Assembly: GCA_030041515.1 (NCBI GenBank)
Contig: JASHNS010000062.1
Coordinates: forward strand, 1 to 64,000
Reading direction: 5' to 3'
From: Acidobacteriaceae bacterium
Lineage (GTDB): Bacteria > Acidobacteriota > Terriglobia > Terriglobales > Acidobacteriaceae
DNA length: 64,000 nucleotides
Part shown: positions 1-64,000 of the stretch, in pieces
How positions within the stretch are numbered: position 1 is the first letter of the stretch
How the letters are laid out: every line of letters begins with the position of its first letter
Translations under genes and position numbers: made by a program
The notes under the pieces: generated by a model
Seen by the model: the letters and a program-made list of their open reading frames with translations, nothing else
What the model was told of the DNA's origin: nothing
Database searches by the model: none

Positions 1-4246
<4,246 letters not shown>

Positions 4247-4348
4247 ATCCAACTATAGCGGCCTTTCTCTCTCTGCCGAAAGCGGAATTCTCTTTTACGC
4301 CGTACAAATTTTCCTTATGAGCCAGCACATCCCCGATCGAGACAACCT

Positions 4349-4383
4349 GGGTGCCCCACATCTGCCTGAAGTTGGCAGATGTG
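4349..4383 (+). repeat. Palindromic repeat, family A (short variant)
   Basis: GGGTGCCCC is followed by an inverted repeat, CACATCTGCC / GGCAGATGTG, around a 7-base loop. The same design recurs at 7508-7543 and, reversed, at 22012-22045. It shares its GGGTGCCCC head with the longer family A elements but has a different stem. It lies between gltB and argR. Confidence 0.8.
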
Positions 4384-4412
4384 CGAGACCACGACACTTC
4401 GAGCAGCGAGCC

Positions 4413-4790
4413 GGGTGCCCCACCCTTGTCCGCAGCTTCATCGCGGACAGGGTGGGCCCGATCCCGACTACGGACTACCCGCTACCGAATCCCGATCACT
4501 GACTCCCAGGAACTGATCACTCTCAGGCTTCAGCCGGGTGCCCCACCCTTGTCCGCAGCGTCATCGCGGACAGGGTGGGCCCGATCCCGACTACGGACTA
4601 CCCGCTACCGAATCCCGATCACTGACTCCCAGGAACGGATCACCGATCCCTGATCACTCTCAGGCTTCAGCCGGGTGCCCCACCCTTGTCCGCAGTTTCA
4701 TCGCGGCCAGGGTGGATCCGATGCCGACTACCCGCTACCAAATCCTGATCGCAGACTGCTGACCACGGATCACCGGCCACTTCCAGGCTT
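4413..4790 (+). repeat. Tandem array of about three units built on family A palindromes
   Basis: Three family A elements start at 4413, 4536 and 4673. Each begins GGGTGCCCCACCCTTGTCC and ends GGACAGGGTGGG or a close variant. Between them lies a nearly identical spacer made of GACTACGGACTACCCGCTACC, GATCACTGACTCCCAGGAAC and CAGGCTTCAGCC. Unit lengths are 123 and 137 bases, and the third unit is partial and diverged. No protein-coding gene is supported between 4247 and 5112. Confidence 0.85.
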
Positions 4791-4930
4791 CAGCCCCTGC
4801 ACTTTGTATCAGGGCACGACTACACAGCTTGCGGAACAACACTCCCGGACAGGGGCTTTGTATCAGGGCACGACTTCAGTCGTGCCGAAAAGTGCACAAA
4901 AACAACCGGGCTTCAGCCCCTGCGCAATTC
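4786..4930 (+). repeat. Two family B palindromic repeats (one truncated)
   Basis: Family B consists of GGGCTTCAGCCCCTG followed by TTTGTATCAGGGCACGACT, TCA and GTCGTGCCGAAA. The first copy (about 4790-4825) loses its right arm. The second (about 4856-4895) is complete, with arms GGCACGACT/AGTCGTGCC, and is followed by another CGGGCTTCAGCCCCTG at about 4915-4930. Confidence 0.8.
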
Positions 4931-5014
4931 AGAAAGAGGCGCCCAGACCCTCGCGCGACCAGCGCGAAATCCCTGTCCCGTAAACCGCAGCCCGTAACCC
5001 CTGCATTCCCCTCT

Positions 5015-5050
5015 TGCATATTTATACATCGATCCTGTATTTTTATACAC
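5015..5050 (+). promoter_or_regulatory. Tandem ArgR-binding (ARG box) operator
   Basis: Two AT-rich near-palindromes lie in an otherwise GC-rich spacer: TGCATATTTATACA at 5015-5028 and TGTATTTTTATACA at 5036-5049. Their centres are 21 bases apart, which is the same-face spacing known for paired ARG boxes bound by an ArgR hexamer. They sit about 65-100 bases before argR, so autoregulation and control of the downstream arg genes are likely. Binding is inferred from sequence and context. Confidence 0.75.
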
Positions 5051-5112
5051 AGAGGCCTGCGGCCGTGTGACCCTGTTTTCCGCACAGCCGCACGTTTCAC
5101 GTGCACACTTCC

Positions 5113-5562
5113 ATGTCGAAGCAGGATCGCCACAGCACGATCCGCCACCTTGTCGCGGCGGAGCCGATCGCCAGCCAGGACGAGCTGCGCCGCAAGCTCG
5201 CGCGCCGCGGCTTCTCCGTCACCCAGGCCACGCTCTCTCGCGACATCCACGAGCTCCGCATCTACAAGGGCCCCGCCGGCTATGCCCTGCCCAACGGCAA
5301 CGGCCACGCTGAGCCGCAGGACGAGGAGCCCTCCGTCAACGAGGTGCTCGAAAGTTTCGGCATCGCCGTCCGCCAGGCGCAGAACCAGCTCGTCCTGCGC
5401 ACCACCAGCGGCGCCGCGCAGCCCGTCGCGCTCGCCATCGATCACGAGGCCTGGAGCGAAGTCGTCGGCACGCTGGCCGGCGACGACACCATTCTCATCA
5501 TCTGCGCCGACAGCAAAAAGGCGACGGCCCTCCGCGACAAACTGGAGCGCATGATCCGATGA
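5113..5562 (+). CDS. argR: Arginine repressor ArgR
   Basis: ArgR is the arginine-sensing transcriptional regulator of arginine metabolism. The 149-residue product has an N-terminal winged helix (about residues 1-70) with the family signature VTQATLSRDIHELRIYK. The C-terminal half (about 80-149) is the oligomerisation and arginine-binding domain, ending in GDDTILIICADSKKATALRDKL, where a GTxAGDDT-like motif binds arginine. ATG 5113 gives the typical MSKQDRHSTI start; an in-frame GTG at 5101 is possible, and neither has a clear Shine-Dalgarno. Paired ARG boxes lie upstream and argC follows after a single palindromic repeat. Confidence 0.93.
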   Translation: MSKQDRHSTIRHLVAAEPIASQDELRRKLARRGFSVTQATLSRDIHELRIYKGPAGYALPNGNGHAEPQDEEPSVNEVLESFGIAVRQAQNQLVLRTTSGAAQPVALAIDHEAWSEVVGTLAGDDTILIICADSKKATALRDKLERMIR

Positions 5563-5567
5563 ATTCC

Positions 5568-5603
5568 GGGTGCCCCACCCTTGTCGCGCAGCGACAGGGT
5601 GGG
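5568..5603 (+). repeat. Palindromic repeat, family A
   Basis: A 36-base element: GGGTGCCCCACCCTTGTCGC, then GCAGCGACAGGGTGGG. The arms CCCACCCTTGTCGC and GCGACAGGGTGGG pair into a strong hairpin. It occupies most of the 68-base spacer between argR and argC, with no terminator-like T tract after it. Confidence 0.85.
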
Positions 5604-5630
5604 ATAAGAGAAAGGCTTCGCTGATTATTG

Positions 5631-6686
5631 ATGACTGCCAATTCACAATCCGCAGTGTTGGGAGTGAGCGGCTACGCAGGCATGGAGCTCGCCCGCATCC
5701 TCCTGCGCCACCCGCGCCTCGGATCGACGCCGCCAATCTTCCTCGGCCGCCCCGACTCCGCAGCCGAGCCCCTCACCGCCGTCCACCCGCACCTCCTCGA
5801 CAACAACGGCAGCCGCGCGCTCCAGATCGAGCCCTTCTCCTGGGACCTCCTGCGCGATCGCGGCGTCCAGGTTCTCTTCCTCGCCACGCCCCATGAGCAG
5901 TCCCGCGAGCTCGTCCCCCACGCCCTCGAGCGCGGCCTCCGCGTCATCGACCTCAGCGGCGCGTGGCGTCTCGAGCATCCCGCTAACCGCGCCATCTACA
6001 AATTCTCTGACGAAGGCTCCTCCGTCGCCACCGCGATCCAGACCCAGGCCGTCTACGGCATGCCTGAGCTGCATCGCGACCAGATCCGTCACGCCCTGCT
6101 CGTTGCCAACCCCGGCTGCTACGCCACGTCCGTCATCCTCGCGCTCAAACCGCTCCTCGCGGCGGGCTGGGTCGACACCACCCACGGCATCGTCTGCGAC
6201 TCCAAATCCGGCGTCTCCGGCGCGGGCAAGGCGCCCTCGGCCAAAACCCACTTCATGCACGCAGCCGACAATCTCTCCGCGTACAACGTCTTCGGCCATC
6301 GCCACACCGGCGAGCTGCTCGAGCAGCTCGAGCTCGCCCCGGACCAGATCGTCTTCACGCCGCATCTGCTGCCCATCCCCCGCGGCATCCTCTCCACCAT
6401 CTACGTCTGGTTCCGTGAGCCGCACCAGCCCGCCCAGGTGGAAGCGCTCTACAAACAGTTCTTCGCCGAGAGCCCGCTGGTCCGCATCTTCGCCGCCAAC
6501 CACCTGCCGCAAATCCAGTACTCCGTCCGCACGAATTACTGCGACATCGGCTTCCATCTCTCCGCCGACGGCCGCCGCTGCGTCATCGTTTCCTGCCTCG
6601 ACAATCTGCTGAAAGGCGCTGCCGGCCAGGCGGTGCAAAACCTCAACCTCATGCTCGGCTTGCCCGAAGCGGAGGGCCTCGTATGA
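5631..6686 (+). CDS. argC: N-acetyl-gamma-glutamyl-phosphate reductase
   Basis: ArgC reduces N-acetylglutamyl phosphate to the semialdehyde with NADPH, the third step of arginine synthesis. The 351-residue product has the N-terminal Rossmann motif GVSGYAGMEL and the catalytic cysteine in NPGCYATS (Cys163). The substrate-domain motif HLLPIPRGILSTIY and the late cofactor-binding segment DNLLKGAAGQAVQNLN are also present. The length matches the family. ATG 5631 is preferred over an upstream TTG at 5628. The 3' end overlaps argB by four bases (ATGA), which implies translational coupling. Confidence 0.95.
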   Translation: MTANSQSAVLGVSGYAGMELARILLRHPRLGSTPPIFLGRPDSAAEPLTAVHPHLLDNNGSRALQIEPFSWDLLRDRGVQVLFLATPHEQSRELVPHALERGLRVIDLSGAWRLEHPANRAIYKFSDEGSSVATAIQTQAVYGMPELHRDQIRHALLVANPGCYATSVILALKPLLAAGWVDTTHGIVCDSKSGVSGAGKAPSAKTHFMHAADNLSAYNVFGHRHTGELLEQLELAPDQIVFTPHLLPIPRGILSTIYVWFREPHQPAQVEALYKQFFAESPLVRIFAANHLPQIQYSVRTNYCDIGFHLSADGRRCVIVSCLDNLLKGAAGQAVQNLNLMLGLPEAEGLV

Positions 6687-7465
6687 AATTTGTCGTCAAA
6701 CTCGGGGGCGCCACGCTCGAGAATCCCGAGCTTCTCCACCAGTGCGCCCAGGCCATCGCCGTCCTCGCCAAAGACGGCAATCAGGTCGCCGTCGTCCATG
6801 GCGGCGGCGTCCAGCTCACCCGCACCCTCAAACAGCTCGGCAAGGTGAGCGAGTTCGTCGCCGGCCTGCGCGTCACCGACGCTGAAACTCGCGACACCGC
6901 GCTCATGGTCCTCGGAGGCGGGGTGAATAAAGCCCTCGTGGCCGCGCTCGGCTCGCACGGCCAGCCCGCCGTCGGTCTCTCCGGCGGCGACGGACTCGTC
7001 TTCCGCGCCCGCAAAAAACAGACCGCGCCCGACCTCGGCTTTGTCGGCGAAATCGCCGCTGCCGATCCGCGCTGGCTCGAAACCATCTGGAAGATGGGCG
7101 CTGTCCCCGTCATCTCGTCGATCGCCCTCGGCTTCGATGGCGAGTACTACAACATCAACGCCGACGAGATGGCCGCGGCCTGCGCCGGCGCCTGCCAGGC
7201 CGACGCCCTCGTTTTCCTCACCGACGTCCCAGGCGTTCTCGCCGCCGACGGCTCCGTGATGCGCTGGCTCTCGCTCAATCAAATCCCCGAGCTCACCGCG
7301 CAGGAAGTCATCAAGGGCGGCATGCTGCCCAAGCTCAGCGCCTGCCGCGAAGCCCTGCTCAACGGCGTCAAGCGCGTCCGCATCCTGCCCGCGAAGGAAG
7401 CCGATCTCCTGCCCGATCTCTGCAGCGCCCGCATCCCTCACGGCACCGAGGTGATGGTCGCATGA
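6683..7465 (+). CDS. argB: Acetylglutamate kinase
   Basis: ArgB phosphorylates N-acetylglutamate with ATP. It is a 260-residue amino-acid-kinase-fold protein with the early KLGGATLEN lysine/glycine loop, VVHGGGVQLT, the substrate-binding segment GLRVTDAETRD and the ATP-side motif INADEMAAACAGA, followed by LTDVPGVL and GGMLPKL. It lacks the longer N-terminal helix found in hexameric arginine-inhibited NAGKs, so feedback control may resemble the short E. coli type (inference). It overlaps argC by ATGA. A 319-base repeat-filled gap separates it from argD. Confidence 0.95.
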   Translation: MKFVVKLGGATLENPELLHQCAQAIAVLAKDGNQVAVVHGGGVQLTRTLKQLGKVSEFVAGLRVTDAETRDTALMVLGGGVNKALVAALGSHGQPAVGLSGGDGLVFRARKKQTAPDLGFVGEIAAADPRWLETIWKMGAVPVISSIALGFDGEYYNINADEMAAACAGACQADALVFLTDVPGVLAADGSVMRWLSLNQIPELTAQEVIKGGMLPKLSACREALLNGVKRVRILPAKEADLLPDLCSARIPHGTEVMVA

Positions 7466-7507
7466 CAACAGCGATCAGAGCGCAGAGCGCAGAACTCAGA
7501 ACACTCC

Positions 7508-7543
7508 GGGTGCCCTACATCTGCCCGGTTTTGGCAGATGTAG
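7508..7543 (+). repeat. Palindromic repeat, family A (short variant)
   Basis: GGGTGCCC is followed by TACATCTGCCC and, after a short loop, GGCAGATGTAG. It is the first of three palindromic elements filling the argB-argD spacer. I see no credible gene in 7466-7784. Confidence 0.75.
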
Positions 7544-7616
7544 GAATGCAAGGCACTCCATCAGGAGTGACTTCAATTTCGCGCAGCAGAATGGCGCTGG
7601 AAGCCCCGCCCCTGCC

Positions 7617-7775
7617 AATTCCGCGCAGCGGAATGACGGTAGAAGCCTCGGCCTTCAGGCCGAGGAAAGCGGCTCACAGATTAGAGGGCTTCAGCCCCCG
7701 CGCTTTGTATCAGGGCATGACTTCAGTCGTGCCGAAACTGGCCCAAAGGAACCTGGGCTTTAGCCCCTGTGGTTT
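7617..7775 (+). repeat. Family C plus family B palindromic repeats in the argB-argD spacer
   Basis: Family C (about 7617-7670) is a pair of hairpins: AATTCCGCGCAGCGGAATGA, then GGTAGAAGCC and CTCGGCCTTCAGGCCGAGG. Family B follows, with GGGCTTCAGCCC, TTTGTATCAGGGCATGACT and AGTCGTGCCGAAA, and closes with GGGCTTTAGCCCCTGTG just before the argD start. Single-base differences from other copies show independent drift. Confidence 0.8.
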
Positions 7776-7784
7776 GAGAGAACA

Positions 7785-9035
7785 ATGACCCTCGACGAAA
7801 TCAAATCCGCCGAATCGAAGCTGTTACTCGGAACCTACGACCGCAATCCCCTGCTCTTCGAGCGCGGCGAAGGCGTGTATCTGGAAACCCCAGACGGCGC
7901 GCGCTACCTCGATCTCCTCAGCGGCATCGGCGTCAATGCCCTCGGCTACGCGCACCCCGCCATCGAGCACGCCATCGCCGAGCAGAGCCGCAAGCTCCTC
8001 CACACATCCAACCTCTACTACCACCAGGGCCAGGCCTCTCTCGCCGCGCGTCTCACCCGCATCACCGGCCTCGATCGCGTCTTCTTCGCCAACTCCGGAG
8101 CCGAAGTCAACGAGGCCGCGCTCAAGCTCGCCCGCGCCTATGCCGGATTGCGACGCAGCGAAGGCGCGCCCCTCGGCACCAAAATCCTCGCTCTCGAAAA
8201 CAGCTTCCACGGCCGCACCATGGGCGCGGTCGCTGCCACCTGGAAGGACAAATACCGCGAGCCCTTCGCCCCGGTCATGCCCGGCGTCGAATTCGTCCGC
8301 TTCAACGATGTCGCCGACCTCAAAGCCAAATTCTCCACGGACGTCTGCGCCATCCTCCTCGAAGTCCTCCAGGGAGAAGGCGGCATTCAACAGCTTTCGC
8401 AGGAATTCCTGACCGCGGCGCGCGATCTCACCCGCTCCACCGGCGCACTGCTCATTGCCGACGAGATCCAGTCCGGCATGGGCCGCACCGGCCGCTGGTG
8501 CGCCTATCAGCATTATGGAATCCTCCCCGATGCCGTCACCCTCGCCAAACCGCTTGCCGGCGGCATTCCTCTCGGCGCGCTCGTTTGCAGTGAAGAAGCC
8601 GCCCGCGCCATCCACGCCGGCATGCACGGCACCACCTTCGGCGGCGGACCGCTGGCCTGCGCGGTGGCCGTCGCGGTCATCGACGCCATCGAGAGCGGCC
8701 ATCTCCTCGATCATGTAACCGATATCGGTACATATTTCAGGAATAGGCTCCAGCAACTGGCACGCAACCACTCCGCCATCGTCGAAGTCCGTGGCCTCGG
8801 CCTCATGCTCGCCGTCGAGCTCGACTCTGCCGACCTGGCGAAGCATGTTCTCGCCGAAATGATGAAGCGTCGCATCCTCATCAATCGCACCAGCGAAACC
8901 GTCCTGCGTTTTCTGCCCCCCTTCATCCTCGAGCGCGAGCATGTGGACACGGCCGTCAGCGCCCTCAGCGAAATTCTCAGCGAACAACCCGCGGTCGCCG
9001 CGGCCCCAGCGGGAGGAACCCACCATGCCAGGTAA
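7785..9035 (+). CDS. argD: Acetylornithine aminotransferase
   Basis: ArgD is the PLP enzyme that converts N-acetylglutamate semialdehyde to N-acetylornithine with glutamate as amino donor. The 416-residue class III aminotransferase shows SGIGVNALGYAHP near the N-terminus, FFANSGAEVNEAALKLAR, the PLP-contacting aspartate in LLIADEIQSGMGRTG, and the Schiff-base lysine in LAKPLAGGIPLG (Lys255). GTTFGGGPLAC is the phosphate-binding element of the neighbouring subunit. The C-terminus carries a short alanine/proline-rich tail. The gene ends inside the argF start region, overlapping it by 11 bases. Confidence 0.94.
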   Translation: MTLDEIKSAESKLLLGTYDRNPLLFERGEGVYLETPDGARYLDLLSGIGVNALGYAHPAIEHAIAEQSRKLLHTSNLYYHQGQASLAARLTRITGLDRVFFANSGAEVNEAALKLARAYAGLRRSEGAPLGTKILALENSFHGRTMGAVAATWKDKYREPFAPVMPGVEFVRFNDVADLKAKFSTDVCAILLEVLQGEGGIQQLSQEFLTAARDLTRSTGALLIADEIQSGMGRTGRWCAYQHYGILPDAVTLAKPLAGGIPLGALVCSEEAARAIHAGMHGTTFGGGPLACAVAVAVIDAIESGHLLDHVTDIGTYFRNRLQQLARNHSAIVEVRGLGLMLAVELDSADLAKHVLAEMMKRRILINRTSETVLRFLPPFILEREHVDTAVSALSEILSEQPAVAAAPAGGTHHAR

Positions 9036-10014
9036 GCCGGTCTTAGTTCAGGAACTTGACTCCGTGCATCCCAGCGAGTCGCTCGCCGGACGCGATCTCT
9101 GCTCTGTCGCCGATCTCACCCCCGGCGAGTTGCACGCCACTCTCCAGCTCGCCCACCAGGTCAAGCGCGAGCCCGCCGAATTCCGCTGGGCTCTCGACGC
9201 GAAGCAGATGGTCATGTTCTTTGAGAAGGCTTCCCTGCGCACCCGCCTCACGTTTGAGACCGCCATCAACACTCTCGGCGGCGCGGCCGTCTTCGTCGAT
9301 CAGACCCAGTCGCCCCTCGGCGAGCGTGAGTCCATCGCCGACATCGCCCGCAACGTCGAGCGCTGGGTTCAGGTCATCGTGCTGCGCACCTACGCGCACG
9401 ACACCATCACGGAAATGGCCCAGTACGCCAGCGTCCCCGTCATCAACGCGCTCAGCGATCTCGAGCATCCCTGCCAGGCCATCGCCGACTTCATGACCCT
9501 CCAGGAGCGCTTCGGCAATCTCCGCGGATTCAACTTCACCTACGTCGGCGACGGCAACAACGTCTGCCACTCCCTCATGCTCACTGCGGCGCTGCTCGGC
9601 GCGCACTGCACCGTCGGCACCCCGCGCAACTACGCGCCCAAGGCGGACATCGTCGCCCAGGCCCGGGCCATCGCCAACGTCACCGGCTCGCACGTCACGC
9701 TGGTCAACGATCCCATCGCCGCCGTCAAAGATGCCGACGCCATCTACACCGACGTCTGCACCAGCATGGGCCAGGAGCATGAGGCCACCAAGCGCGCGCC
9801 CATCTTCAAGCCGTATCAGGTGAATGAAGCGCTGATGGGGCACGCCTCGCCGAACGCGGTCTTCATGCACTGCCTGCCCGCGCATCGCAACGCCGAAGTG
9901 ACGGACGCGGTGCTCGACGGCCCGCAGTCCGTCGTCTTCGATCAGGCCGAGAACCGCATGCACGCGCAGAAGGCTCTGCTCCTCATGCTCCTCGGCGCCG
10001 GCGGGAAAGCATAA
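9025..10014 (+). CDS. argF: Ornithine carbamoyltransferase
   Basis: The enzyme joins carbamoyl phosphate and ornithine to give citrulline. The 329-residue product carries the carbamoyl-phosphate loop as SLRTRLTFE (the S-x-R-T-R form), HPCQAIADFMTLQE, and the ornithine-binding HCLPAHR near the C-terminus. ATG 9025 is chosen because GGAGG at 9012-9016 lies eight bases before it; the frame is open further upstream without a ribosome site. The start lies inside the end of argD, so the two are probably translationally coupled. HCLPAHR argues for ornithine rather than acetyl- or succinyl-ornithine as substrate. Confidence 0.93.
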   Translation: MPGKPVLVQELDSVHPSESLAGRDLCSVADLTPGELHATLQLAHQVKREPAEFRWALDAKQMVMFFEKASLRTRLTFETAINTLGGAAVFVDQTQSPLGERESIADIARNVERWVQVIVLRTYAHDTITEMAQYASVPVINALSDLEHPCQAIADFMTLQERFGNLRGFNFTYVGDGNNVCHSLMLTAALLGAHCTVGTPRNYAPKADIVAQARAIANVTGSHVTLVNDPIAAVKDADAIYTDVCTSMGQEHEATKRAPIFKPYQVNEALMGHASPNAVFMHCLPAHRNAEVTDAVLDGPQSVVFDQAENRMHAQKALLLMLLGAGGKA

Positions 10015-10028
10015 ATGTTAATTTTGGA

Positions 10029-10232
10029 TGCCGCGCAGCGGCATGACGGTAGAAGCCCCGGCCTTCAGGCCGGGGAAAAGATGTTGGGGGAGTCGGGCCT
10101 TCAGGCCCGGACTTTGTATCAGGGCACGACTTCAGTCGTGCCGATGGGAACGCAATATAGCAAGGGCTTTAGCCCCTGTGGAGTTTAGAAAGAACCGGGT
10201 GCCCCACCCTTGTCGCGCAGCGACAGGGTGGG
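10029..10232 (+). repeat. Composite C-B-A palindromic repeat block in the argF-argG spacer
   Basis: In order: family C (GCCGCGCAGCGGCATGACGG, then CCCCGGCCTTCAGGCCGGGG), family B (CGGGCCTTCAGGCCCGG, TTTGTATCAGGGCACGACTT, CAGTCGTGCCGA, later GGGCTTTAGCCCCTGTGG), and family A at 10197-10232. The whole 257-base spacer between argF and argG is repeat except for a short tail of GCTGACTACTGATCACTG. Confidence 0.85.
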
Positions 10233-10250
10233 CTGATCGCTGACTACTGA

Positions 10251-13070
<2,820 letters not shown>

Positions 13071-13084
<14 letters not shown>

Positions 13085-13592
13085 GGCCCGCCTCCAGGAC
13101 GCCACCAACGTCTACGAGCTCGTCAACTCGCTCTCCTTCGACGGCACCCTCCTCCGCCGCCCCTTCGCCGAGATCTGCGAGAATGTCCGCGACTTCACCG
13201 TCGCCGAATCCGAAGGCGGCATCTTCCTCGGCTGCGGCGCGCTGCACCTCTACGGCCCGCATCTCGCCGAGGTCCGCTCCATCGTCGTCAAGCCCGAAGC
13301 AAAAAGTCACGGTGTCGGTGGCGAATTGCTCCAGACCCTCCTCGCCGAAGCCGAAGACCACGGCGTCGGCTGCGTCTGCCTCTTCACGCGCATCCCCGAC
13401 TTCTTCTTCCGCTACGGATTCCGCGAGGTCCAGGACCGCGCCGCCCTGCCCGACAAAATTTTCAAGGATTGCCAGAACTGCCCGCGTCTCTACAAGTGCG
13501 ACGAAGTCGCCATGGCCCGCGGCCAGGTGCCGAAGGTCTCCATCCTCGGCCCCCGCATCGAAGCCGAGCAGCTCGTCCGCCTCACCACCTGA
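13071..13592 (+). CDS. GNAT N-acetyltransferase, probable short-form N-acetylglutamate synthase
   Basis: A 173-residue single-domain GNAT with the acetyl-CoA loop VKPEAKSHGVGGELL (about residues 73-87) and LFTRIPDFFFRYGFREV in the second half. Its size and its place at the end of the arg cluster match short ArgA-type synthases such as mycobacterial Rv2747, so N-acetylation of glutamate, the first pathway step, is the likely job. ATG 13071 is chosen because GGAGG ends six bases upstream (13060-13064). It overlaps argH by 14 bases. Cys134, Cys137 and Cys143 (CQNCPRLYKC) form a possible metal site, whose meaning I do not know. Confidence 0.8.
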
Positions 13593-13651
13593 CCAACAGA
13601 AGGTTGGCGCAGAAGATTCCGAGACCGCGGCTTCGTATCACGACCCGACTT

Positions 13652-14180
13652 ACCCCGTGCCGGGTGCCCCACCCTCGTCGCGCAGCGACAGGGTGGGCCT
13701 CAAACACACAAGGTGCCGCAACGCGGCACGACGGTAGAAGCCTCGGCCTTCAAGGCCGAGGAAAAGCAGCTCGCAGTTGAGCGGGCTTCAGCCCCGGCGT
13801 TTTGTATCAGGGCGCGACCTTGTGGTTGCGAAAAAACATTCCGAGACCGGGGCTTTGTATCAGGGCACGACTTCAGTCGTGCCGAAACCAGCCCATAAAG
13901 ATCCGGGCTTCAGCCCTGCACCTTCCCCCGTGCCGGGTGCCCCACCCTCGTCGCGCAGCGATAGGGTGGGCCTCAAACACACAAGGTGCCGCAACGCGGC
14001 ACGACGGTAGAAGCCTCGGCCTTCAAGGCCGAGGAAAAGCAGCTCGCAGTTGAGCGGGCTTCAGCCCCTGCGTCCTTGCGAAAAAGTATTCCGAGACAGC
14101 GTCCTTGTATCAGGGCACGACTTCAGTCGTGCCGAAACAAGCCCATAAAGATCCGGGCTTCAGCCCCTGCGCCTTCCCCC
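13652..14180 (+). repeat. Tandem duplication of an A-C-B repeat block
   Basis: Family A, then C, then B is present twice in a row. The two A elements start at 13662 and 13935, a 273-base period. Both copies share GGCCTCAAACACACAAGG, GTGCCGCAACGCGGCACGAC and CCTCGGCCTTCAAGGCCGAG almost without change. The first copy holds an extra degenerate family B hairpin (about 13799-13835) that the second copy has reduced. The block fills the 13593-14212 gap between the arg genes and the convergent GT9 gene. No real gene is seen in it. Confidence 0.85.
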
Positions 14181-14212
14181 AAAGCCGCGCCCACCCGCAT
14201 CGTTTTAAAAAC

Positions 14213-15349
14213 TCACTCGCGCCCAACCCGCGAAAAGTCTTCACCTCTGCCCTCCTGCCACGCGTCCATCGCCGCCGCCAGCATCTCCTCCACCGTCACC
14301 GACGCAATGCATTTCTTCTTCTGCTCGATGCAGGTCGTCAATCCGCATCCCGCGCAATCGACTTCATGGCGCACCACGACGTGGCCCTTCCCCGGCGGAA
14401 ACCAGATTCCACGCCGATCGCGAGCGCCAAACACCAGCGCGCACGGAACCCCCTGCGACGCGGCTAAATGCTTCGGGCCGCTGTCCGGGCCCAGAAACAA
14501 TTCCGCCTTCCGCAGCACGGCCGCTGTCTCCCGCGGCGTCAGCTCGCCGCACAGATTCAGCGTCGTCCCGCTCCAGGCCGCGCCCGCAAATTCGCTCGTC
14601 GCAAAATCATCCTTCGCTCCTACCAGTACCAGCGCGCGATCGCGCATCTGCTCGCTCACGCGTCCCAACAGCGCTCGCCAATTCTCCTGCCCCCAGTCAT
14701 TCGCCTGCATCTTCGTTCCCGGACCGCAGGCGACAAACGGCGCGCCACCCAGCGGAGCCAGCGCCGCTCGCGCTCGCGCCAGTTCCTTCTCCGTCAGCCG
14801 CAGATCCCAGTTCCTCAGATCGTTCACGTCCGCATCGCCCAGCGGCTGCACGCAACGCAGGAAGCGTGCTGCCTCCTGCTCCCACAGCCCGCTCGCGGCA
14901 TCGTACCGGCATTGCCCCAGATCGCCTTCCGGCACGCCAACAAACTGCCGGATTCCGCATGCGCGGAAGAATCGCACATCCCGCGCCAGCGCACTCTCGC
15001 CACGCGGCTGCGTCAGATACACCAGCACCTGCGGCCGGAATCGCCGAATCTCCCACATGAGCTTTGCCAATTCCAGCGGATTCCTGGTGCCCACCGGATA
15101 GCTCATCGTCCCCTGCACCAGTCCGGAATCCTGCAGAATCGCCCACGCCGCCGGAGCCTTCGCATGCACTGGAAGATTTGTCAGCAGCCGCCGCTCCGCC
15201 TGAGGAAACGCCCGCTCCACCACATGCAGCGCCGGCAGCGCCACCACCGTGTCCCCCAGGCTTCCCAGCCGGTAGATCAGCACCCGTTGCACGGCCGCCG
15301 GATCGAAGCTCAGCGATCGGTCACCCAATCCATCCTTCTCCTGATCCAT
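14213..15349 (-). CDS. Glycosyltransferase family 9 (heptosyltransferase-like)
   Basis: A 378-residue GT-B enzyme of the ADP-heptose:LPS transferase type, expected at the inner membrane's cytoplasmic face in lipopolysaccharide core or related glycan assembly. It begins RVLIYRLGSLGDTVVALPAL, the classical GT9 opening. FLGPDSGPKHLAASQGVPC is the nucleotide-sugar binding segment and GCGLTTC with KKKCI the family's C-terminal cysteine cluster. ATG 15349 (MDQEKDG) is preferred; an in-frame GTG at 15388 would add 13 residues. The true acceptor and sugar cannot be read from sequence. It lies 65 bases downstream of ugd on the same strand. Confidence 0.85.
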   Translation of the reverse strand: MDQEKDGLGDRSLSFDPAAVQRVLIYRLGSLGDTVVALPALHVVERAFPQAERRLLTNLPVHAKAPAAWAILQDSGLVQGTMSYPVGTRNPLELAKLMWEIRRFRPQVLVYLTQPRGESALARDVRFFRACGIRQFVGVPEGDLGQCRYDAASGLWEQEAARFLRCVQPLGDADVNDLRNWDLRLTEKELARARAALAPLGGAPFVACGPGTKMQANDWGQENWRALLGRVSEQMRDRALVLVGAKDDFATSEFAGAAWSGTTLNLCGELTPRETAAVLRKAELFLGPDSGPKHLAASQGVPCALVFGARDRRGIWFPPGKGHVVVRHEVDCAGCGLTTCIEQKKKCIASVTVEEMLAAAMDAWQEGRGEDFSRVGRE

Positions 15350-15414
15350 TGAGGGCGCACCGCGCCGGCCGCGCCGGGCCCGGATCACCGATCACTGTCC
15401 ACGGATCGCTGTCG

Positions 15415-16848
15415 TCACGACCGCCGCTGCCCCACCGCGTGGTCCGCGCCATTGGCCGCCCCGGCCACCGGATGCCGCGCTGGCCGCCCCACGCTCAGAT
15501 ACGTGAAGCCCTGCGCAGCCATGGCGGCCGGGTCGAAAAGATTGCGCCCGTCCACCACAATCGGATACCGCATCGTCGATCGCAGCCGCCCCAGATCGAG
15601 CTCCGCGAATTCCTGCCAGTCGTTCAGTATCACAACCGCATCGGCATCGCGCGCCGCCTCATACGGATCGTCTGCATACACCATCTGCCGCCCCGCCGGA
15701 ATGATCTCGCTCGCGCGCGAAGCTGCCGCCGGGTCATACGCCCTTACCAACGCGCCTTCCCGCAGCATCAATTCCACAATCTCCAGCGCTGGTGATTCGC
15801 GGATATCGTCGGTCCCGCCCTTGAACGCCAGTCCCAGCGCCGCAATCTGCTTACCGCGGAAGGTCCACAGCGCCGATCGCACCTTCTGGAAGAACCGCCG
15901 CTTCTGCTCCGCGTTGATCTTCTCCACTTCCTCCAGCAATCCAAAATCGACGTTCATCTGTTCCGCCACATGCCGGAATGCCGCCACGTCCTTGGGGAAG
16001 CAGGATCCGCCGTAGCCGATCCCCGCCCGCAGAAACTTCGGCCCAATGCGCGCGTCCAGGCCCATCCCCCGCGCCACGTCTTCCACGTCGGCCCCTGCCG
16101 CCTCGCAGATATTCGCCACAACATTAATAAAGGAAATCTTCGTTGCCAGAAACGCATTTGACGCGTGCTTGATGATCTCCGCCGCCTTCGTGGTGGTCAG
16201 CAGCACCGGCGGGGGATCATCCGCCGCCCGCGGCCCCGGCACCCCATCTTCGCTGCAGTAATACGCCCCCGAAGTCAGCGGCTCATAGATCGCGCGCAGC
16301 ACCGCCGCGCCTCGCTCCGTTTCCGCTCCCAGCACAATCCGGTCCGCGTGCAGAAAATCCACGACCGCGGTCCCTTCCCTCAGAAACTCCGGGTTCGACG
16401 CCACGTCGAACAGATCCTGCGGCACCCCATTCCGCTCCAGCACTCTCCGGATCCACTCGTTCGTGTACACCGGCACTGTGCTCTTCTCCACAATCACCTT
16501 GTAGCTGTCGATCGACCGCGCAATCTCGCTGGCCACCGCGTCCACATACGACAAGTCCGCGCTGCCGGTTTCGCTCTGCGGCGTTCCCACCGCGATAAAA
16601 ATCGCCTGCGCTCCGCGGGTCGCTGCCTTCAGATCGCTGGTGAATTCCACTCGATTCGCGCGGTGCCGGTTCAGCAACTCGGGCAGATATTCCTCGTGGA
16701 TCGGCACGCCGCCCTCGCGCAGCACCTGCACTTTGGCTTCGTCGTTGTCCACGCACACCACGTGGTGTCCGATCTCAGCAAAACAAGCCGCGGCGACCAG
16801 GCCCACATAGCCCGATCCCACCACGGCAATCGACACACCCTGGCTCAT
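15415..16848 (-). CDS. ugd: UDP-glucose 6-dehydrogenase
   Basis: The enzyme oxidises UDP-glucose twice with NAD to UDP-glucuronate, a precursor for exopolysaccharide or LPS sugars. The 477-residue protein opens with VVGSGYVGLVAAACFA (Rossmann loop). It shows EKSTVPV, NPEFLREGTAV, the catalytic cysteine in GYGGSCFPKDV and ALGLAFKGGTDDIRESPAL in the UDP-binding half. A short hydrophilic insert (SEDGVPGPRAADDPPP) interrupts the region before KAAEIIKHASNAF. The gene at 58550-59578 encodes a UDP-glucuronate decarboxylase that could use its product. Confidence 0.92.
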   Translation of the reverse strand: MSQGVSIAVVGSGYVGLVAAACFAEIGHHVVCVDNDEAKVQVLREGGVPIHEEYLPELLNRHRANRVEFTSDLKAATRGAQAIFIAVGTPQSETGSADLSYVDAVASEIARSIDSYKVIVEKSTVPVYTNEWIRRVLERNGVPQDLFDVASNPEFLREGTAVVDFLHADRIVLGAETERGAAVLRAIYEPLTSGAYYCSEDGVPGPRAADDPPPVLLTTTKAAEIIKHASNAFLATKISFINVVANICEAAGADVEDVARGMGLDARIGPKFLRAGIGYGGSCFPKDVAAFRHVAEQMNVDFGLLEEVEKINAEQKRRFFQKVRSALWTFRGKQIAALGLAFKGGTDDIRESPALEIVELMLREGALVRAYDPAAASRASEIIPAGRQMVYADDPYEAARDADAVVILNDWQEFAELDLGRLRSTMRYPIVVDGRNLFDPAAMAAQGFTYLSVGRPARHPVAGAANGADHAVGQRRS

Positions 16849-17059
16849 AAACCCTCAAAAAACGGGAACAACCGGTTCGAATGCCTCATCCTAGCATGCG
16901 CATTCCTGCAGTTTCATCACATTTCGCGCCTCCGATTCCGCGGCGTTTCAGCTCTGGCCGTTTCACAGCTGACTGTTTCTGGTTGACGTTTCTCAGCTAA
17001 CCGGTCTTGAGCGAACCGCTTCTTACCTGGGCGCTTTCCAGCTGATTTACAATTTCCCT

Positions 17060-17188
17060 GTGTACGCCTTCGCCCACGCCGCCATGCACCTGGCCACTTG
17101 GCTCTTCTTCATCGGCATCGCCGGCTCTCTGCTCGTCATCATCATCAGCTTCGCTGAGGACCTCCACGAACTCCTCGGCAAGGACTAG
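17060..17188 (+). CDS. Small single-pass membrane protein, 42 residues
   Basis: A GTG-started ORF encodes MYAFAHAAMHLATW, then a hydrophobic stretch LFFIGIAGSLLVIIISF, then the charged tail AEDLHELLGKD. This is one clear membrane helix with an acidic C-terminus. It lies between ugd and lnt. No Shine-Dalgarno is obvious, and an ATG at 17084 would give 34 residues. The strand opposite carries a long antisense frame that I regard as a shadow. I do not recognise a function; the clean membrane-helix profile is the main support. Confidence 0.5.
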   Translation: MYAFAHAAMHLATWLFFIGIAGSLLVIIISFAEDLHELLGKD

Positions 17189-17233
17189 CCTGAACTGGCC
17201 AATGGTGATCTTCCCACCCCAGGAAAAGAAGGA

Positions 17234-17316
17234 ATCTGTCATCCTGAACGGAGCGCGTTTGGGGCCCCGCTCACGGCTTTGCCGCGAGTGGGGTAAGCGG
17301 AGTGAAGGATCCGCGG
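17234..17316 (+). repeat. Family D repeat (GTCATCCTGAACGGAGCG ... GGAGTGAAGGATCC)
   Basis: The ends, TGTCATCCTGAACGGAGCG and AGCGGAGTGAAGGATCC, resemble a dispersed repeat I associate with several environmental phyla (recall, not a search). Between them is a hairpin with arms CCCCGCTCACGGC and GCCGCGAGTGGGG. It sits in the spacer before lnt. Nothing else is seen in 17189-17370. Confidence 0.55.
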
Positions 17317-17380
17317 TTGTTCTTCGCCGTCTCCGGCCCGCATTTGGCTGCGCCGTCAACCCGCGATCACGGAAGCGTAT

Positions 17381-19111
17381 ATGTCCATGCAACCCGGCGC
17401 ATTTGTAGTCAGTCCCGCCCTCCGCACGCGACCTGCCCGGCCTTCCAGCCCTGGCGCTCTCTGGCCTTCCCTGCTGCTCGCACTTCTCTCCGCCGTTCTC
17501 CTCGATTTCTGCTTTCCCATCGCCGGCCCGCAGCGTCCCTGGCAGCCGCTCCTTGCGTGGATCGCCCTGGTTCCGCTCCTCTGGGCCCTCCTCGCCGACC
17601 GCAACGTCGCCCATCCCCGCTATCTCCGCCGCGCCGCCCTCACCGCCTATATTTGCGGACTCCTCTGGTACATCCTCAACTGCTACTGGATCTACCGCAC
17701 CATGCTGCTCTACGGGGTCAACTTCCCCGCCATCGCAGCCGCCGGCATCCTCTTCCTCTTCTCCGCCATCCTCGGACTCTACTTCGGCGCTTTCGGACTC
17801 ATCCTCGCCTTCTTCCGCCGCCGCTTCGGCCTCGGCCCCGCGCTCATCCTCGCGCCCTTTCTCTGGACCGCCCTCGATCTCGCCGCCGCCCGTATCACCT
17901 CCGTCCCCTGGGACCAGTTCGGCTACTCGCAGATCAACAACCTCTGGATCACGCGCCTCGCGCCCATTACCGGCGTCTACGGCATCACCTTCGTCCTGGT
18001 CGCAGCCAACGCCGTAATTGCGCGCAACTGGATCTCGTTCGGCCGACGCCTCTTTGGCTGGCGCCAACTCGGCGTTGTCGTCGGGCTCGGCGTCGTGGCC
18101 GTCCTCGCATTCTCCTGGTCCGCTCCGCCGCCGTCGCCCACCTCCACCTACGCCGTCCTCCTCCAGCCCAACAATAATGTTGAGTCGCAGCAGACCTGGA
18201 ACGGCACGCGCTGGAACGGCTCCGCCGCCTGGCTCATCCAGCAATCCCAGCTCACCTGCTCCCCCGCCTTCGCCGGCATGCCGAAACCGGGTGCCCTGCC
18301 CTCGTCGCCGGGTGCCCCACCCTTATCCGCGGCTTCATCGCGGATAGGGTGGGTTCAGCGCACCTGCCCCCAAAACACCCCGCCCCCCGGCGTCGTCCTC
18401 TGGCCCGAAACCTACTCCTGGTTTGCCAGCAACGATCCTGAAACCCAGGCGGCCCTCCGCGCCGTCGCCACCGCCGCCCACGCTCCCTTCATCGCCGGCA
18501 TGCTCGGCTTCGACCCCAACGGCGTCTACAACTCCGCCGTCTTCGTCCGCGCCGACGGCTCCATCGCCGGACGCTACGACAAAATCCATCTCGTCCCTTT
18601 CGGCGAATACGTCCCTTACGAGCAGCTCTTCTTCTTCGCGAAGACCCTCACCCACCAGCTCTCCCATCTCAAGCCCGGCCACGACCGCGTCGTCTTCCAC
18701 GCTGATGGCCATGCTTTCGGTGCCTTCATCTGTTACGAATCCATCTTCGGCGACGAAATCCGCGACTTCGCCCGCAACGGCGCCCAGGTCCTCGTCAATC
18801 TCTCCGACGACGGCTGGTACGGCGACACCAGCGCTCCCTGGCAACACCTCGACATGACCCGCATGCGCGCCGTCGAGAATCACCGCTGGCTCCTCCTCGA
18901 CACCAACAACGGCGTCACCACCGTCATCGATCCCCGCGGCCGCGTCACCCTCTCCGCCCCGCGCCACACCCTCGCCACCCTCGTCGCCCGCTACGGATAC
19001 GAATCGGACCTCACCTTCTACACCCGCTACGGCGACGTCTTCGCGTACCTCTGCTCCCTCGTCGTGATCCTCGCCCTCGCGCTCGCCTTCCGCCGCCGTT
19101 CCACCCGCTGA
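17381..19111 (+). CDS. lnt: Apolipoprotein N-acyltransferase with repeat-derived insert
   Basis: Lnt adds the third acyl chain to lipoproteins in the inner membrane. The 576-residue protein has an N-terminal block of about six membrane helices (residues 30-250), a periplasmic nitrilase domain and a final helix. The catalytic triad is visible as Glu343 (VVLWPETYSW), Lys401 (YDKIHLVPFGEYVP) and Cys451 (FICYESIF), with spacing close to E. coli E267-K335-C387. Residues about 304-325 are encoded by a family A palindromic repeat read in frame, just before Glu343 at the domain entrance. GGAAG at 17371 supports ATG 17381. The enzyme looks intact apart from the insert. Confidence 0.92.
   Translation: MSMQPGAFVVSPALRTRPARPSSPGALWPSLLLALLSAVLLDFCFPIAGPQRPWQPLLAWIALVPLLWALLADRNVAHPRYLRRAALTAYICGLLWYILNCYWIYRTMLLYGVNFPAIAAAGILFLFSAILGLYFGAFGLILAFFRRRFGLGPALILAPFLWTALDLAAARITSVPWDQFGYSQINNLWITRLAPITGVYGITFVLVAANAVIARNWISFGRRLFGWRQLGVVVGLGVVAVLAFSWSAPPPSPTSTYAVLLQPNNNVESQQTWNGTRWNGSAAWLIQQSQLTCSPAFAGMPKPGALPSSPGAPPLSAASSRIGWVQRTCPQNTPPPGVVLWPETYSWFASNDPETQAALRAVATAAHAPFIAGMLGFDPNGVYNSAVFVRADGSIAGRYDKIHLVPFGEYVPYEQLFFFAKTLTHQLSHLKPGHDRVVFHADGHAFGAFICYESIFGDEIRDFARNGAQVLVNLSDDGWYGDTSAPWQHLDMTRMRAVENHRWLLLDTNNGVTTVIDPRGRVTLSAPRHTLATLVARYGYESDLTFYTRYGDVFAYLCSLVVILALALAFRRRSTR
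18289..18353 (+). repeat. Family A palindromic repeat inside the lnt reading frame
   Basis: A complete 44-base family A element, GGGTGCCCCACCCTTATCCG ... CGGATAGGGTGGG, occupies 18310-18353. A partial copy of its head (GGGTGCCCTGCCCTCGTCG) precedes it. It is translated as part of Lnt (GALPSSPGAPPLSAASSRIG) without shifting the frame. Elsewhere in the window family A lies only in spacers. Confidence 0.9.
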
Positions 19112-19179
19112 CCGGACCTAAGCTGGCCGGTTTTTAGCTGCCCGCCTCTTAGCTACCCGCTTTTTAGCTATCCTTAGTC

Positions 19180-20338
19180 ATGCTCTCCGATCTCGAATTC
19201 TCCTACGCTCCCGTCCGCGAAAAAGTCCGCGAGTTGCGGGAGTATCTTTGACCAGGCCCGCCTCCGCTCCGATCTCGCCGCTCTCGAAACAAAATTAGCC
19301 GACCCCGCTCTCTGGTCGAACCCCGCCGCCTCGCAGCCCCTCATGCGCGACCGCAAGCGCATCGAAGCCCAGCTCGCCGACGACGCCGAGCTCGCCCGCC
19401 GCTCCGGCGACATCGACGCGTACTTCGAGCTCGCCCGCGAATCCGGCCCGGAAAACTCCCAGGAAGTCCTCGCGATCCTCGCCGATCTCGAACGCGAAAT
19501 CAAAGAGCTCGCCGCCTTCGCCGACCAGCTCGAATCCCGCACCATGCTCTCCGGCGAAACCGACTCTCTCAACGCCATCGTCACGGTCCATCCCGGCGCC
19601 GGCGGCACCGAGTCGCAGGACTGGGCCGAGATGCTCACGCGCATTTATCTCCGCTGGGCCGAGCAGCAGGGCTTCAAAACTGAAATGAACGACTACCAGG
19701 CCGGCGAAGAGGCCGGCATCAAGTCCGCCACCTTCACCATCGCCGGCGACTCCGCCTTCGGCCTGCTCTCCGGCGAAACCGGCGTGCATCGCCTCGTCCG
19801 CATCTCGCCCTTCGATCAGGCCAAGCGCCGCCATACTTCGTTCGCCTCGGTCTTCGTGTCGCCCGAGATCGACGACTCCATCCAGATCGACATCAAGCCC
19901 GACGAAATCCGCACCGACACCTATCGCTCCGGCGGCAAGGGCGGCCAGCACGTCAACACCACAGACTCCGCCGTCCGCATCACGCACATCCCCACGGGCA
20001 TCGTCGTCCAGTGCCAGAACGAGCGCTCCCAGCACAAGAACCGCGACAAGGCGATGAAGATGCTGCGTTCGCGCCTCTACGAATACGAGCTGGAAAAGAA
20101 GCAGGCCACGGCCAGGAAGCTCGAAGACTCCAAGCTCGACATCAACTTCGGCTCCCAGATTCGCAGCTACGTCCTCCAGCCGTACAGGATGGTCAAGGAC
20201 CTCCGCACCCGCGTCGAAGTCGGCGACGTCAGCAAGGTGCTCGACGGCTATCTCGACCCCTTCATCCGCGGCTATCTCCTGGCGAAACGTCAGGGCGCCG
20301 TCCCCGTCGCCGCCGGAACGGATGACGATCTGGAATAG
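19180..20338 (+). CDS. prfB: Peptide chain release factor 2, expressed through a +1 frameshift
   Basis: RF2 releases peptides at UGA and UAA codons. The gene starts at ATG 19180 and reads 23 codons (MLSDLEFSYAPVREKVRELREYL) to an in-frame TGA at 19249. It continues one base to the right from GAC 19250 through residue 385. The second frame contains the stop-codon recognition tripeptide SPF (RISPFDQ) and the peptidyl-hydrolysis motif GGQ in SGGKGGQHVN. Both parts together match RF2 end to end; the length is a little above the usual 365 because of a short C-terminal tail. It converges with the CRH-type gene downstream, overlapping it by 49 bases. Confidence 0.96.
19237..19252 (+). promoter_or_regulatory. 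Programmed +1 frameshift site of prfB
   Basis: CGGGAG, then TAT, then CTT TGA C: an internal Shine-Dalgarno-like element three bases before the CTT slip codon, and a poorly terminated TGA C. This is the conserved autoregulatory layout of bacterial RF2 genes: low RF2 lets ribosomes shift and make more RF2. The zero frame ends at TGA 19249-19251. Confidence 0.93.
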
Positions 20339-21012
20339 CACGCGATCGGCAATGCAAGTTCCTGGACGGCTCGCCCTGGCGAGCCGTTTTCGCTCGAGGT
20401 GAGGCTTTCGGGTTCGTCCGGAAGGTTTTTTTCGCAGATTTCGTAGGTGTGGGAAGTAGAGGGGTTAGCTCCCCCCTCCTGCGTAGGTGTGGGAAACAAA
20501 GGATTTACGGGATCGAGGGACCCGGGTATTGAATCTATGGGGTTTGCGGCCTCCGCTACGGGCTCGATTGCGGGTTCGGCGGCCAGTTCCGGGTTGGCAG
20601 CGGCGGGCGGGTCGGGCGGGACGAGGAGCTGGCCGCCATCCTCCTCGACGCAGTCGGCGACGATGGGCTCGGGTTCTTCCTCGGACTGGAGGCGCTCTTC
20701 GCGCTGGCGGAGGGTGCGCAAGCAGGTGCGCTGGACGCAGGTCATGACCGCGGCCTGGCGATGGTCGATTTCGCTGTCGCCGAGGGCTTTGGCGATGAGG
20801 TTCAGGTTATGGAGGACGGAAGCCTCGTCCTCGACCCAGACAAAAGGAATGCCGGGCGAGAAGGTCTGACGGGTGGGCGCGGGCCGGCGGAGCTGCTGCT
20901 CCCAGCGGTAGTTGTGCTCGAAGCAGAGGCCGTTATCTTTCCAGGAAGGCATGGTGCAGCGGGCGCCGTTGATTTTGACGTGACGACAGCGGGTTGCAGT
21001 TTTTGATGACAT
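20290..21012 (-). CDS. CRH...GxRC zinc-motif protein, paralogue 1
   Basis: The 240-residue protein starts MSSKTATRCRHVKINGARC and carries C-R-H-x4-G-x-R-C-x2-P-x6-L-C-x2-H in its first 35 residues, a candidate C-x9-C-x10-C-x2-H metal site. A helical region follows (about 60-110, with NLNLIAKAL and RTCLRTLRQRE). The long C-terminus is proline/glutamate-rich, low in complexity and probably disordered. GAGG sits upstream of ATG 21012. The last codons are antisense to the end of prfB, and a terminator hairpin lies within that overlap. It is the first and longest of three tandem relatives. Function unknown; nucleic-acid binding is only one possibility. Confidence 0.72.
   Translation of the reverse strand: MSSKTATRCRHVKINGARCTMPSWKDNGLCFEHNYRWEQQLRRPAPTRQTFSPGIPFVWVEDEASVLHNLNLIAKALGDSEIDHRQAAVMTCVQRTCLRTLRQREERLQSEEEPEPIVADCVEEDGGQLLVPPDPPAAANPELAAEPAIEPVAEAANPIDSIPGSLDPVNPLFPTPTQEGGANPSTSHTYEICEKNLPDEPESLTSSENGSPGRAVQELALPIACYSRSSSVPAATGTAP
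20367..20390 (+). terminator. Rho-independent terminator after prfB
   Basis: CGGCTCGCC and GGCGAGCCG form a perfect inverted repeat around CT, followed by TTTT, 28 bases after the prfB stop. It lies inside the C-terminal coding end of the convergent gene on the other strand. Confidence 0.75.
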
Positions 21013-21035
21013 CGATCCTCGCTGGTTGCTGGTTG

Positions 21036-21461
21036 CTAGTTACTCGTTGCTGGTTGTTGATGGCATTTCGACTCGGGTTGGGAGGTGCGGGCGAGGTCTT
21101 GCTGGGTGGTGGCAGAGAGGCGCCGGACCTGCTCCATGGCGCGAAGGGTACTCGTGCTGGTGCGCATCTGGGCGTTCATGTCTCTGAGGTCGCCGCAGGT
21201 GAGGTTGCCGTTGGCGCAGGCGACGACGATGCGGCCGATGTTGACCAGGATGTCGTCGTAGTCTTCGGCGAAAAACGAAACGATCGGGATCATGGGAGCA
21301 ATCGCGGGGATGTGGTGCCTGCGGATGATCGCCATGTTGTGTTGGGAGAGGTGGCTGTTGCAAAGGTCGTGGCAAAGGAGGGCGGGGCTGGAGCAGCGGG
21401 TGCCGTCGATGTGGACGTGTCGGCAGCGGGAACGGGGTTCCCTGGTTTGCGTTTCCGGCAT
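21036..21461 (-). CDS. CRH...GxRC zinc-motif protein, paralogue 2
   Basis: This 141-residue protein has the same cysteine/histidine spacing as its neighbours (CRHVHIDGTRC, then SSPALLCHDLC and NSH). A helical domain follows (DDILVNIGRIVVACANGNL ... RTSTSTLRAMEQVRRL). AAGGA precedes ATG 21461 at good distance. The 3' end runs into CCAGCAACCAGCAACGAG-type short repeats, so the last residues (HQQPATSN) are repeat-encoded. It lies 23 bases from paralogue 1, which suggests one transcript. Function unknown. Confidence 0.75.
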   Translation of the reverse strand: MPETQTREPRSRCRHVHIDGTRCSSPALLCHDLCNSHLSQHNMAIIRRHHIPAIAPMIPIVSFFAEDYDDILVNIGRIVVACANGNLTCGDLRDMNAQMRTSTSTLRAMEQVRRLSATTQQDLARTSQPESKCHQQPATSN

Positions 21462-21510
21462 GGGGTTCCTTTCGAGATTGGTGGTCGGTCAATGCGGGCG
21501 GATGCGGTTC

Positions 21511-21927
21511 CTACTGGATTGTGTGGGATGGCCGGTTGCGGGAGGGTTTGGCGCGGGAGATGCGGGCGAGGTCGAGCAGGATGGAGTCGCGGAGGCGTTC
21601 GACGTAGTGGATGGCGCGGAGGGTGCGATTGCAGGTGCGGAGGAGCAGATTCATGCGTTTGGCTTCATCGGGGGTGGGATTGCCGTGGAGGAGGACCCCC
21701 ATGATGAGGCTGAGATTGACCGTGATCTCGTCGTAATCGCGGTCGTCGCTGAGGGTGACGGCGGGGAGGATGGGCTGGATATCGGGGATGCGATGCGCGT
21801 GGATGACGGCCACCTGCTGCTCGAAGCGGTGTTTTTTGCAGAGGTCGTGTTGGCGGAGGGAGGGCTGGGAGCAGCGGGTTCCTTCGGAATCGAGGTGACG
21901 GCAGCGTTGTCTGATGGTGTCAGCCAT
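21511..21927 (-). CDS. CRH...GxRC zinc-motif protein, paralogue 3
   Basis: A 138-residue protein with CRHLDSEGTRC, then SQPSLRQHDLC and KKH, in exactly the same spacing as paralogues 1 and 2. The following DYDEITVNLSLIMGVLLHGN ... RTCNRTLRAIHYVERL aligns by eye with paralogue 2. ATG 21927 has AAGGACC upstream; an open frame to 22104 exists but lacks a ribosome site and runs through a family A repeat. It is the promoter-proximal gene of the trio. A shared helical C-terminal domain suggests an oligomerisation or partner surface (inference). Confidence 0.75.
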   Translation of the reverse strand: MADTIRQRCRHLDSEGTRCSQPSLRQHDLCKKHRFEQQVAVIHAHRIPDIQPILPAVTLSDDRDYDEITVNLSLIMGVLLHGNPTPDEAKRMNLLLRTCNRTLRAIHYVERLRDSILLDLARISRAKPSRNRPSHTIQ

Positions 21928-22011
21928 GTGAGGTCCTTTCGTGAGGCGTGATGAGCTCAGAGTGATCGGTGAGGAGTCAATGCGAATTAGCGGGTGGGGG
22001 CGTGGCCTCCC

Positions 22012-22045
22012 GCATCTGCCAAAACCGTGCAGATATGGGGCACCC
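22012..22045 (-). repeat. Palindromic repeat, family A (short variant), reversed
   Basis: On the minus strand it reads GGGTGCCCCATATCTGC, a short loop, then GGCAGATGC, like the copies at 4349 and 7508. It lies upstream of paralogue 3. Apart from this repeat and the terminator at 22068, nothing is seen in 21928-22322. Confidence 0.75.
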
Positions 22046-22067
22046 AGGATATGTTCCGGGAAACAGA

Positions 22068-22092
22068 AAAGGCCGCGCTGGGCGCGGCCTTT
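22068..22092 (-). terminator. Bidirectional terminator hairpin
   Basis: AAAGGCCGCGC and GCGCGGCCTTT form an 11-base perfect stem around TGG. TTTCTTAATT follows on the plus strand, and a T-rich run (CTTTTCTGTTT) follows on the minus strand. It most likely ends the protease transcript, which comes from the right on the minus strand. Confidence 0.75.
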
Positions 22093-22322
22093 CTTAATTT
22101 CCACTCTATAAGTTCAGTATATCAGGTTGGAAGAATTAGGCTGCCAACTATTATTGGCCGAAAGCCTTGTGGAATGAGGGGGAACACTAAAGTAAGGGGT
22201 TGACAAGGTAAGGCAGGGGATACGGTTTACGGGTTAGGGGCTAGGACGACAATTGGCTGGTTGGGCTTCGTGCTTTCCCAGATCCACCGAGCCGGCGATT
22301 GTTGGCAGGCGTCTAGCACACC

Positions 22323-23381
22323 TCAGTGTGCTGCTGTTTTTTGAGCGGCCGCCGCTTGGTCGCGCTGGTTGGCCAATATTGGGCTGTCCAACAAAGACTT
22401 TAATTCGTCCGCCGGTACAATCGTCGTAATGCCGCTGTTAGCGCCTATCCTCCCAATGAAAGTCGTCGCAGCCTGTAGTTGGAAGTTCTCTGACTCGGTC
22501 ATATAACCGCTAACGACTCCCAGCAAGAGCATATGCTCTCCGAATGTCAGGGAGCCGTTTCTGAGTCCGCTTAAATTCACGAACACTGGCGAACCGCTAT
22601 TGCCATTGAAGCTGTGCATATCGGCCAAATAGAGGTGCCCGGGCAGTCCGAGGGTTGTTGGAATTTCCTCGTCGGGGAGCATTGCCAATACGCCCTCTCG
22701 TACGACAGGCTCGATCCTCGTCTGGCCGGGGAACTGGGCAAAGAAGCCGCTGAACATCACGGAGTCGCCCTCCGACACTCCTTGGGCCTTGACGACGTCC
22801 GCGGTCGCCAGGATCGTCTCTGGAATTAACAAGATGTCCAGTTTTGCCGGATTGAATCCCAGCGGTGCAATAGCTAGGTCGACCGATGGGTCCGACGGAT
22901 AAATCCACTGCGGGTTCAACGGTAGGTCAATAGCCAGCGGACCAGTTTCGCCATTAGTCAACACGCGGTTCGCGCGAATCGAGAAACCCAACACGGTGAC
23001 GGGGTGTCCTAGAGCCACGGACGGGTCGGCCATATGGCGGTTAGTTACCAAATAGGAGAAGCCGCTAGATTGATCCGGATGCGGACTGCCTGCCGAGCTC
23101 TTACTAGGGACCAGGACGAAGAAGGCCGTCCCTTCTGCGTGTCCGATCTGCGCGCCGTCTCGAAATTCCACGGTTAGAAAGACAACCGTCTTCTTCAATT
23201 GAGTAGCGAAGGGGAGCGTTGGGGCGGGCGGTGGGTTCTGGCTCGCTGTAGTCGCCGTTTGCGGGGACTGGGCTCGTGCGGGGCTGCAAGGTAGCAGGGC
23301 CAGCACAAGAGGAAGAGCTGAGATACATAGGGTGGTGGTAATTAAGGCAAGAACGTTGACCGGAGGTGTCCGTCGTTCCAT
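22323..23381 (-). CDS. Secreted trypsin-like serine protease
   Basis: A 352-residue protein with an N-terminal signal peptide (hydrophobic LALITTTLCISALPLVLALL, likely cleavage after ARA) and a chymotrypsin-fold domain. The catalytic triad can be placed at His116 (LVTNRHMAD), Asp168 (PSVDLAIAPL) and Ser262 (FNGNSGSPVFV). There is no PDZ domain, so it is not a standard DegP/HtrA. AGGAGG precedes ATG 23381. Its target is unknown. The neighbouring divergent gene encodes a membrane protein with a peptidoglycan-binding domain, which could be a partner or substrate (inference). Its base composition looks less GC-rich than the arg genes. Confidence 0.85.
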   Translation of the reverse strand: MERRTPPVNVLALITTTLCISALPLVLALLPCSPARAQSPQTATTASQNPPPAPTLPFATQLKKTVVFLTVEFRDGAQIGHAEGTAFFVLVPSKSSAGSPHPDQSSGFSYLVTNRHMADPSVALGHPVTVLGFSIRANRVLTNGETGPLAIDLPLNPQWIYPSDPSVDLAIAPLGFNPAKLDILLIPETILATADVVKAQGVSEGDSVMFSGFFAQFPGQTRIEPVVREGVLAMLPDEEIPTTLGLPGHLYLADMHSFNGNSGSPVFVNLSGLRNGSLTFGEHMLLLGVVSGYMTESENFQLQAATTFIGRIGANSGITTIVPADELKSLLDSPILANQRDQAAAAQKTAAH

Positions 23382-23554
23382 GTCGCCCTCCTGAAGCGGT
23401 GATCTCTCGCTTCGGCACGATGGAGCTGTTGCGCTGTCAGCACAATAGGCGAATATGGGGCGAAAGTAAAGCTGGTCGAGTCTTCCCCGCCGCGACCGAC
23501 TGAATCGATTTCGTCTGCGGGCGAAAACGCGGGTTCCGTCCTTCTGCGACGTCC

Positions 23555-23582
23555 TTGACTGGTTACTCCAAGGGGGTTAGGC
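23555..23582 (+). promoter_or_regulatory. Possible sigma-70-like promoter of the zinc-ribbon gene
   Basis: TTGACT at 23555-23560 is followed after 16 bases by TTAGGC at 23577-23582, about 35 bases before the start codon. The -35 element is good and the -10 element is poor. Confidence 0.3.
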
Positions 23583-23617
23583 TGCCGCCAAATGCAATCG
23601 TTGCGGAGAGGAGAGAG

Positions 23618-24568
23618 ATGATCTGCGGCGTGTGTGGATCGGAAAGGCCGGTCGGGGACGAGTACTGCGGAAAGTGCGGGGCCGTCCTATCGCCCGACGC
23701 GAGCCGCCTAAGGGAGCAGGTGGTCGCTGTGGTGCGTGAGACGGTCAAGGACGGCGATGTCCTTGCCGGCGAGATTGCCGGGAAGGTTGAGGACCAGCTG
23801 TGGCGTTGGGCCAAGGTTTTAAGCATCTGTGGAGTTCTTTTGAGCCTTTGCGGGATGGCGTTCGTTGGCGCATTGGGCCTCTTTGGCGTTAGGAGTTACG
23901 AAACCGCGAAGGGTCAAATCGATGCCGCTGGGTCAGCGGCTGCTCAAAGTATTCGCGATGCTGGCCAACGCAATGCGGCAGATCTGAATACGCAAGCGCG
24001 GGTCTTGTTGAGTCAGCTTGAGGGGCAAGCGACGCCGGCCGAGGCGCAATTGCGTGGGTTGTCAGCCCGCGAGCAGGCCGCCAGTTTGAAGGTGCAGCGT
24101 CTGGAGGCTGCCTTCGGGCAAGACAATCAACGTTTGGCCGCGCTGCAGCGACTGCAACACTCGGCGCCCCTGACGCCAATTGGCAATATCAGTAGTGATT
24201 TGACCACGCCGTACAACCCAGCGTCGCCTCTCGCTGGCTCTGTGTTGGCCGTGTACGAGCTGGGCTCAACGGGACCGCAGATTGCGGCTCTGCAGAGCCA
24301 GCTGACTGACTTGGGTTGCTATTCGGGCACAGCCGACGGCCAGTTCGACGACGCGACGGAGCGGGCGGTCGTGGCCTTTCAAACTGCCTATTCCAATTCA
24401 CGGTCCTCCCTCATGCTGACGAGTGCATTACTCGCTGGCGATGATTTCGCTGATTACCACAATCTCGCCGCGGCTCTTTATGCGCCCGAGGGCCCGGATG
24501 GGGTTGGGGTAGTGGGCTGGGAGACTTGGAACCATTTGTTTGCCGCTTCGCCGGTTCACTGCAAGTAA
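23618..24568 (+). CDS. Zinc-ribbon, membrane-anchored, peptidoglycan-binding-domain protein
   Basis: The 316-residue protein has an N-terminal zinc ribbon (CGVC and CGKC, residues about 3-20), an amphipathic linker, one membrane helix (VLSICGVLLSLCGMAFVGALGLF, about 65-90) and an alanine/glutamine-rich coiled-coil region (about 95-185). It ends in a PG_binding_1-like domain (GPQIAALQSQLTDLG then GTADGQFDDATERAVVAFQ). The order implies a cytoplasmic ribbon and a periplasmic wall-binding end. ATG 23618 follows GGAGAGGAGAG; an upstream in-frame start at 23555 lacks such a site. It is divergent from the secreted protease, with a 236-base shared promoter region. Role unknown; an envelope sensor is possible. 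Confidence 0.72.
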   Translation: MICGVCGSERPVGDEYCGKCGAVLSPDASRLREQVVAVVRETVKDGDVLAGEIAGKVEDQLWRWAKVLSICGVLLSLCGMAFVGALGLFGVRSYETAKGQIDAAGSAAAQSIRDAGQRNAADLNTQARVLLSQLEGQATPAEAQLRGLSAREQAASLKVQRLEAAFGQDNQRLAALQRLQHSAPLTPIGNISSDLTTPYNPASPLAGSVLAVYELGSTGPQIAALQSQLTDLGCYSGTADGQFDDATERAVVAFQTAYSNSRSSLMLTSALLAGDDFADYHNLAAALYAPEGPDGVGVVGWETWNHLFAASPVHCK

Positions 24569-24591
24569 ATGGCGGCGATGAGAGGGGAAGC

Positions 24592-24915
24592 ATGGCGAGG
24601 GGGAAGCTCTTCGACGAGATGATGGAAGGCGTTGGCGCGATGAAGGCGCGGCGCGAGGAGAAGATCACGCTGCGCACGTGGCGGAAGACGCCGGCGCCGC
24701 TGCCGGAACTGGATTCGGCGCTGATCCGGGAGACGCGGGAGCGGCTGCGCTGCTCGCGAGCGGTGTTTGCGCGGCGGCTGCGGATCAACGAGCGCACGCT
24801 GGAGAAGTGGGAGCAGGGACGGGCGAAGCCGAATCCGCAGGCGGCGGCGCTGCTGCTGCTGGTGCGGCGCTATCCGGACACGCTGCAACGGCTGGAGCGT
24901 GTGGCGGAGGGGTGA
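24592..24915 (+). CDS. NadS/HigA-like helix-turn-helix antitoxin, without adjacent toxin
   Basis: A 107-residue protein of the HigA-2/NadS type. The N-terminal FDEMMEGVGAMKARREEKITL is followed by a Cro/C1-type helix-turn-helix (IRETRERLRCSRAVFARRL ... TLEKWEQGRAKPNPQAAAL). Such antitoxins normally follow a RelE/HigB toxin gene and repress their own promoter. Here the upstream gene is the zinc-ribbon protein and the downstream gene is YjbR-like, so no toxin partner is visible. AGGGGAAG lies upstream of ATG 24592. It may be an orphan regulator. Confidence 0.75.
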   Translation: MARGKLFDEMMEGVGAMKARREEKITLRTWRKTPAPLPELDSALIRETRERLRCSRAVFARRLRINERTLEKWEQGRAKPNPQAAALLLLVRRYPDTLQRLERVAEG

Positions 24916-24958
24916 GGATGCGGGTGCCCAAAGGCTCTGCCCGCGCTATCCTTCCTCC

Positions 24959-25330
24959 ATGCCTCTCACCGTCGCCGAAACGCTCCGCATCGGACGCGCG
25001 TTTCCCAACGTCGAGGAGACGACGTCGTGGGGCGCTCCCGCGCTGAAAGTCTGCGGGCAGTTGATGGCCTGCGTGCCGACGAACAAAGCCGCCGAGCCGA
25101 ACTCGTTCCTCATCCGCATGGATCGCCGCGAGCGGCCGGCGCTGCTGGCCGAGGCTCCCGATCTCTACTACGCGCCCGACCATTACCTCGGCTACGACGG
25201 CGTTCTGGTGCGGCTGGCGCGCTGCTCGCCCGAACTGATGCACGATCTGCTGGCGATGGCCCACAACTTCGTCTCGCGGAAGCGTGCCGCGCGACCCGGC
25301 AAACGGAACAGAAGTTACCCGCACCGGTAA
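24959..25330 (+). CDS. MmcQ/YjbR family protein
   Basis: A 123-residue protein with the double-wing fold signature of the YjbR family: AFPNVEETTSWGAPALKVCG at the start, then FLIRMDRRERPALLAEAPD and APDHYLGYDGVLVRL. These proteins have a DNA-binding-like fold, but their biochemical role is not established. ATG 24959 is chosen because the family begins at about this point; the open frame upstream is antisense-rich shadow. It is 43 bases after the antitoxin-like gene on the same strand. Confidence 0.75.
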   Translation: MPLTVAETLRIGRAFPNVEETTSWGAPALKVCGQLMACVPTNKAAEPNSFLIRMDRRERPALLAEAPDLYYAPDHYLGYDGVLVRLARCSPELMHDLLAMAHNFVSRKRAARPGKRNRSYPHR

Positions 25331-25483
25331 CCTTGCCGGCGTGACTACGGTGGGAAGCGGTCTGCCCCGGATGGGCGATGAAAAGGACGCGCCGCACCCT
25401 CACACTGGTTGCAACTTCTTATGACCGATTTCCGCACACGCTACTCCAGGCTGGAACCAATTCACGTTCAGGAGGAATTCCCC

Positions 25484-25678
25484 TTGCAGCGCGCCGTCCA
25501 ATCTCTGAAAACCCTGTGGCATGACGAATCCGGACAGGATGTGGTGGAATACGCGCTTCTCGCCGCGTTGATCGCCCTGTCGGTGGTGAGCGAAATGCAT
25601 AAATTCGGCACCGCGCTGGAGAAGGATTACACCACCATCGGCACCGACTTCGCGAAGCACAAAAACTACAAGCTCTAA
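25484..25678 (+). CDS. Flp/Fap-type pilin
   Basis: A 64-residue type IVb pilin precursor with the signature DESGQDVVEYALLAALIALS, i.e. the glutamate-containing hydrophobic helix of Flp pilins. The TTG at 25484 is taken as the start because AGGAGG (25470-25475) sits eight bases upstream; longer frames starting at 25409 or 25421 have no such site. No tad/cpa assembly genes or prepilin peptidase are in the window, so the assembly machinery must be elsewhere. The C-terminus (FAKHKNYKL) is short and basic. Confidence 0.82.
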   Translation: MQRAVQSLKTLWHDESGQDVVEYALLAALIALSVVSEMHKFGTALEKDYTTIGTDFAKHKNYKL

Positions 25679-25797
25679 GCTGGGCACGGGACAGGATCCT
25701 CGGCCACGCCGGGCGGGTCCGTTGGCCGTCCCGCGCCCGCTGCGGTGGAAAAACCGGGCGGAGCGCCGGCGCGGCCTTCGCTTGTGTTTTTTACGGG

Positions 25798-25817
25798 ACC
25801 TGGCAAGTTCGCCAGGT
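25798..25817. promoter_or_regulatory. Inverted repeat upstream of the FemAB-like gene
   Basis: ACCTGGC and GCCAGGT around AAGTTC, 54 bases before the start codon. It could be an operator or a leader hairpin; no T tract follows, so a terminator is unlikely. Confidence 0.35.
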
Positions 25818-25870
25818 TCGGGGGGTGGACGCGTTGGTAGACTCGCTGGACATCGAAAAGTGCTTCCCCC

Positions 25871-27034
25871 ATGAGCCCTCAGCTCCTCAAGCAGATCGTA
25901 GGGCAACGTTCGGCCGTTCCGGCCAATCGCGTTGTCTGCCAGGATCACCAGGAAGCCGCGCCCTGGGAACGGTTTCTGGCCCTGCAGAAGCACGCCCACA
26001 TTGAACAAACCAATGCGTGGAGCAGGCTGAAGCAGATTTACGGCTGGCAACCGATTTGGGTATGGCTGCAGCAGGGCAGCAAAGTCCTGGGCGGCGCTAT
26101 GATCCTCACCCGTCGGGTGAGCCGCATTGCCCGGATCGGCTATATCGAACGCGGTCCCGTCTGGGACCTGAATGAGGATGGCGCGGCGGAGCTGGTCACC
26201 CGGGCCGTCGCCGAAACCCTGGCGGCGCTGAAGATCAACTACGTCGCGGTGGTCCCACCCTACTACGGCGCGATTGCCCGCGGATCGCTGGATTCGATGC
26301 GGCTGCGGCACAAGCCCGAACTTTTGCCTCCCACCGGTGTGGGCGAAGCGACGCTGCTGATTGACCTGCGCCAGAGCATCGACGAGATGCTGGCGGATAT
26401 GTCGATGACCAAGCGCCAGAATCTTCGCCGCGCAGTCCGCAAAGGGGTGCAGGTGCGGTTGGGGGACGGGAGCGACGCGGAGACGATCCGCACCCTGATA
26501 TGGGCGACGTGCCGCCGCCGGGGCTTGTCTCCCGCTCCCGGGCAGCTGGATTACCTGCCTAACCTGTGGCGCCTGCTGGGACCGTCGGGACAGGTGAAGT
26601 TTTTCCTCGCCGAACTGGACGGCGTGCCGCTGGCGGCGGCGGTGGTGCTCGTGTTCCAGGGAAAAATGCAGCTGTGGAGAGTGGGATGGAACGGCACCCA
26701 TGAAAAGCACAATCCCAACGATCTGCTGCATTGGGAGGCGATGAAGTGGGGGAAAGAACACGGCTGTGAGCTTTTCGACTTCATGCATATCCGCCCGGAT
26801 CACGCGCGCGCTCTGCTGCAGGGGGAGCGCCCGCATGATTCTTATTCGGGCGTGACGGAATTCAAGATCAGTTACGGTGGCCAGCTTCGACTTCTTCCGG
26901 ATCTTCTGTATGGGTCTTTTCATCCGACGGGGGAGCTTGCTTTGGGGCTCGGCGGAGCCAAACTGCTCGAGACGCGCCTGGGGAGCAGATGCCTCCTGGC
27001 AATTGGCCGAAAGATCAGAAGCGCTTACTTCTGA
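25871..27034 (+). CDS. FemAB/GNAT-fold aminoacyl- or acyltransferase-like protein
   Basis: A 387-residue two-lobed GNAT protein resembling FemX/FemAB and the BioF2-like acyltransferases. Visible features are TNAWSRLKQIYGWQPIWVWL, DMSMTKRQNLRRAVRKGVQV (the substrate-binding start of the second lobe), FFLAELDGVPLAAAVVL, and NDLLHWEAMKWGKEHGCELFDF near the C-terminus. Fem proteins add amino acids to peptidoglycan bridges; relatives in exopolysaccharide clusters modify polysaccharides. The family gives no clear choice here, and the immediate neighbours do not settle it. Confidence 0.7.
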   Translation: MSPQLLKQIVGQRSAVPANRVVCQDHQEAAPWERFLALQKHAHIEQTNAWSRLKQIYGWQPIWVWLQQGSKVLGGAMILTRRVSRIARIGYIERGPVWDLNEDGAAELVTRAVAETLAALKINYVAVVPPYYGAIARGSLDSMRLRHKPELLPPTGVGEATLLIDLRQSIDEMLADMSMTKRQNLRRAVRKGVQVRLGDGSDAETIRTLIWATCRRRGLSPAPGQLDYLPNLWRLLGPSGQVKFFLAELDGVPLAAAVVLVFQGKMQLWRVGWNGTHEKHNPNDLLHWEAMKWGKEHGCELFDFMHIRPDHARALLQGERPHDSYSGVTEFKISYGGQLRLLPDLLYGSFHPTGELALGLGGAKLLETRLGSRCLLAIGRKIRSAYF

Positions 27035-27276
27035 GAGCGGATATACCGGTCGCCTGTGCGACCGTGCGTCCGATGATCCTGGCTGGATCGGTTCCTGTGC
27101 CTGGCCTTGAGCCTTGCGGGGTCCGGTTGCGCTGCCACGCCGGCGCGAGAGTGGCGTTGAAAGCACTGACTGAAAATTCAGCCGCTCGGGCGTGGTCCTT
27201 CGATATCATTGGGCCGTCTTTCCTTTCACATGGGAAACCAGGCTGTCTCAGTTCGTCTTGTTCCGGGAGAGCTTTC

Positions 27277-29109
27277 ATGCCTGCTTTGCGCGTCCTCTGC
27301 AGCCTTCCGCTCGCCGCTCTGCTGACCTGGGCGGGGGCTCAGCAATCTTCACCGCCGCCAGCGCAGCAGCCGCCGGCGCAGGGGCTCACCTACCACATCT
27401 CCGTGCAGGAAGTGCTGCTGGACGTGGTCGTGACGGACAAGGCCGGGCATCCGATTCCGGGGCTGACGGCGGCGGATTTCAGCGTGAGCGAGGAAGATCA
27501 GCCGCAGGCGATTCGGAGCCTGAAGTGGCATGCGCCGATGACGGCCGCGGAATTGGCTCGCCTGACGGCCGTGCCGCCGTTGCCCCCAAACACCTTTACC
27601 AACTACACGCCCATCGCGAACACGAATGTGGCCACGGTGATCCTGCTGGACGCGCTGGATACCCCGATCACTGCGCAGCAATACCTGCGGCAGGAGCTGA
27701 TCCGCTACTTTCGCCAGATGCAGCCGGGCACACCGATGGCGATTTTCCAGCTCGACACCGAGATGCACCTGATCCAGGGATTCACTTCCGATCCGCAGGT
27801 GCTGCTGGCGGCTGCCGCAAGCAAGCGCAATATGCCGTCGCTTGACAAGCCGATCCACGGCAGCTACGGGCAGTACCGGCGAGCGCGTGCGCAGATTCTG
27901 CGCGACGGAATGAGGATGATGGGACGCTATCTGGCTGGCTTTCCGGGGCGCAAGAATCTGATCTGGTTCACGGGCGAGGCGCCGATGACGATTCGTCTGG
28001 GGTATGGATTTGGCGATCCGTTTTACGACAGCTTCGACGTGGCGGGCGACGATCCCGCGGACAACCTGGACAATCTGACGGCTACGCTGACGACGAGCCG
28101 GATCGCCGTGTATCCGGTGGATGTGCGCGGACTGGGGATGCTTCCGGGATTTTCAGCAGCGAGCGGCCGAGGGCCGGGTGCGACCAGCGCGATGCGGTAC
28201 CTGTACCTGCGCGACGCCAACTATACGAATCTGGAACGGGTAGCGAATGAGACGGGAGGGGAAGCCTTCGACAATCTCAATGACTTCGGTCCGGTGATCG
28301 CGAAAATCACAAGCGAAACGGCGGGCTATTACACGCTGGCTTACTCGACGACGAACACCGCATGGGAGGGCGAGTACCGGAACATTACGCTGACTGTGGA
28401 CCGGCCTGGAGCGCGGCTGGATTACCGGCATGGCTATTACGCGTTCAGTCGAGACAAGCCGCTGGCGCGCGCACTGAGGCGGCATCACGCGAAGGCAGGC
28501 GCGAAGCCTAAGACTCCGCCGGCCTCCACGACGGCTGCGCCGACCGTTGCCAGGATCCCGCTGATGCCGATCGGAGCGCTGATCCGGCAACCGAACCACG
28601 GCGGGTTCGGTGCGGCGATGCAGCTGGGAGCGGTTCCCCCGACAGAGATCGTCTTCGTTGCGAGCGTTCGTCCTGAGGCGCCGATCCGGAAGATCGGTAA
28701 GCACGATGCTGTGCCCCAGGACAATTTCCTCGCCCAGCCGTGGCAGCACAAGCCGTTTCGCACCTACGACATTCTGTTCCACGCCAGTGGCCGGAATATC
28801 GAACTGACGCCGACGGCAGACGGGCTTCATCACGGGCAGGTCGAGTTTGTCGCCGTGCTCTATGACGCCGAAGGCGACGTTGTGAATACGATTCAGCAGA
28901 ACGCGACGATCGACCTGAATGATCGCCTTTACCTGGAGATGCTGCTGCACGGCTTGCCGCTGATGGCGCACATTGCCGTGCCGGTGAAGGGGAATTACTT
29001 CCTGCGCCTGGGAGTTCGCGACGTGGGCAGCGATGCGGTAGGTGCTATGGAAATCCCAATCGATCAGATTCGTTCGGATGTTCCGGTGCCGGGTTTCCCG
29101 AGCTCCTGA
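27277..29109 (+). CDS. Secreted VWFA-related domain protein (acidobacterial type)
   Basis: A 610-residue exported protein: signal peptide MPALRVLCSLPLAALLTWAG, then a beta-rich segment (VQEVLLDVVVTDKAGHPIPG and LTAADFSVSEEDQPQ). A von Willebrand A-like domain follows (ATVILLDALDTP ... RKNLIWFTGEAPM ... AVYPVDVRGLG), in which the metal-site DxSxS motif is degenerate. A linker rich in Ala/Thr/Pro leads to a C-terminal beta domain. This matches the VWFA-related family that is greatly expanded in Acidobacteriota, whose function is unknown. GGGAGAG at 27265 supports ATG 27277. Confidence 0.85.
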   Translation: MPALRVLCSLPLAALLTWAGAQQSSPPPAQQPPAQGLTYHISVQEVLLDVVVTDKAGHPIPGLTAADFSVSEEDQPQAIRSLKWHAPMTAAELARLTAVPPLPPNTFTNYTPIANTNVATVILLDALDTPITAQQYLRQELIRYFRQMQPGTPMAIFQLDTEMHLIQGFTSDPQVLLAAAASKRNMPSLDKPIHGSYGQYRRARAQILRDGMRMMGRYLAGFPGRKNLIWFTGEAPMTIRLGYGFGDPFYDSFDVAGDDPADNLDNLTATLTTSRIAVYPVDVRGLGMLPGFSAASGRGPGATSAMRYLYLRDANYTNLERVANETGGEAFDNLNDFGPVIAKITSETAGYYTLAYSTTNTAWEGEYRNITLTVDRPGARLDYRHGYYAFSRDKPLARALRRHHAKAGAKPKTPPASTTAAPTVARIPLMPIGALIRQPNHGGFGAAMQLGAVPPTEIVFVASVRPEAPIRKIGKHDAVPQDNFLAQPWQHKPFRTYDILFHASGRNIELTPTADGLHHGQVEFVAVLYDAEGDVVNTIQQNATIDLNDRLYLEMLLHGLPLMAHIAVPVKGNYFLRLGVRDVGSDAVGAMEIPIDQIRSDVPVPGFPSS

Positions 29110-29215
29110 CGCGTGAACCGATGGCGAGTCCTCCCTGTCCCCGCATAAGGGACGGAGGCATTCGGATTCGCCGCTTCGCGACTTACCTCATCCCGGCCCT
29201 GAGGCCGCGGGATTT

Positions 29216-31075
29216 CTATGGCAGGACTTCCTGTTCTGTTTCTTTCCCGATCTCGGCAGAGTCCACGCCATCGGCGGGAAAGAAAAGACTGAATACGGTC
29301 CCAGTGGATCCGCCCGATGCGCAACTGCGCAGCTGCACGGTGCCGTGATGCTTGCGGATAATCTGCTCGCTCACCCACAGGCCGAGGCCGGTGCCCGTTG
29401 CGTCCTTGGTGGTAAAGAACGGCTCGAAGATGTGGCGTTGCGCCTCGGGCGTGATGCCGCAGCCGGTGTCCGCAACGGTGACGCGCAGGCCTTCCGATCC
29501 CTTCTGTTGCGCGGCACGCGCGCGTACGATCAGGCGCCCACCCACCGGCGTCATGGCATCCACCGCGTTGGTGACCAGATTGGCAAATAGCTGGCGCAGC
29601 TCGCCAGCGAAGCAGAAGAGCGGAAGATCGGAGGGATAGTTCCGCTCCACGTGGACGTGCGCGGTCTGGACGCGACTGGTGTGCAGAGTGAGGACGGAAT
29701 CGAGGAGCTCCGCGATGTTGGTAACGGCCGGAAGAGTGGACTGGCGATAAAAGCGCAGGGTCTGCTGGGCGATCTCCGAGACACGCGCAACTTCCTGCTG
29801 GGCCATGTCGACATAGTGCTCCGAGGCGGGTGAAAGCGGCTCCTGATGGATGAGATAAAGCAGGTTGGTGACCGCCTCGAGGGGGTTATTGATTTCGTGA
29901 GCGACGGAGGCGGCCAGTCTCCCTGCGGCAGCCAGCTTTTCAGTGCGCCGCAGGGCCTCTTCGGCGCGCTTCTGCTCGGTGGTATCGACCAGGATCGCTC
30001 CCACCCAGCGCGTGGTGTCGGGATCGGTGCGCACGGGGTAGAGGTGAGCCAGCCAGCTCCGGTTGCGCCCGGGCGCCGCTTCCCATGCCAGCTCGAGGTT
30101 TCGGACCGGTTCGCCCGTCTGAAAGACCTTCTCCAGGTCCTGCTCCAGCCTGGCCGCCATGGCAGGAGGAAGAATCACATCCGCGCCGCGGCCAAGATGG
30201 AGAGCGAACGAGTAGCTGTCCATGTCGGCCAGGAATTGATTCACGCGAACGAAACGGTACTTTCGGTCGAAGAACGCGAAGCCGATTGGGGCATTGGCCA
30301 GCATGGAATCCAGCAATGCGAGTGTCTCGTTGAGTCCGGCCCGCTGTTCGTGCATGGCCGCAACCATCCGGTTGAAGGCAATGGTGAGATCCGCTGCTTC
30401 ATTGGCTGATTTCACCCGCAGTGGAAAAGGGCCGGTATCTTCCGGATCCTGGATAAGCCGGCGTGTCGCCCGCGTGAGCGTCGCCAGTTGGCGCGTAATC
30501 GACTGCGCCAGAACGGCGGCAATCAGGGTACAACCGGCGAAGACAAACAAGGACCACAAGACGGTCATGCGCAGCAGCGAACGCAAATCCTGGCGATCCT
30601 GCTGCTCGTTCGGATAAATCCACGCGAGCGCCCGCACCCGGCCACCGGCGACCACGGGGGCGACGGCTTCCCAGTTGCGCGAAGAGGTGGCGAAGATATC
30701 CGGTTTGGTCAGGGCACGCAGGTAAACTCGTTCCTTGCCTGAGAGCGTGAGCCGGCCAAGGGTGGCGGGATCGCTGCTGGCCATGGTACGGCCCTGCATG
30801 TCCGTAATCTGGACCGCATTGACGCTGGGCGCCTGCGCGGCCGTCACGACCACGTTTTGCAGATCCTGGGAGCGATTATTCTGGATCGCCACGCTGCTTT
30901 CAGCAGCGACCAAATACGCCTGGTATTCCAGGCGGCGGTGCAGATGCTGGAGCAGTTCAGCATTCTGCTGATGGGCGAGCAACAACGCGAAGATCGCCAC
31001 GACGATCAATTCAAACAGGATCAGCGCGCCCATCAGCTGGCCGCGGATCGTGCGTAAAACTGGAAACTTCATCAT
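29216..31075 (-). CDS. Membrane sensor histidine kinase (HAMP-PAS-HisKA-HATPase)
   Basis: A 619-residue kinase: membrane helix 1 (about 14-35), periplasmic sensor (36-165), helix 2 (about 170-192), HAMP (about 193-245), PAS (about 253-365), and the HisKA dimerisation domain with phospho-acceptor His393 in SVAHEINNPLEAV. The ATPase domain has NLVTNAVDAM (N box), VADTGCGI (G1), FEPFFTTK (F box) and GTGLGLWV (G2). No response regulator gene is adjacent, so the partner is elsewhere. The stimulus cannot be read. It is 65 bases downstream of ypdA on the same strand end-to-start, but each has its own plausible start. Confidence 0.92.
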   Translation of the reverse strand: MMKFPVLRTIRGQLMGALILFELIVVAIFALLLAHQQNAELLQHLHRRLEYQAYLVAAESSVAIQNNRSQDLQNVVVTAAQAPSVNAVQITDMQGRTMASSDPATLGRLTLSGKERVYLRALTKPDIFATSSRNWEAVAPVVAGGRVRALAWIYPNEQQDRQDLRSLLRMTVLWSLFVFAGCTLIAAVLAQSITRQLATLTRATRRLIQDPEDTGPFPLRVKSANEAADLTIAFNRMVAAMHEQRAGLNETLALLDSMLANAPIGFAFFDRKYRFVRVNQFLADMDSYSFALHLGRGADVILPPAMAARLEQDLEKVFQTGEPVRNLELAWEAAPGRNRSWLAHLYPVRTDPDTTRWVGAILVDTTEQKRAEEALRRTEKLAAAGRLAASVAHEINNPLEAVTNLLYLIHQEPLSPASEHYVDMAQQEVARVSEIAQQTLRFYRQSTLPAVTNIAELLDSVLTLHTSRVQTAHVHVERNYPSDLPLFCFAGELRQLFANLVTNAVDAMTPVGGRLIVRARAAQQKGSEGLRVTVADTGCGITPEAQRHIFEPFFTTKDATGTGLGLWVSEQIIRKHHGTVQLRSCASGGSTGTVFSLFFPADGVDSAEIGKETEQEVLP

Positions 31076-31140
31076 CCGTCCTGAATATATTGTTGCGGGA
31101 GCCCAGCGTGCCAGGAACTTCCCTGCCGCACCGATCCCCG

Positions 31141-32169
31141 TCAGACCCGAGCAAATTCTCCCGCGGGAAGGACCAGCTTCTGCTTCAGATCGGCTGCGAT
31201 CTGGCGCCCGTGAAAGCGCCCGTTCTCAATAAATATCTCGTTGGTGCGCTCGCCGGCGATGATCACGCCGGCGAGGTAAATCCCCGGGACATTGCTCTCG
31301 AGGCTGGAGGGATCGCACGCGGGACAGCGGTCGTCACCCTCGATGCGGACTCCCAGCGATTCGAGAAACGTGAAATCAGGCCGATAGCCGGTCATGGCCA
31401 GTACGGCATCGTTGGGGATGGTCAATTCCCCCTGCGGCGTGAGCAGGGTTGCGGAATCGGGATCGATGCGGGTGACCGCGGTGTTGAAAAGCGCCGCGAT
31501 CTCGCCGTTTTTGATGCGGTTCTCGATGTCGGGCAGAATCCAATATTTCACGTGGCCATGCATGGCCGGCCCGCGGTGCACGAGCGTGACGCGCGCGCCG
31601 TGCCTCCACAGCTCGAGGGCAGCGATGGCCGCCGAATTTTTGCCGCCGATCACCAGCACATCGAGCCCGTAATACGGGTGAGGATCGTTATAGTAGTGCC
31701 GCACTTTCGGCAGATCTTCGCCGGGAATATTCATCATGTTGGGCAAATCGTAGTAGCCCGTGGCGACGACCAGCTTCCGGGTGGTGTAAACCCGGGCACG
31801 GCCGAAACGGTCGCGCGTGTGGATTTCGAAGCGCAAATCTTCGCCGGTGACGCGCTCCACCACCTGATAGGGGCGGACGTCGAGGTGGTAATACATCGCC
31901 ACTTTGCGGTAGTACTCCAGCGCCTCGTTGCGCGTGGGCTTGGCGTTGGGGCTGGGAAAGGGAATGTCGCCGATTTCCAGCAGCTCGGAGGTGGTAAAGA
32001 ACGTCATGTGCGAGGGATAGTGGAAGAGCGAGTTGCAGAGGCAGCCCTTATCCACCAGCGCCGAGCGGAAGCCGGCGCGCTGCGCTTCGATGGCGCAGGC
32101 CATCCCGGTCGGCCCGGCGCCGATCACGAGGACATCGAAAGAGGCTTCGGTGTGCGCGGTTTCGCCCAT
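31141..32169 (-). CDS. ypdA: YpdA-family putative bacillithiol disulfide reductase
   Basis: A 342-residue FAD/NADPH oxidoreductase of the YpdA (Bdr) type, proposed to reduce bacillithiol disulfide. It has the FAD loop VIGAGPTGMACAIEA, the YpdA-typical NSLFHYPSHMTFFTTSELLEIG, and the NADPH loop VIGGKNSAAIAALEL. NVPGIYLAGVI is the second FAD contact, and GRFHGRQIA sits at the end. It lacks the CxxC of thioredoxin reductase, as expected for YpdA. Its presence suggests that the organism uses bacillithiol, which bears on the DinB proteins at 36.3 and 40.5 kb. It is divergent from the fumarase gene. Confidence 0.87.
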   Translation of the reverse strand: MGETAHTEASFDVLVIGAGPTGMACAIEAQRAGFRSALVDKGCLCNSLFHYPSHMTFFTTSELLEIGDIPFPSPNAKPTRNEALEYYRKVAMYYHLDVRPYQVVERVTGEDLRFEIHTRDRFGRARVYTTRKLVVATGYYDLPNMMNIPGEDLPKVRHYYNDPHPYYGLDVLVIGGKNSAAIAALELWRHGARVTLVHRGPAMHGHVKYWILPDIENRIKNGEIAALFNTAVTRIDPDSATLLTPQGELTIPNDAVLAMTGYRPDFTFLESLGVRIEGDDRCPACDPSSLESNVPGIYLAGVIIAGERTNEIFIENGRFHGRQIAADLKQKLVLPAGEFARV

Positions 32170-32259
32170 CCCTTTAGCTTAGACGATGGCCGCGCATCCA
32201 TGGGGACGGGCGCCCAAAGGGGCGCCGGTTTACCCTAAAGACAGGTTCGGGGCGGAAAA

Positions 32260-33783
32260 ATGGCGACCATTCGGCAGGAAGACTTGATTCAGAGCGTGGC
32301 GGACGCTCTACAGTACATCAGCTATTACCATCCGGTGGATTACATTACGTCGCTGGGGCGCGCGTACGAGCGCGAGGAGTCGCCGGCAGCGCGGGATGCC
32401 ATCGTGCAGATCCTGGTGAACTCGCGCATGTGCGCCGAGGGTCATCGCCCCATTTGCCAGGACACGGGTATCGTGACCATTTTTCTCAAGGTCGGCATGG
32501 ACGTGCGCTGGGACGCCACGATGACCGTGCAGGAGATGTGCGATGAGGGTGTGCGGCGGGCGTATCTGAATCCTGACAACACGCTGCGGGCGTCGATCCT
32601 TGCCGATCCGGCGGGCGCGCGCAAAAACACCCGCGACAACACTCCGTCGGTCGTTTCGGTGGAGATGGTGCGCGGCGGGAATGTCGACGTTACCGTCGCG
32701 GCCAAAGGCGGAGGGTCGGAAGCAAAGTCGAAGTTTGTGATGCTCAATCCTTCGGATTCGATTGTCGAGTGGGTGGTGAAGACCGTGCCGACGATGGGCG
32801 CGGGATGGTGCCCGCCGGGGATGCTGGGGATCGGCATCGGGGGCACGGCGGAAAAGGCCATGCTTCTCGCGAAGGAAGCGTTGATGGATCCGATCGACAT
32901 GCGCGATCTGATCGCGCGCGGCGCGAAGAACCGGATCGAGGAATTGCGTCTGGAAATCTACGAGAAGGTGAACCAGCTCGGCATCGGGGCGCAGGGACTC
33001 GGCGGCCTGACGACCGTGCTGGATGTGAAGATCAGGGACTATCCGACGCACGCGGCCAACCTGCCGGTCGCGATGATCCCCAACTGCGCGGCGACCCGGC
33101 ACGCGCATTTCGTACTGGATGGCTCGGGTCCGGTGGCGCTCCAACCGCCTTCGCTGGAGGACTGGCCGAAGATTACGTACGACGTTTCTTCCGCGCGACG
33201 CGTAAATCTGGACACGGTCACGCGTGAGCAGGCCGCGACTTGGAAACCGGGCGAGGTGTTGCTGCTGCGCGGGAAGCTGCTGACGGGCCGCGATGCCGCA
33301 CACAAGCGCATGACGGAGATGCTGAACCGCGGCGAGAAGCTCCCCGTGGACTTTGCCAATCGCTTCATCTATTACGTGGGACCTGTTGATCCCGTTCGAG
33401 ATGAGGTGATGGGACCGGCCGGCCCGACAACGGCGACGCGCATGGATAAATTCACGCGTCAGATGCTGGAGCAGACGGGCCTGCTGGGCATGATCGGCAA
33501 GTCAGAGCGCGGACCGGAAGCGATTGAAGCGATCCGTGACAACCGCGCCGTGTATTTGATGGCGGTGGGCGGCGCAGCGTATCTGGTATCGAAAGCGATT
33601 CGCGCGGCACGGGTGGTCGCGTTTGAGGACCTCGGCATGGAAGCCATCTACGAGTTCACGGTGGAGGATATGCCGGTGACGGTCGCTGTCGATGCGCGGG
33701 GAACGTCAGTGCACCAGACGGGACCGGCGGAGTGGAAGGTGCGCATCCAGAAGGAATTCGCGGGCGTGCCGATTCTGGCGTGA
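32260..33783 (+). CDS. Fumarate hydratase, class I (4Fe-4S type)
   Basis: A 507-residue single-chain class I fumarase (alpha and beta domains fused), converting fumarate to malate. An iron-sulfur ligand segment begins at ICQDTGIVTIF; other family motifs are AKGGGSEAKSK, AGWCPPGMLGIGIGG and AATRHAHFVLDGSGP. GPVDPVRDEVMGPAGPTTATRMD belongs to the beta domain, ending AFEDLGMEAIYEF. All expected cysteines appear to be in place, so it should be active but oxygen-sensitive. A DMT transporter and an aspartase follow on the same strand. Confidence 0.92.
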   Translation: MATIRQEDLIQSVADALQYISYYHPVDYITSLGRAYEREESPAARDAIVQILVNSRMCAEGHRPICQDTGIVTIFLKVGMDVRWDATMTVQEMCDEGVRRAYLNPDNTLRASILADPAGARKNTRDNTPSVVSVEMVRGGNVDVTVAAKGGGSEAKSKFVMLNPSDSIVEWVVKTVPTMGAGWCPPGMLGIGIGGTAEKAMLLAKEALMDPIDMRDLIARGAKNRIEELRLEIYEKVNQLGIGAQGLGGLTTVLDVKIRDYPTHAANLPVAMIPNCAATRHAHFVLDGSGPVALQPPSLEDWPKITYDVSSARRVNLDTVTREQAATWKPGEVLLLRGKLLTGRDAAHKRMTEMLNRGEKLPVDFANRFIYYVGPVDPVRDEVMGPAGPTTATRMDKFTRQMLEQTGLLGMIGKSERGPEAIEAIRDNRAVYLMAVGGAAYLVSKAIRAARVVAFEDLGMEAIYEFTVEDMPVTVAVDARGTSVHQTGPAEWKVRIQKEFAGVPILA

Positions 33784-33830
33784 CAGAGGGCTGAATTGCT
33801 TTTCGTAACAGCGCCGGGACGGCCAATCCC

Positions 33831-34739
33831 ATGAAGCCAACTGTCTCGCATCTCGGCGCCATCGGCTTTGCACTCGCCGGATTCACCTTTTGGGTGCTGA
33901 CCGACACGACCATCAAGCTGGTGGGACCGTCGGGGCTGCCGGCGTATGAGGTCGTCGCTTTTCTGGGGCTCTTCATCGCGGGATTTCTGGTGCTGCATGC
34001 GCTGGTGCGGGGAAAAGTGCGGCAGCTATGGCCACGCAATGTGCCGCGGCAGCTGGTGCGGTCGGGGCTCGACCTTGGAAACAATCTGGGCGTGGTGATT
34101 GCGCTGCGGCACCTGAGCCTGACGCTGTTTTACATCCTGGTCTTCCTGGCTCCGATGGTGACGACCATTTTGTCGGCGATCTTTCTGCGCGAGCGGCTCA
34201 CGTGGCGCAAGGGCCTTGCGATTTTCAGCGGCTTTGCGGGCGTGGTGATCGCCGTTGACCCGCTGGGCGCGGGGCGACACGCCGACTGGGCCGGCTACGC
34301 GGCGTGCCTGCTGTGCGTCGCCTGCTTCTCGGTCAACATGGTGTGGTCGCGCGTGCTCACGCAGACGGAGACTCCGGAGAGCCTGACGTTTTTCTCCGGG
34401 CTGGTGATGGCGGTGGCTGGATTTGGGCTGATGCTGGGGCATGCGGCGCCGGTGGGGCTGGGGCTGGGCGGATTACTCGTCGCCATGGGGCTGTTCTGCG
34501 CGCTGGGGACGATGTGCTTCTTTATCGCGCTGCGGCATACTTCCGCCGCGAATGTGGCGCAGTACCATTACACGCAGCTGGTCTCCGGAGCGCTGATGGC
34601 ATACCTGGTGTGGCACCAGAAGCCGACGATCTCTATGCTGGTGGGCGGGATCCTGATTGCCGGATCGGGGCTGTCCATCGCCTGGGCCGCGTCGCGGGAG
34701 CGGTTCAGCGGGATTCCACTGCCGATTGTGCCGGAGTGA
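33831..34739 (+). CDS. EamA/DMT-family transporter
   Basis: A 302-residue membrane protein with about ten predicted helices in two EamA halves. The first half contains RHLSLTLFYILVFLAPMVTTILSAIFLRERLTW and the second IALRHTSAANVAQYHYTQLVSGALMAYLVW, both typical of the drug/metabolite transporter superfamily. The substrate cannot be inferred from sequence. It lies between a fumarase and an aspartase gene in the same orientation (47- and 50-base gaps), so a C4-dicarboxylate or amino-acid-related role is conceivable but only from context. Confidence 0.82.
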   Translation: MKPTVSHLGAIGFALAGFTFWVLTDTTIKLVGPSGLPAYEVVAFLGLFIAGFLVLHALVRGKVRQLWPRNVPRQLVRSGLDLGNNLGVVIALRHLSLTLFYILVFLAPMVTTILSAIFLRERLTWRKGLAIFSGFAGVVIAVDPLGAGRHADWAGYAACLLCVACFSVNMVWSRVLTQTETPESLTFFSGLVMAVAGFGLMLGHAAPVGLGLGGLLVAMGLFCALGTMCFFIALRHTSAANVAQYHYTQLVSGALMAYLVWHQKPTISMLVGGILIAGSGLSIAWAASRERFSGIPLPIVPE

Positions 34740-34789
34740 AGGGATGAGTCTTGCGGAGGCCTCGCTCATCCCACAGAGAAGGAGAGCTG

Positions 34790-36190
34790 ATGCCAACTCG
34801 CCGCGAAAAAGATTCTCTCGGGTTTGTCGACGTTCCTGCCGACGCGTTGTACGGGGCGCAGACGGCTCGTGCCGTCGAGAACTTTCCCATTTCCGGGATG
34901 AAGGCACATCCGCTGCTGATCCGTGCGATTGCGATGGTGAAGCGGGCCGCGGCGGAGGCGAACCGCGAGTTGGGGACCGTGAACGCTCGCCGTGCGGATG
35001 CGGTCATACAGGCCGCGCAGGAAGTGATCGACGGCCGCTGGGACGATGCGTTCGTCGTCGATGTGTTTCAGGCGGGCGCGGGCGTGAGCTTCCACATGAA
35101 TGCCAACGAGGTGATCGCCAACCGCGCGAATCAGATTCTCGGGGGCGCGCTGGGCGAGTATGCCGAGGTCCATCCCAACGACCACGTCAACTACGGGCAG
35201 TCGACCAACGATGTCTTCCCTACCGCGATGCGGCTGGCGACGCTGCTGGCGCTGGGGACGCTCTGCCCTGATCTGGATGGGCTGGCTGACGCGTTCGCGA
35301 AGAAAGGCGCCGAATTCGATGGCGTGATGAAGTCGGGGCGCACGCACATGCAGGACGCGGTGCCGATCCGGCTGGGGCAGGAGTTTGCGGCTTACGGCAT
35401 CGCGTTCCGCAAAGCCGCGGAGGCGTTACGCCAGGCTGGCGACTCGTTGCGCGCATTGGGTCTCGGCGGGACGGCGGTGGGGACGGGACTGAACACGCAT
35501 CCGGAGTTTCGGGCGAAGGCGATTGCGCATCTTGCTCGTATTTCGGGCCAGCAGCTCGCGCCGGCGGAGGATCCGCGTTGGGCGATGCAGTCGCAGGCAC
35601 CGATGGCGCGGGTGAGCGGCGAGCTGCGCAACCTGGCGCTCGAAGTGATCCGCATCTCGAACGATCTGCGGCTGCTGTCGTCCGGCCCAAATACCGGATT
35701 CAACGAGATTCAGCTGCCGTCGCTGCAACCCGGGTCGTCGATCATGCCGGGCAAGATCAATCCGGTGATGGCGGAGCTTGCTGCGATGGTCAGCTTCCAG
35801 GTTGTCGGGAACGACGCAGCAGTGGCGCTGGCGGTCCAGGCCGGCCAACTGGAGCTGAACGTGATGATGCCGGCGATGGCCTGCAACGTGCTCCAGAGCA
35901 TCACGATCCTCGCCAACATGCTGCGGGTTTTCCGCGAGCGCTGCGTGGAGGGAATCACAGCCAACATAGAGCGGTGCCGGCATTACGCCGAGAGTACCAT
36001 CGCGCTGGCAACGGCGCTGAATCCCTATATCGGCTACGCGAAAGCCGCGGAACTGGTGAAGGAGTCCATCTCTTCGGGCGAATCGATCGTCGCGCTGGCG
36101 CGCAAAAAGAAGCTGCTCAGCGAGGAGCAGATTGCGGAGATTCTGAATCCGGCGCGGATGACGGAGCCGCGCGCCGCGAAGATCGATTGA
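34790..36190 (+). CDS. aspA: Aspartate ammonia-lyase (aspartase)
   Basis: A 466-residue member of the fumarase C/aspartase superfamily that should interconvert aspartate with fumarate and ammonia. N-terminal VPADALYGAQTARAVENFPIS and VFQAGAGVSFHMNANEV align better by eye with aspartase than with FumC. The signature loop is GSSIMPGKINPVMAE, where FumC usually has GKVNPTQ, and AGQLELNVMMPAM also leans to aspartase. FumC-like activity remains the alternative. AAGGAG precedes ATG 34790. With the class I fumarase upstream, aspartate could be fed to malate through fumarate. Confidence 0.82.
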   Translation: MPTRREKDSLGFVDVPADALYGAQTARAVENFPISGMKAHPLLIRAIAMVKRAAAEANRELGTVNARRADAVIQAAQEVIDGRWDDAFVVDVFQAGAGVSFHMNANEVIANRANQILGGALGEYAEVHPNDHVNYGQSTNDVFPTAMRLATLLALGTLCPDLDGLADAFAKKGAEFDGVMKSGRTHMQDAVPIRLGQEFAAYGIAFRKAAEALRQAGDSLRALGLGGTAVGTGLNTHPEFRAKAIAHLARISGQQLAPAEDPRWAMQSQAPMARVSGELRNLALEVIRISNDLRLLSSGPNTGFNEIQLPSLQPGSSIMPGKINPVMAELAAMVSFQVVGNDAAVALAVQAGQLELNVMMPAMACNVLQSITILANMLRVFRERCVEGITANIERCRHYAESTIALATALNPYIGYAKAAELVKESISSGESIVALARKKKLLSEEQIAEILNPARMTEPRAAKID

Positions 36191-36315
36191 GCTTAGTCCA
36201 GGGCGCCTCAGTAGTCGGTAGACAGTAGTGGGTAGTCAGGAGTCAGGAGCTGTGCTGCTGGGAGCCGGGAGTCCTCGAACAAGGCCCCCCATTGCTACCG
36301 GCTCAGGACTGATCC

Positions 36316-36837
36316 TTACTTGATGGCTCCGGGCTTGCCTGCCATGCGGCGCAGCAGGCTGGTCTGCCCGGTGTGGGCGGCCTGGTGGAACATGAGGATC
36401 GAGAGCAGCGTGCCGACCGTTTCATCCGGATTGTTGCGGGGCGAGGAAGGAGCCGGTTCCGCGAGCCGCTCCGGATTCAGCTTCGCCAATCCCTGCTCGA
36501 TGCGCGCGCATCCTTCGTCCCACGCGGCCAGCAGTTTTTCGAGGGGCATCGCTTCGTTTGGGTTGCGCAGGGGCGCGGACCCACGCGCGTAGCGCTGCAG
36601 CGCGGCTTCGCCGAGCACAGGCGGCTTGCCGAGCAGCTTTAGCGTGATTTCGTTGGTGAGCACGAGATGGCCTAAATTCCAGTTGAAGCAGTTACCACCA
36701 GGCTGCGGCTGAATGAGACTATCTTCCTGCGTGATGCCCTCGGCGTTGAGGCGCAGAACGCGATGAACGACCTGTATCTGTTCGCGCAGGATATCCAGCG
36801 CGCCGACGGGGGTGGAAGTTACGGTGGTTGCGGACAT
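36316..36837 (-). CDS. DinB-superfamily protein 1
   Basis: A 173-residue four-helix protein with the DinB metal triad: His57 (NWNLGHLVLTNE), His151 and His155 (MFHQAAHTGQTSLLRR). Members include bacillithiol and mycothiol S-transferases, so a thiol-dependent conjugation role is possible. AGAGGAGG lies just before ATG 36837. It is the last gene of the HxlR-led cluster, 113 bases after the MoaD-like gene; that gap holds GTTAGCGAGTTAGC-type short repeats. The substrate is unknown. Confidence 0.82.
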   Translation of the reverse strand: MSATTVTSTPVGALDILREQIQVVHRVLRLNAEGITQEDSLIQPQPGGNCFNWNLGHLVLTNEITLKLLGKPPVLGEAALQRYARGSAPLRNPNEAMPLEKLLAAWDEGCARIEQGLAKLNPERLAEPAPSSPRNNPDETVGTLLSILMFHQAAHTGQTSLLRRMAGKPGAIK

Positions 36838-36950
36838 GATTCCTCCTCTGAGGCTGGTGGTTAGCGAGTTAGCAGGTTGGCAAGTTAGCGAGTTCGTGGT
36901 GTCCTCTGCAGGAAATCTTTGCGATGGTGCGCAGCGCAGCTGCCGGGCTG

Positions 36951-37259
36951 TTAGCCTCCGGCGATGGCGCCGACGATCATCAGGGGTTCTCGCCCGCTCA
37001 GGATGGCCTCGGGCAGTGGTGTCTCCGGCGAGAGGTGCGACCAGTCTTCCGCGCAGACGAAAAAGCGGAGGAAAGGGCGGCGCTTCAGAGTGTCGTGGTC
37101 GCGGATCGCTCCACGCAGCACGGGATAGCGGGCCTCCAGCGCATTGAGCACGCGGGTGAGGGTCACCGGATCTTCGACCGCGAGCCGCACTTCCCCGCTC
37201 ACCTGCGCCAGCGTGCGCAGATGGTGCGGCATCTCGATCCTCAGCAGGCGCTCGCTCAC
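36951..37259 (-). CDS. MoaD/ThiS-family ubiquitin-like sulfur carrier
   Basis: A 102-residue beta-grasp protein ending in the diglycine VGAIAGG needed for C-terminal thiocarboxylation. The body ([43 protein letters not shown]) fits the MoaD/ThiS pattern. The GTG start at 37259 overlaps the stop of the upstream Asp-box gene (GTGA), a strong coupling. No moaE, thiG or MoeB-like activating gene is nearby, so it is probably not for molybdopterin or thiamine. A role tied to its propeller partner is inferred. Confidence 0.8.
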
Positions 37260-38425
37260 GGCAGCGTCTGCACTTCCACCGACAGCACCGCCGGCAAATC
37301 GCGCACGATGGGTTTCCAGGTATTGCCGGCATCAGGCGAGCAGTAGACCTGGCCACCGGTGGTCCCGAAATAAATGCCGCAGTCGTCGAGCTGGTCTACG
37401 CACATGGCATCGCGCAGCACGTTGACATAACAGTTCGCCTGCGGCAGGCCTTTGGTCATCGCTTCCCACTCGTTGCCACCGGTTTTACTGCGCCAAACCT
37501 GCAGCTTGCCATCGAGGGGGTAATGTTCTGAGTCGCTCTTGATGGGCGCGACGTAGATGGTCTCCGGTTCGTGCGCGTGGACGTCGATGGCGAAACCGAA
37601 ATCGGTGGGGAGATTGCCGCTGACTTCGCGCCAGTTGTCGCCGGCATCGTCGGAGCGCATCACGTCCCAGTGTTTCTGCATGAAGAGCACGCCGGGCTTG
37701 CGGGGACTCATGGCGATGTGGTGCACGCAGTGGCCGATCTCGGCGTCCTGATCGGGCAGGAACTGCGAACGCAGGCCTTTGTTGATGGGCTTCCAGCTCT
37801 TGCCGCCGTCGTCGGAACGGAAGGCGCCCGCGGCGGAGATGGCAATGTAAATCCGCTGCGGATCGTCAGGATCGAGCACGATGGTGTGCAGGCACATGCC
37901 GCCTGCGCCCGGCTGCCACTTGGGACCAGTGCCGTGCCCGCGCAGGCCGGGGAGCTCCTGCCAGGAGTGAGCGCCATCCTTCGAGTGGAAGATGGCCGCG
38001 TCCTCGACGCCGGCGTAAACGGCTTCGGCGTCGGTGAGGGATGGCTCGAGGTGCCAGACGCGCTTGAATTCCCATGGATGCTGGGTGCCGTCGTACCACT
38101 GGTGCGTGGTCAGCGGAGCGGCGGCGCTGTCGTAGACGAAGCGATTGCTCTCGCCCATGGGCCAGCCCTGCGGCGACTTTTGCTGGCCTCCGCCGGGCGC
38201 GTGCCACGTCCTGCCGCCGTCGTCGGAGCGCTGGATGATCTGGCCGAACCAGCCGCTGGTCTGCGAGACGTAGATGCGGTCCGGGTTCACCGGCGAACCC
38301 TTCATGTGGTAGACCTCCCAGCCGGCGAAGAACGGCCCGCTGACGTTCCAGTTGTCGCGCTTGCCGTCGGCGGTGAGGATGAACGCGCCTTTTCTGGTTC
38401 CTGCCAATACTCGTACTTTGCTCAT
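37256..38425 (-). CDS. Asp-box (BNR/sortilin-like) beta-propeller protein
   Basis: A 389-residue protein with repeated Asp-box motifs of the S-x-D-x-G-x-T/S-W kind: [48 protein letters not shown] and [12 protein letters not shown]. This is consistent with a six- or seven-bladed propeller. No signal peptide is seen, so it should be cytoplasmic, unlike true sialidases. It is translationally coupled to the MoaD/ThiS-like gene. Annotation as exo-alpha-sialidase would be a fold match, not an activity. It sits in the HxlR-led cluster 31 bases after the first DUF899 gene. Confidence 0.82.
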
Positions 38426-38456
38426 GGCTAGCCCTCTTTCACTGGGTGTTCTAAAG

Positions 38457-39221
38457 TCAGCCTTCGGCCGGATGGCAGTGGCATGCCGCAGGGCTGGAAG
38501 TGTCGTAGCGGTCGTGGTGTTTGACCCAGTCCATCAGATTGAAGTGCGGGCCCGTCTCGTTGCGGCCGTTGGGGGTCATGTCCAGGTACATATAGGCGGT
38601 ATCCAGCATTTCATCGCCACGGCCAAAGGTGGAATAGGTGTGAAAGATATTTCCGGCGTCATCCCTGACGAAGACGCTGTCGCCGGATCGTTCCTCGCTT
38701 TCGAAGGGCTGCGTTTTGTAGTTGTAGTAGACCTGGCGCGCGGCAATCTCGGCTTCAGTGAAGGAAACGTGGAAGTCGTAATTGAAGTCGCTGCCGAAGG
38801 AGGAAACCCAGCGGAACCGCCATCCCATGCGCTTCCGGAAGGCCTCGATGGCGGCGAATGGCGCCCGGGAGACCGACACGAAGCTGACATCGTGATGCTC
38901 CAGATGGGGCAGCGCGCCGTCGATGTGATCGGACTTGAACGAGCAGCCGACGCAGCCCTCCTGCCAGGCGGGGCCGAACATGAAGTGCTGGACGATGAGC
39001 TGGCTGCGGCCGTCGAACAATTCGGCGAGGGTGACTTTGCCGTGCGGTCCGTCGAAGACATACTCCTTCTCCACGCGCACCCACGGCATGGCGCGGCGTG
39101 CGGCATCGACGGCGTCCCGCTGCCGGGTGAGCTCCTTTTCGCGTGCCAGCAGATCGAGGCGGGCGCGCAGCCACTCTTGCTGCGATACAATTTTTCGCTG
39201 TTCAGCGATGGAAGCCGCCAT
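38457..39221 (-). CDS. DUF899 thioredoxin-like protein 1
   Basis: A 254-residue protein of the DUF899 family, which has a thioredoxin-like fold. [20 protein letters not shown] leads into [20 protein letters not shown], then the putative redox motif GCVGCSF (a CxxC) and [19 protein letters not shown] near the end. The start at 39221 is chosen because AGGAG lies nine bases upstream; the earlier ATG at 39230 directly abuts that AGGAG. The C-terminus ([10 protein letters not shown]) is Cys/His rich. A second family member is encoded two genes upstream. Confidence 0.82.
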
Positions 39222-39263
39222 GGTGGTCATCTCCTGTTCGATTCCCGGGGATTTTGCAGATCC

Positions 39264-39674
39264 TTACATCGGCTTCGAGACATTGATCATCCAGGGAGTG
39301 CCGAAGCGGTCTTCGAACATGGCAAAACCTTTCGCCCAGAAGGTCTCCTGGAAGGCCATCCCGACCTTCCCGCCCTCGGACAGGGCTTTGAAGACACGCT
39401 CGCCTTCCGCGAAGTCGTCGAAGTCGAGATTGACACGCAGACCCTGGGGCTTGCTGTAATGCGGGGGCGGGGCGTCGCAACCCAGCAGCATCTGGTCGCC
39501 CACGCGCATGGAGATATGCATCATCTTGTCGGCCCAGTCCGCGCCCACCTCCGCGGCCATAGGGCTGTTGCCATAGGTGTGGCGATAGACGACCTGGCCG
39601 CCGAGCGCCTTCTCATAATGAGCAAAGGCTTCGTCGCACTGTCCGCTGAAGTTCAGATAGGGCTGGATTTTCAT
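39264..39674 (-). CDS. PhnB-like VOC-fold protein
   Basis: A 136-residue glyoxalase/bleomycin-resistance fold protein of the PhnB type (MKIQPYLNFSGQCDEAFAHY ... MHISMRVGDQMLLGCD ... EGERVFKALSEGGKVGMAF ... DRFGTPWMINVSKP). ATG 39674 follows GGAGACACG. It lies between the two DUF899 genes (42- and 23-base gaps). Proteins of this group are often called by fold; metal binding and substrate are unknown. In this context a small reactive metabolite is plausible. Confidence 0.82.
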   Translation of the reverse strand: MKIQPYLNFSGQCDEAFAHYEKALGGQVVYRHTYGNSPMAAEVGADWADKMMHISMRVGDQMLLGCDAPPPHYSKPQGLRVNLDFDDFAEGERVFKALSEGGKVGMAFQETFWAKGFAMFEDRFGTPWMINVSKPM

Positions 39675-39697
39675 CGTGTCTCCCTGGGGTTGCACAG

Positions 39698-40483
39698 TTA
39701 TTTCGTGGAGGGACTGGCCTGGCTGCAGCAGGATCCTTTCGCTTCTGCCTCACGCCGGCGGATTGCCGCTCCTGCCGGATCGGTGAGGATATCGAGCCAC
39801 AGGGGATGAGGCGTGGGCTCGGCATCGTAGTTATCGTGCCAGTTCCACCACTTATACGGCGGAGTTTGCGGATAACCTTCCGGCGAGTCTTCCCAGGTTT
39901 CCTGGCGGCCGAGCGGGGTCACGTCGAGGTAACTCCAGGTGGATCCCATGGCCTCGTCGCCGCGGCTGTTGATGAAGTAGGTGCGGTAGACCTTGTCGCC
40001 ATCCCGGAAGAAGACGTTGTGGCCGTGCCACTGATCGACGCCGAAGTCGACATCGAAGCCGTCGGTGATGGTGTACCAGGGCATCTGCCAGCCCATGCGT
40101 TGTTTCAGGCGGGCGATGTCCGGCTGGGGCGCGCGCGAGGCCCAGGCCAGCGTGGTGTCGCGCGCGTTCAGGTGGGAAAGATGGGAAACCTGATCGGCGC
40201 CAAGAGAGCAGCCACGGCAGGCGTGGTCGGGCCATCCGAAGACGCCCGGCTCAAAGAAGGCGCGGTAGAGGACCAACTGGCGGCGCCCTTCGAACAGATC
40301 GAGCAAGGTTGCCTTGCCGTTGGGGCCGTCGAACTCATACTGTTTCTCGACCAGCATCCATGGCATGCGTCGGCGCTGGGCGGCCAGGGTATCGCGGGCG
40401 CGAGTCAGTTCCTTCTCCTTGATGAGAAGCTGCTGACGTGCTGCTTCCCATTCCTGCGGCGAGACGACTGAAGGTGTTTGCAT
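39698..40483 (-). CDS. DUF899 thioredoxin-like protein 2
   Basis: A 261-residue relative of the protein at 38457-39221. It shares KEKELTRARDTLAAQRRRMP, VEKQYEFDGPNGKATLLDLFEGRRQL and the CxxC motif in HACRGCSLGADQ, and ends with a WDxL-type TPLGRQETWEDSPEGY segment. The C-terminus adds a second vicinal pair (GSCCSQ). ATG 40483 has GGAG with short spacing upstream; the longer open frame has no ribosome site. The two copies are clearly diverged, so this is not a recent duplication. Confidence 0.82.
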   Translation of the reverse strand: MQTPSVVSPQEWEAARQQLLIKEKELTRARDTLAAQRRRMPWMLVEKQYEFDGPNGKATLLDLFEGRRQLVLYRAFFEPGVFGWPDHACRGCSLGADQVSHLSHLNARDTTLAWASRAPQPDIARLKQRMGWQMPWYTITDGFDVDFGVDQWHGHNVFFRDGDKVYRTYFINSRGDEAMGSTWSYLDVTPLGRQETWEDSPEGYPQTPPYKWWNWHDNYDAEPTPHPLWLDILTDPAGAAIRRREAEAKGSCCSQASPSTK

Positions 40484-40544
40484 GGAGCGATTCTCCTTCT
40501 CTCCGGGTTCGTCGATCCCGAAACCCGGAGCAGACCGTGCCCGT

Positions 40545-41069
40545 TCAGGCAGCAGCGGGTGTGGGCTGCGAAGGGCCCGGAGTTTCATCGGCGCTCGGTC
40601 CCCAGCTTGCCGGAACCGCTACGTCGAGCAGGCGAAGATAGACGGCCAGTTGTCCGCGATGCTGGTACCAGTGGTTGAGCATGATGTTGCGCAGGAAGAG
40701 GCGCCGCGGCAGAGCCACCACTTCCTGCTCGCCGGCGAGAACGCGGAAGGTTTCATGCATCGCCGCATCGTCGAGTTTGGGCAGCAGCATCCTGACCGCC
40801 GCTACGCCTTCGTCGAACGCGCGCAGCACTTCTTCGCGGCTGGCCGGCTGCGGGATATTGGCAAAATTCGGCGCCTGACCTGCCGGATTCTGCACGAAGC
40901 GGACGATGTTTCCCGGCACCAGAGCCAGGTGCAGCGCGAGTTGTCCGGCGGTCATGGACTTTGCGTGGGGTTTCCAGGTGAGCTTTTCTTCCGGGACACG
41001 CTCGAGAAAGCGGCGCGTGACCGGGGCCTGGTCTTCGAACTCAGCCAGAAATCCCTGGGCGATGGACAT
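40545..41069 (-). CDS. DinB-superfamily protein 2
   Basis: A 174-residue DinB protein with the triad His47 (QLALHLALVPGN), His133 and His137 (IMLNHWYQHRGQLAVYLR). The segment EEKLTWKPHAKSMTAGQLALH is typical of the subgroup that includes bacillithiol S-transferase-like enzymes. GAGGAG precedes ATG 41069. It has a proline-rich tail (GPSADETPGPSQPTPAAA). It is only distantly similar to DinB protein 1, so the two probably handle different substrates (inference). Confidence 0.82.
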   Translation of the reverse strand: MSIAQGFLAEFEDQAPVTRRFLERVPEEKLTWKPHAKSMTAGQLALHLALVPGNIVRFVQNPAGQAPNFANIPQPASREEVLRAFDEGVAAVRMLLPKLDDAAMHETFRVLAGEQEVVALPRRLFLRNIMLNHWYQHRGQLAVYLRLLDVAVPASWGPSADETPGPSQPTPAAA

Positions 41070-41104
41070 GGCGTATCTCCTCGAAGGTGAAATGCGTGGC
41101 GCCG

Positions 41105-41539
41105 CTAGAGTTTGGCGCGAAGTGGGAGCAGCGCGCGGAGGCGCGGATCGCGCAGCCACAGCGCGAACCACACCAGGACGCCAAAATAAACCGGGGAGAG
41201 TGTCGTGGTGAACAGGGGCATCTGCAGGCGCAGGCTCGAAGCCACCGCGCCACCGAGGTAGCCGGTGAGCAGGATGGCGCCGAGGGGGGCGGTTCGGGGG
41301 ATGAGCCAGAGAATCAGGCTGACGAGCAGGAGCACTCCCAGGGTTGAGGAGAGCCCGATGGGCCATCCCGCCCGGACAAACTGCGCGGCGACAGATTTCG
41401 GTGGAGCGAACTTCATCGCAACGTCGAGCAACAGGAACGCCGCGATTAATCCGGTAATGATCCAGCTGGTCACGAGCGCCCCGCGCGAAAGCCTGGGTGC
41501 GGGTGCGGCGACCCCGTTCGTTGTAACAGCCGATGCCAT
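41105..41539 (-). CDS. DoxX-like four-helix membrane protein
   Basis: A 144-residue membrane protein with four hydrophobic helices (SWIITGLIAAFLLLDVAMKF; IGLSSTLGVLLLVSLILWLI; APLGAILLTGYLGGAVASSL; YFGVLVWFALWL), the arrangement of DoxX-like proteins. AGGAGG precedes ATG 41539. DoxX relatives occur with thiol-oxidation and detoxification genes, but the biochemical role of this branch is unsettled. It lies between a secreted protein and DinB protein 2 in the HxlR-led cluster. Confidence 0.78.
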   Translation of the reverse strand: MASAVTTNGVAAPAPRLSRGALVTSWIITGLIAAFLLLDVAMKFAPPKSVAAQFVRAGWPIGLSSTLGVLLLVSLILWLIPRTAPLGAILLTGYLGGAVASSLRLQMPLFTTTLSPVYFGVLVWFALWLRDPRLRALLPLRAKL

Positions 41540-41615
41540 GAATTCCTCCTGAGGACTGCAAGCACTACGCTCGATTCGAAACGGGGCCCAAAAGAAACAG
41601 GGGTGCAACGTGCGT

Positions 41616-42320
41616 TTAGCTTCCCGCGCGGGGGTCGGGCGTGCCATCGGACCAGCGCGCGACGGGAATCATGAAGACGGTCAGCCGGTCAGGGGCGTCG
41701 TCGGAGGCAAAAACCGGGGAACCGGGAAGATTAGCACCCCAGCTGTCGCGCATGTTGAACGGCACAAAAAACATCACATGGGGATGCCAGTTTCCCTGGC
41801 CGGGGCCGAAGTAGGCCTGCTTCGAGAGCATGTAGGACATCGCGCCGGGCTCCAGCGCGGGCAGCTTGTTCTGGTTGAAGGCGGCTTCGACCGCCGCGGC
41901 GATCTGGCCTCCCGACTCGCCGGCGAGCGCGAGCCGGGTTTTGAGGAGCACGATGGGCAGATACGACTTTGCGGCGGCTGGGTTGAGGCAATCGGGCCCA
42001 CGACTTTCAGGATTCCAGTATTTGGGAGAGTCGGCGGGAGTGGCGTCCCAGGAGCGTTCCACCAGGCAGACGTAATGGTTGGTGCCGGGGACGGCCACTT
42101 TGAAGCCGTGCCTGTCCAGGACCAAAACCTCGGCATGCGCGGAGATCGAAGGCGGAGCGGCGCTGCGCGCGAGCTCGATTTCGGCGCTTCGATTCGCGAT
42201 CAGGTAGGGATCGATGGGGCCCATGGTGAGCGAGCGCGGCGGAGGGGTTTGCGCCCCCAGCGGCATGATGGAAGCCGCCATGGCTGCCAGCACCGCGATG
42301 ATCCTGATTCGTAGCTCCAT
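41616..42320 (-). CDS. Secreted protein of unknown function
   Basis: A 234-residue protein with a signal peptide (MELRIRIIAVLAAMAASIMPLGAQ). The mature part contains AEVLVLDRHGFKVAVPGTNHYVCLVERSW, KSYLPIVLLKTRLALAGESGGQIA and WHPHVMFFVPFNMRDSWGANLPGSP. I do not recognise the family. The compact, conserved-looking motifs and absence of repeats suggest a folded periplasmic domain. It is the second gene of the cluster, 42 bases after the HxlR regulator. Confidence 0.7.
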   Translation of the reverse strand: MELRIRIIAVLAAMAASIMPLGAQTPPPRSLTMGPIDPYLIANRSAEIELARSAAPPSISAHAEVLVLDRHGFKVAVPGTNHYVCLVERSWDATPADSPKYWNPESRGPDCLNPAAAKSYLPIVLLKTRLALAGESGGQIAAAVEAAFNQNKLPALEPGAMSYMLSKQAYFGPGQGNWHPHVMFFVPFNMRDSWGANLPGSPVFASDDAPDRLTVFMIPVARWSDGTPDPRAGS

Positions 42321-42362
42321 GCAGATTCTCCTTTTCGTGCCTGTGACGGAAATCGTTGCGAA

Positions 42363-42830
42363 CTACCTTTTGGGCCCACCCAGCCAGGGCAGGATTGGCC
42401 TTGGATCCCGTTCGACCCAGCGACGCCGGGTCTCCGCGAGAACCGCATCCCGATTGGCCGCCATCTGCTCGACCACCTCGCGCGGTGCGCCGGTGTTCTC
42501 ATGCCGCGCCCCCCAGATGAGCAACTCCAGCATGACCGGCGCGAGGCCGATTCCCTTCTCCGTCAGCCGGTAATTCACTTTCCGCCGGTCCTCCGGATCG
42601 GGCTCGGCTTCCACAAGCTCGGCCTGCTGCAACCGGCGCAGACGATCGGCGAGGATGTTGGTCGCAATGCCCTCGCCGGACTGCTCGAAATCGCCAAAGC
42701 GCCGAAAACCTCGCACCATCAGATCGCGCACGATCAGCAACGACCAGCGGTCTCCGAAGACCTCCAGCGAGATATTTACCGGGCAGCCGGAGCGATGATT
42801 CCTGGGGAGCTTTCCAGCCACGCAGGACAC
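42363..42830 (-). CDS. HxlR-family transcriptional regulator
   Basis: A winged-helix regulator of about 155 residues with the HxlR hallmark RSGCPVNISLEVFGDRWSLLIVRDLM, then FGDFEQSGEGIATNILADRLRRL and VNYRLTEKGIGLAPVMLEL. The N-terminal cysteine before the winged helix (Cys16 from this start) is the position used for redox sensing in YodB, HypR and QorR. Start choice is between GTG 42830 and GTG 42821; an open frame far upstream is not supported. A palindromic operator candidate lies 14-30 bases before the start. It heads ten co-directional genes and is likely their regulator. Confidence 0.85.
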   Translation of the reverse strand: MSCVAGKLPRNHRSGCPVNISLEVFGDRWSLLIVRDLMVRGFRRFGDFEQSGEGIATNILADRLRRLQQAELVEAEPDPEDRRKVNYRLTEKGIGLAPVMLELLIWGARHENTGAPREVVEQMAANRDAVLAETRRRWVERDPRPILPWLGGPKR

Positions 42831-42843
42831 ATTAGCAATTTTT

Positions 42844-42860
42844 ACTTGCGAATTGCAAGT
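42844..42860. promoter_or_regulatory. Palindromic operator candidate of the HxlR regulator
   Basis: ACTTGC and GCAAGT separated by GAATT, in an AT-rich patch (TTTTTACTTGCGAATTGCAA) just upstream of the HxlR start. HxlR/YodB-type regulators bind inverted repeats of similar form near their own promoters. The position fits autorepression. The divergent YlxP-like gene starts 103 bases away, so it could be affected as well. Confidence 0.6.
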
Positions 42861-42962
42861 GAATAATCCATGAAGTTTTCCACAAGCCTCGCCTGACCGG
42901 CGCCCCCTCGACTCTGCCATCTGAGCAATCCACTCCCCCGAACGGCTCAAGCGGTACGATGA

Positions 42963-43274
42963 ATGCCGATGCCCGTTGCCGCCATGGTCCTCGATCTGCG
43001 CATTCCGCACGCTCAATCGCTGAAAGACCGACGTCAGGTGGTGCGCAGCCTGAAGGAGAAGCTGGCGCACGGTTTCAACATATCTGTCGCGGAGATGGAC
43101 GAAACTCTCACGTGGCAATCCGCAACCATCGGGATCGCCGCGATCTCCGGCTCGCGCGACTATCTTGCCGGCCTGATGGTGCAGGTGGAGGACGCGGCCG
43201 TTCGCATTGCCGCGGGGCTGGGCGCGGAGATCGCGGTCTCCTGGGACTATCTGGAGATCGCGGGCGATCCTTAA
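42963..43274 (+). CDS. DUF503 (YlxP-like) protein
   Basis: A 103-residue protein of the DUF503/YlxP family: MVLDLRIPHAQSLKDRRQVV, RSLKEKLAHGFNISVAEMDE and ATIGIAAISGSRDYLAGLMVQV match the family's pattern. YlxP-type proteins are often near ribosome-maturation genes (rbfA), but not here. ATG 42963 is chosen, with ATG 42969 as a possible alternative; no strong ribosome site is seen. The molecular role is unclear. Confidence 0.8.
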   Translation: MPMPVAAMVLDLRIPHAQSLKDRRQVVRSLKEKLAHGFNISVAEMDETLTWQSATIGIAAISGSRDYLAGLMVQVEDAAVRIAAGLGAEIAVSWDYLEIAGDP

Positions 43275-43428
43275 AATGGCAGCGGTAGCCACAACGTTCC
43301 GCGTGTATGATGGCCCTGCCGCGAATCCCTGTCATCGGAGTCGCGGGGACCGCAGCCTTGTTCGCCCGCGCTGTGGTGTTCATGAGGCGGTTGCGGCCGT
43401 GTTCACCCACTCAATCCCGGAGGAAACC

Positions 43429-43974
43429 ATGAAACGGATTGTTTTTCCCCTGGCAGCTCTGCTCGTCTTTGCTATTCCCGTCATGGCGCAGAACCATGGC
43501 AGCCATCCGACCGGCGGAAGCCACGCAGCGCCGGCACAGCACGCTGCGGCGGCCCACAGGGTCGGCGGCGGATACATCCCCTCCCACGGACCCCGCACCA
43601 GCAGACCACTCCCGAAGCAGCCGGTTGCCGGTCAGCCCCAGGCTCCTCATGTGGACGCGAACACGGGGCGCTGGTACGGCCATCCGGCGGCCAACGCGGG
43701 CGCCTATCACCTCGCGCAGCCCTGGCAGCACGGGCATTTCCCCGAGGGAATTGGCGCACAACATGTGTGGCGGCTCGCCGGAGGCGGTCCTGGACGGTTC
43801 TGGTTTGGAGGCTTCTACTTCAGCGTGGCTCCGGCAGACGTCGGCTATTGCAACGGCTGGCTGTGGGACTCCGACGACATCGTGCTGTATCCCGATCCCG
43901 ACCATCCGGGCTGGTATCTTGCCTACAACGTCCGTCTTGGGATCTACGTGCACGTGATGTACCTCGGGACTTAA
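43429..43974 (+). CDS. Secreted histidine-rich protein of unknown function
   Basis: A 181-residue exported protein: signal peptide MKRIVFPLAALLVFAIPVMA, then a His/Ala/Gly-rich linker (NHGSHPTGGSHAAPAQHAAA). A compact C-terminal domain follows with many aromatic residues (NTGRWYGHPAANAGAYHLAQ, GPGRFWFGGFYFSVAPADVG and DIVLYPDPDHPGWYLAYN). GGAGG before ATG 43429 is well placed. The His-rich linker could bind metal ions. I do not recognise a family. Confidence 0.75.
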   Translation: MKRIVFPLAALLVFAIPVMAQNHGSHPTGGSHAAPAQHAAAAHRVGGGYIPSHGPRTSRPLPKQPVAGQPQAPHVDANTGRWYGHPAANAGAYHLAQPWQHGHFPEGIGAQHVWRLAGGGPGRFWFGGFYFSVAPADVGYCNGWLWDSDDIVLYPDPDHPGWYLAYNVRLGIYVHVMYLGT

Positions 43975-44040
43975 CCCTGAGGGGTGGGAGGGCGATCGCG
44001 GATTGCCCTCGCCTCGCCTGGATGCAACACTGATTGCTGG

Positions 44041-44817
44041 ATGCCCCACGACGCTGCGTCTTCGCCCAGTCCCATCCTGTCCGTGTCGCAGCTCCACAAG
44101 CGCTACAGGGAGACTGTGGCCGTGGACGGGGTAACTTTTTCCGTCGACACGCATGAGGTGCTGGGGCTGCTGGGGCCGAACGGCGCGGGAAAAACGACGA
44201 CGATCAATATGATTCTGGGCGTGCTGGAGCCCACGTCCGGCACGATCGTCATCGACGGGTGCGATCTCGGCCAGCGCCGGCGGCAAGCCCTGAGCCGCAC
44301 GAACTTTGCGGCTGTTTACGCACCGCTGCCAGGCAATCTCACGGTTGCTCAGAATCTGCGCGTATTTGGCATGTTGTATTCCGTCCCGGCGCTCGGTGAG
44401 CGCATCGAGGCCGTCCTGACGGAGTTCGACCTTCTGCGCTTCCGGAACAGCAAATGCGGCCTGCTTTCTTCGGGCGAGCAAACCCGCGTGGCGCTGGCCA
44501 AAGCGATGCTGAACCAGCCGCGGCTGCTCCTGCTGGATGAGCCAACCGCATCACTGGATCCGGCTGTTGCCCGGGAAATCCGCTCGGCGATTCGGGAATT
44601 TGCCGCTCGGAGTCAGGTTGGCGTGCTCTGGACCTCCCACAACATGATCGAAGTCAGCGAGGTCTGCCATCGCGTGCTCTTCCTTTCGCACGGAAGAATT
44701 CTGCTCGAAGGGGATCCACGCGCGCTCCCGGGCGAGCACAACCACGAAACTCTCGAAGACCTTTTCGTCACCGTAGCGCGCGAGCCGCTGACGATTCGCG
44801 CTACAGAGGAGGGATGA
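44041..44817 (+). CDS. ABC transporter ATP-binding protein (ABC-2 exporter)
   Basis: A 258-residue ATPase with Walker A GPNGAGKTTT, a signature motif in the unusual form LSSGEQTR instead of LSGGQ, Walker B LLLLDEPTAS, and switch histidine TSHNM. It resembles NatA/CcmA-type ATPases partnering ABC-2 permeases. ATG 44041 (MPHDAASS) is chosen; an upstream start exists without a ribosome site. It overlaps the permease gene by ATGA. The substrate is not predictable. Confidence 0.87.
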   Translation: MPHDAASSPSPILSVSQLHKRYRETVAVDGVTFSVDTHEVLGLLGPNGAGKTTTINMILGVLEPTSGTIVIDGCDLGQRRRQALSRTNFAAVYAPLPGNLTVAQNLRVFGMLYSVPALGERIEAVLTEFDLLRFRNSKCGLLSSGEQTRVALAKAMLNQPRLLLLDEPTASLDPAVAREIRSAIREFAARSQVGVLWTSHNMIEVSEVCHRVLFLSHGRILLEGDPRALPGEHNHETLEDLFVTVAREPLTIRATEEG

Positions 44818-45620
44818 TGTCCTTCCGGCGCATCACAGCCCTGCTGCTCCGCCAGTTTTATCTGCTGCGCAGCAGCCCGGCGCGCATTGCGCCGCTCTTT
44901 GCCTGGGTTGCAATCGATGTCGTGCTGTGGGGGTTCATCACGCGGTACCTGAATTCCGTTTCGGGGGCGCGCTTCAATTTCGTCCCCACGTTGCTCGGCG
45001 CTGTGCTGCTGTGGGACTTCACCACGCGCGTGATGCAGGGCGTCACCATGGGCTTTCTGGAAGATGTCTGGTCGCGCAATTTCCTGAACCTCTTCGCCTC
45101 GCCGTTGTCCGTATCCGAATACCTGAGCGGACTCGTGCTCTCCAGCATCGCCTCCAGCCTGATCGGCCTGGCGGTGATGGTCGCCGTGGCGACGCTTGTG
45201 TTCGGGCTGTCGTTTCTCGCGTATGGAATTCTGCTGGCTGCGTTCCTGCTGGTGCTGTTCATTTTCGGCATTTCGCTGGGCATCTTAGGCTCCGCAATCG
45301 TTCTGCGCTTCGGGCCGGCCGCGGAGTGGTTCATCTGGCCGATTCCAGCCTTCATCTCGCCACTGGCGTGCGTCTACTATCCGATCTCCGTCCTGCCGCG
45401 GTGGATGCAGGCGCTCGCGCGACTGATTCCGCCCAGCTATGTCTTTGAAGGAATGCGCGGTGTGCTGGAGCACCACGCGCACTCCTTCGCATTGCTGGGT
45501 TTCGGCGGCCTGCTCGCGCTGGTTTACCTGATCGTGATGGCGCGCGTGTTCACGGGGGTGTATCGGCACGCTGTTCAGACCGGCTTGATTGCCCGCTACA
45601 GCGCGGAGACAGTGTCCTAA
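44814..45620 (+). CDS. ABC-2 type permease
   Basis: A 268-residue membrane protein with six predicted helices, e.g. LFAWVAIDVVLWGFITRYL, LIGLAVMVAVATLVFGLSFL and FALLGFGGLLALVYLIVMARV. The region WPIPAFISPLACVYYPISVLP is typical of ABC-2 permeases before the fifth helix. It starts inside the stop of the ATP-binding gene (ATGA), so the two form one exporter. der follows after 18 bases. Confidence 0.85.
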   Translation: MMSFRRITALLLRQFYLLRSSPARIAPLFAWVAIDVVLWGFITRYLNSVSGARFNFVPTLLGAVLLWDFTTRVMQGVTMGFLEDVWSRNFLNLFASPLSVSEYLSGLVLSSIASSLIGLAVMVAVATLVFGLSFLAYGILLAAFLLVLFIFGISLGILGSAIVLRFGPAAEWFIWPIPAFISPLACVYYPISVLPRWMQALARLIPPSYVFEGMRGVLEHHAHSFALLGFGGLLALVYLIVMARVFTGVYRHAVQTGLIARYSAETVS

Positions 45621-45638
45621 GCCTGATAATCAAAGAGC

Positions 45639-47096
45639 ATGCCCCGTTCGTCCAATTCACCTCGCAAAGCGGCGAGCCGGAAACACACAGCCGGACAGCC
45701 CGTCCTCGTGATCGTTGGCCGCCCCAATGTAGGCAAATCGACACTCTTCAACCGGCTCACGGGTAGCCGCCGCGCCATCGTGGGCGATGAACCCGGCATC
45801 ACGCGCGACCGCATCTATGGCGAGGTCGCCTGGAATGGCCGCACTGCCCGCCTGATCGATACGGGTGGTATTGTTCCTGACGATCCAACCCTGATTCCAT
45901 CAGAAATCTTTCGCCAGGCGCGCGTGGCGCTCGATCAGGCCGATGCCATCATCCTGGTCGTCGACGGCCGCACCGAACTGGCCTCGCCCGATATCGATCT
46001 GACACGGCTGCTGCTGCGCACCGGGAAACCGCTCTTTCTCGCCGTCAACAAAATCGACACCGCCGCGATGGATGCCGCAGCGGAAAATTTCCGGCAGCTT
46101 GGGGTGGGCAATCTGATTCCGATCTCTGCCGAGCACGGTCACAACATCGGCGATCTCCTCGATGAGGTCTTTGCTGTGTTGCCGCCTTCGGAACAAGCTG
46201 CGGTGCAGGACGAGGAAGCTACCGCAAAGGAATCAGCGGAAGAAAAGTCTCGGACCCATGGAGAGTACGAGCAGGGGGAAACCCGGATTGCGATCATAGG
46301 GCGGCCGAACGTGGGCAAGTCCACGCTCCTGAATGCGCTTACGGGCACCTCACGCGCTATTGTTTCGCCGATTGCGGGGACGACGCGCGACGCGGTGGAC
46401 GAGCTGATGGAGTTCAAGGGCAAGCAGCTCCGTCTGGTCGATACGGCGGGCATTCGGCGTAAGGGCAAGACGAAGCTGATGGCCGAGAAGCTCTCCGTGG
46501 TGATGGCTCGGCGCCACCTCGAACAGGCAGACGTCGCGCTGCTTGTGGTCGACGCGACGGAAGGGGTGACCGCCTCCGATGCCACAATTGGCGGCTATGC
46601 GCACGAAAGCGGACGCTCAGTAGTGATCGTGGTGAACAAGTGGGATCTGGTCACGACCGCGCGAACCGATGGAAAACCGCCCGCCGACAAAGCCATCTTC
46701 GAGCGACAACTCCGTTCCGTCCTCAAGTATCTGAGCTACGCTCCCGTGCTCTTCATCTCGGCAACTGAAGGCCGCAACGTGGCGCGGATTCTCGATACAG
46801 TGCTGCGCGTCGGGGCCGAGCGGCGCAAGCGCGTCTCCACGGGCCAGATGAACAGGTTTCTGGAGCGCGTCGATTTTCAGAGGGCCAGCGTGCCGATGTC
46901 GAAGCGCATGCGCATTTATTACATGACGCAGGCGGCCGTGGCCCCGCCGACCTTTGTCTTGTTCACCGATCGCGGCGTGAAGCTGCATTTTTCCTTTGAG
47001 CGGTTTCTCGAGAACCAAATTCGTGCAGCTTTTGGATTTGAGGGCTCGCCGATTTGGTTTAAGGTCCGCCCGCGCAATGCTCTCGCCGATCGATGA
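45639..47096 (+). CDS. der: Ribosome biogenesis GTPase Der (EngA)
   Basis: Der is the tandem-GTPase factor for 50S ribosome assembly. The 485-residue protein has two G domains, each with a full P-loop (GRPNVGKSTLFNRLTG and GRPNVGKSTLLNALTG). They carry DTGG and DTAGI switch II and NKID/NKWD G4 motifs. An acidic linker separates them (about residues 185-210, DEEATAKESAEEKSRT). The C-terminal KH-like domain contains RMRIYYMTQAAVAPPTFVLFTD. The length is typical. It is 18 bases after the ABC permease gene, so may be co-transcribed. Confidence 0.96.
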   Translation: MPRSSNSPRKAASRKHTAGQPVLVIVGRPNVGKSTLFNRLTGSRRAIVGDEPGITRDRIYGEVAWNGRTARLIDTGGIVPDDPTLIPSEIFRQARVALDQADAIILVVDGRTELASPDIDLTRLLLRTGKPLFLAVNKIDTAAMDAAAENFRQLGVGNLIPISAEHGHNIGDLLDEVFAVLPPSEQAAVQDEEATAKESAEEKSRTHGEYEQGETRIAIIGRPNVGKSTLLNALTGTSRAIVSPIAGTTRDAVDELMEFKGKQLRLVDTAGIRRKGKTKLMAEKLSVVMARRHLEQADVALLVVDATEGVTASDATIGGYAHESGRSVVIVVNKWDLVTTARTDGKPPADKAIFERQLRSVLKYLSYAPVLFISATEGRNVARILDTVLRVGAERRKRVSTGQMNRFLERVDFQRASVPMSKRMRIYYMTQAAVAPPTFVLFTDRGVKLHFSFERFLENQIRAAFGFEGSPIWFKVRPRNALADR

Positions 47097-47155
47097 AAAA
47101 GATCTGGCAACGCATCGGCGTTTCACGTTATCGAAACAGTTATAGGAGGTAACGC

Positions 47156-47344
47156 TTGAAACCCGAACGAGGAGGATGGATGTCCGGAAATCGGACCAAA
47201 CCAACTGAATCGACGCCAAAGCGCGATGTATTGCGCGATCCACAACAGAGGAGCGGGAGGGTCATGCTGGAATACATCGACCATTTGGGAGGGCACCTCA
47301 AATGGGTGAACACCTTCTACGGAGGCGAAATGAGAGCGGGCTGA
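47156..47344 (+). CDS. Possible small protein, 54-62 residues
   Basis: TTG 47156 is preceded by TAGGAGGT with five-base spacing. An in-frame ATG at 47180 is preceded by GAGGAGG, so two strong ribosome sites serve one frame. The product ends DHLGGHLKWVNTFYGGEMRAG; the N-terminus is basic and hydrophilic. I recognise no family. It is 59 bases after der, and a strong terminator lies about 100 bases downstream. The ribosome sites are the best support for expression. Confidence 0.45.
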   Translation: MKPERGGWMSGNRTKPTESTPKRDVLRDPQQRSGRVMLEYIDHLGGHLKWVNTFYGGEMRAG

Positions 47345-47397
47345 GAAGGCAGGAGGGAGATGTTCTTCCTGCCAGCAGAGCCTTGCCAGAGCTTCGA

Positions 47398-47475
47398 GCG
47401 CTGACGGCGCGACCGTCGGCGTCAGCTTCAGGCGCAATCCAGCGGGCTGTCCGGAAACGGGCAGTCCGCTTTTTT
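47398..47475 (+). terminator. Structured region ending in a rho-independent terminator
   Basis: A first hairpin (CTGACGG ... CCGTCGGCGTCAG, about 47401-47425) is followed by GCGGGCTGTCC / GGGCAGTCCGC around GGAAAC at 47442-47469, with two G-T pairs, and then six T bases. It ends transcripts from der or the small ORF. It may also be part of an attenuator leader before the RND genes. I see nothing else firm in 47476-47700 beyond short GC hairpins and one more T run at 47554. Confidence 0.7.
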
Positions 47476-47707
47476 CTGGGCCTTCATCTTTACCGGAGAC
47501 AGGGAACGGCCTGCGCTTGATCTGCGTATCCGCCTTCGACGGCAGACCTCGCGGTTTTTTACTGAAGCTTTCACAATCCCTGTTGAATCCAATGAGCCGA
47601 TTCTCCGTGGGAACCCGGTTTCGATGGTTGAACGATCATGCTCCCTCCGCTGTTCCTGTATCCTGAGTAGTCTTTTACATTTCACATTTCATTCCGGGCG
47701 TTCGCCC

Positions 47708-48847
47708 GTGCCCGAGGTTCCACTCTTGAAGACTGGAGCAGTCCTCCCGATTCTTTCGTACGCTGCCCTGCTGGCGGTTGCGGGTTGCGGAAGATCGCAG
47801 CCCAGGGCGGCAGCCGCAGCTTTTCCCGCGATGCCGGTGCATACCATCACAGTGCAGGCGCAGCCGGTAGCGCAGTCGGATGAATACGTGGCGACGATAC
47901 GGTCCCGCCGCTCAGCCACCATCAACCCTCAGGTAAGCGGGAATATCACGCGCATTCTGGTGCACTCCGGCGAGCATGTGCGCTCAGGCCAGCCGCTGAT
48001 GGAGATCGATCCGACGAAACAGGAAGCCACGGTTGCGTCGCAGGCAGCGACCGCCCAGCAAAAGCTCGCGCTCTACGATTACGACAAGACCGAATACGAC
48101 CGCGAGCAGAAGCTTTTTGCCGATGGCATCGTGAGCAAGGATGCTCTGGATCAGGCGGAGCAGGCCTATTCCAACTCCAAAGCCGATTACGACTCCTCCG
48201 TCGCGGCGCTGCGCACGCAGCAGCAGGAGCTTGAGTACTACCACGTCGCGGCGCCTTTCAGCGGCGTCATTGGCGATATCCCGGTCCATATTGGCGATTA
48301 CGTAACGCCGACGACAATGCTCACCACAGACGATGCGAACGGAGACCTGGAAGCGTACATCTACGTTCCCACCGAGCGCGCATCCGAGGTGCGCGCGGGC
48401 CTTCCCGTACAGATTCTTGACGGCGCGGGTAATCCAATCGATACCACGGCCATTGATTTTGTCTCACCGCAGGTGGATGACGCGCTGCAGGGCATCCTGG
48501 TCAAGGCTCCTGTGCATTCCAGCCTCCTGCGTAATCTTCAGCTGGTGGAAGCGCGGGTGATCTGGGGCACGGCGCCGCATCCGGTGGTCCCGGTGCTGGC
48601 GGTTTCGCGCCTGGGCGGCCAGGCTTTCGTTTTCACGGTCCAGAGCGCCGGATCGCAAAAGTATGTCGCCCATCAGCAGGCCATCACCCTGGGCACGACG
48701 GTAGGCAACGACTACGCCGTGCTCACGGGCCTGAACAATGGAGACCAGGTGATCGTCTCCGGCACGCAATTCCTGGTGGATGGCGCGCCGATTATTCCGT
48801 TGCCGGCCGGACCGCCGGCGACCGCTCCCGCGCGAGTCGGATCATAG
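47708..48847 (+). CDS. RND efflux periplasmic adaptor (membrane fusion) lipoprotein
   Basis: An AcrA/MexA-like adaptor of about 379 residues that would link an RND pump to an outer-membrane channel. It has a lipoprotein signal (AALLAVAGC lipobox, Cys about 26) and a barrel-sandwich domain (SGNITRILVHSGEHVRSGQPLMEID). A coiled-coil hairpin (about 90-150), the second half of the lipoyl domain (AAPFSGVIGDIPVHIGDYVTP) and beta-barrel/membrane-proximal domains follow. The start is uncertain: GTG 47708 is chosen, with TTG 47726 (GAGG upstream) and ATG/GTG positions before it as alternatives. The pump gene follows after 47 bases. No outer-membrane factor is adjacent. Confidence 0.87.
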   Translation: MPEVPLLKTGAVLPILSYAALLAVAGCGRSQPRAAAAAFPAMPVHTITVQAQPVAQSDEYVATIRSRRSATINPQVSGNITRILVHSGEHVRSGQPLMEIDPTKQEATVASQAATAQQKLALYDYDKTEYDREQKLFADGIVSKDALDQAEQAYSNSKADYDSSVAALRTQQQELEYYHVAAPFSGVIGDIPVHIGDYVTPTTMLTTDDANGDLEAYIYVPTERASEVRAGLPVQILDGAGNPIDTTAIDFVSPQVDDALQGILVKAPVHSSLLRNLQLVEARVIWGTAPHPVVPVLAVSRLGGQAFVFTVQSAGSQKYVAHQQAITLGTTVGNDYAVLTGLNNGDQVIVSGTQFLVDGAPIIPLPAGPPATAPARVGS

Positions 48848-48894
48848 CGCCGCGCCGGCTGACACCACGGAAAGAGGGACTGCGAGGCTAGGTT

Positions 48895-51800
48895 TTGGTC
48901 GACTTCTTTATTCATCGTCCGGTATTTGCTACGGTCTGCGCGCTGCTGATCATCCTGGCGGGCGCGGTGGTCATCCCCACGTTGCCTATCTCTCTATATC
49001 CCCAGCTGGCACCGCCGCAGGTCACCGTCACCAGCAACTACATCGGCGCGAACGCGCAGCAGGTCGAGTCGGCCGTGACGATCCCGCTCGAGGAAGCCAT
49101 CAACGGCGTCCCGGGCATGCGCTATATCCAGTCCACCAGCGCCAACGACGGTTCCAGCGCCATCACGACTACATTCAACACCGGCTATAACCTCGACATT
49201 GCTGCCGTGGATGTCCAGAATCGCGTCACCTCGGCGAGCGGCCAGCTCCCGGCCACAGTGAACCAGACCGGCATCACCGTCACAAAAGCCAACAGCAATT
49301 TCGTGTTTGGCGCGGGCATTTACGACCCCAGCGGCCAGTACAGCAATCTCTTCCTCAGCAACTACCTCGACGTTTACGTGAAGGACGCCATTCAGCGCGT
49401 GAAGGGCGTTGGCGGTGTGCAGATTTTTGGCGTGGGCCAATACGCGATGCGCATCTGGCTCGACCCGGTGAAGCTCGCAGCCCGCGATCTGACCGCTACC
49501 GACGTCATCACCGCGCTGCAACAACAGAACGTGGAGGTACCGGCGGGGCAACTGGGCGCGCCCCCTTCGAATCCGAAACAGGCTTATCAGATCAGCGTGA
49601 ACGTGGTGGGCCGCCTCACGACGCCGCAGCAATTCGACGACATCGTCGTAAAAAACACTCCCAACGGCATCGTGCAGATCAAGGATATCGGCCATGCGGA
49701 ACTGGGGTCGGACAGCTACGCCAGTACCCTGACCTTCGACGGCATTCCCGCCGTTGGCTTTGGCGTGCAGCAGCTCAGCAACGCCAACGCTCTGCAGGTT
49801 GACCGCGATGCCAAGGCCGAGCTGGCGCAGCTTGCCAGGTCTTTTCCGCCGGGCATCAGGTATGCGGTCGCGTTTGATACGACCACGATCGTCGGCGCTT
49901 CAATTCACGAAGTGATCAAGACGTTGATTGAAGCCATCATCATCGTCATCGCCGTCATCTTCTTCTTCCTGCAGGACTGGCGTGCAACGCTCATTCCCGC
50001 GGTCACCATCCCGGTCGCCCTGGTGGGCACGTTTGCATTCATCAGTATCTTCGGCTTCTCGATCAATTCGCTCACCCTGTTCGGGATCACGCTGGCCACC
50101 GGCCTTGTGGTCGACGACGCGATCGTCGTGATCGAAAACGTCCAGCGGCACATTTCCGCCGGCGATCGTGAGTCCCACCATGCGACTTCGGCCGCTATGC
50201 GCGAGGTGACCGGCGCCGTCGTTGCCACGTCTCTGGTCCTGATCGCCGTTTTCGTTCCCGTCTCGTTCTTTCCCGGAACCACTGGAATTTTGTACCGCCA
50301 GTTCTCCCTCACGATTGCCTTTTCCATCGCCATCTCGGCGTTCAACGCGCTCACACTCTCTCCGGCGCTGTCGGCGCTCCTGCTGCGCCGCGAGGAAGGC
50401 AAGCACCCGCTTCTGCACCTGGCCGAGCGCTCGGTGAAGGCCCTGGGCTCCGGCTATGCGCGGACAATTCACGGCGTGCTGCGGATTCGCTGGATCATGC
50501 TGCTGCTCTTCTTCGCCGGTCTGGCCGCGGCCGGATGGGAATACACGCACGTTCCGACTGCTTTCGTGCCGGAAGAAGATCAGGGCTTTTTGATGATCCT
50601 GGTCCAGGCTCCGCAGGGAGCGTCGCTGGCGTACACCACGCACATCGAATCGGAAGTGAGCGCGGTCCTGAATCAGGACAAGGACATCGCGGGCTCGTTT
50701 GCCGTGGGCGGGTTCAGCTTTTCCGGCAACGCACCCAACTACGGGATGATTTTCTGCGCTCTCGCGCCCTACGCTCAACGCCGCAGCGCGAAGGATTCGG
50801 CCGCCGCGATTGTCAGTCGCCTGCGCCCCAAATTCTTCATGATCCCGGGCGCGCTGATCATCCCCATGCAGCCGCCGGCCATCTCCGGCATCGGAAGCTT
50901 CGGCGGCTTCCAGTTCGAGCTTGAGGACCGAGGCAGCAATTCTCTCGCCGACCTCGATCGTATTGCGCATACGATCGTCGCTCGCGGCAGCCAGAACAAA
51001 AATCTTACCGGCATGTTCACCAGCTTTACCTCGAACGATCCGATGGTGCTGGTGAACATCGACCGCGACAAGGCCCAGGCCATCGGCGTTCCCTTCAGCC
51101 AGATCTCGGACGCGCTGGGCGTCTATATGGGCTCGGAGTACGTGAACAATTTCGACTTCAACAACCGCAGTTATCGCGTCTACGTGCAGGCTGCGGAGCA
51201 ATACCGCGAGAATGCCTCCGATCTGCAAAGGTACTACGTGCGCTCCGACAGCGGGCAAATGATTCCCCTGGGCAATCTGGTGACGATCGAAAACACCTCG
51301 GGGCCTCAGGTGATCAGCCACTACGACCTCTTCCGCTCGGCAGAGATCGACGGGTCCGCCGCTCCTGGCGTAAGCACCAGCGTGGCTCTGCACACGATGG
51401 AAAACCTTGCCAATCACACGATGCTGCACGGCATGGCGTATGAGTGGACGGGGCTGGCGCTTGAGGAGATCGAATCCGCAGGCAAGATTCTCATCATCTT
51501 CTCGCTCGGCATCGTCGTCGTCTACCTGACGCTGGCCGCTCTTTATGAGAGCTTCGCGCTGCCCTTCATCATCCTGCTGGCTGTTCCCACGGCGGTTCTG
51601 GGCGCTCTGCTGGCGGTCTCCTGGCGCGGCTTTGACGACAACGTCTACGTCCAGATTGGTCTGGTGATGCTGATCGGCCTCGCGGCGAAAAACTCGATTT
51701 TGATCGTCGAGTTCGCCGAGCAACTCCGCGCCCAGGGCCGCTCCATTGTCGATGCGGCGGTCGAGGCTTCGGAACTCCGCCTCCGCCCGATCCTGATGAC

Positions 51801-52014
51801 CTCGTTCGCCTTCATTCTGGGCGTCATTCCTCTGGCGGTGGCCTCAGGAGCCGGGAGTATCGGCCGTCAGTCGGTCGGGACGACCATCATTGGCGGCATG
51901 TTGGTGTCCACGGTATTGAATTTGTTCTTTATCCCGGTGCTTTACATCATGCTGCAGACTCTGATGGGCAAATTCCATCGCACGCGGCGGCCAGCAGCCG
52001 TGTCTGCCGACTAG
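48895..52014 (+). CDS. RND efflux pump inner-membrane transporter (AcrB/HAE1 type)
   Basis: A 1039-residue proton-driven multidrug pump subunit. It starts (TTG) VDFFIHRPVFATVCALLIILAG, the standard HAE1 opening. It carries the proton-relay aspartates in GLVVDDAIVVIENVQRH and the relay lysine in GLAAKNSILIVEFAEQL. Large periplasmic loops (about 35-330 and 560-860) form the porter and docking domains. The length and order match AcrB/MexB. Substrate range cannot be read. It forms a two-gene unit with the adaptor upstream; the TolC-like channel must come from elsewhere. Confidence 0.93.
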   Translation: MVDFFIHRPVFATVCALLIILAGAVVIPTLPISLYPQLAPPQVTVTSNYIGANAQQVESAVTIPLEEAINGVPGMRYIQSTSANDGSSAITTTFNTGYNLDIAAVDVQNRVTSASGQLPATVNQTGITVTKANSNFVFGAGIYDPSGQYSNLFLSNYLDVYVKDAIQRVKGVGGVQIFGVGQYAMRIWLDPVKLAARDLTATDVITALQQQNVEVPAGQLGAPPSNPKQAYQISVNVVGRLTTPQQFDDIVVKNTPNGIVQIKDIGHAELGSDSYASTLTFDGIPAVGFGVQQLSNANALQVDRDAKAELAQLARSFPPGIRYAVAFDTTTIVGASIHEVIKTLIEAIIIVIAVIFFFLQDWRATLIPAVTIPVALVGTFAFISIFGFSINSLTLFGITLATGLVVDDAIVVIENVQRHISAGDRESHHATSAAMREVTGAVVATSLVLIAVFVPVSFFPGTTGILYRQFSLTIAFSIAISAFNALTLSPALSALLLRREEGKHPLLHLAERSVKALGSGYARTIHGVLRIRWIMLLLFFAGLAAAGWEYTHVPTAFVPEEDQGFLMILVQAPQGASLAYTTHIESEVSAVLNQDKDIAGSFAVGGFSFSGNAPNYGMIFCALAPYAQRRSAKDSAAAIVSRLRPKFFMIPGALIIPMQPPAISGIGSFGGFQFELEDRGSNSLADLDRIAHTIVARGSQNKNLTGMFTSFTSNDPMVLVNIDRDKAQAIGVPFSQISDALGVYMGSEYVNNFDFNNRSYRVYVQAAEQYRENASDLQRYYVRSDSGQMIPLGNLVTIENTSGPQVISHYDLFRSAEIDGSAAPGVSTSVALHTMENLANHTMLHGMAYEWTGLALEEIESAGKILIIFSLGIVVVYLTLAALYESFALPFIILLAVPTAVLGALLAVSWRGFDDNVYVQIGLVMLIGLAAKNSILIVEFAEQLRAQGRSIVDAAVEASELRLRPILMTSFAFILGVIPLAVASGAGSIGRQSVGTTIIGGMLVSTVLNLFFIPVLYIMLQTLMGKFHRTRRPAAVSAD

Positions 52015-52088
52015 GGCGCAGTTCTGCAACTGCTTCAGAAGCATCCCAGCACGCCCCCACAAGCTCTGGCGTCTCCGCTATCTGGCAC

Positions 52089-52571
52089 CTATCTGGCCGG
52101 TGCATGGGCCCTGGCGGGCGTATAGAAATCCACCAGATTGCCGTCGGGATCCCGGAAATAAATAGAGCGCGTGCCCCAAGGTTGGGTGGTTGGGGGCTTG
52201 ACCCATGTCGTCACCAGTTTCCGCAGCCTCGCGTATTCCTGGTCCACATTGCTCACACGGAATTCGAGCACCAGGCTGCGGTTGCTCCCACCTGTCGCGG
52301 AGCCAGGAATATATTTCTGCTGGGCTTTTTCCGAGAAAATCGCGAGCACGGCCACGGGCGTGCGGAACTCGGCATAGTCCGGGCCGCTGCGCTGGGCCTT
52401 GATGCCCAGAACCGGCTCGTAGAAGGCAACGAGCCGATCGACATTGCCTGTGATGAGACAAGTGTTGATGAGGTCGGGACTGGTCTGAGGCGCTGCGGAG
52501 TCGCTCCGCATTGGAGAGATCCAGATGCAAAGAATGGCCAGCAGAGCTGCCGGAGTCACGATGCCCCTCAT
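52089..52571 (-). CDS. Exported VOC-fold (glyoxalase-like) protein
   Basis: A protein of about 160 residues with a signal peptide (IVTPAALLAILCIWISPMRS) and a vicinal-oxygen-chelate fold: DLINTCLITGNVDRLVAFYE ... LGIKAQRSGPDYAEFRTP ... SLVLEFRVSNVDQEYARL ... RSIYFRDPDGNLVDFY. An export signal is unusual for this fold. ATG 52571 is preferred over ATG 52577 because GAGGTGAGG abuts the latter. It follows trmD directly, so the two are probably co-transcribed, where most bacteria would have rplS. Confidence 0.75.
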   Translation of the reverse strand: MRGIVTPAALLAILCIWISPMRSDSAAPQTSPDLINTCLITGNVDRLVAFYEPVLGIKAQRSGPDYAEFRTPVAVLAIFSEKAQQKYIPGSATGGSNRSLVLEFRVSNVDQEYARLRKLVTTWVKPPTTQPWGTRSIYFRDPDGNLVDFYTPARAHAPAR

Positions 52572-52579
52572 GCGCATCC

Positions 52580-53401
52580 TCACCTCACCTCGCTCTCGCC
52601 GCGAGGCCACCCCAGTCCTCGCAAATATGCCCGGTCGTCCCGGCTGAGGTCGGCGTCTGCCAACAGGTCCGGGCGGTTCCGCAGCGTCTTCCGGAGCGCC
52701 TCTTCGCGCCGCCAGCGCCGGATCGTCGCATGATCGCCCTGGGTCAGCACCTCCGGCACCCGCAGCCCACGAAACTCCGCCGGCCGGGTGTAGTGGGGGT
52801 AGTCGAGAAGGCCGCCGGCCCCGTGAGTGGCGCGCGGTGGAGCGCCCGGGGGCGGGGGCGACCCAGGGTCTGCCGGCCCAAAGCTCTCGTATTCACTGGA
52901 GGCCTCGTTCCCCAATACCCCCGGCAGCAGACGGGCAACGCAGTCCACCACCACCGCCGCGGCCAACTCGCCGCCGGAGAGCACGTAGTCTCCGATGGAC
53001 AGCTCCCGGTCGCAGAGCAACTCGCTCACACGTTCATCCACACCCTCATAGCGTCCGCAAACCAGCACCAGACGGCTGATTTGGGCCAGTTCCCGGGCCA
53101 CCCCCTGGGTGAATCGCTGCCCCTGGGCTGACAGCAGCACGACCCGCTCGTGCGCCCGATCCCCTTTTGCCGGAGTTCCCAGGGATTCGACGGCTTCAGC
53201 CAGCGGTTCCGGCTTCAGGACCATGCCCTCTCCCCCCCCGAAGGGCCGGTCATCCACAGTGCGGTGCCGGTCATGGGCAAAACAGCGCAGATCGTGGACC
53301 TCGAGCCCGACCCGCCCCCCGGCAATGGCGCGGCCGACCACCCCCTGACGGAAGATCCCGGCAAAAAACTCCGGGAAGATCGTGATGATGTCCATCTGCA
53401 T
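52580..53401 (-). CDS. trmD: tRNA (guanine-N1)-methyltransferase TrmD
   Basis: TrmD methylates G37 of tRNAs reading CNN/CGG-type codons with S-adenosylmethionine and is normally essential. The 273-residue SPOUT enzyme begins [15 protein letters not shown] and shows the [16 protein letters not shown] segment. The SAM-binding knot ([22 protein letters not shown]) and the C-terminal tRNA-binding [11 protein letters not shown] and [15 protein letters not shown] follow. The linker before [11 protein letters not shown] is longer and proline-rich ([15 protein letters not shown]). Start 53401 or 53395. It is 3.5 kb from its usual partners rpsP and rimM. Confidence 0.94.
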
Positions 53402-53611
53402 AGCCCGGGCTCCCGCGCCAGCCAGAGCAAAGGACTCGCCAGCACGCTGCATCCTATTTTGGCACGTCAATTTGGCAAACCCTTCCCCGTCGACAGGCAT
53501 TGGCAACCGGCCGTCACCTGTTGCTATAATCCGCGCGGCGGAGTTTTGCTGGATTTCTGGCATACTCGTAAAGCGGTACACATTCTGACTCGGAGCCCGG
53601 AGGGCATATCG

Positions 53612-54112
53612 ATGCAGGACACCTTGAAGTTCTATGCAAGCGCGGACGGTGAATTCGAAAACGAAGCCGACGACATGGATGAACTGCAGGACGGCTTCAG
53701 CGAAGATGAGGAGGAAGAGGAGGTTTCGATGACCGTCTCTTCAGACGACGACGACATGGCGATGGGAGACGACGAGGAGAGCGGACCGGTGATCGAGGCT
53801 CCGGCGCCGCCCAAACCTGCAAGGAAGGCGCCCGCGAAAAAAGTAGCCAAGGCGCCGGCGGCGAAGAAAGCCGCGAAGAAGGCTCCCGCGAAGAAAGCTG
53901 CCAAAAAGGCTCCGGCCAAAAAAGCGGCGAAGAAAACTGTGAAGAAAGCCGCGAAAAAGGTAGCAAAGAAATCGTCGGCGAAGAAGGCCGCGAAGAAAGC
54001 TCCCGCAAAGAAGGGCGCAAAGAAGGCCGGCAGGAAGGCGGCAAAGAAAGCTCCCTCGAAGAAGGCCGCAAAAAAGGGTGGAAAGAAGTCAGCAAAGAAG
54101 CGCCGCCGCTAG
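53612..54112 (+). CDS. Histone H1-like lysine/alanine-rich protein with acidic N-terminus
   Basis: A 166-residue protein with a very acidic first half ([33 protein letters not shown]). The basic C-terminal half is built of about a dozen [10 protein letters not shown]-type repeats ending KKRRR, like the H1-type tails of chlamydial Hc and Pseudomonas AlgP. DNA compaction or nucleoid binding through the basic tail is likely. The acidic head could self-inhibit it or bind another partner (inference). GGAGGG precedes ATG 53612. It sits between trmD and the ankyrin gene. Confidence 0.8.
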
Positions 54113-54223
54113 GATCCCGACGGGCCGCATGCCTGGTCGCTCCCGGGCTGCGGCCCGTTCGTGTCAGATCTTCGCTTCAGCGATGCCCTTTTGACCGAAC
54201 CCCAGGGTCTGCGCCTCCGTCTT

Positions 54224-54922
54224 ATGAGCGTTCCTGTGTTTGACATGATCCGCCGCGGCAAAAGCGCCGAGCTTGCGGCCGAAGTGGACGCATGTCCCGA
54301 TCTCGCCGTGGCGCGTGACGTGCAGGGCGTTTCTGCTCTTCTCTGGACGATCTATGCACGCCAAACTGAAATGCGCGACTTTCTCCGCGGCCGCATTCCC
54401 GAGCTGGATCTCTTCGAGGCAGCCGCTCTGGGCGATCGGACCGCGATTCGGACTGTCCTCGACGTCGATCCCGCCGCCATCCACAGCTTCTCAGGCGACG
54501 GCTGGACTTCGCTGCATCTGGCTGCCGCATTTGGCGGTCCGGAGGCGGTTCGTCTGCTGCTTGAGCATGGCGCGGACGTCCACGCGGTCTCGCGCAATCC
54601 GCAGCAAAACCAGCCGCTGCACGCGGCGCTGGCTTTGTCGGGAGATCTCGCAACGATCCGGCTGCTTCTCGATGCCGGCACGCACGTAAATGCCAGGCAG
54701 GCGGGAGGATTTGCGCCGCTGCATTCCGCCGCTTCCGCCGGTCGCCGCGAGGCGGCGGAGCTGCTGGTTGCTCGTGGCGCGGATCCGTCGCAGGCAGATC
54801 ACCAGGGGAAGTCGCCAGCACATTACGCTCGGCTGCGTGGCCACGGCGAGCTTGCCGACTGGCTGGATGCTGTGAGAAACGGTTCTCCTGCCCCGGAGGC
54901 AACGGGAACCGGAAAAGACTGA
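54224..54922 (+). CDS. Ankyrin-repeat protein
   Basis: A 232-residue cytoplasmic protein with four or five ankyrin repeats, the clearest being GWTSLHLAAAFGGPEAVRLL, LEHGADVHAVSRNPQQNQPL and GFAPLHSAASAGRREAAELL. They are followed by VARGADPSQADHQGKSPAHY. It should mediate protein binding; the partner is unknown. ATG 54224 (MSVPVFDMIRRGKS) is preferred, and GTG 54161 would add 21 residues. Neither has a clear ribosome site. It follows the H1-like gene by about 110 bases on the same strand. Confidence 0.8.
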   Translation: MSVPVFDMIRRGKSAELAAEVDACPDLAVARDVQGVSALLWTIYARQTEMRDFLRGRIPELDLFEAAALGDRTAIRTVLDVDPAAIHSFSGDGWTSLHLAAAFGGPEAVRLLLEHGADVHAVSRNPQQNQPLHAALALSGDLATIRLLLDAGTHVNARQAGGFAPLHSAASAGRREAAELLVARGADPSQADHQGKSPAHYARLRGHGELADWLDAVRNGSPAPEATGTGKD

Positions 54923-55015
54923 CAAACAGACCCTGGGCCGGGGAAGCTAAAGTGTTTTCGTTGAGGAATGGCGATTCAGGTGCCGCTCATCCCCCAAGGC
55001 GCGTGAGAAGCCGGA

Positions 55016-56668
55016 TCAGGGCGTCATGTCCTGCGAGAGCCGGTCGGCCAGCTGCGCCTGACCATTGTTTCGCAGCAGTGCCAGCAGGTTCTGCATGAGA
55101 CCAGGATTGTTTCTTCCCCACGCCTCCGTGAGCTCGGCCGTCAGGTCGGCATTGCGAATATCCTGCAAATGAAAGTCGCTCTCGCAGAGCATGTAGAGAA
55201 GCTGAGGAGATTGCGTTTTTGACGCAGTGAGAAACTGCGCTGCGTCAGCCCAGCGGCCCTGCCGGTAGCGCACCTCGCCCATCTCCGCGATCGCCTCCTG
55301 ATAATTGGGATCGTGGGCGAGCTCAGCCTGGAAATCGGCTTCGGCCGTGCGCAGGTCGCCGTCATTCAGCGCAAGGATGCCCTCATCTGTGTATGCGCCG
55401 CTGACGCGGGGATCCACGGCAAGAGCGTGACGCAGGCAGCGTAATCCATTGCTGCGGTCCCCGAGGTAAAGATAGAGCTTGCCGACAAACACCCAGCTGT
55501 CGCCAGGGGTTGCGGAGGTTGCGCCGCCATGCTTCTGATAGACCAGACGCGCCTCCCTTTCCCTGTTCTGCTTCAGCAGCGCGAGCGCCTCGGGTACGAT
55601 GGCATTCTCCTCAACCTGCTTCGCCTCAAATGGCATATAGGTGAAAGTCTGCATCATCAGTTGATGAAGAACGGCCTGATGCTGCGCCTCGGCGGTTTGT
55701 CCCAGAGCGGAGTAGGCTTTTGACAGATAGAAATGCGCCTGTAGCTGGGTGGGGTCTGCGTGCAGGACCTGGTGCAGGGTATCAACCGCAGCGGCATACT
55801 CTTTCAGTTCCACTTCGCAATGCCCCAGCCCGAGAAGCGCGCCAGCGTCGCCAGGCCGGATGGAGAGCGCTTTGCGCAGGAGAGCGTCAGCTTGCTCCCA
55901 TTCCGCCAGGTGAATCCGGACCGTCGCCAGCAGAAGCAGGGCATTGAAGTCAGTCGGCTGCCTCTGGACGGCACGAGTCAGGCTCTTCTCGGCGCCAGCC
56001 AGGTCCATCAGCTTATAGCGAGCCGCGCCGAGATCGTAGTCGATGCCGGGCAGCGCGGCATCGACGCTCTCCGCGCGGGTCAGCCAATCCAAAGCCTCTG
56101 GGTACTTTTCCTCAATCATGAAGTATTCGCCGCACTTCTGCAGGATGGCGCCGTTGCGAGGTTCCAGGCTCGCGCTTGCGCGCATGGCGCTCAGCGCGAG
56201 ATCAGTCTGGCCGTTGAGGTAGTAAGCCTGCGCCAGGTAATACCGCGCGTCACCGTCTTCGGGGGCGAGGCGGACGCAGCGCTCCAGAAGGCTGATCGCC
56301 TTGTCTCGATTACCAGCGGCAAGTTGGGAGACGCCGGCCTTGAGAAGCAGGTTGGGGTCATTCGGAGCGTAGTGCAATGCCTCTTCGTACAAGGCCGCGC
56401 CCTCAGCGGTGCGGCCGGCGTATTCCAGAAGGCCGCCTTTGAGCTTGAGCGCGGGAACGGATCGAGGATTCTGCGCAAGTATCTGATCCACGATCGCCAG
56501 CGCTCCCTGCACATCCCGATGCTCAGCAAGGGTAACGGCCTGGTGCAACTGGCGCGTCGCCTGCGGGTCAAGGGATTGCTGTTGAGCCCCGCACACCGGG
56601 ATCCCGGCGAAAAGGAAACACAGCATCACCACAAGCCCGGCACGCCTCAGCATCGTCAAGCCAGCCAT
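55016..56668 (-). CDS. Exported tetratricopeptide-repeat protein
   Basis: A 550-residue protein: signal peptide (LRRAGLVVMLCFLFAGIPVCGAQ), then about a dozen TPR units over nearly the whole length, e.g. NPRSVPALKLKGGLLEYAGR, APNDPNLLLKAGVSQLAAGN and HDPNYQEAIAEMGEVRYRQG. It should be periplasmic and form a superhelical protein-binding scaffold. Start 56668 is likely, with 56653 possible. It lies between rimM and the convergent ankyrin gene. Function cannot be narrowed further. Confidence 0.82.
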   Translation of the reverse strand: MAGLTMLRRAGLVVMLCFLFAGIPVCGAQQQSLDPQATRQLHQAVTLAEHRDVQGALAIVDQILAQNPRSVPALKLKGGLLEYAGRTAEGAALYEEALHYAPNDPNLLLKAGVSQLAAGNRDKAISLLERCVRLAPEDGDARYYLAQAYYLNGQTDLALSAMRASASLEPRNGAILQKCGEYFMIEEKYPEALDWLTRAESVDAALPGIDYDLGAARYKLMDLAGAEKSLTRAVQRQPTDFNALLLLATVRIHLAEWEQADALLRKALSIRPGDAGALLGLGHCEVELKEYAAAVDTLHQVLHADPTQLQAHFYLSKAYSALGQTAEAQHQAVLHQLMMQTFTYMPFEAKQVEENAIVPEALALLKQNREREARLVYQKHGGATSATPGDSWVFVGKLYLYLGDRSNGLRCLRHALAVDPRVSGAYTDEGILALNDGDLRTAEADFQAELAHDPNYQEAIAEMGEVRYRQGRWADAAQFLTASKTQSPQLLYMLCESDFHLQDIRNADLTAELTEAWGRNNPGLMQNLLALLRNNGQAQLADRLSQDMTP

Positions 56669-56869
56669 CTCAATCCATCTCGACTCCACATCTCTCAGTG
56701 CCGGGTTGCAACTCAACGAAAGTCCCCCGAGAAGTGGCACAAGTGTATATCAACCCGCTCTGCAGACCCAGCGCCGGAGACCTGCCTGCAGAATGAGGCT
56801 GACGACGCCGATTCCGCGCAGAAAAGCCGGCAGCATGGATCTCAATGCCAGAGTTGCGGTGGGCCCTCT

Positions 56870-57604
56870 TCAGCCGCGGCTGCCGGTTTCGCGCTTCTCT
56901 TCCTCGGTGAGGGGCGCGTTGATTTCGAGAAGTCCTTCGGGGAGGCGCATCTCGATGCGGCGCGCGGGGAGGTCGATGCGCACGAGATACTCCCGGACAA
57001 ACGGGATGAACGCCTCTGCAGCAGCTCCGCGCAGGCCGGGACGGCACAGTACGAAAAGATCGGTGTTGGATGATCCTCGGTCCACGTCGACGACCTGGCC
57101 CACCTCCGCGCCTGCCTGATTCCAGTCGAAAACCGTGCAGCCGATCAGATCGCCGACGTAAACGGAGCCGGGATCGAGCGGAGCGCGTTCGGTGCGCGGA
57201 ATGGCCACTTCACAGCCGCGCAGGGAGTCGGCTTCGTTGATCGACTCGATACCATGGAATTTCAGAACGACACGGCTGCGCAGAAACCAGAAATTTTCCA
57301 GCTGAACCTCGCGAGGGCGAGTCGCCGTGCGCTCCGGAGGAATGAGGTAGACCCGCTTCCGCTCGTGAAAGCGCTCCGGGAAATCCGTGAGGACCTCAGC
57401 CACGAGTTCGCCTCGGCGGCCGTGCGGACGGATGAGGCGCGCCAGCAGGACCCATGCAGGGGCTGCATCGTCGCGCGCTTTCTCTCCCGGCTGGGCCGAA
57501 GGGCAGTCGGAACAGCCGGCATCGCGGGTAGATTCGGAAGGCTGATGGGGAAGCACAAAACTCTCCCGCTGAGTGCGCGAGATGTGTGGTGGGGGAAGTA
57601 CCAT
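56870..57604 (-). CDS. rimM: Ribosome maturation factor RimM
   Basis: RimM helps fold the 30S head by binding protein S19. The 244-residue protein has a poorly conserved 45-residue N-terminal extension, then the RimM core (LLARLIRPHGRRGELVAEVLTDFP). FWFLRSRVVLKFHGIESINEAD, the PRC-barrel start VGDLIGCTVFDWNQAGAEVGQV and the conserved end EAFIPFVREYLVRID also fit. GGAAGG sits close before ATG 57604; a start nearer the core is possible. It is 16 bases after the KH-domain gene. Confidence 0.9.
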   Translation of the reverse strand: MVLPPPHISRTQRESFVLPHQPSESTRDAGCSDCPSAQPGEKARDDAAPAWVLLARLIRPHGRRGELVAEVLTDFPERFHERKRVYLIPPERTATRPREVQLENFWFLRSRVVLKFHGIESINEADSLRGCEVAIPRTERAPLDPGSVYVGDLIGCTVFDWNQAGAEVGQVVDVDRGSSNTDLFVLCRPGLRGAAAEAFIPFVREYLVRIDLPARRIEMRLPEGLLEINAPLTEEEKRETGSRG

Positions 57605-57620
57605 GCCTTCCGGTTGACCG

Positions 57621-57914
57621 CTACTCTTCGCTGGGTCCGGCTCCGTGATGGTCCTCTTCCAGAATATCCAGCGTATAGCGGTGGTGGTGTTTCATGCTCA
57701 CGGCGCCGAGAATCGTCCTGACCGATCGCGCCGTGCGCCCCTGCTTCCCGATTACTTTGCCCACGTCCGTGGGCGCAACCCGGAGCCGCAACACAGTACT
57801 CTCGTCCCGTTCCACCGCTTCCACCTCCACGGCTTCCGGAACATCCACTAACGCACGCGCAATCTGGTTCACCAATTCCCGCATGTCATCGGGTCTCTCT
57901 GTCGTTTGCTTCAT
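57621..57914 (-). CDS. khpA: KH-domain RNA-binding protein (KhpA type)
   Basis: A 97-residue single KH domain with GKVIGKQGRTARSVRTIL containing the GxxG loop (GKQG) used for RNA binding. The N-terminal RELVNQIARALVDVPEAVEV is typical of KhpA, a small RNA chaperone affecting translation and cell division in other bacteria. ATG 57914 is chosen because GGGGGG lies just upstream; ATG 57884 is an alternative. Its place between rpsP and rimM is the conserved one. Confidence 0.88.
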   Translation of the reverse strand: MKQTTERPDDMRELVNQIARALVDVPEAVEVEAVERDESTVLRLRVAPTDVGKVIGKQGRTARSVRTILGAVSMKHHHRYTLDILEEDHHGAGPSEE

Positions 57915-58091
57915 CTTGCCCCCCAACTGGAAGACACACGTCGTTCTGCTTCCGGGGCTGCACGGATACTACCCTAAGGCTGCGCAGGAAAAAAGAGCAA
58001 TTCGCAGACCTGCCCGCCGGAAGCGGTCAAAAGTAACCTTTGGGAGGTATCTGGAGCAGGGGAACGGGCGACCCCTCCGTATGGACTGGTT

Positions 58092-58394
58092 TCAGGCCGC
58101 TGCTGAAGCGTCCGCTTCCCCCGTCGGCGTGGGTACAGGCGCCGGGGGCTGACCAGCCGTCGTGGAGCCGGAACGGAGCAACTTCGCAACGCGGTCCGAT
58201 AGCTGCGCTCCCTTTCCTCTCCAGTACTCAATGCGATCCAACTTCAGGTTGACCGAAGCGGGACTCGTCCGGGGATTGTACGTACCAACCACTTCCACCG
58301 AACGACCGTTCCGGGCGCGGTCCTTCTCGATCACCACCACGCGGTAATAAGGCTGCTTGCGCGCACCAGTGCGCGCCAGGCGAATCATCAACAC
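58092..58394 (-). CDS. rpsP: 30S ribosomal protein S16
   Basis: A 100-residue S16 protein, MLMIRLARTGARKQPYYRVVV ... RSVEVVGTYNP ... LKLDRIEYWRGKGAQLSDRVAKLL, with a Pro/Thr/Ala tail beyond the usual 80-residue core. GTG 58394 is chosen because AAGGAAA lies about ten bases upstream and MLM then aligns with the family's MVT-IRL start. ATG 58388 is the alternative. It is the first gene of rpsP-khpA-rimM. The 177-base gap to khpA holds nothing I can identify. Confidence 0.93.
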   Translation of the reverse strand: MLMIRLARTGARKQPYYRVVVIEKDRARNGRSVEVVGTYNPRTSPASVNLKLDRIEYWRGKGAQLSDRVAKLLRSGSTTAGQPPAPVPTPTGEADASAAA

Positions 58395-58549
58395 AAGTCA
58401 GCTTTCCTTTCCTTCTCTGTTCCTTGCGAAGCGCGAGAATTTCCCTCCCGGCCCCTCCAGTTTCCTAATATATCAGGGATTTACGCTGAGGCCTATGCTT
58501 TCCACACGGAATCGGTCCACGCCGGATTACGGCCATGCCCAGCGTCCGG

Positions 58550-59578
58550 TCAGTCCGTCCCGGCGGCCGGACGGGTCAGGTTGGTCACCCGCGCAGCAGA
58601 GTGGACCGGCCTCGCCTGCTCGCCGCGCGCCACGCACTGGCGAAAATAGTCGAGCGAACGCGTCAGCCCGGTTTTCAGATCGATTTTTGGCTCCCAGCCC
58701 AACAGCCGCCGTGCCCGGGTAATGTCCGGGCACCGTTGCAACGGGTCATCGACGGGGAGCGGTTCAAACTTGATCCTGCTCGCTGAGCCTGTGACCGCGA
58801 GCACCTGCTGCGCGCATTCCAGAATCGTCCATTCCTCGGGATTGCCGATGTTCACCGGCCAGTGCTCGTCCGACCGCGCCAGCCGGAGAATTCCCTCGAT
58901 CTCATCGGAGACATAACAGAAGCTGCGCGTCTGCGTGCCATCGCCGTAGATCGTCAGATCCTCGCCACGCAGAGCCTGGGTCATCAGATTGGAGATGACA
59001 CGGCCGTCGCGGCTCTGCAACCGCGGACCGTAGGTGTTGAAAATGCGCACGATGCGCGTTGCTAGGTGATGATAGCGGTGATACGCCATCGTTAACGCTT
59101 CGGAGAAACGCTTCGCCTCGTCGTAGACCGATCGCGGGCCGACGGGATTCACATGGCCCCAGTAGTCTTCCGGCTGCGGGTGCACCTGCGGGTCGCCGTA
59201 GCACTCCGATGTGGAGGCCTGCAGAAACCCGGCAGAATATTTTCGAGCTATTTCCAGCGTGTTGCGCGTTCCTTCTGAGCCGACAAGCAACGTCTCGACG
59301 CCCAGGTCCATGTAATCCAGAGGGCTGGCCGGAGATGCAAAATTGAAGACGTAGTCCACCGGCCCCGGATCGAACGGCTGGCAGATATCCTGCTCCATCA
59401 GTTCGAAGCGCGCCTCGCCCGCCAGATGCTGCAGGTTGAGGGCTTTGCCAGTACACAGGTTGTCGACACCGACGACACTGCGGCCATCCGCCAAAAGCGC
59501 ATCGCAAAGGTGCGAACCAAGAAATCCCGCAGCGCCGGTGACCAGAACCCGTGCAGAACCTGACAGTCTCTTTTGCAC
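58550..59578 (-). CDS. UDP-glucuronate decarboxylase (UDP-xylose synthase)
   Basis: A 342-residue extended short-chain dehydrogenase that converts UDP-glucuronate to UDP-xylose with NAD retained. It has the Rossmann loop [29 protein letters not shown], and the catalytic Ser/Tyr-x3-Lys in TSECYGDP ... [34 protein letters not shown] is typical of UXS rather than dTDP-glucose dehydratase. It would use the product of ugd at 15.4 kb. A GT4 gene is divergent from it. Confidence 0.88.
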
Positions 59579-59712
59579 GATCGGATTCTCTCCCAGTTCC
59601 GCAATCGTAGTCGCGCCCGGGAAAATGGACGCCCGGCGTAAGTTATGGATTGTTCGGCCGTGATGCCGATGTTAGCATAGTGCAAAACCTTCCCGCCGCT
59701 ACGGCAAACCGC

Positions 59713-61002
59713 ATGAATCAGGCGTCGACCTCCGTTCCCCTGCAAAAGCAAACCTCTGCCTTCGGAGCCGATCGCCGCCTCCGCCTCGCCTATTTTGAGA
59801 CCCACCCCATCCAGTATCGGGCACCGCTGCTGCGCCGGATCGCCCAGGAACGCGATATCGATTTCACCGCTTTCTTTTCAAGCGATCTTTCGATGCGCGC
59901 GTACCATGACAGCGGCTTCGGGGTGAGCGTGGAATGGGACATCCCGCTGCTCGACGGCTACCCCTACGAGTTCCTGCCCCGGATTGGCGACAGCCGAAGG
60001 ATAGGTGTCGCCCGCCCGCTGAACTGGGGCATTTTCAGCCGCCTCCGGCGAGGCAATTTTGACGCTGTCTGGGTCTTCGGTTACAACCGGCTCGCGTGCA
60101 TCAATGCAATCGTCGCCGCCCGGTTCCTGGGGATTCCCGTCATCCTTCGCGCCGAATCGCATCTATACGATCGGCCGCGCACGGCCAGAACCCTGGCGGT
60201 TAAGCGGCTGCTCGCGCCGCTCCTGCGATCCTCGGTGAGCTGTGTTCTTCCCATCGGCCAGGCAAATCAGGACTACTGGCGGCAGTATCTCGGCGCCGAC
60301 TTCCCGATGGCGCTGATGCCATATGCCGTCGATAACGAATTTTTCCGCCGCAGGGCTCTTGAAGCTGCTCCTCGCCGCGAAGAGCTGCGCCGCGAACTCA
60401 GCCTTGAGCCCGGCCGCCCCATCGTCCTCTACGCCTCCAAGCTCCAGGCACGAAAACGCTGCATCGATCTGGTCGAGGCCTGGCTCCGTCTCGCGCCTAC
60501 TCCCGACGTCGATCCACCGGCCTATCTCCTCATCGTAGGCGATGGCGAGGAACGCATTGCGCTGGAATCTCGCGTGCGTCGGTCCGGACTCTCCAGCATC
60601 CGCTTTCTCGGGTTCAGGAACCAGACCGAGTTGCCGCGCTACTTCGACCTGTGCGACATCTTCGTGTTGCCATCGATTCATGAACCGTGGGGCCTGATTG
60701 TGAACGAGGTGATGAACGCGGAGCGCCCGGTGATCGTCACCGACCAGGTGGGCTGCCAGCCTGATCTGGTCCATCACGGCTTGAACGGGTTCGTGTACCC
60801 TGCGCTTGATGTCGCCGCGCTTGCCAGCTGTGTCCGCCAGCTTATTGCCGATCCCGCCCTTCGCGCTTCCATGGGCGAGAACAGCCTGCGGATCATCGCG
60901 CGCCAGAGCTTCGAGGAGGATGTCGCGGGCCTGCGCCGCGCGCTGTCCATGACGGTTCCGGGCTTCCGGGAGCATTCATCCGCGGGCAATGACGGACACT
61001 GA
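59713..61002 (+). CDS. Glycosyltransferase family 4
   Basis: A 429-residue GT-B retaining glycosyltransferase. The N-terminal acceptor lobe begins LRLAYFETHPIQYRAPLLRRI. The donor lobe has RPIVLYASKLQARKRCIDLVEAW, LLIVGDGEERIALE and the catalytic E-x7-E motif in SIHEPWGLIVNEVM. It probably extends a surface polysaccharide at the inner membrane. ATG 59713 (MNQAST) is chosen over an in-frame start at 59650. The aldo/keto reductase starts two bases after its stop. Confidence 0.88.
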   Translation: MNQASTSVPLQKQTSAFGADRRLRLAYFETHPIQYRAPLLRRIAQERDIDFTAFFSSDLSMRAYHDSGFGVSVEWDIPLLDGYPYEFLPRIGDSRRIGVARPLNWGIFSRLRRGNFDAVWVFGYNRLACINAIVAARFLGIPVILRAESHLYDRPRTARTLAVKRLLAPLLRSSVSCVLPIGQANQDYWRQYLGADFPMALMPYAVDNEFFRRRALEAAPRREELRRELSLEPGRPIVLYASKLQARKRCIDLVEAWLRLAPTPDVDPPAYLLIVGDGEERIALESRVRRSGLSSIRFLGFRNQTELPRYFDLCDIFVLPSIHEPWGLIVNEVMNAERPVIVTDQVGCQPDLVHHGLNGFVYPALDVAALASCVRQLIADPALRASMGENSLRIIARQSFEEDVAGLRRALSMTVPGFREHSSAGNDGH

Positions 61003-61004
61003 CC

Positions 61005-62003
61005 ATGGAGCATGTGCCACTGGCGGCTAGTGGCCGCTCCACCACGCGCCTTGGCTTCGGATGCACTTCCCTCATGGGCAGCCTGAATCGCCGGCAATCC
61101 CTGAACCTGCTTGAGGCTGCCTGGGATGCGGGGATCCGTCACTTCGACGTGGCACCGATGTACGGCTGGGGCGAAGCTGAATCCTGCCTGGGCGAATTTC
61201 GGAAGCGCCACGCCGGCGAGGTCACTGTGGCCACCAAGTACGGCATTCTTCCTCCGCAGCGGCAATGGTGGGTAGGACTGGGAAGAGCAGTAGCAGGCCC
61301 CGTGATTCGGCATGTGCCGGGCGCAAAACAGCGACTGGCTCGCGCGGCGAACGCGGCTTTGGGAGACAGCCAGAAATCCCTGATTTCGGTAGCAGAGGCT
61401 CGCGCGTCGCTGGAGCGCAGCCGGGCCGCTCTTCAAACCGACCGCATTGATCTCTGGCTGCTGCACGACATCGCGGCAGCCCGCCTTGAAGACTCCGCGC
61501 TGCTCGATTTCCTCCTGGAGTCGGTGAGAGCCGGAAAAATCGCGGATTTTGGCGTTTCTCACGACATCGCCCAGATTGCTGTGCTTTGGGAACGCCAGCG
61601 CGACTACTGCCACGTCCTGCAGTTTGAGTGGTCCGTACTGCGACCGATTCCTCGGTTCCCGGGGAGCTTCCGCGTCCACCAGCGCGCCCTTGCCCACAAC
61701 TTCTCCGCTTTGCAGGCTCATCTGCAGAAGCACCCGGAGCTGTGCGGCCGCTGGTCGCGTGAAATCGATTACGATCTCGCTACGCCAGCCAATCTGGCGG
61801 CGATCATGCTGCGGGCGGTTCTGGTTCTCAATCCCGGCTGCATCGCGCTGGTGTCTTCCAAAAATCCGGCGCACATCATTGCCAATGTCAGGGCCGCGGA
61901 AGATCCCTCGCTCGAAGAGCCGGCGCGGCGGTTGTACTCTGTGGTGCAGCGCGACTGGAACGCGTCTCTTCAGGGCACGCCCGCAGGGGCTGCGCCAGCC
62001 TGA
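61005..62003 (+). CDS. Aldo/keto reductase
   Basis: A 332-residue AKR-type barrel. The catalytic Asp and Tyr are in HFDVAPMYGWGEAE, Lys in VATKYGILP, and the His position in DLWLLHDIAA. The C-terminal part is less typical, with ALVSSKNPAHIIANV replacing the standard cofactor loop. In this context it may reduce a sugar intermediate. It starts two bases after the GT4 stop (same transcript). Its last 116 bases overlap the convergent GMC oxidoreductase gene. Confidence 0.85.
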   Translation: MEHVPLAASGRSTTRLGFGCTSLMGSLNRRQSLNLLEAAWDAGIRHFDVAPMYGWGEAESCLGEFRKRHAGEVTVATKYGILPPQRQWWVGLGRAVAGPVIRHVPGAKQRLARAANAALGDSQKSLISVAEARASLERSRAALQTDRIDLWLLHDIAAARLEDSALLDFLLESVRAGKIADFGVSHDIAQIAVLWERQRDYCHVLQFEWSVLRPIPRFPGSFRVHQRALAHNFSALQAHLQKHPELCGRWSREIDYDLATPANLAAIMLRAVLVLNPGCIALVSSKNPAHIIANVRAAEDPSLEEPARRLYSVVQRDWNASLQGTPAGAAPA

Positions 62004-63582
62004 CCGCCGATGAGTCCTCCCCGGTCAGGTGGTCGACCAATCGAGTCGTCAGCGCAATCGCAGTAAAGGTCACGTTGGCGTTGCTGGTTGTTCGGAACAC
62101 GCTCGCTCCGAGGACGTGCAGGTTCTCCGTCCCGAAAACGCGGAGATTGCGGTCCACAACGCCGTCCTGATCCGATGCGCCCATCACGGTGCCGCCGGAC
62201 TGATGGTAGGTGTCGCCCAGCTTTTCGAGAAACTCCGGACGTTCGGCGAGCAGGTCTTCGTCGATACGGAGTTCGCCGATGGCCGCCGAACGCGTCGCTT
62301 CCCCGATCTGAACCGCGAAGGTTCTGATCGAATTCAGCTCGTCCCCTCCCAGCCGCCAATCAAGGATCACCCGCGGGAGGCCGAAGGCGTCTTTGTGCTC
62401 CTGGTCGATCAGGATCCGGCTCTCGGGGCGGGGAGCGTGTTCTGCCTGCACGTGCATCGCGATCTTCGCAGTGGTTGGCACAAAGACGCGATGATCCCAG
62501 ACATACTTCCACATGAGAGGCAGCAGATAGCGCGCCGTCCCCGCGCTCCTTCGAAGCAGCTCGCCCATCCCCGCGGTTTTGCGCCCGTAAAGCGCTGCCT
62601 TCAGGAACTGTTTCAGATACACCATGTGTTCGGAGATCTCGCTCTCAAACGCGAAGAAGGCCTGCGTGTTGTAGATTGCCTGACGCGACAGAGCCTCATT
62701 CGTCAAGCGGATCTTGGGCTGGAATTTGTTTCCCGCGAAAACGAGGTTGCTGAACATGCGGAAGAATCTCCGCTTGTCGGCCGGATGCACCGATCCGACC
62801 GGCCCTCCCAGATGATCCTGGAAATAGCGCCCCAGATTTGGATTTCCCCGCCATGGCACCGGCCAGGCGAGATCCTGTGCGGTGTGGAGGAGCAGACGCG
62901 CATTCTCAATCGTGCCAGCCGCCAGCAGGAAAAGGCCGCCTTCGATCCAGTGCGGCTCACCGTTCTCTCCAGCTACGCGAACTGCCGTCAGGCGGCCGCC
63001 TGTTCCGCGAAATCCCGTCGCCACGTGGCCGGTGAGAACGGAGATGCGCCGATCGCCGAGGATCGGCTGCTCAAACAACTCCGCGAAATTCGGCACGGGC
63101 ATCCAGCGAGTGAGAAACACTTCGAAGGCCGGCCCGAAATACGGCCGATCGCCGGAGACGCCGCGCCACACCTCGTTATCGTCCAGGATCCGCTCCGGCA
63201 TTCCCAGGTTCCTGTAGGTCGGCAGGTAGTAAGGTGCGACGTCCTCGTAACGGAGCGGCCAGCTGGAACCGGGCAGCCAGTCTCGACCCGCAAAGTCGAT
63301 TGGCTGGAACTCTACCAGTTGGCCGCCCCACAGGCTGGTGGTGCCGCCGAGATTGCGCGCGCGTCCGATCCGGATACCGGTGTGCGCGCGGCCCTCCGAC
63401 GCGAACGAATCCGCTGCGAAGCGTCCCAGGTCGCGGTTCCCGGCCTCGATGACGACGACCTCGCGGCCGCGGGCGGCCAACTGAGCGGCCGCGTAGAGCC
63501 CGACCGCACCGGCGCCTATCACGATGACGCGAGGCACTCCCGGGACCGCCGCCGGTAACTCCGCCACAGACTGGTAAAGCAA
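61888..63582 (-). CDS. GMC-family FAD oxidoreductase
   Basis: A 564-residue flavoenzyme with the ADP-binding loop VIVIGAGAVGLYAAAQLAARG. NLGGTTSLWGGQ is the GMC signature region, followed by FLLAAGTIENARLLL and the active-site region YHQSGGTVMGASDQDGVVD with NLHVLGASVFRTTSNANVTF at the C-terminal FAD contact. It would oxidise an alcohol or sugar, and it pairs by context with the aldo/keto reductase. The last 38 residues (VRLAQPLRACPEETRSSRAA onward) are antisense to that gene and look like a non-functional tail. Confidence 0.87.
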   Translation of the reverse strand: MLYQSVAELPAAVPGVPRVIVIGAGAVGLYAAAQLAARGREVVVIEAGNRDLGRFAADSFASEGRAHTGIRIGRARNLGGTTSLWGGQLVEFQPIDFAGRDWLPGSSWPLRYEDVAPYYLPTYRNLGMPERILDDNEVWRGVSGDRPYFGPAFEVFLTRWMPVPNFAELFEQPILGDRRISVLTGHVATGFRGTGGRLTAVRVAGENGEPHWIEGGLFLLAAGTIENARLLLHTAQDLAWPVPWRGNPNLGRYFQDHLGGPVGSVHPADKRRFFRMFSNLVFAGNKFQPKIRLTNEALSRQAIYNTQAFFAFESEISEHMVYLKQFLKAALYGRKTAGMGELLRRSAGTARYLLPLMWKYVWDHRVFVPTTAKIAMHVQAEHAPRPESRILIDQEHKDAFGLPRVILDWRLGGDELNSIRTFAVQIGEATRSAAIGELRIDEDLLAERPEFLEKLGDTYHQSGGTVMGASDQDGVVDRNLRVFGTENLHVLGASVFRTTSNANVTFTAIALTTRLVDHLTGEDSSAVRLAQPLRACPEETRSSRAAPQSTTAAPALRARDLPRP

Positions 63583-63799
63583 CGCCTGATTCCTCCCGAT
63601 GCGGAGAATCGCTGGTTCTCTCGCTTCGCTTCGATCCGGTTGACGCGCCGTTGTCCGGCGCCAGCGAAACCGAAGGCGGACGCCGGGGCCAGCCGCCGAG
63701 AGCCCCTGTATGAGGTTCGCGGCACACCCGCAGCGGCGCGTGGATGAATCATCTCGCGCCCAATGCCGCAGAGCTTACTGACTGGCGATTCCTGTCGAG

Positions 63800-63805
63800 T
63801 ATAAA
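63800..63805 (+). promoter_or_regulatory. Possible -10 element in the GMC-to-right-edge spacer
   Basis: TATAAA within GAGTATAAAATAGC is the only AT-rich patch in 63583-63929. No good -35 element is seen. The rest of this 347-base spacer holds no gene that I can support. Confidence 0.25.
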
Positions 63806-63929
63806 ATAGCTCTTCGCTCCCTGGGTTGACCTGCTACGTGCTTGCGAATCCAATTGCAGCCGCTCGATTTCCAGGATCAACCGCGGCCAACCGGCTGCGA
63901 GCCGGGTCGCAGCCGCACGGCCCGCGCCC

Positions 63930-64000
63930 ATGGCCATCGGCTTTCCCTTTCCAGGTGATCCGTTGACACTGCCCCGGAAGCGCCGCATCCTCACCCTCGG
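63930..64000 (+). CDS. Probable start of a glycosyltransferase, cut by window edge
   Basis: From ATG 63930 the frame reads MAIGFPFPGDPLTLPRKRR, then ILTL, and stays open to the edge. An N-terminal KRRILTL-like beta strand is typical of GT4 enzymes (often followed by GHSYVVALNR), and the location beside a GT4/UXS cluster fits. Only 23 residues are visible, so this is tentative. Confidence 0.35.
   Translation, partial: MAIGFPFPGDPLTLPRKRRILTL

Follow-up and report, generated by a model that had tools for sequence, protein, structure and literature searches.

The run of ten minus-strand genes at positions 36316-42860 of the window, which is the whole 64,000-nucleotide stretch analysed here (contig JASHNS010000062.1 of GCA_030041515.1, Acidobacteriaceae bacterium, positions 1 to 64,000), has as its conserved heart a pair of genes, coding for an Asp-box propeller and for Ubl, a ubiquitin-like sulfur-carrier-type protein; the remaining genes vary from locus to locus. 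The run is best read as an HxlR-controlled, thiol-themed operon around this pair, in which the propeller would be the client of the carrier; we assign to this reading a probability of about 0.5. Direct support comes from the gene order, the pairing itself, the beta-grasp and propeller folds of the models, the Gly-Gly tail of Ubl, four loci with an E1 neighbour, one Ubl-propeller fusion and a local putative operator.

Organization of the gene cluster

All ten open reading frames that the initial annotation had placed here, from HxlR to the second DinB, are present. They are listed below with their occurrence in the 80 best of 568 confirmed propeller loci, whose propellers are 70-91% identical to that of the window; the DUF899, DinB, VOC, DoxX and secreted genes are riders.

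42844..42860, no strand: putative HxlR operator, palindrome ACTTGC-N5-GCAAGT, 13 bases 5' of the HxlR start codon
42363..42830, minus: HxlR-family regulator, 155 aa, with N-terminal GCP cysteine; PF01638, 72 bits
41616..42320, minus: secreted protein, family unassigned (rider); in 3/80 best loci
41105..41539, minus: DoxX_2 membrane protein (rider); PF13564, 53 bits; in 12/80 best loci
40545..41069, minus: DinB_2 superfamily protein a (rider); PF12867, 46 bits; in 0/80 best loci, present in congener L056
39698..40483, minus: DUF899 protein a, CRGC motif (rider); PF05988, 272 bits; this type in 0/80 best loci, present in L056
39264..39674, minus: VOC protein, YjdN/PhnB-like (rider); PF00903, 32 bits; in 17/80 best loci
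38457..39230, minus: DUF899 protein b, CVGC motif (rider); PF05988, 322 bits; in 2/80 best loci
37256..38425, minus: Asp-box propeller (core), predicted seven-bladed, without signal peptide; AlphaFold pLDDT 85.5; fold match to 3b7f
36951..37259, minus: Ubl (core), C-terminus AIAGG; AlphaFold pLDDT 89.6; start overlaps the propeller stop
36316..36837, minus: DinB_2/mycothiol-S-transferase-like protein b (rider); PF12867, 54 bits; in 1/80 best loci; preceded by a 113-base gap

The short gaps or overlaps described earlier are confirmed, the intergenic distances being, in order, 42, 76, 35, 61, 23, 33, 31, -4 and 113 bases, and the genes may form a single transcript; scans for promoters and terminators gave no excess over shuffles (1 vs 1.5; 4 vs 5.7). 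A strong Shine-Dalgarno had been reported at nearly every gene: by eye, a purine-rich one precedes eight of the ten, but the HxlR and Ubl genes lack it. Both of these start with GTG, at 42830 and 37259, respectively, the latter inside the overlap with the end of the propeller gene. Pfam backs eight of the proposed gene names (HxlR, DoxX_2, DinB_2 twice, DUF899 twice, Glyoxalase/VOC and a BNR/Vps10-type propeller), whereas the secreted and the “MoaD/ThiS-like” proteins have no match in Pfam or NCBIfam (E 0.01); the latter name finds its support in the predicted beta-grasp fold. The VOC protein scores 108.5 bits with NCBIfam NF007537, under the cut-off of 122.

The propeller/Ubl pair in Bacteria

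The propeller and “MoaD” genes, initially counted as merely two of the ten, are actually the core of the run. Ubl is kept in 72 of the 80 best loci (within 2 kb in 71 of the 80 by a second model), with a median propeller-Ubl gap of -4 bases. A survey of 297 Acidobacteriota genomes gave 40 strong propellers, with scores of at least 600 bits, and 39 of them have Ubl next to them, on either side, as does one broken propeller; the possibility that weaker propellers lack Ubl was ruled out, since a broader profile finds it beside 37 of 41 weaker matches (13/16 and 24/25) in the same genomes. All 26 propeller stretches fetched from relatives carry Ubl, as do 10 of 15 plasmid or chromid homologues, and in control DUF899 stretches without a propeller (200 kb) it is found in 0 of 14. 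No other gene family recurs in more than three of the first 31 divergent propeller loci. No Ubl was detected within 2 kb of nine of 56 divergent propellers (L096, L097, L101 and L193 among them), and the cross-phylum loci derive mostly from MAGs, in which binning errors are possible. The adjacency exceeds chance, and in one weak match (L229) a single 536-aa frame reads Ubl-SGG-linker-propeller, a natural fusion of the two proteins.

E1 enzymes adjoin the pair in four of the 80 best loci, being ThiF-like in L150 and L177 and of the E1+rhodanese type in L156 and L163, against a chance expectation of about 0.2 of 80 (rough arithmetic from three E1 matches, 4.77 Mb and 4-kb flanks). The genome itself has three PF00899 matches and one JAMM, with the E1s on other contigs than the pair, the MoeZ-like E1+rhodanese on C119 and the ThiF-like E1 on C9.

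In the open-licence literature, no account was found of what the pair does, nor anything joining MoaD, sialidase and propeller; MoaD and exo-alpha-sialidase coincide in a paper on fermentation organisms, and the portion available of the main text of Iyer et al. 2006 (PMC1779556) mentions none of propeller, sialidase, WD40, glycosyl hydrolase, ArsR and neuraminidase.

Features of the two core proteins

The propeller carries the repeated SxDxGxxW hairpins of Asp-box proteins, with matches to PF02012 and PF15902, and seven blades can be counted by eye on the strands of the AlphaFold model. Its best fold match is 3b7f (Z 46.9, rmsd 2.2 over 353), which it also matches in sequence over the full length (E 8.8e-110). 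Across 21 propeller sequences, 11 polar or aromatic columns are invariant besides the Asp-box D150, including Lys, Trp, His, Gln and Arg; in the model, they have the look of a pocket for a small molecule. Second-look fold lists for both proteins named no substrate, from which nothing follows.

The modelled fold of Ubl is a beta-grasp resembling SAMP1, CysO and Urm1: the best match is SAMP1 4hro (Z 12.5, rmsd 1.7 over 87), followed by CysO 3dwg (Z 10.2, rmsd 2.4 over 87), BexX/CysO 4n6e (Z 10.2) and Urm1, among them the complex of Ahp1 with Urm1 (Z 10.0). Ubl is missed by the Pfam model for ThiS, PF02597, yet four other ThiS-family genes of the genome are found; Ubl is thus classed by fold as working like the ThiS/MoaD/CysO carriers, and not as a member of their family. 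An exact C-terminal GG ends 66 of the 68 complete homologues in the 80 best loci. Of 27 Ubl matches among relatives, seven run past GG, three of the same genus having long tails (L061, L062, L074), and further extensions occur in L208, L212, L218, L221-L223, L235, L238 and the fusion L229; these proteins would need trimming.

The HxlR regulator and its putative operator

The proposal that an HxlR gene heads the run holds; the protein matches PF01638 and has the N-terminal cysteine of the family and a putative operator of its own. The nearest NCBIfam model is redox_TF_RrpB, at 55.5 bits and under its cut-off of 175. The cysteine is present in 34 of 35 related HxlR matches, the exception, L125, being truncated. 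Counting that of the window, 35 HxlR matches lie close to the pair, and 33 of them have the form CTTG-N7-CAAG on their 5' side (31 of 33 when each distinct place counts once); the perfect ACTTGC-N5-GCAAGT palindrome occurs once in the 4.77-Mb genome. The end of the run given in the initial annotation, 42860, coincides with the end of the palindrome, which is absent from that annotation.

Sites with one mismatch occur at two places in the genome and are no better than chance, because the same pattern read backwards gives seven; among 100 shuffles of the window, 9 contain a site that is perfect or has a single mismatch. A wider HxlR regulon was therefore rejected, and HxlR is, judging from sequence, a local regulator. 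It is found in 19 of the 80 best loci, all 19 with acidobacterial labels, which places the redox regulation outside the core.

The regulator shares with YodB/HypR/QorR, RrpB and HxlR (DUF24) the family fold, the conserved N-terminal Cys and a palindrome beside the start, but the target genes differ, and in the window protein the second residue after the Cys is not Lys. Sensing of formaldehyde was rejected for this last reason, as Bacillus subtilis HxlR needs that Lys for formaldehyde (PMC7835342, part of the text). No open-licence paper joining HxlR and ACTTGC was found.

Proposed function and alternatives

In the preferred reading, the HxlR-controlled operon would be built around a two-gene module, a cytosolic propeller and its dedicated sulfur carrier. 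A cell E1, here probably a MoeZ-like E1+rhodanese or a ThiF-like E1 encoded elsewhere, would adenylate the Gly-Gly of Ubl, whose C-terminus would then be converted to a thiocarboxylate. The propeller would act as client enzyme, binding the loaded Ubl and spending its sulfur on a small molecule; its active site may lie at the channel mouth, in a ring of invariant Lys12, Trp124, His180, His235, Gln250, His252 and Arg338. HxlR, through its N-terminal cysteine, would repress the operon at the single operator until a thiol-reactive signal appears, and DUF899, DinB, VOC and DoxX would be interchangeable passengers handling thiols or electrophiles, added in Acidobacteriota.

A broader proposal, possible though doubtful, is that of a widespread bacterial Ubl system, in which Ubl and propeller travel together across many phyla (once fused) and the propeller directs or consumes E1-charged Ubl; the cysteine-bearing HxlR switch added by Acidobacteriota would make it a stress-induced charging or tagging system comparable to yeast Urm1.

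It is unlikely that Ubl is instead a protein modifier like SAMP1 or Urm1 and the propeller a targeting or ligase-like factor, the operon tagging proteins under thiol stress. Propellers often recruit substrates, and the fold ranking of Ubl, with SAMP1 first and, lower, Urm1 and its Ahp1 complex, fits this role; the conjugation of Urm1 to the peroxiredoxin Ahp1 (PMC7016264, available part) is a precedent. However, CysO folds score nearly as high, the conserved propeller residues resemble a small-molecule pocket, and no E2/E3-like family was recognised by eye among the listed neighbour clusters.

Decidedly unlikely is the original proposal that the ten genes co-evolved as one electrophile-detoxification unit under HxlR. 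It agrees with the tight spacing, with the local putative operator and with the presence of the bacillithiol gene bshC in the genome; the thiol-, metal- or VOC-type enzymes that it invoked are borne out for the riders by their Pfam families, VOC and DoxX riders recur near the pair in other bacteria too, and an electrophile theme of the operon is plausible. The neighbourhood comparison, however, shows that the members drift: in the 80 best loci HxlR occurs 19 times, VOC 17, DoxX 12, the secreted gene three, DUF899 two and DinB one, against 72 for Ubl. Two congeners (L056, L057) carry eight of the ten genes each, in different mixes; DUF899 is found in only 16 of 61 relatives, and the 14 DUF899 stretches fetched lie away from the propeller, with neither HxlR nor the Ubl gene found by queries in these propeller-less stretches. 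No open-licence paper was found with DUF899 alongside DinB or HxlR.

That the pair serves a modified CysO-type supply of cysteine, in which the propeller would replace CysM as scaffold or as acceptor enzyme, is very unlikely, even if CysO is the sole solved sequence relative of Ubl (E 0.76) and Ubl has a profile match to the CysO of its own genome (25% identity, E 3.8e-6). That CysO belongs to a CysM-JAMM-CysO-MoeZ-like run elsewhere in the genome (contig C119); the propeller is not a PLP enzyme, no cysM or JAMM gene is linked in the window run, and neither family was recognised by eye among the listed neighbour clusters.

GH74 enzymes have a conserved catalytic acid pair and sialidases a conserved Arg triad. 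To regard the propeller as a glycoside hydrolase or sialidase, following its existing label “sialidase”, and Ubl as an incidental neighbour is hardly credible: GH74 folds come next after 3b7f (Z about 28), level with lactonase-type propellers, but D150 is the only invariant acidic residue and R338 the only invariant Arg in the 21 sequences, which speaks against either identity, no signal peptide is seen by eye, and the pairing is far above chance.

Relation to known systems and significance

The CysO-CysM-Mec+/MoeZR system of Mycobacterium tuberculosis resembles the pair in its small beta-grasp carrier ending in GG, with a weak full-length sequence match, and in the availability of an E1+rhodanese activator, MoeZR making the CysO thiocarboxylate (PMC3227635, partial text); unlike it, the window has a propeller as partner and not CysM, no JAMM beside, and a separate CysO run in the genome. 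The M. tuberculosis MoaX, a fused molybdopterin synthase that is reported to be cleaved to work (PMC4326299), joins carrier and client in one chain, as the L229 fusion does; however, the client of MoaX is MoaE, while that of L229 would be the propeller, with chemistry undefined. The best structural matches of Ubl, the archaeal SAMP1 and the eukaryotic Urm1, are known both as protein modifiers and as sulfur carriers, and we know of no propeller neighbour of either. The structural genomics entry 3b7f, Reut_B4987 of Ralstonia eutropha, belongs to the same propeller family and has in common the Lys, His, Gln-x-His and Arg columns; in a homologue from Cupriavidus metallidurans (L196), Ubl lies upstream. 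The function of 3b7f is given as “Not known” in the available part of an Asp-box survey (PMC2716378), and it is thus a solved but functionless relative, ready for assay.

To our knowledge, ubiquitin-fold sulfur carriers have a short list of partner enzymes. The pair adds a carrier partner of quite different fold, which in several phyla is found next to the carrier or in one chain with it, and genes labelled separately as “sialidase” and “MoaD/ThiS family” would become one testable pair, which could reveal a new role for protein thiocarboxylates or an early form of ubiquitin-like tagging.

The propeller-Ubl pair within the ten-gene run

The object of interest in this region is the pair formed by the Asp-box propeller and the ubiquitin-like protein (Ubl), and not the whole run in which it lies. 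The relevant features are:

36316-42860 (-), ten-gene run: HxlR, secreted protein, DoxX, DinB, DUF899, VOC, DUF899, propeller, Ubl, DinB
37256..38425 (-), propeller
36951..37259 (-), Ubl, ending AIAGG
41616-42320 (-), secreted protein
42844..42860, palindrome upstream of HxlR

All ten ORFs of the run were confirmed, with intergenic gaps, in this gene order, of 42, 76, 35, 61, 23, 33, 31, -4 and 113 bases; Pfam backs eight of the ten gene names of the initial annotation, the secreted protein and the MoaD-like Ubl having neither Pfam nor NCBIfam matches. The family-less secreted protein carries an NWHPHVMFF stretch and occurs in three copies in locus L079 and in two in L113.

The propeller and DUF899 proteins were each searched against the genomes of the same 61 relatives: strong propeller matches, with an E of 1e-180 or lower, were found in 42, weaker ones, to other propellers, in all 61, and DUF899 in 16. 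Among the 40 stretches fetched from relatives, Ubl was present in all 26 with a window-type propeller and HxlR in 15 of them; the 14 with DUF899 and no propeller matched neither HxlR nor Ubl with these queries. Two congeneric loci, L056 and L057, hold eight of the ten genes apiece in different mixes, and the window run looks as if it were the union of the two. In two further congeners (L058, L059), two adjacent DUF899 genes are found at sites lacking the propeller.

Conservation of the pair

In 297 Acidobacteriota genomes, searched with thresholds of at least 600 bits for a strong propeller and at least 70 bits for a strong Ubl, 39 of 40 strong propellers had a strong Ubl no more than 1.8 kb away on their own contig, the fortieth (genome G202) having it on a different contig; in G054 the propeller is broken and Ubl still present. 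Conversely, only three of 43 strong Ubl matches were devoid of an adjacent propeller: those of G202, of G297, at the start of its contig, and of G082, a fragment containing stops. The 41 weaker propeller matches were all read: of a first set of 16, 13 had a same-strand Ubl at most 2 kb away, and of a second set of 25, 24 had one, the exceptions being L206, L217, L219 and L230.

When species-representative genomes were scanned with a propeller profile built from 21 sequences, at least 568 loci were confirmed, of which the best 80 were analysed; their propellers are 70-91% identical to the window protein, a range that is partly an effect of this selection. The record titles comprise Acidobacteria, Gemmatimonadetes, Deltaproteobacteria, Anaeromyxobacter, Gammaproteobacteria, Rhodospirillaceae, Verrucomicrobia, Planctomycetes, Nitrospira, Nitrospinota, Armatimonadota, Hydrogenedentota, Ignavibacteriales and Anaerolineae, among others. 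The majority of the records derive from metagenome binning, so that any one label may be wrong; Anaeromyxobacter oryzae is a complete genome. Ubl was found in 72 of the 80 loci, and 66 of 68 complete Ubls end exactly in GG. In 71 parsed cases, with starts chosen by hand, the two genes overlap in 51, and lie within 20 bases in 55 and within 150 in 62. A second profile placed Ubl within 2 kb of the propeller in 71 loci; six of the nine misses are at a contig edge (L111, L118, L142, L162, L174, L181) and three are away from it (L113, L116, L173). No description of the pair was met in the open-licence literature searched.

The propeller

The AlphaFold model is a seven-bladed Asp-box propeller, with no signal peptide by eye, matching the solved Reut_B4987 structure 3b7f (Z 46.9, E 8.8e-110), whose function is given as 'Not known' in PMC2716378. 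Residues K12, W124, W170, H180, S197, H235, Q250, H252, F276, F278, R338 and the Asp-box D150 are invariant in 21 propellers (27-93% identity to the first sequence), and K12, W170, H180, H235, Q250, H252 and R338 are common to 3b7f. According to the strand list of the model, W124, H180, H235 and R338 are at or near inner-strand starts and would sit where propeller active sites lie, a placement inferred from this list. A glycosidase or sialidase identity was rejected, as neither the glycosidase acids nor the sialidase Arg triad are conserved.

Ubl and candidate activating enzymes

Ubl is modelled as a confident beta-grasp, with SAMP1 (4hro; Z 12.5, rmsd 1.7 over 87), a Thermus MoaD-related protein, CysO (3dwg; Z 10.2, rmsd 2.4 over 87), BexX/CysO and Urm1 as nearest solved folds. 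CysO is also its sole solved relative by sequence (E 0.76), the alignment reaching the CysO GG end; the Pfam ThiS model matched four other genes of the same genome and not Ubl. This genome, GCA_030041515.1, encodes a CysM-JAMM-CysO-MoeZ-like run, named from sequences (contig C119, L188:2341-6399), with a CysO ending IAGGD, and a ThiF-like E1 on contig C9; thus, activating enzymes are available. CysO is thiocarboxylated by MoeZR on co-expression in E. coli, according to PMC3227635. E1-type genes stand beside the pair in four of the 80 loci, from three phyla by label:

L150 and L177: ThiF-like E1, upstream of the pair (subfamily named from sequence)
L156 and L163: E1+rhodanese, directly downstream of Ubl (subfamily named from sequence)

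Ubl frames extending beyond Gly-Gly, which would count against a simple carrier, occur in 7 of 27 cases among relatives, in three distant loci, in five weaker-match loci and in the L229 fusion; the extension is long in the same-genus loci L061, L062 and L074, and consists of one residue in L060, L088, L091 and L094. Trimming by the JAMM-type protease of the genome is possible. In one draft genome, a distant Ubl (L212:2264-4522, -) continues in frame past SGG into what, from its sequence, looks like the GTPase TypA/BipA, resembling a ubiquitin fusion gene.

Accompanying genes and the HxlR regulator

The run had been proposed to be one detoxification unit, a reading that is half right. The theme receives some support from genes recurring near the pair under various labels, namely VOC (17 of 80) and DoxX (12), and, as named from sequences, YciI-like proteins (12), SRPBCC proteins, with one cluster in 7 loci and another in 6, as well as an ECF-type sigma factor (5), but a conserved unit is not supported, these riders being a shifting set. 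A plasmid-borne copy from P. aeruginosa is accompanied by thioredoxin-family, sigma-factor, YciI and VOC genes. Since BshC is present in the genome, the DinB proteins could be bacillithiol transferases.

Upstream of the window HxlR lies the sequence ACTTGCAATTCGCAAGT. The palindrome CTTG-N7-CAAG precedes 33 of 35 HxlR matches near the pair, window counted, versus 0.006 expected per 170 bases; it is missing at L077, and L125 is truncated. Two pairs of rows coincide in position, which leaves 31 of 33 distinct places. The perfect palindrome is present once in the genome, so that HxlR looks like a local regulator with a putative operator. Within the 80 loci, HxlR has acidobacterial labels only (19 of 19, five divergently oriented). 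According to PMC7835342, B. subtilis HxlR relies on a conserved Cys that senses electrophiles or oxidants in other family members; the window protein shares this Cys, but lacks the Lys needed for formaldehyde.

Gene order, distant homologues and fusion

In a plasmid and chromid sample of 15 homologues at 27-41% identity, taken from the top 16 listed rows of 39 records after removal of one near-duplicate, Ubl was near ten propellers, L198 adding one split copy. Rhodobacterales and Streptomyces propellers (L096, L097, L101, L193) were without Ubl. The Ubl-less propeller of Rhodobacter sp. CZR27 (L097:2589-6116) adjoins the ergothioneine genes egtB and egtD. In the first 31 distant loci, every other gene family recurs in at most three. 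Ubl lies upstream of the propeller in beta- and gammaproteobacterial cases and some Acidobacteriota, and downstream in actinobacterial cases and the remaining Acidobacteriota. A single draft genome contains a natural fusion (L229:1670-3277, +), a 536-aa frame made of Ubl, an internal GISGG, a short linker and the propeller; it strengthens the partnership, yet its Gly-Gly is not free, and our confidence in the reading was therefore left as before. The change of gene order with the partnership kept, together with the existence of a fusion, argues that propeller and Ubl share a function.
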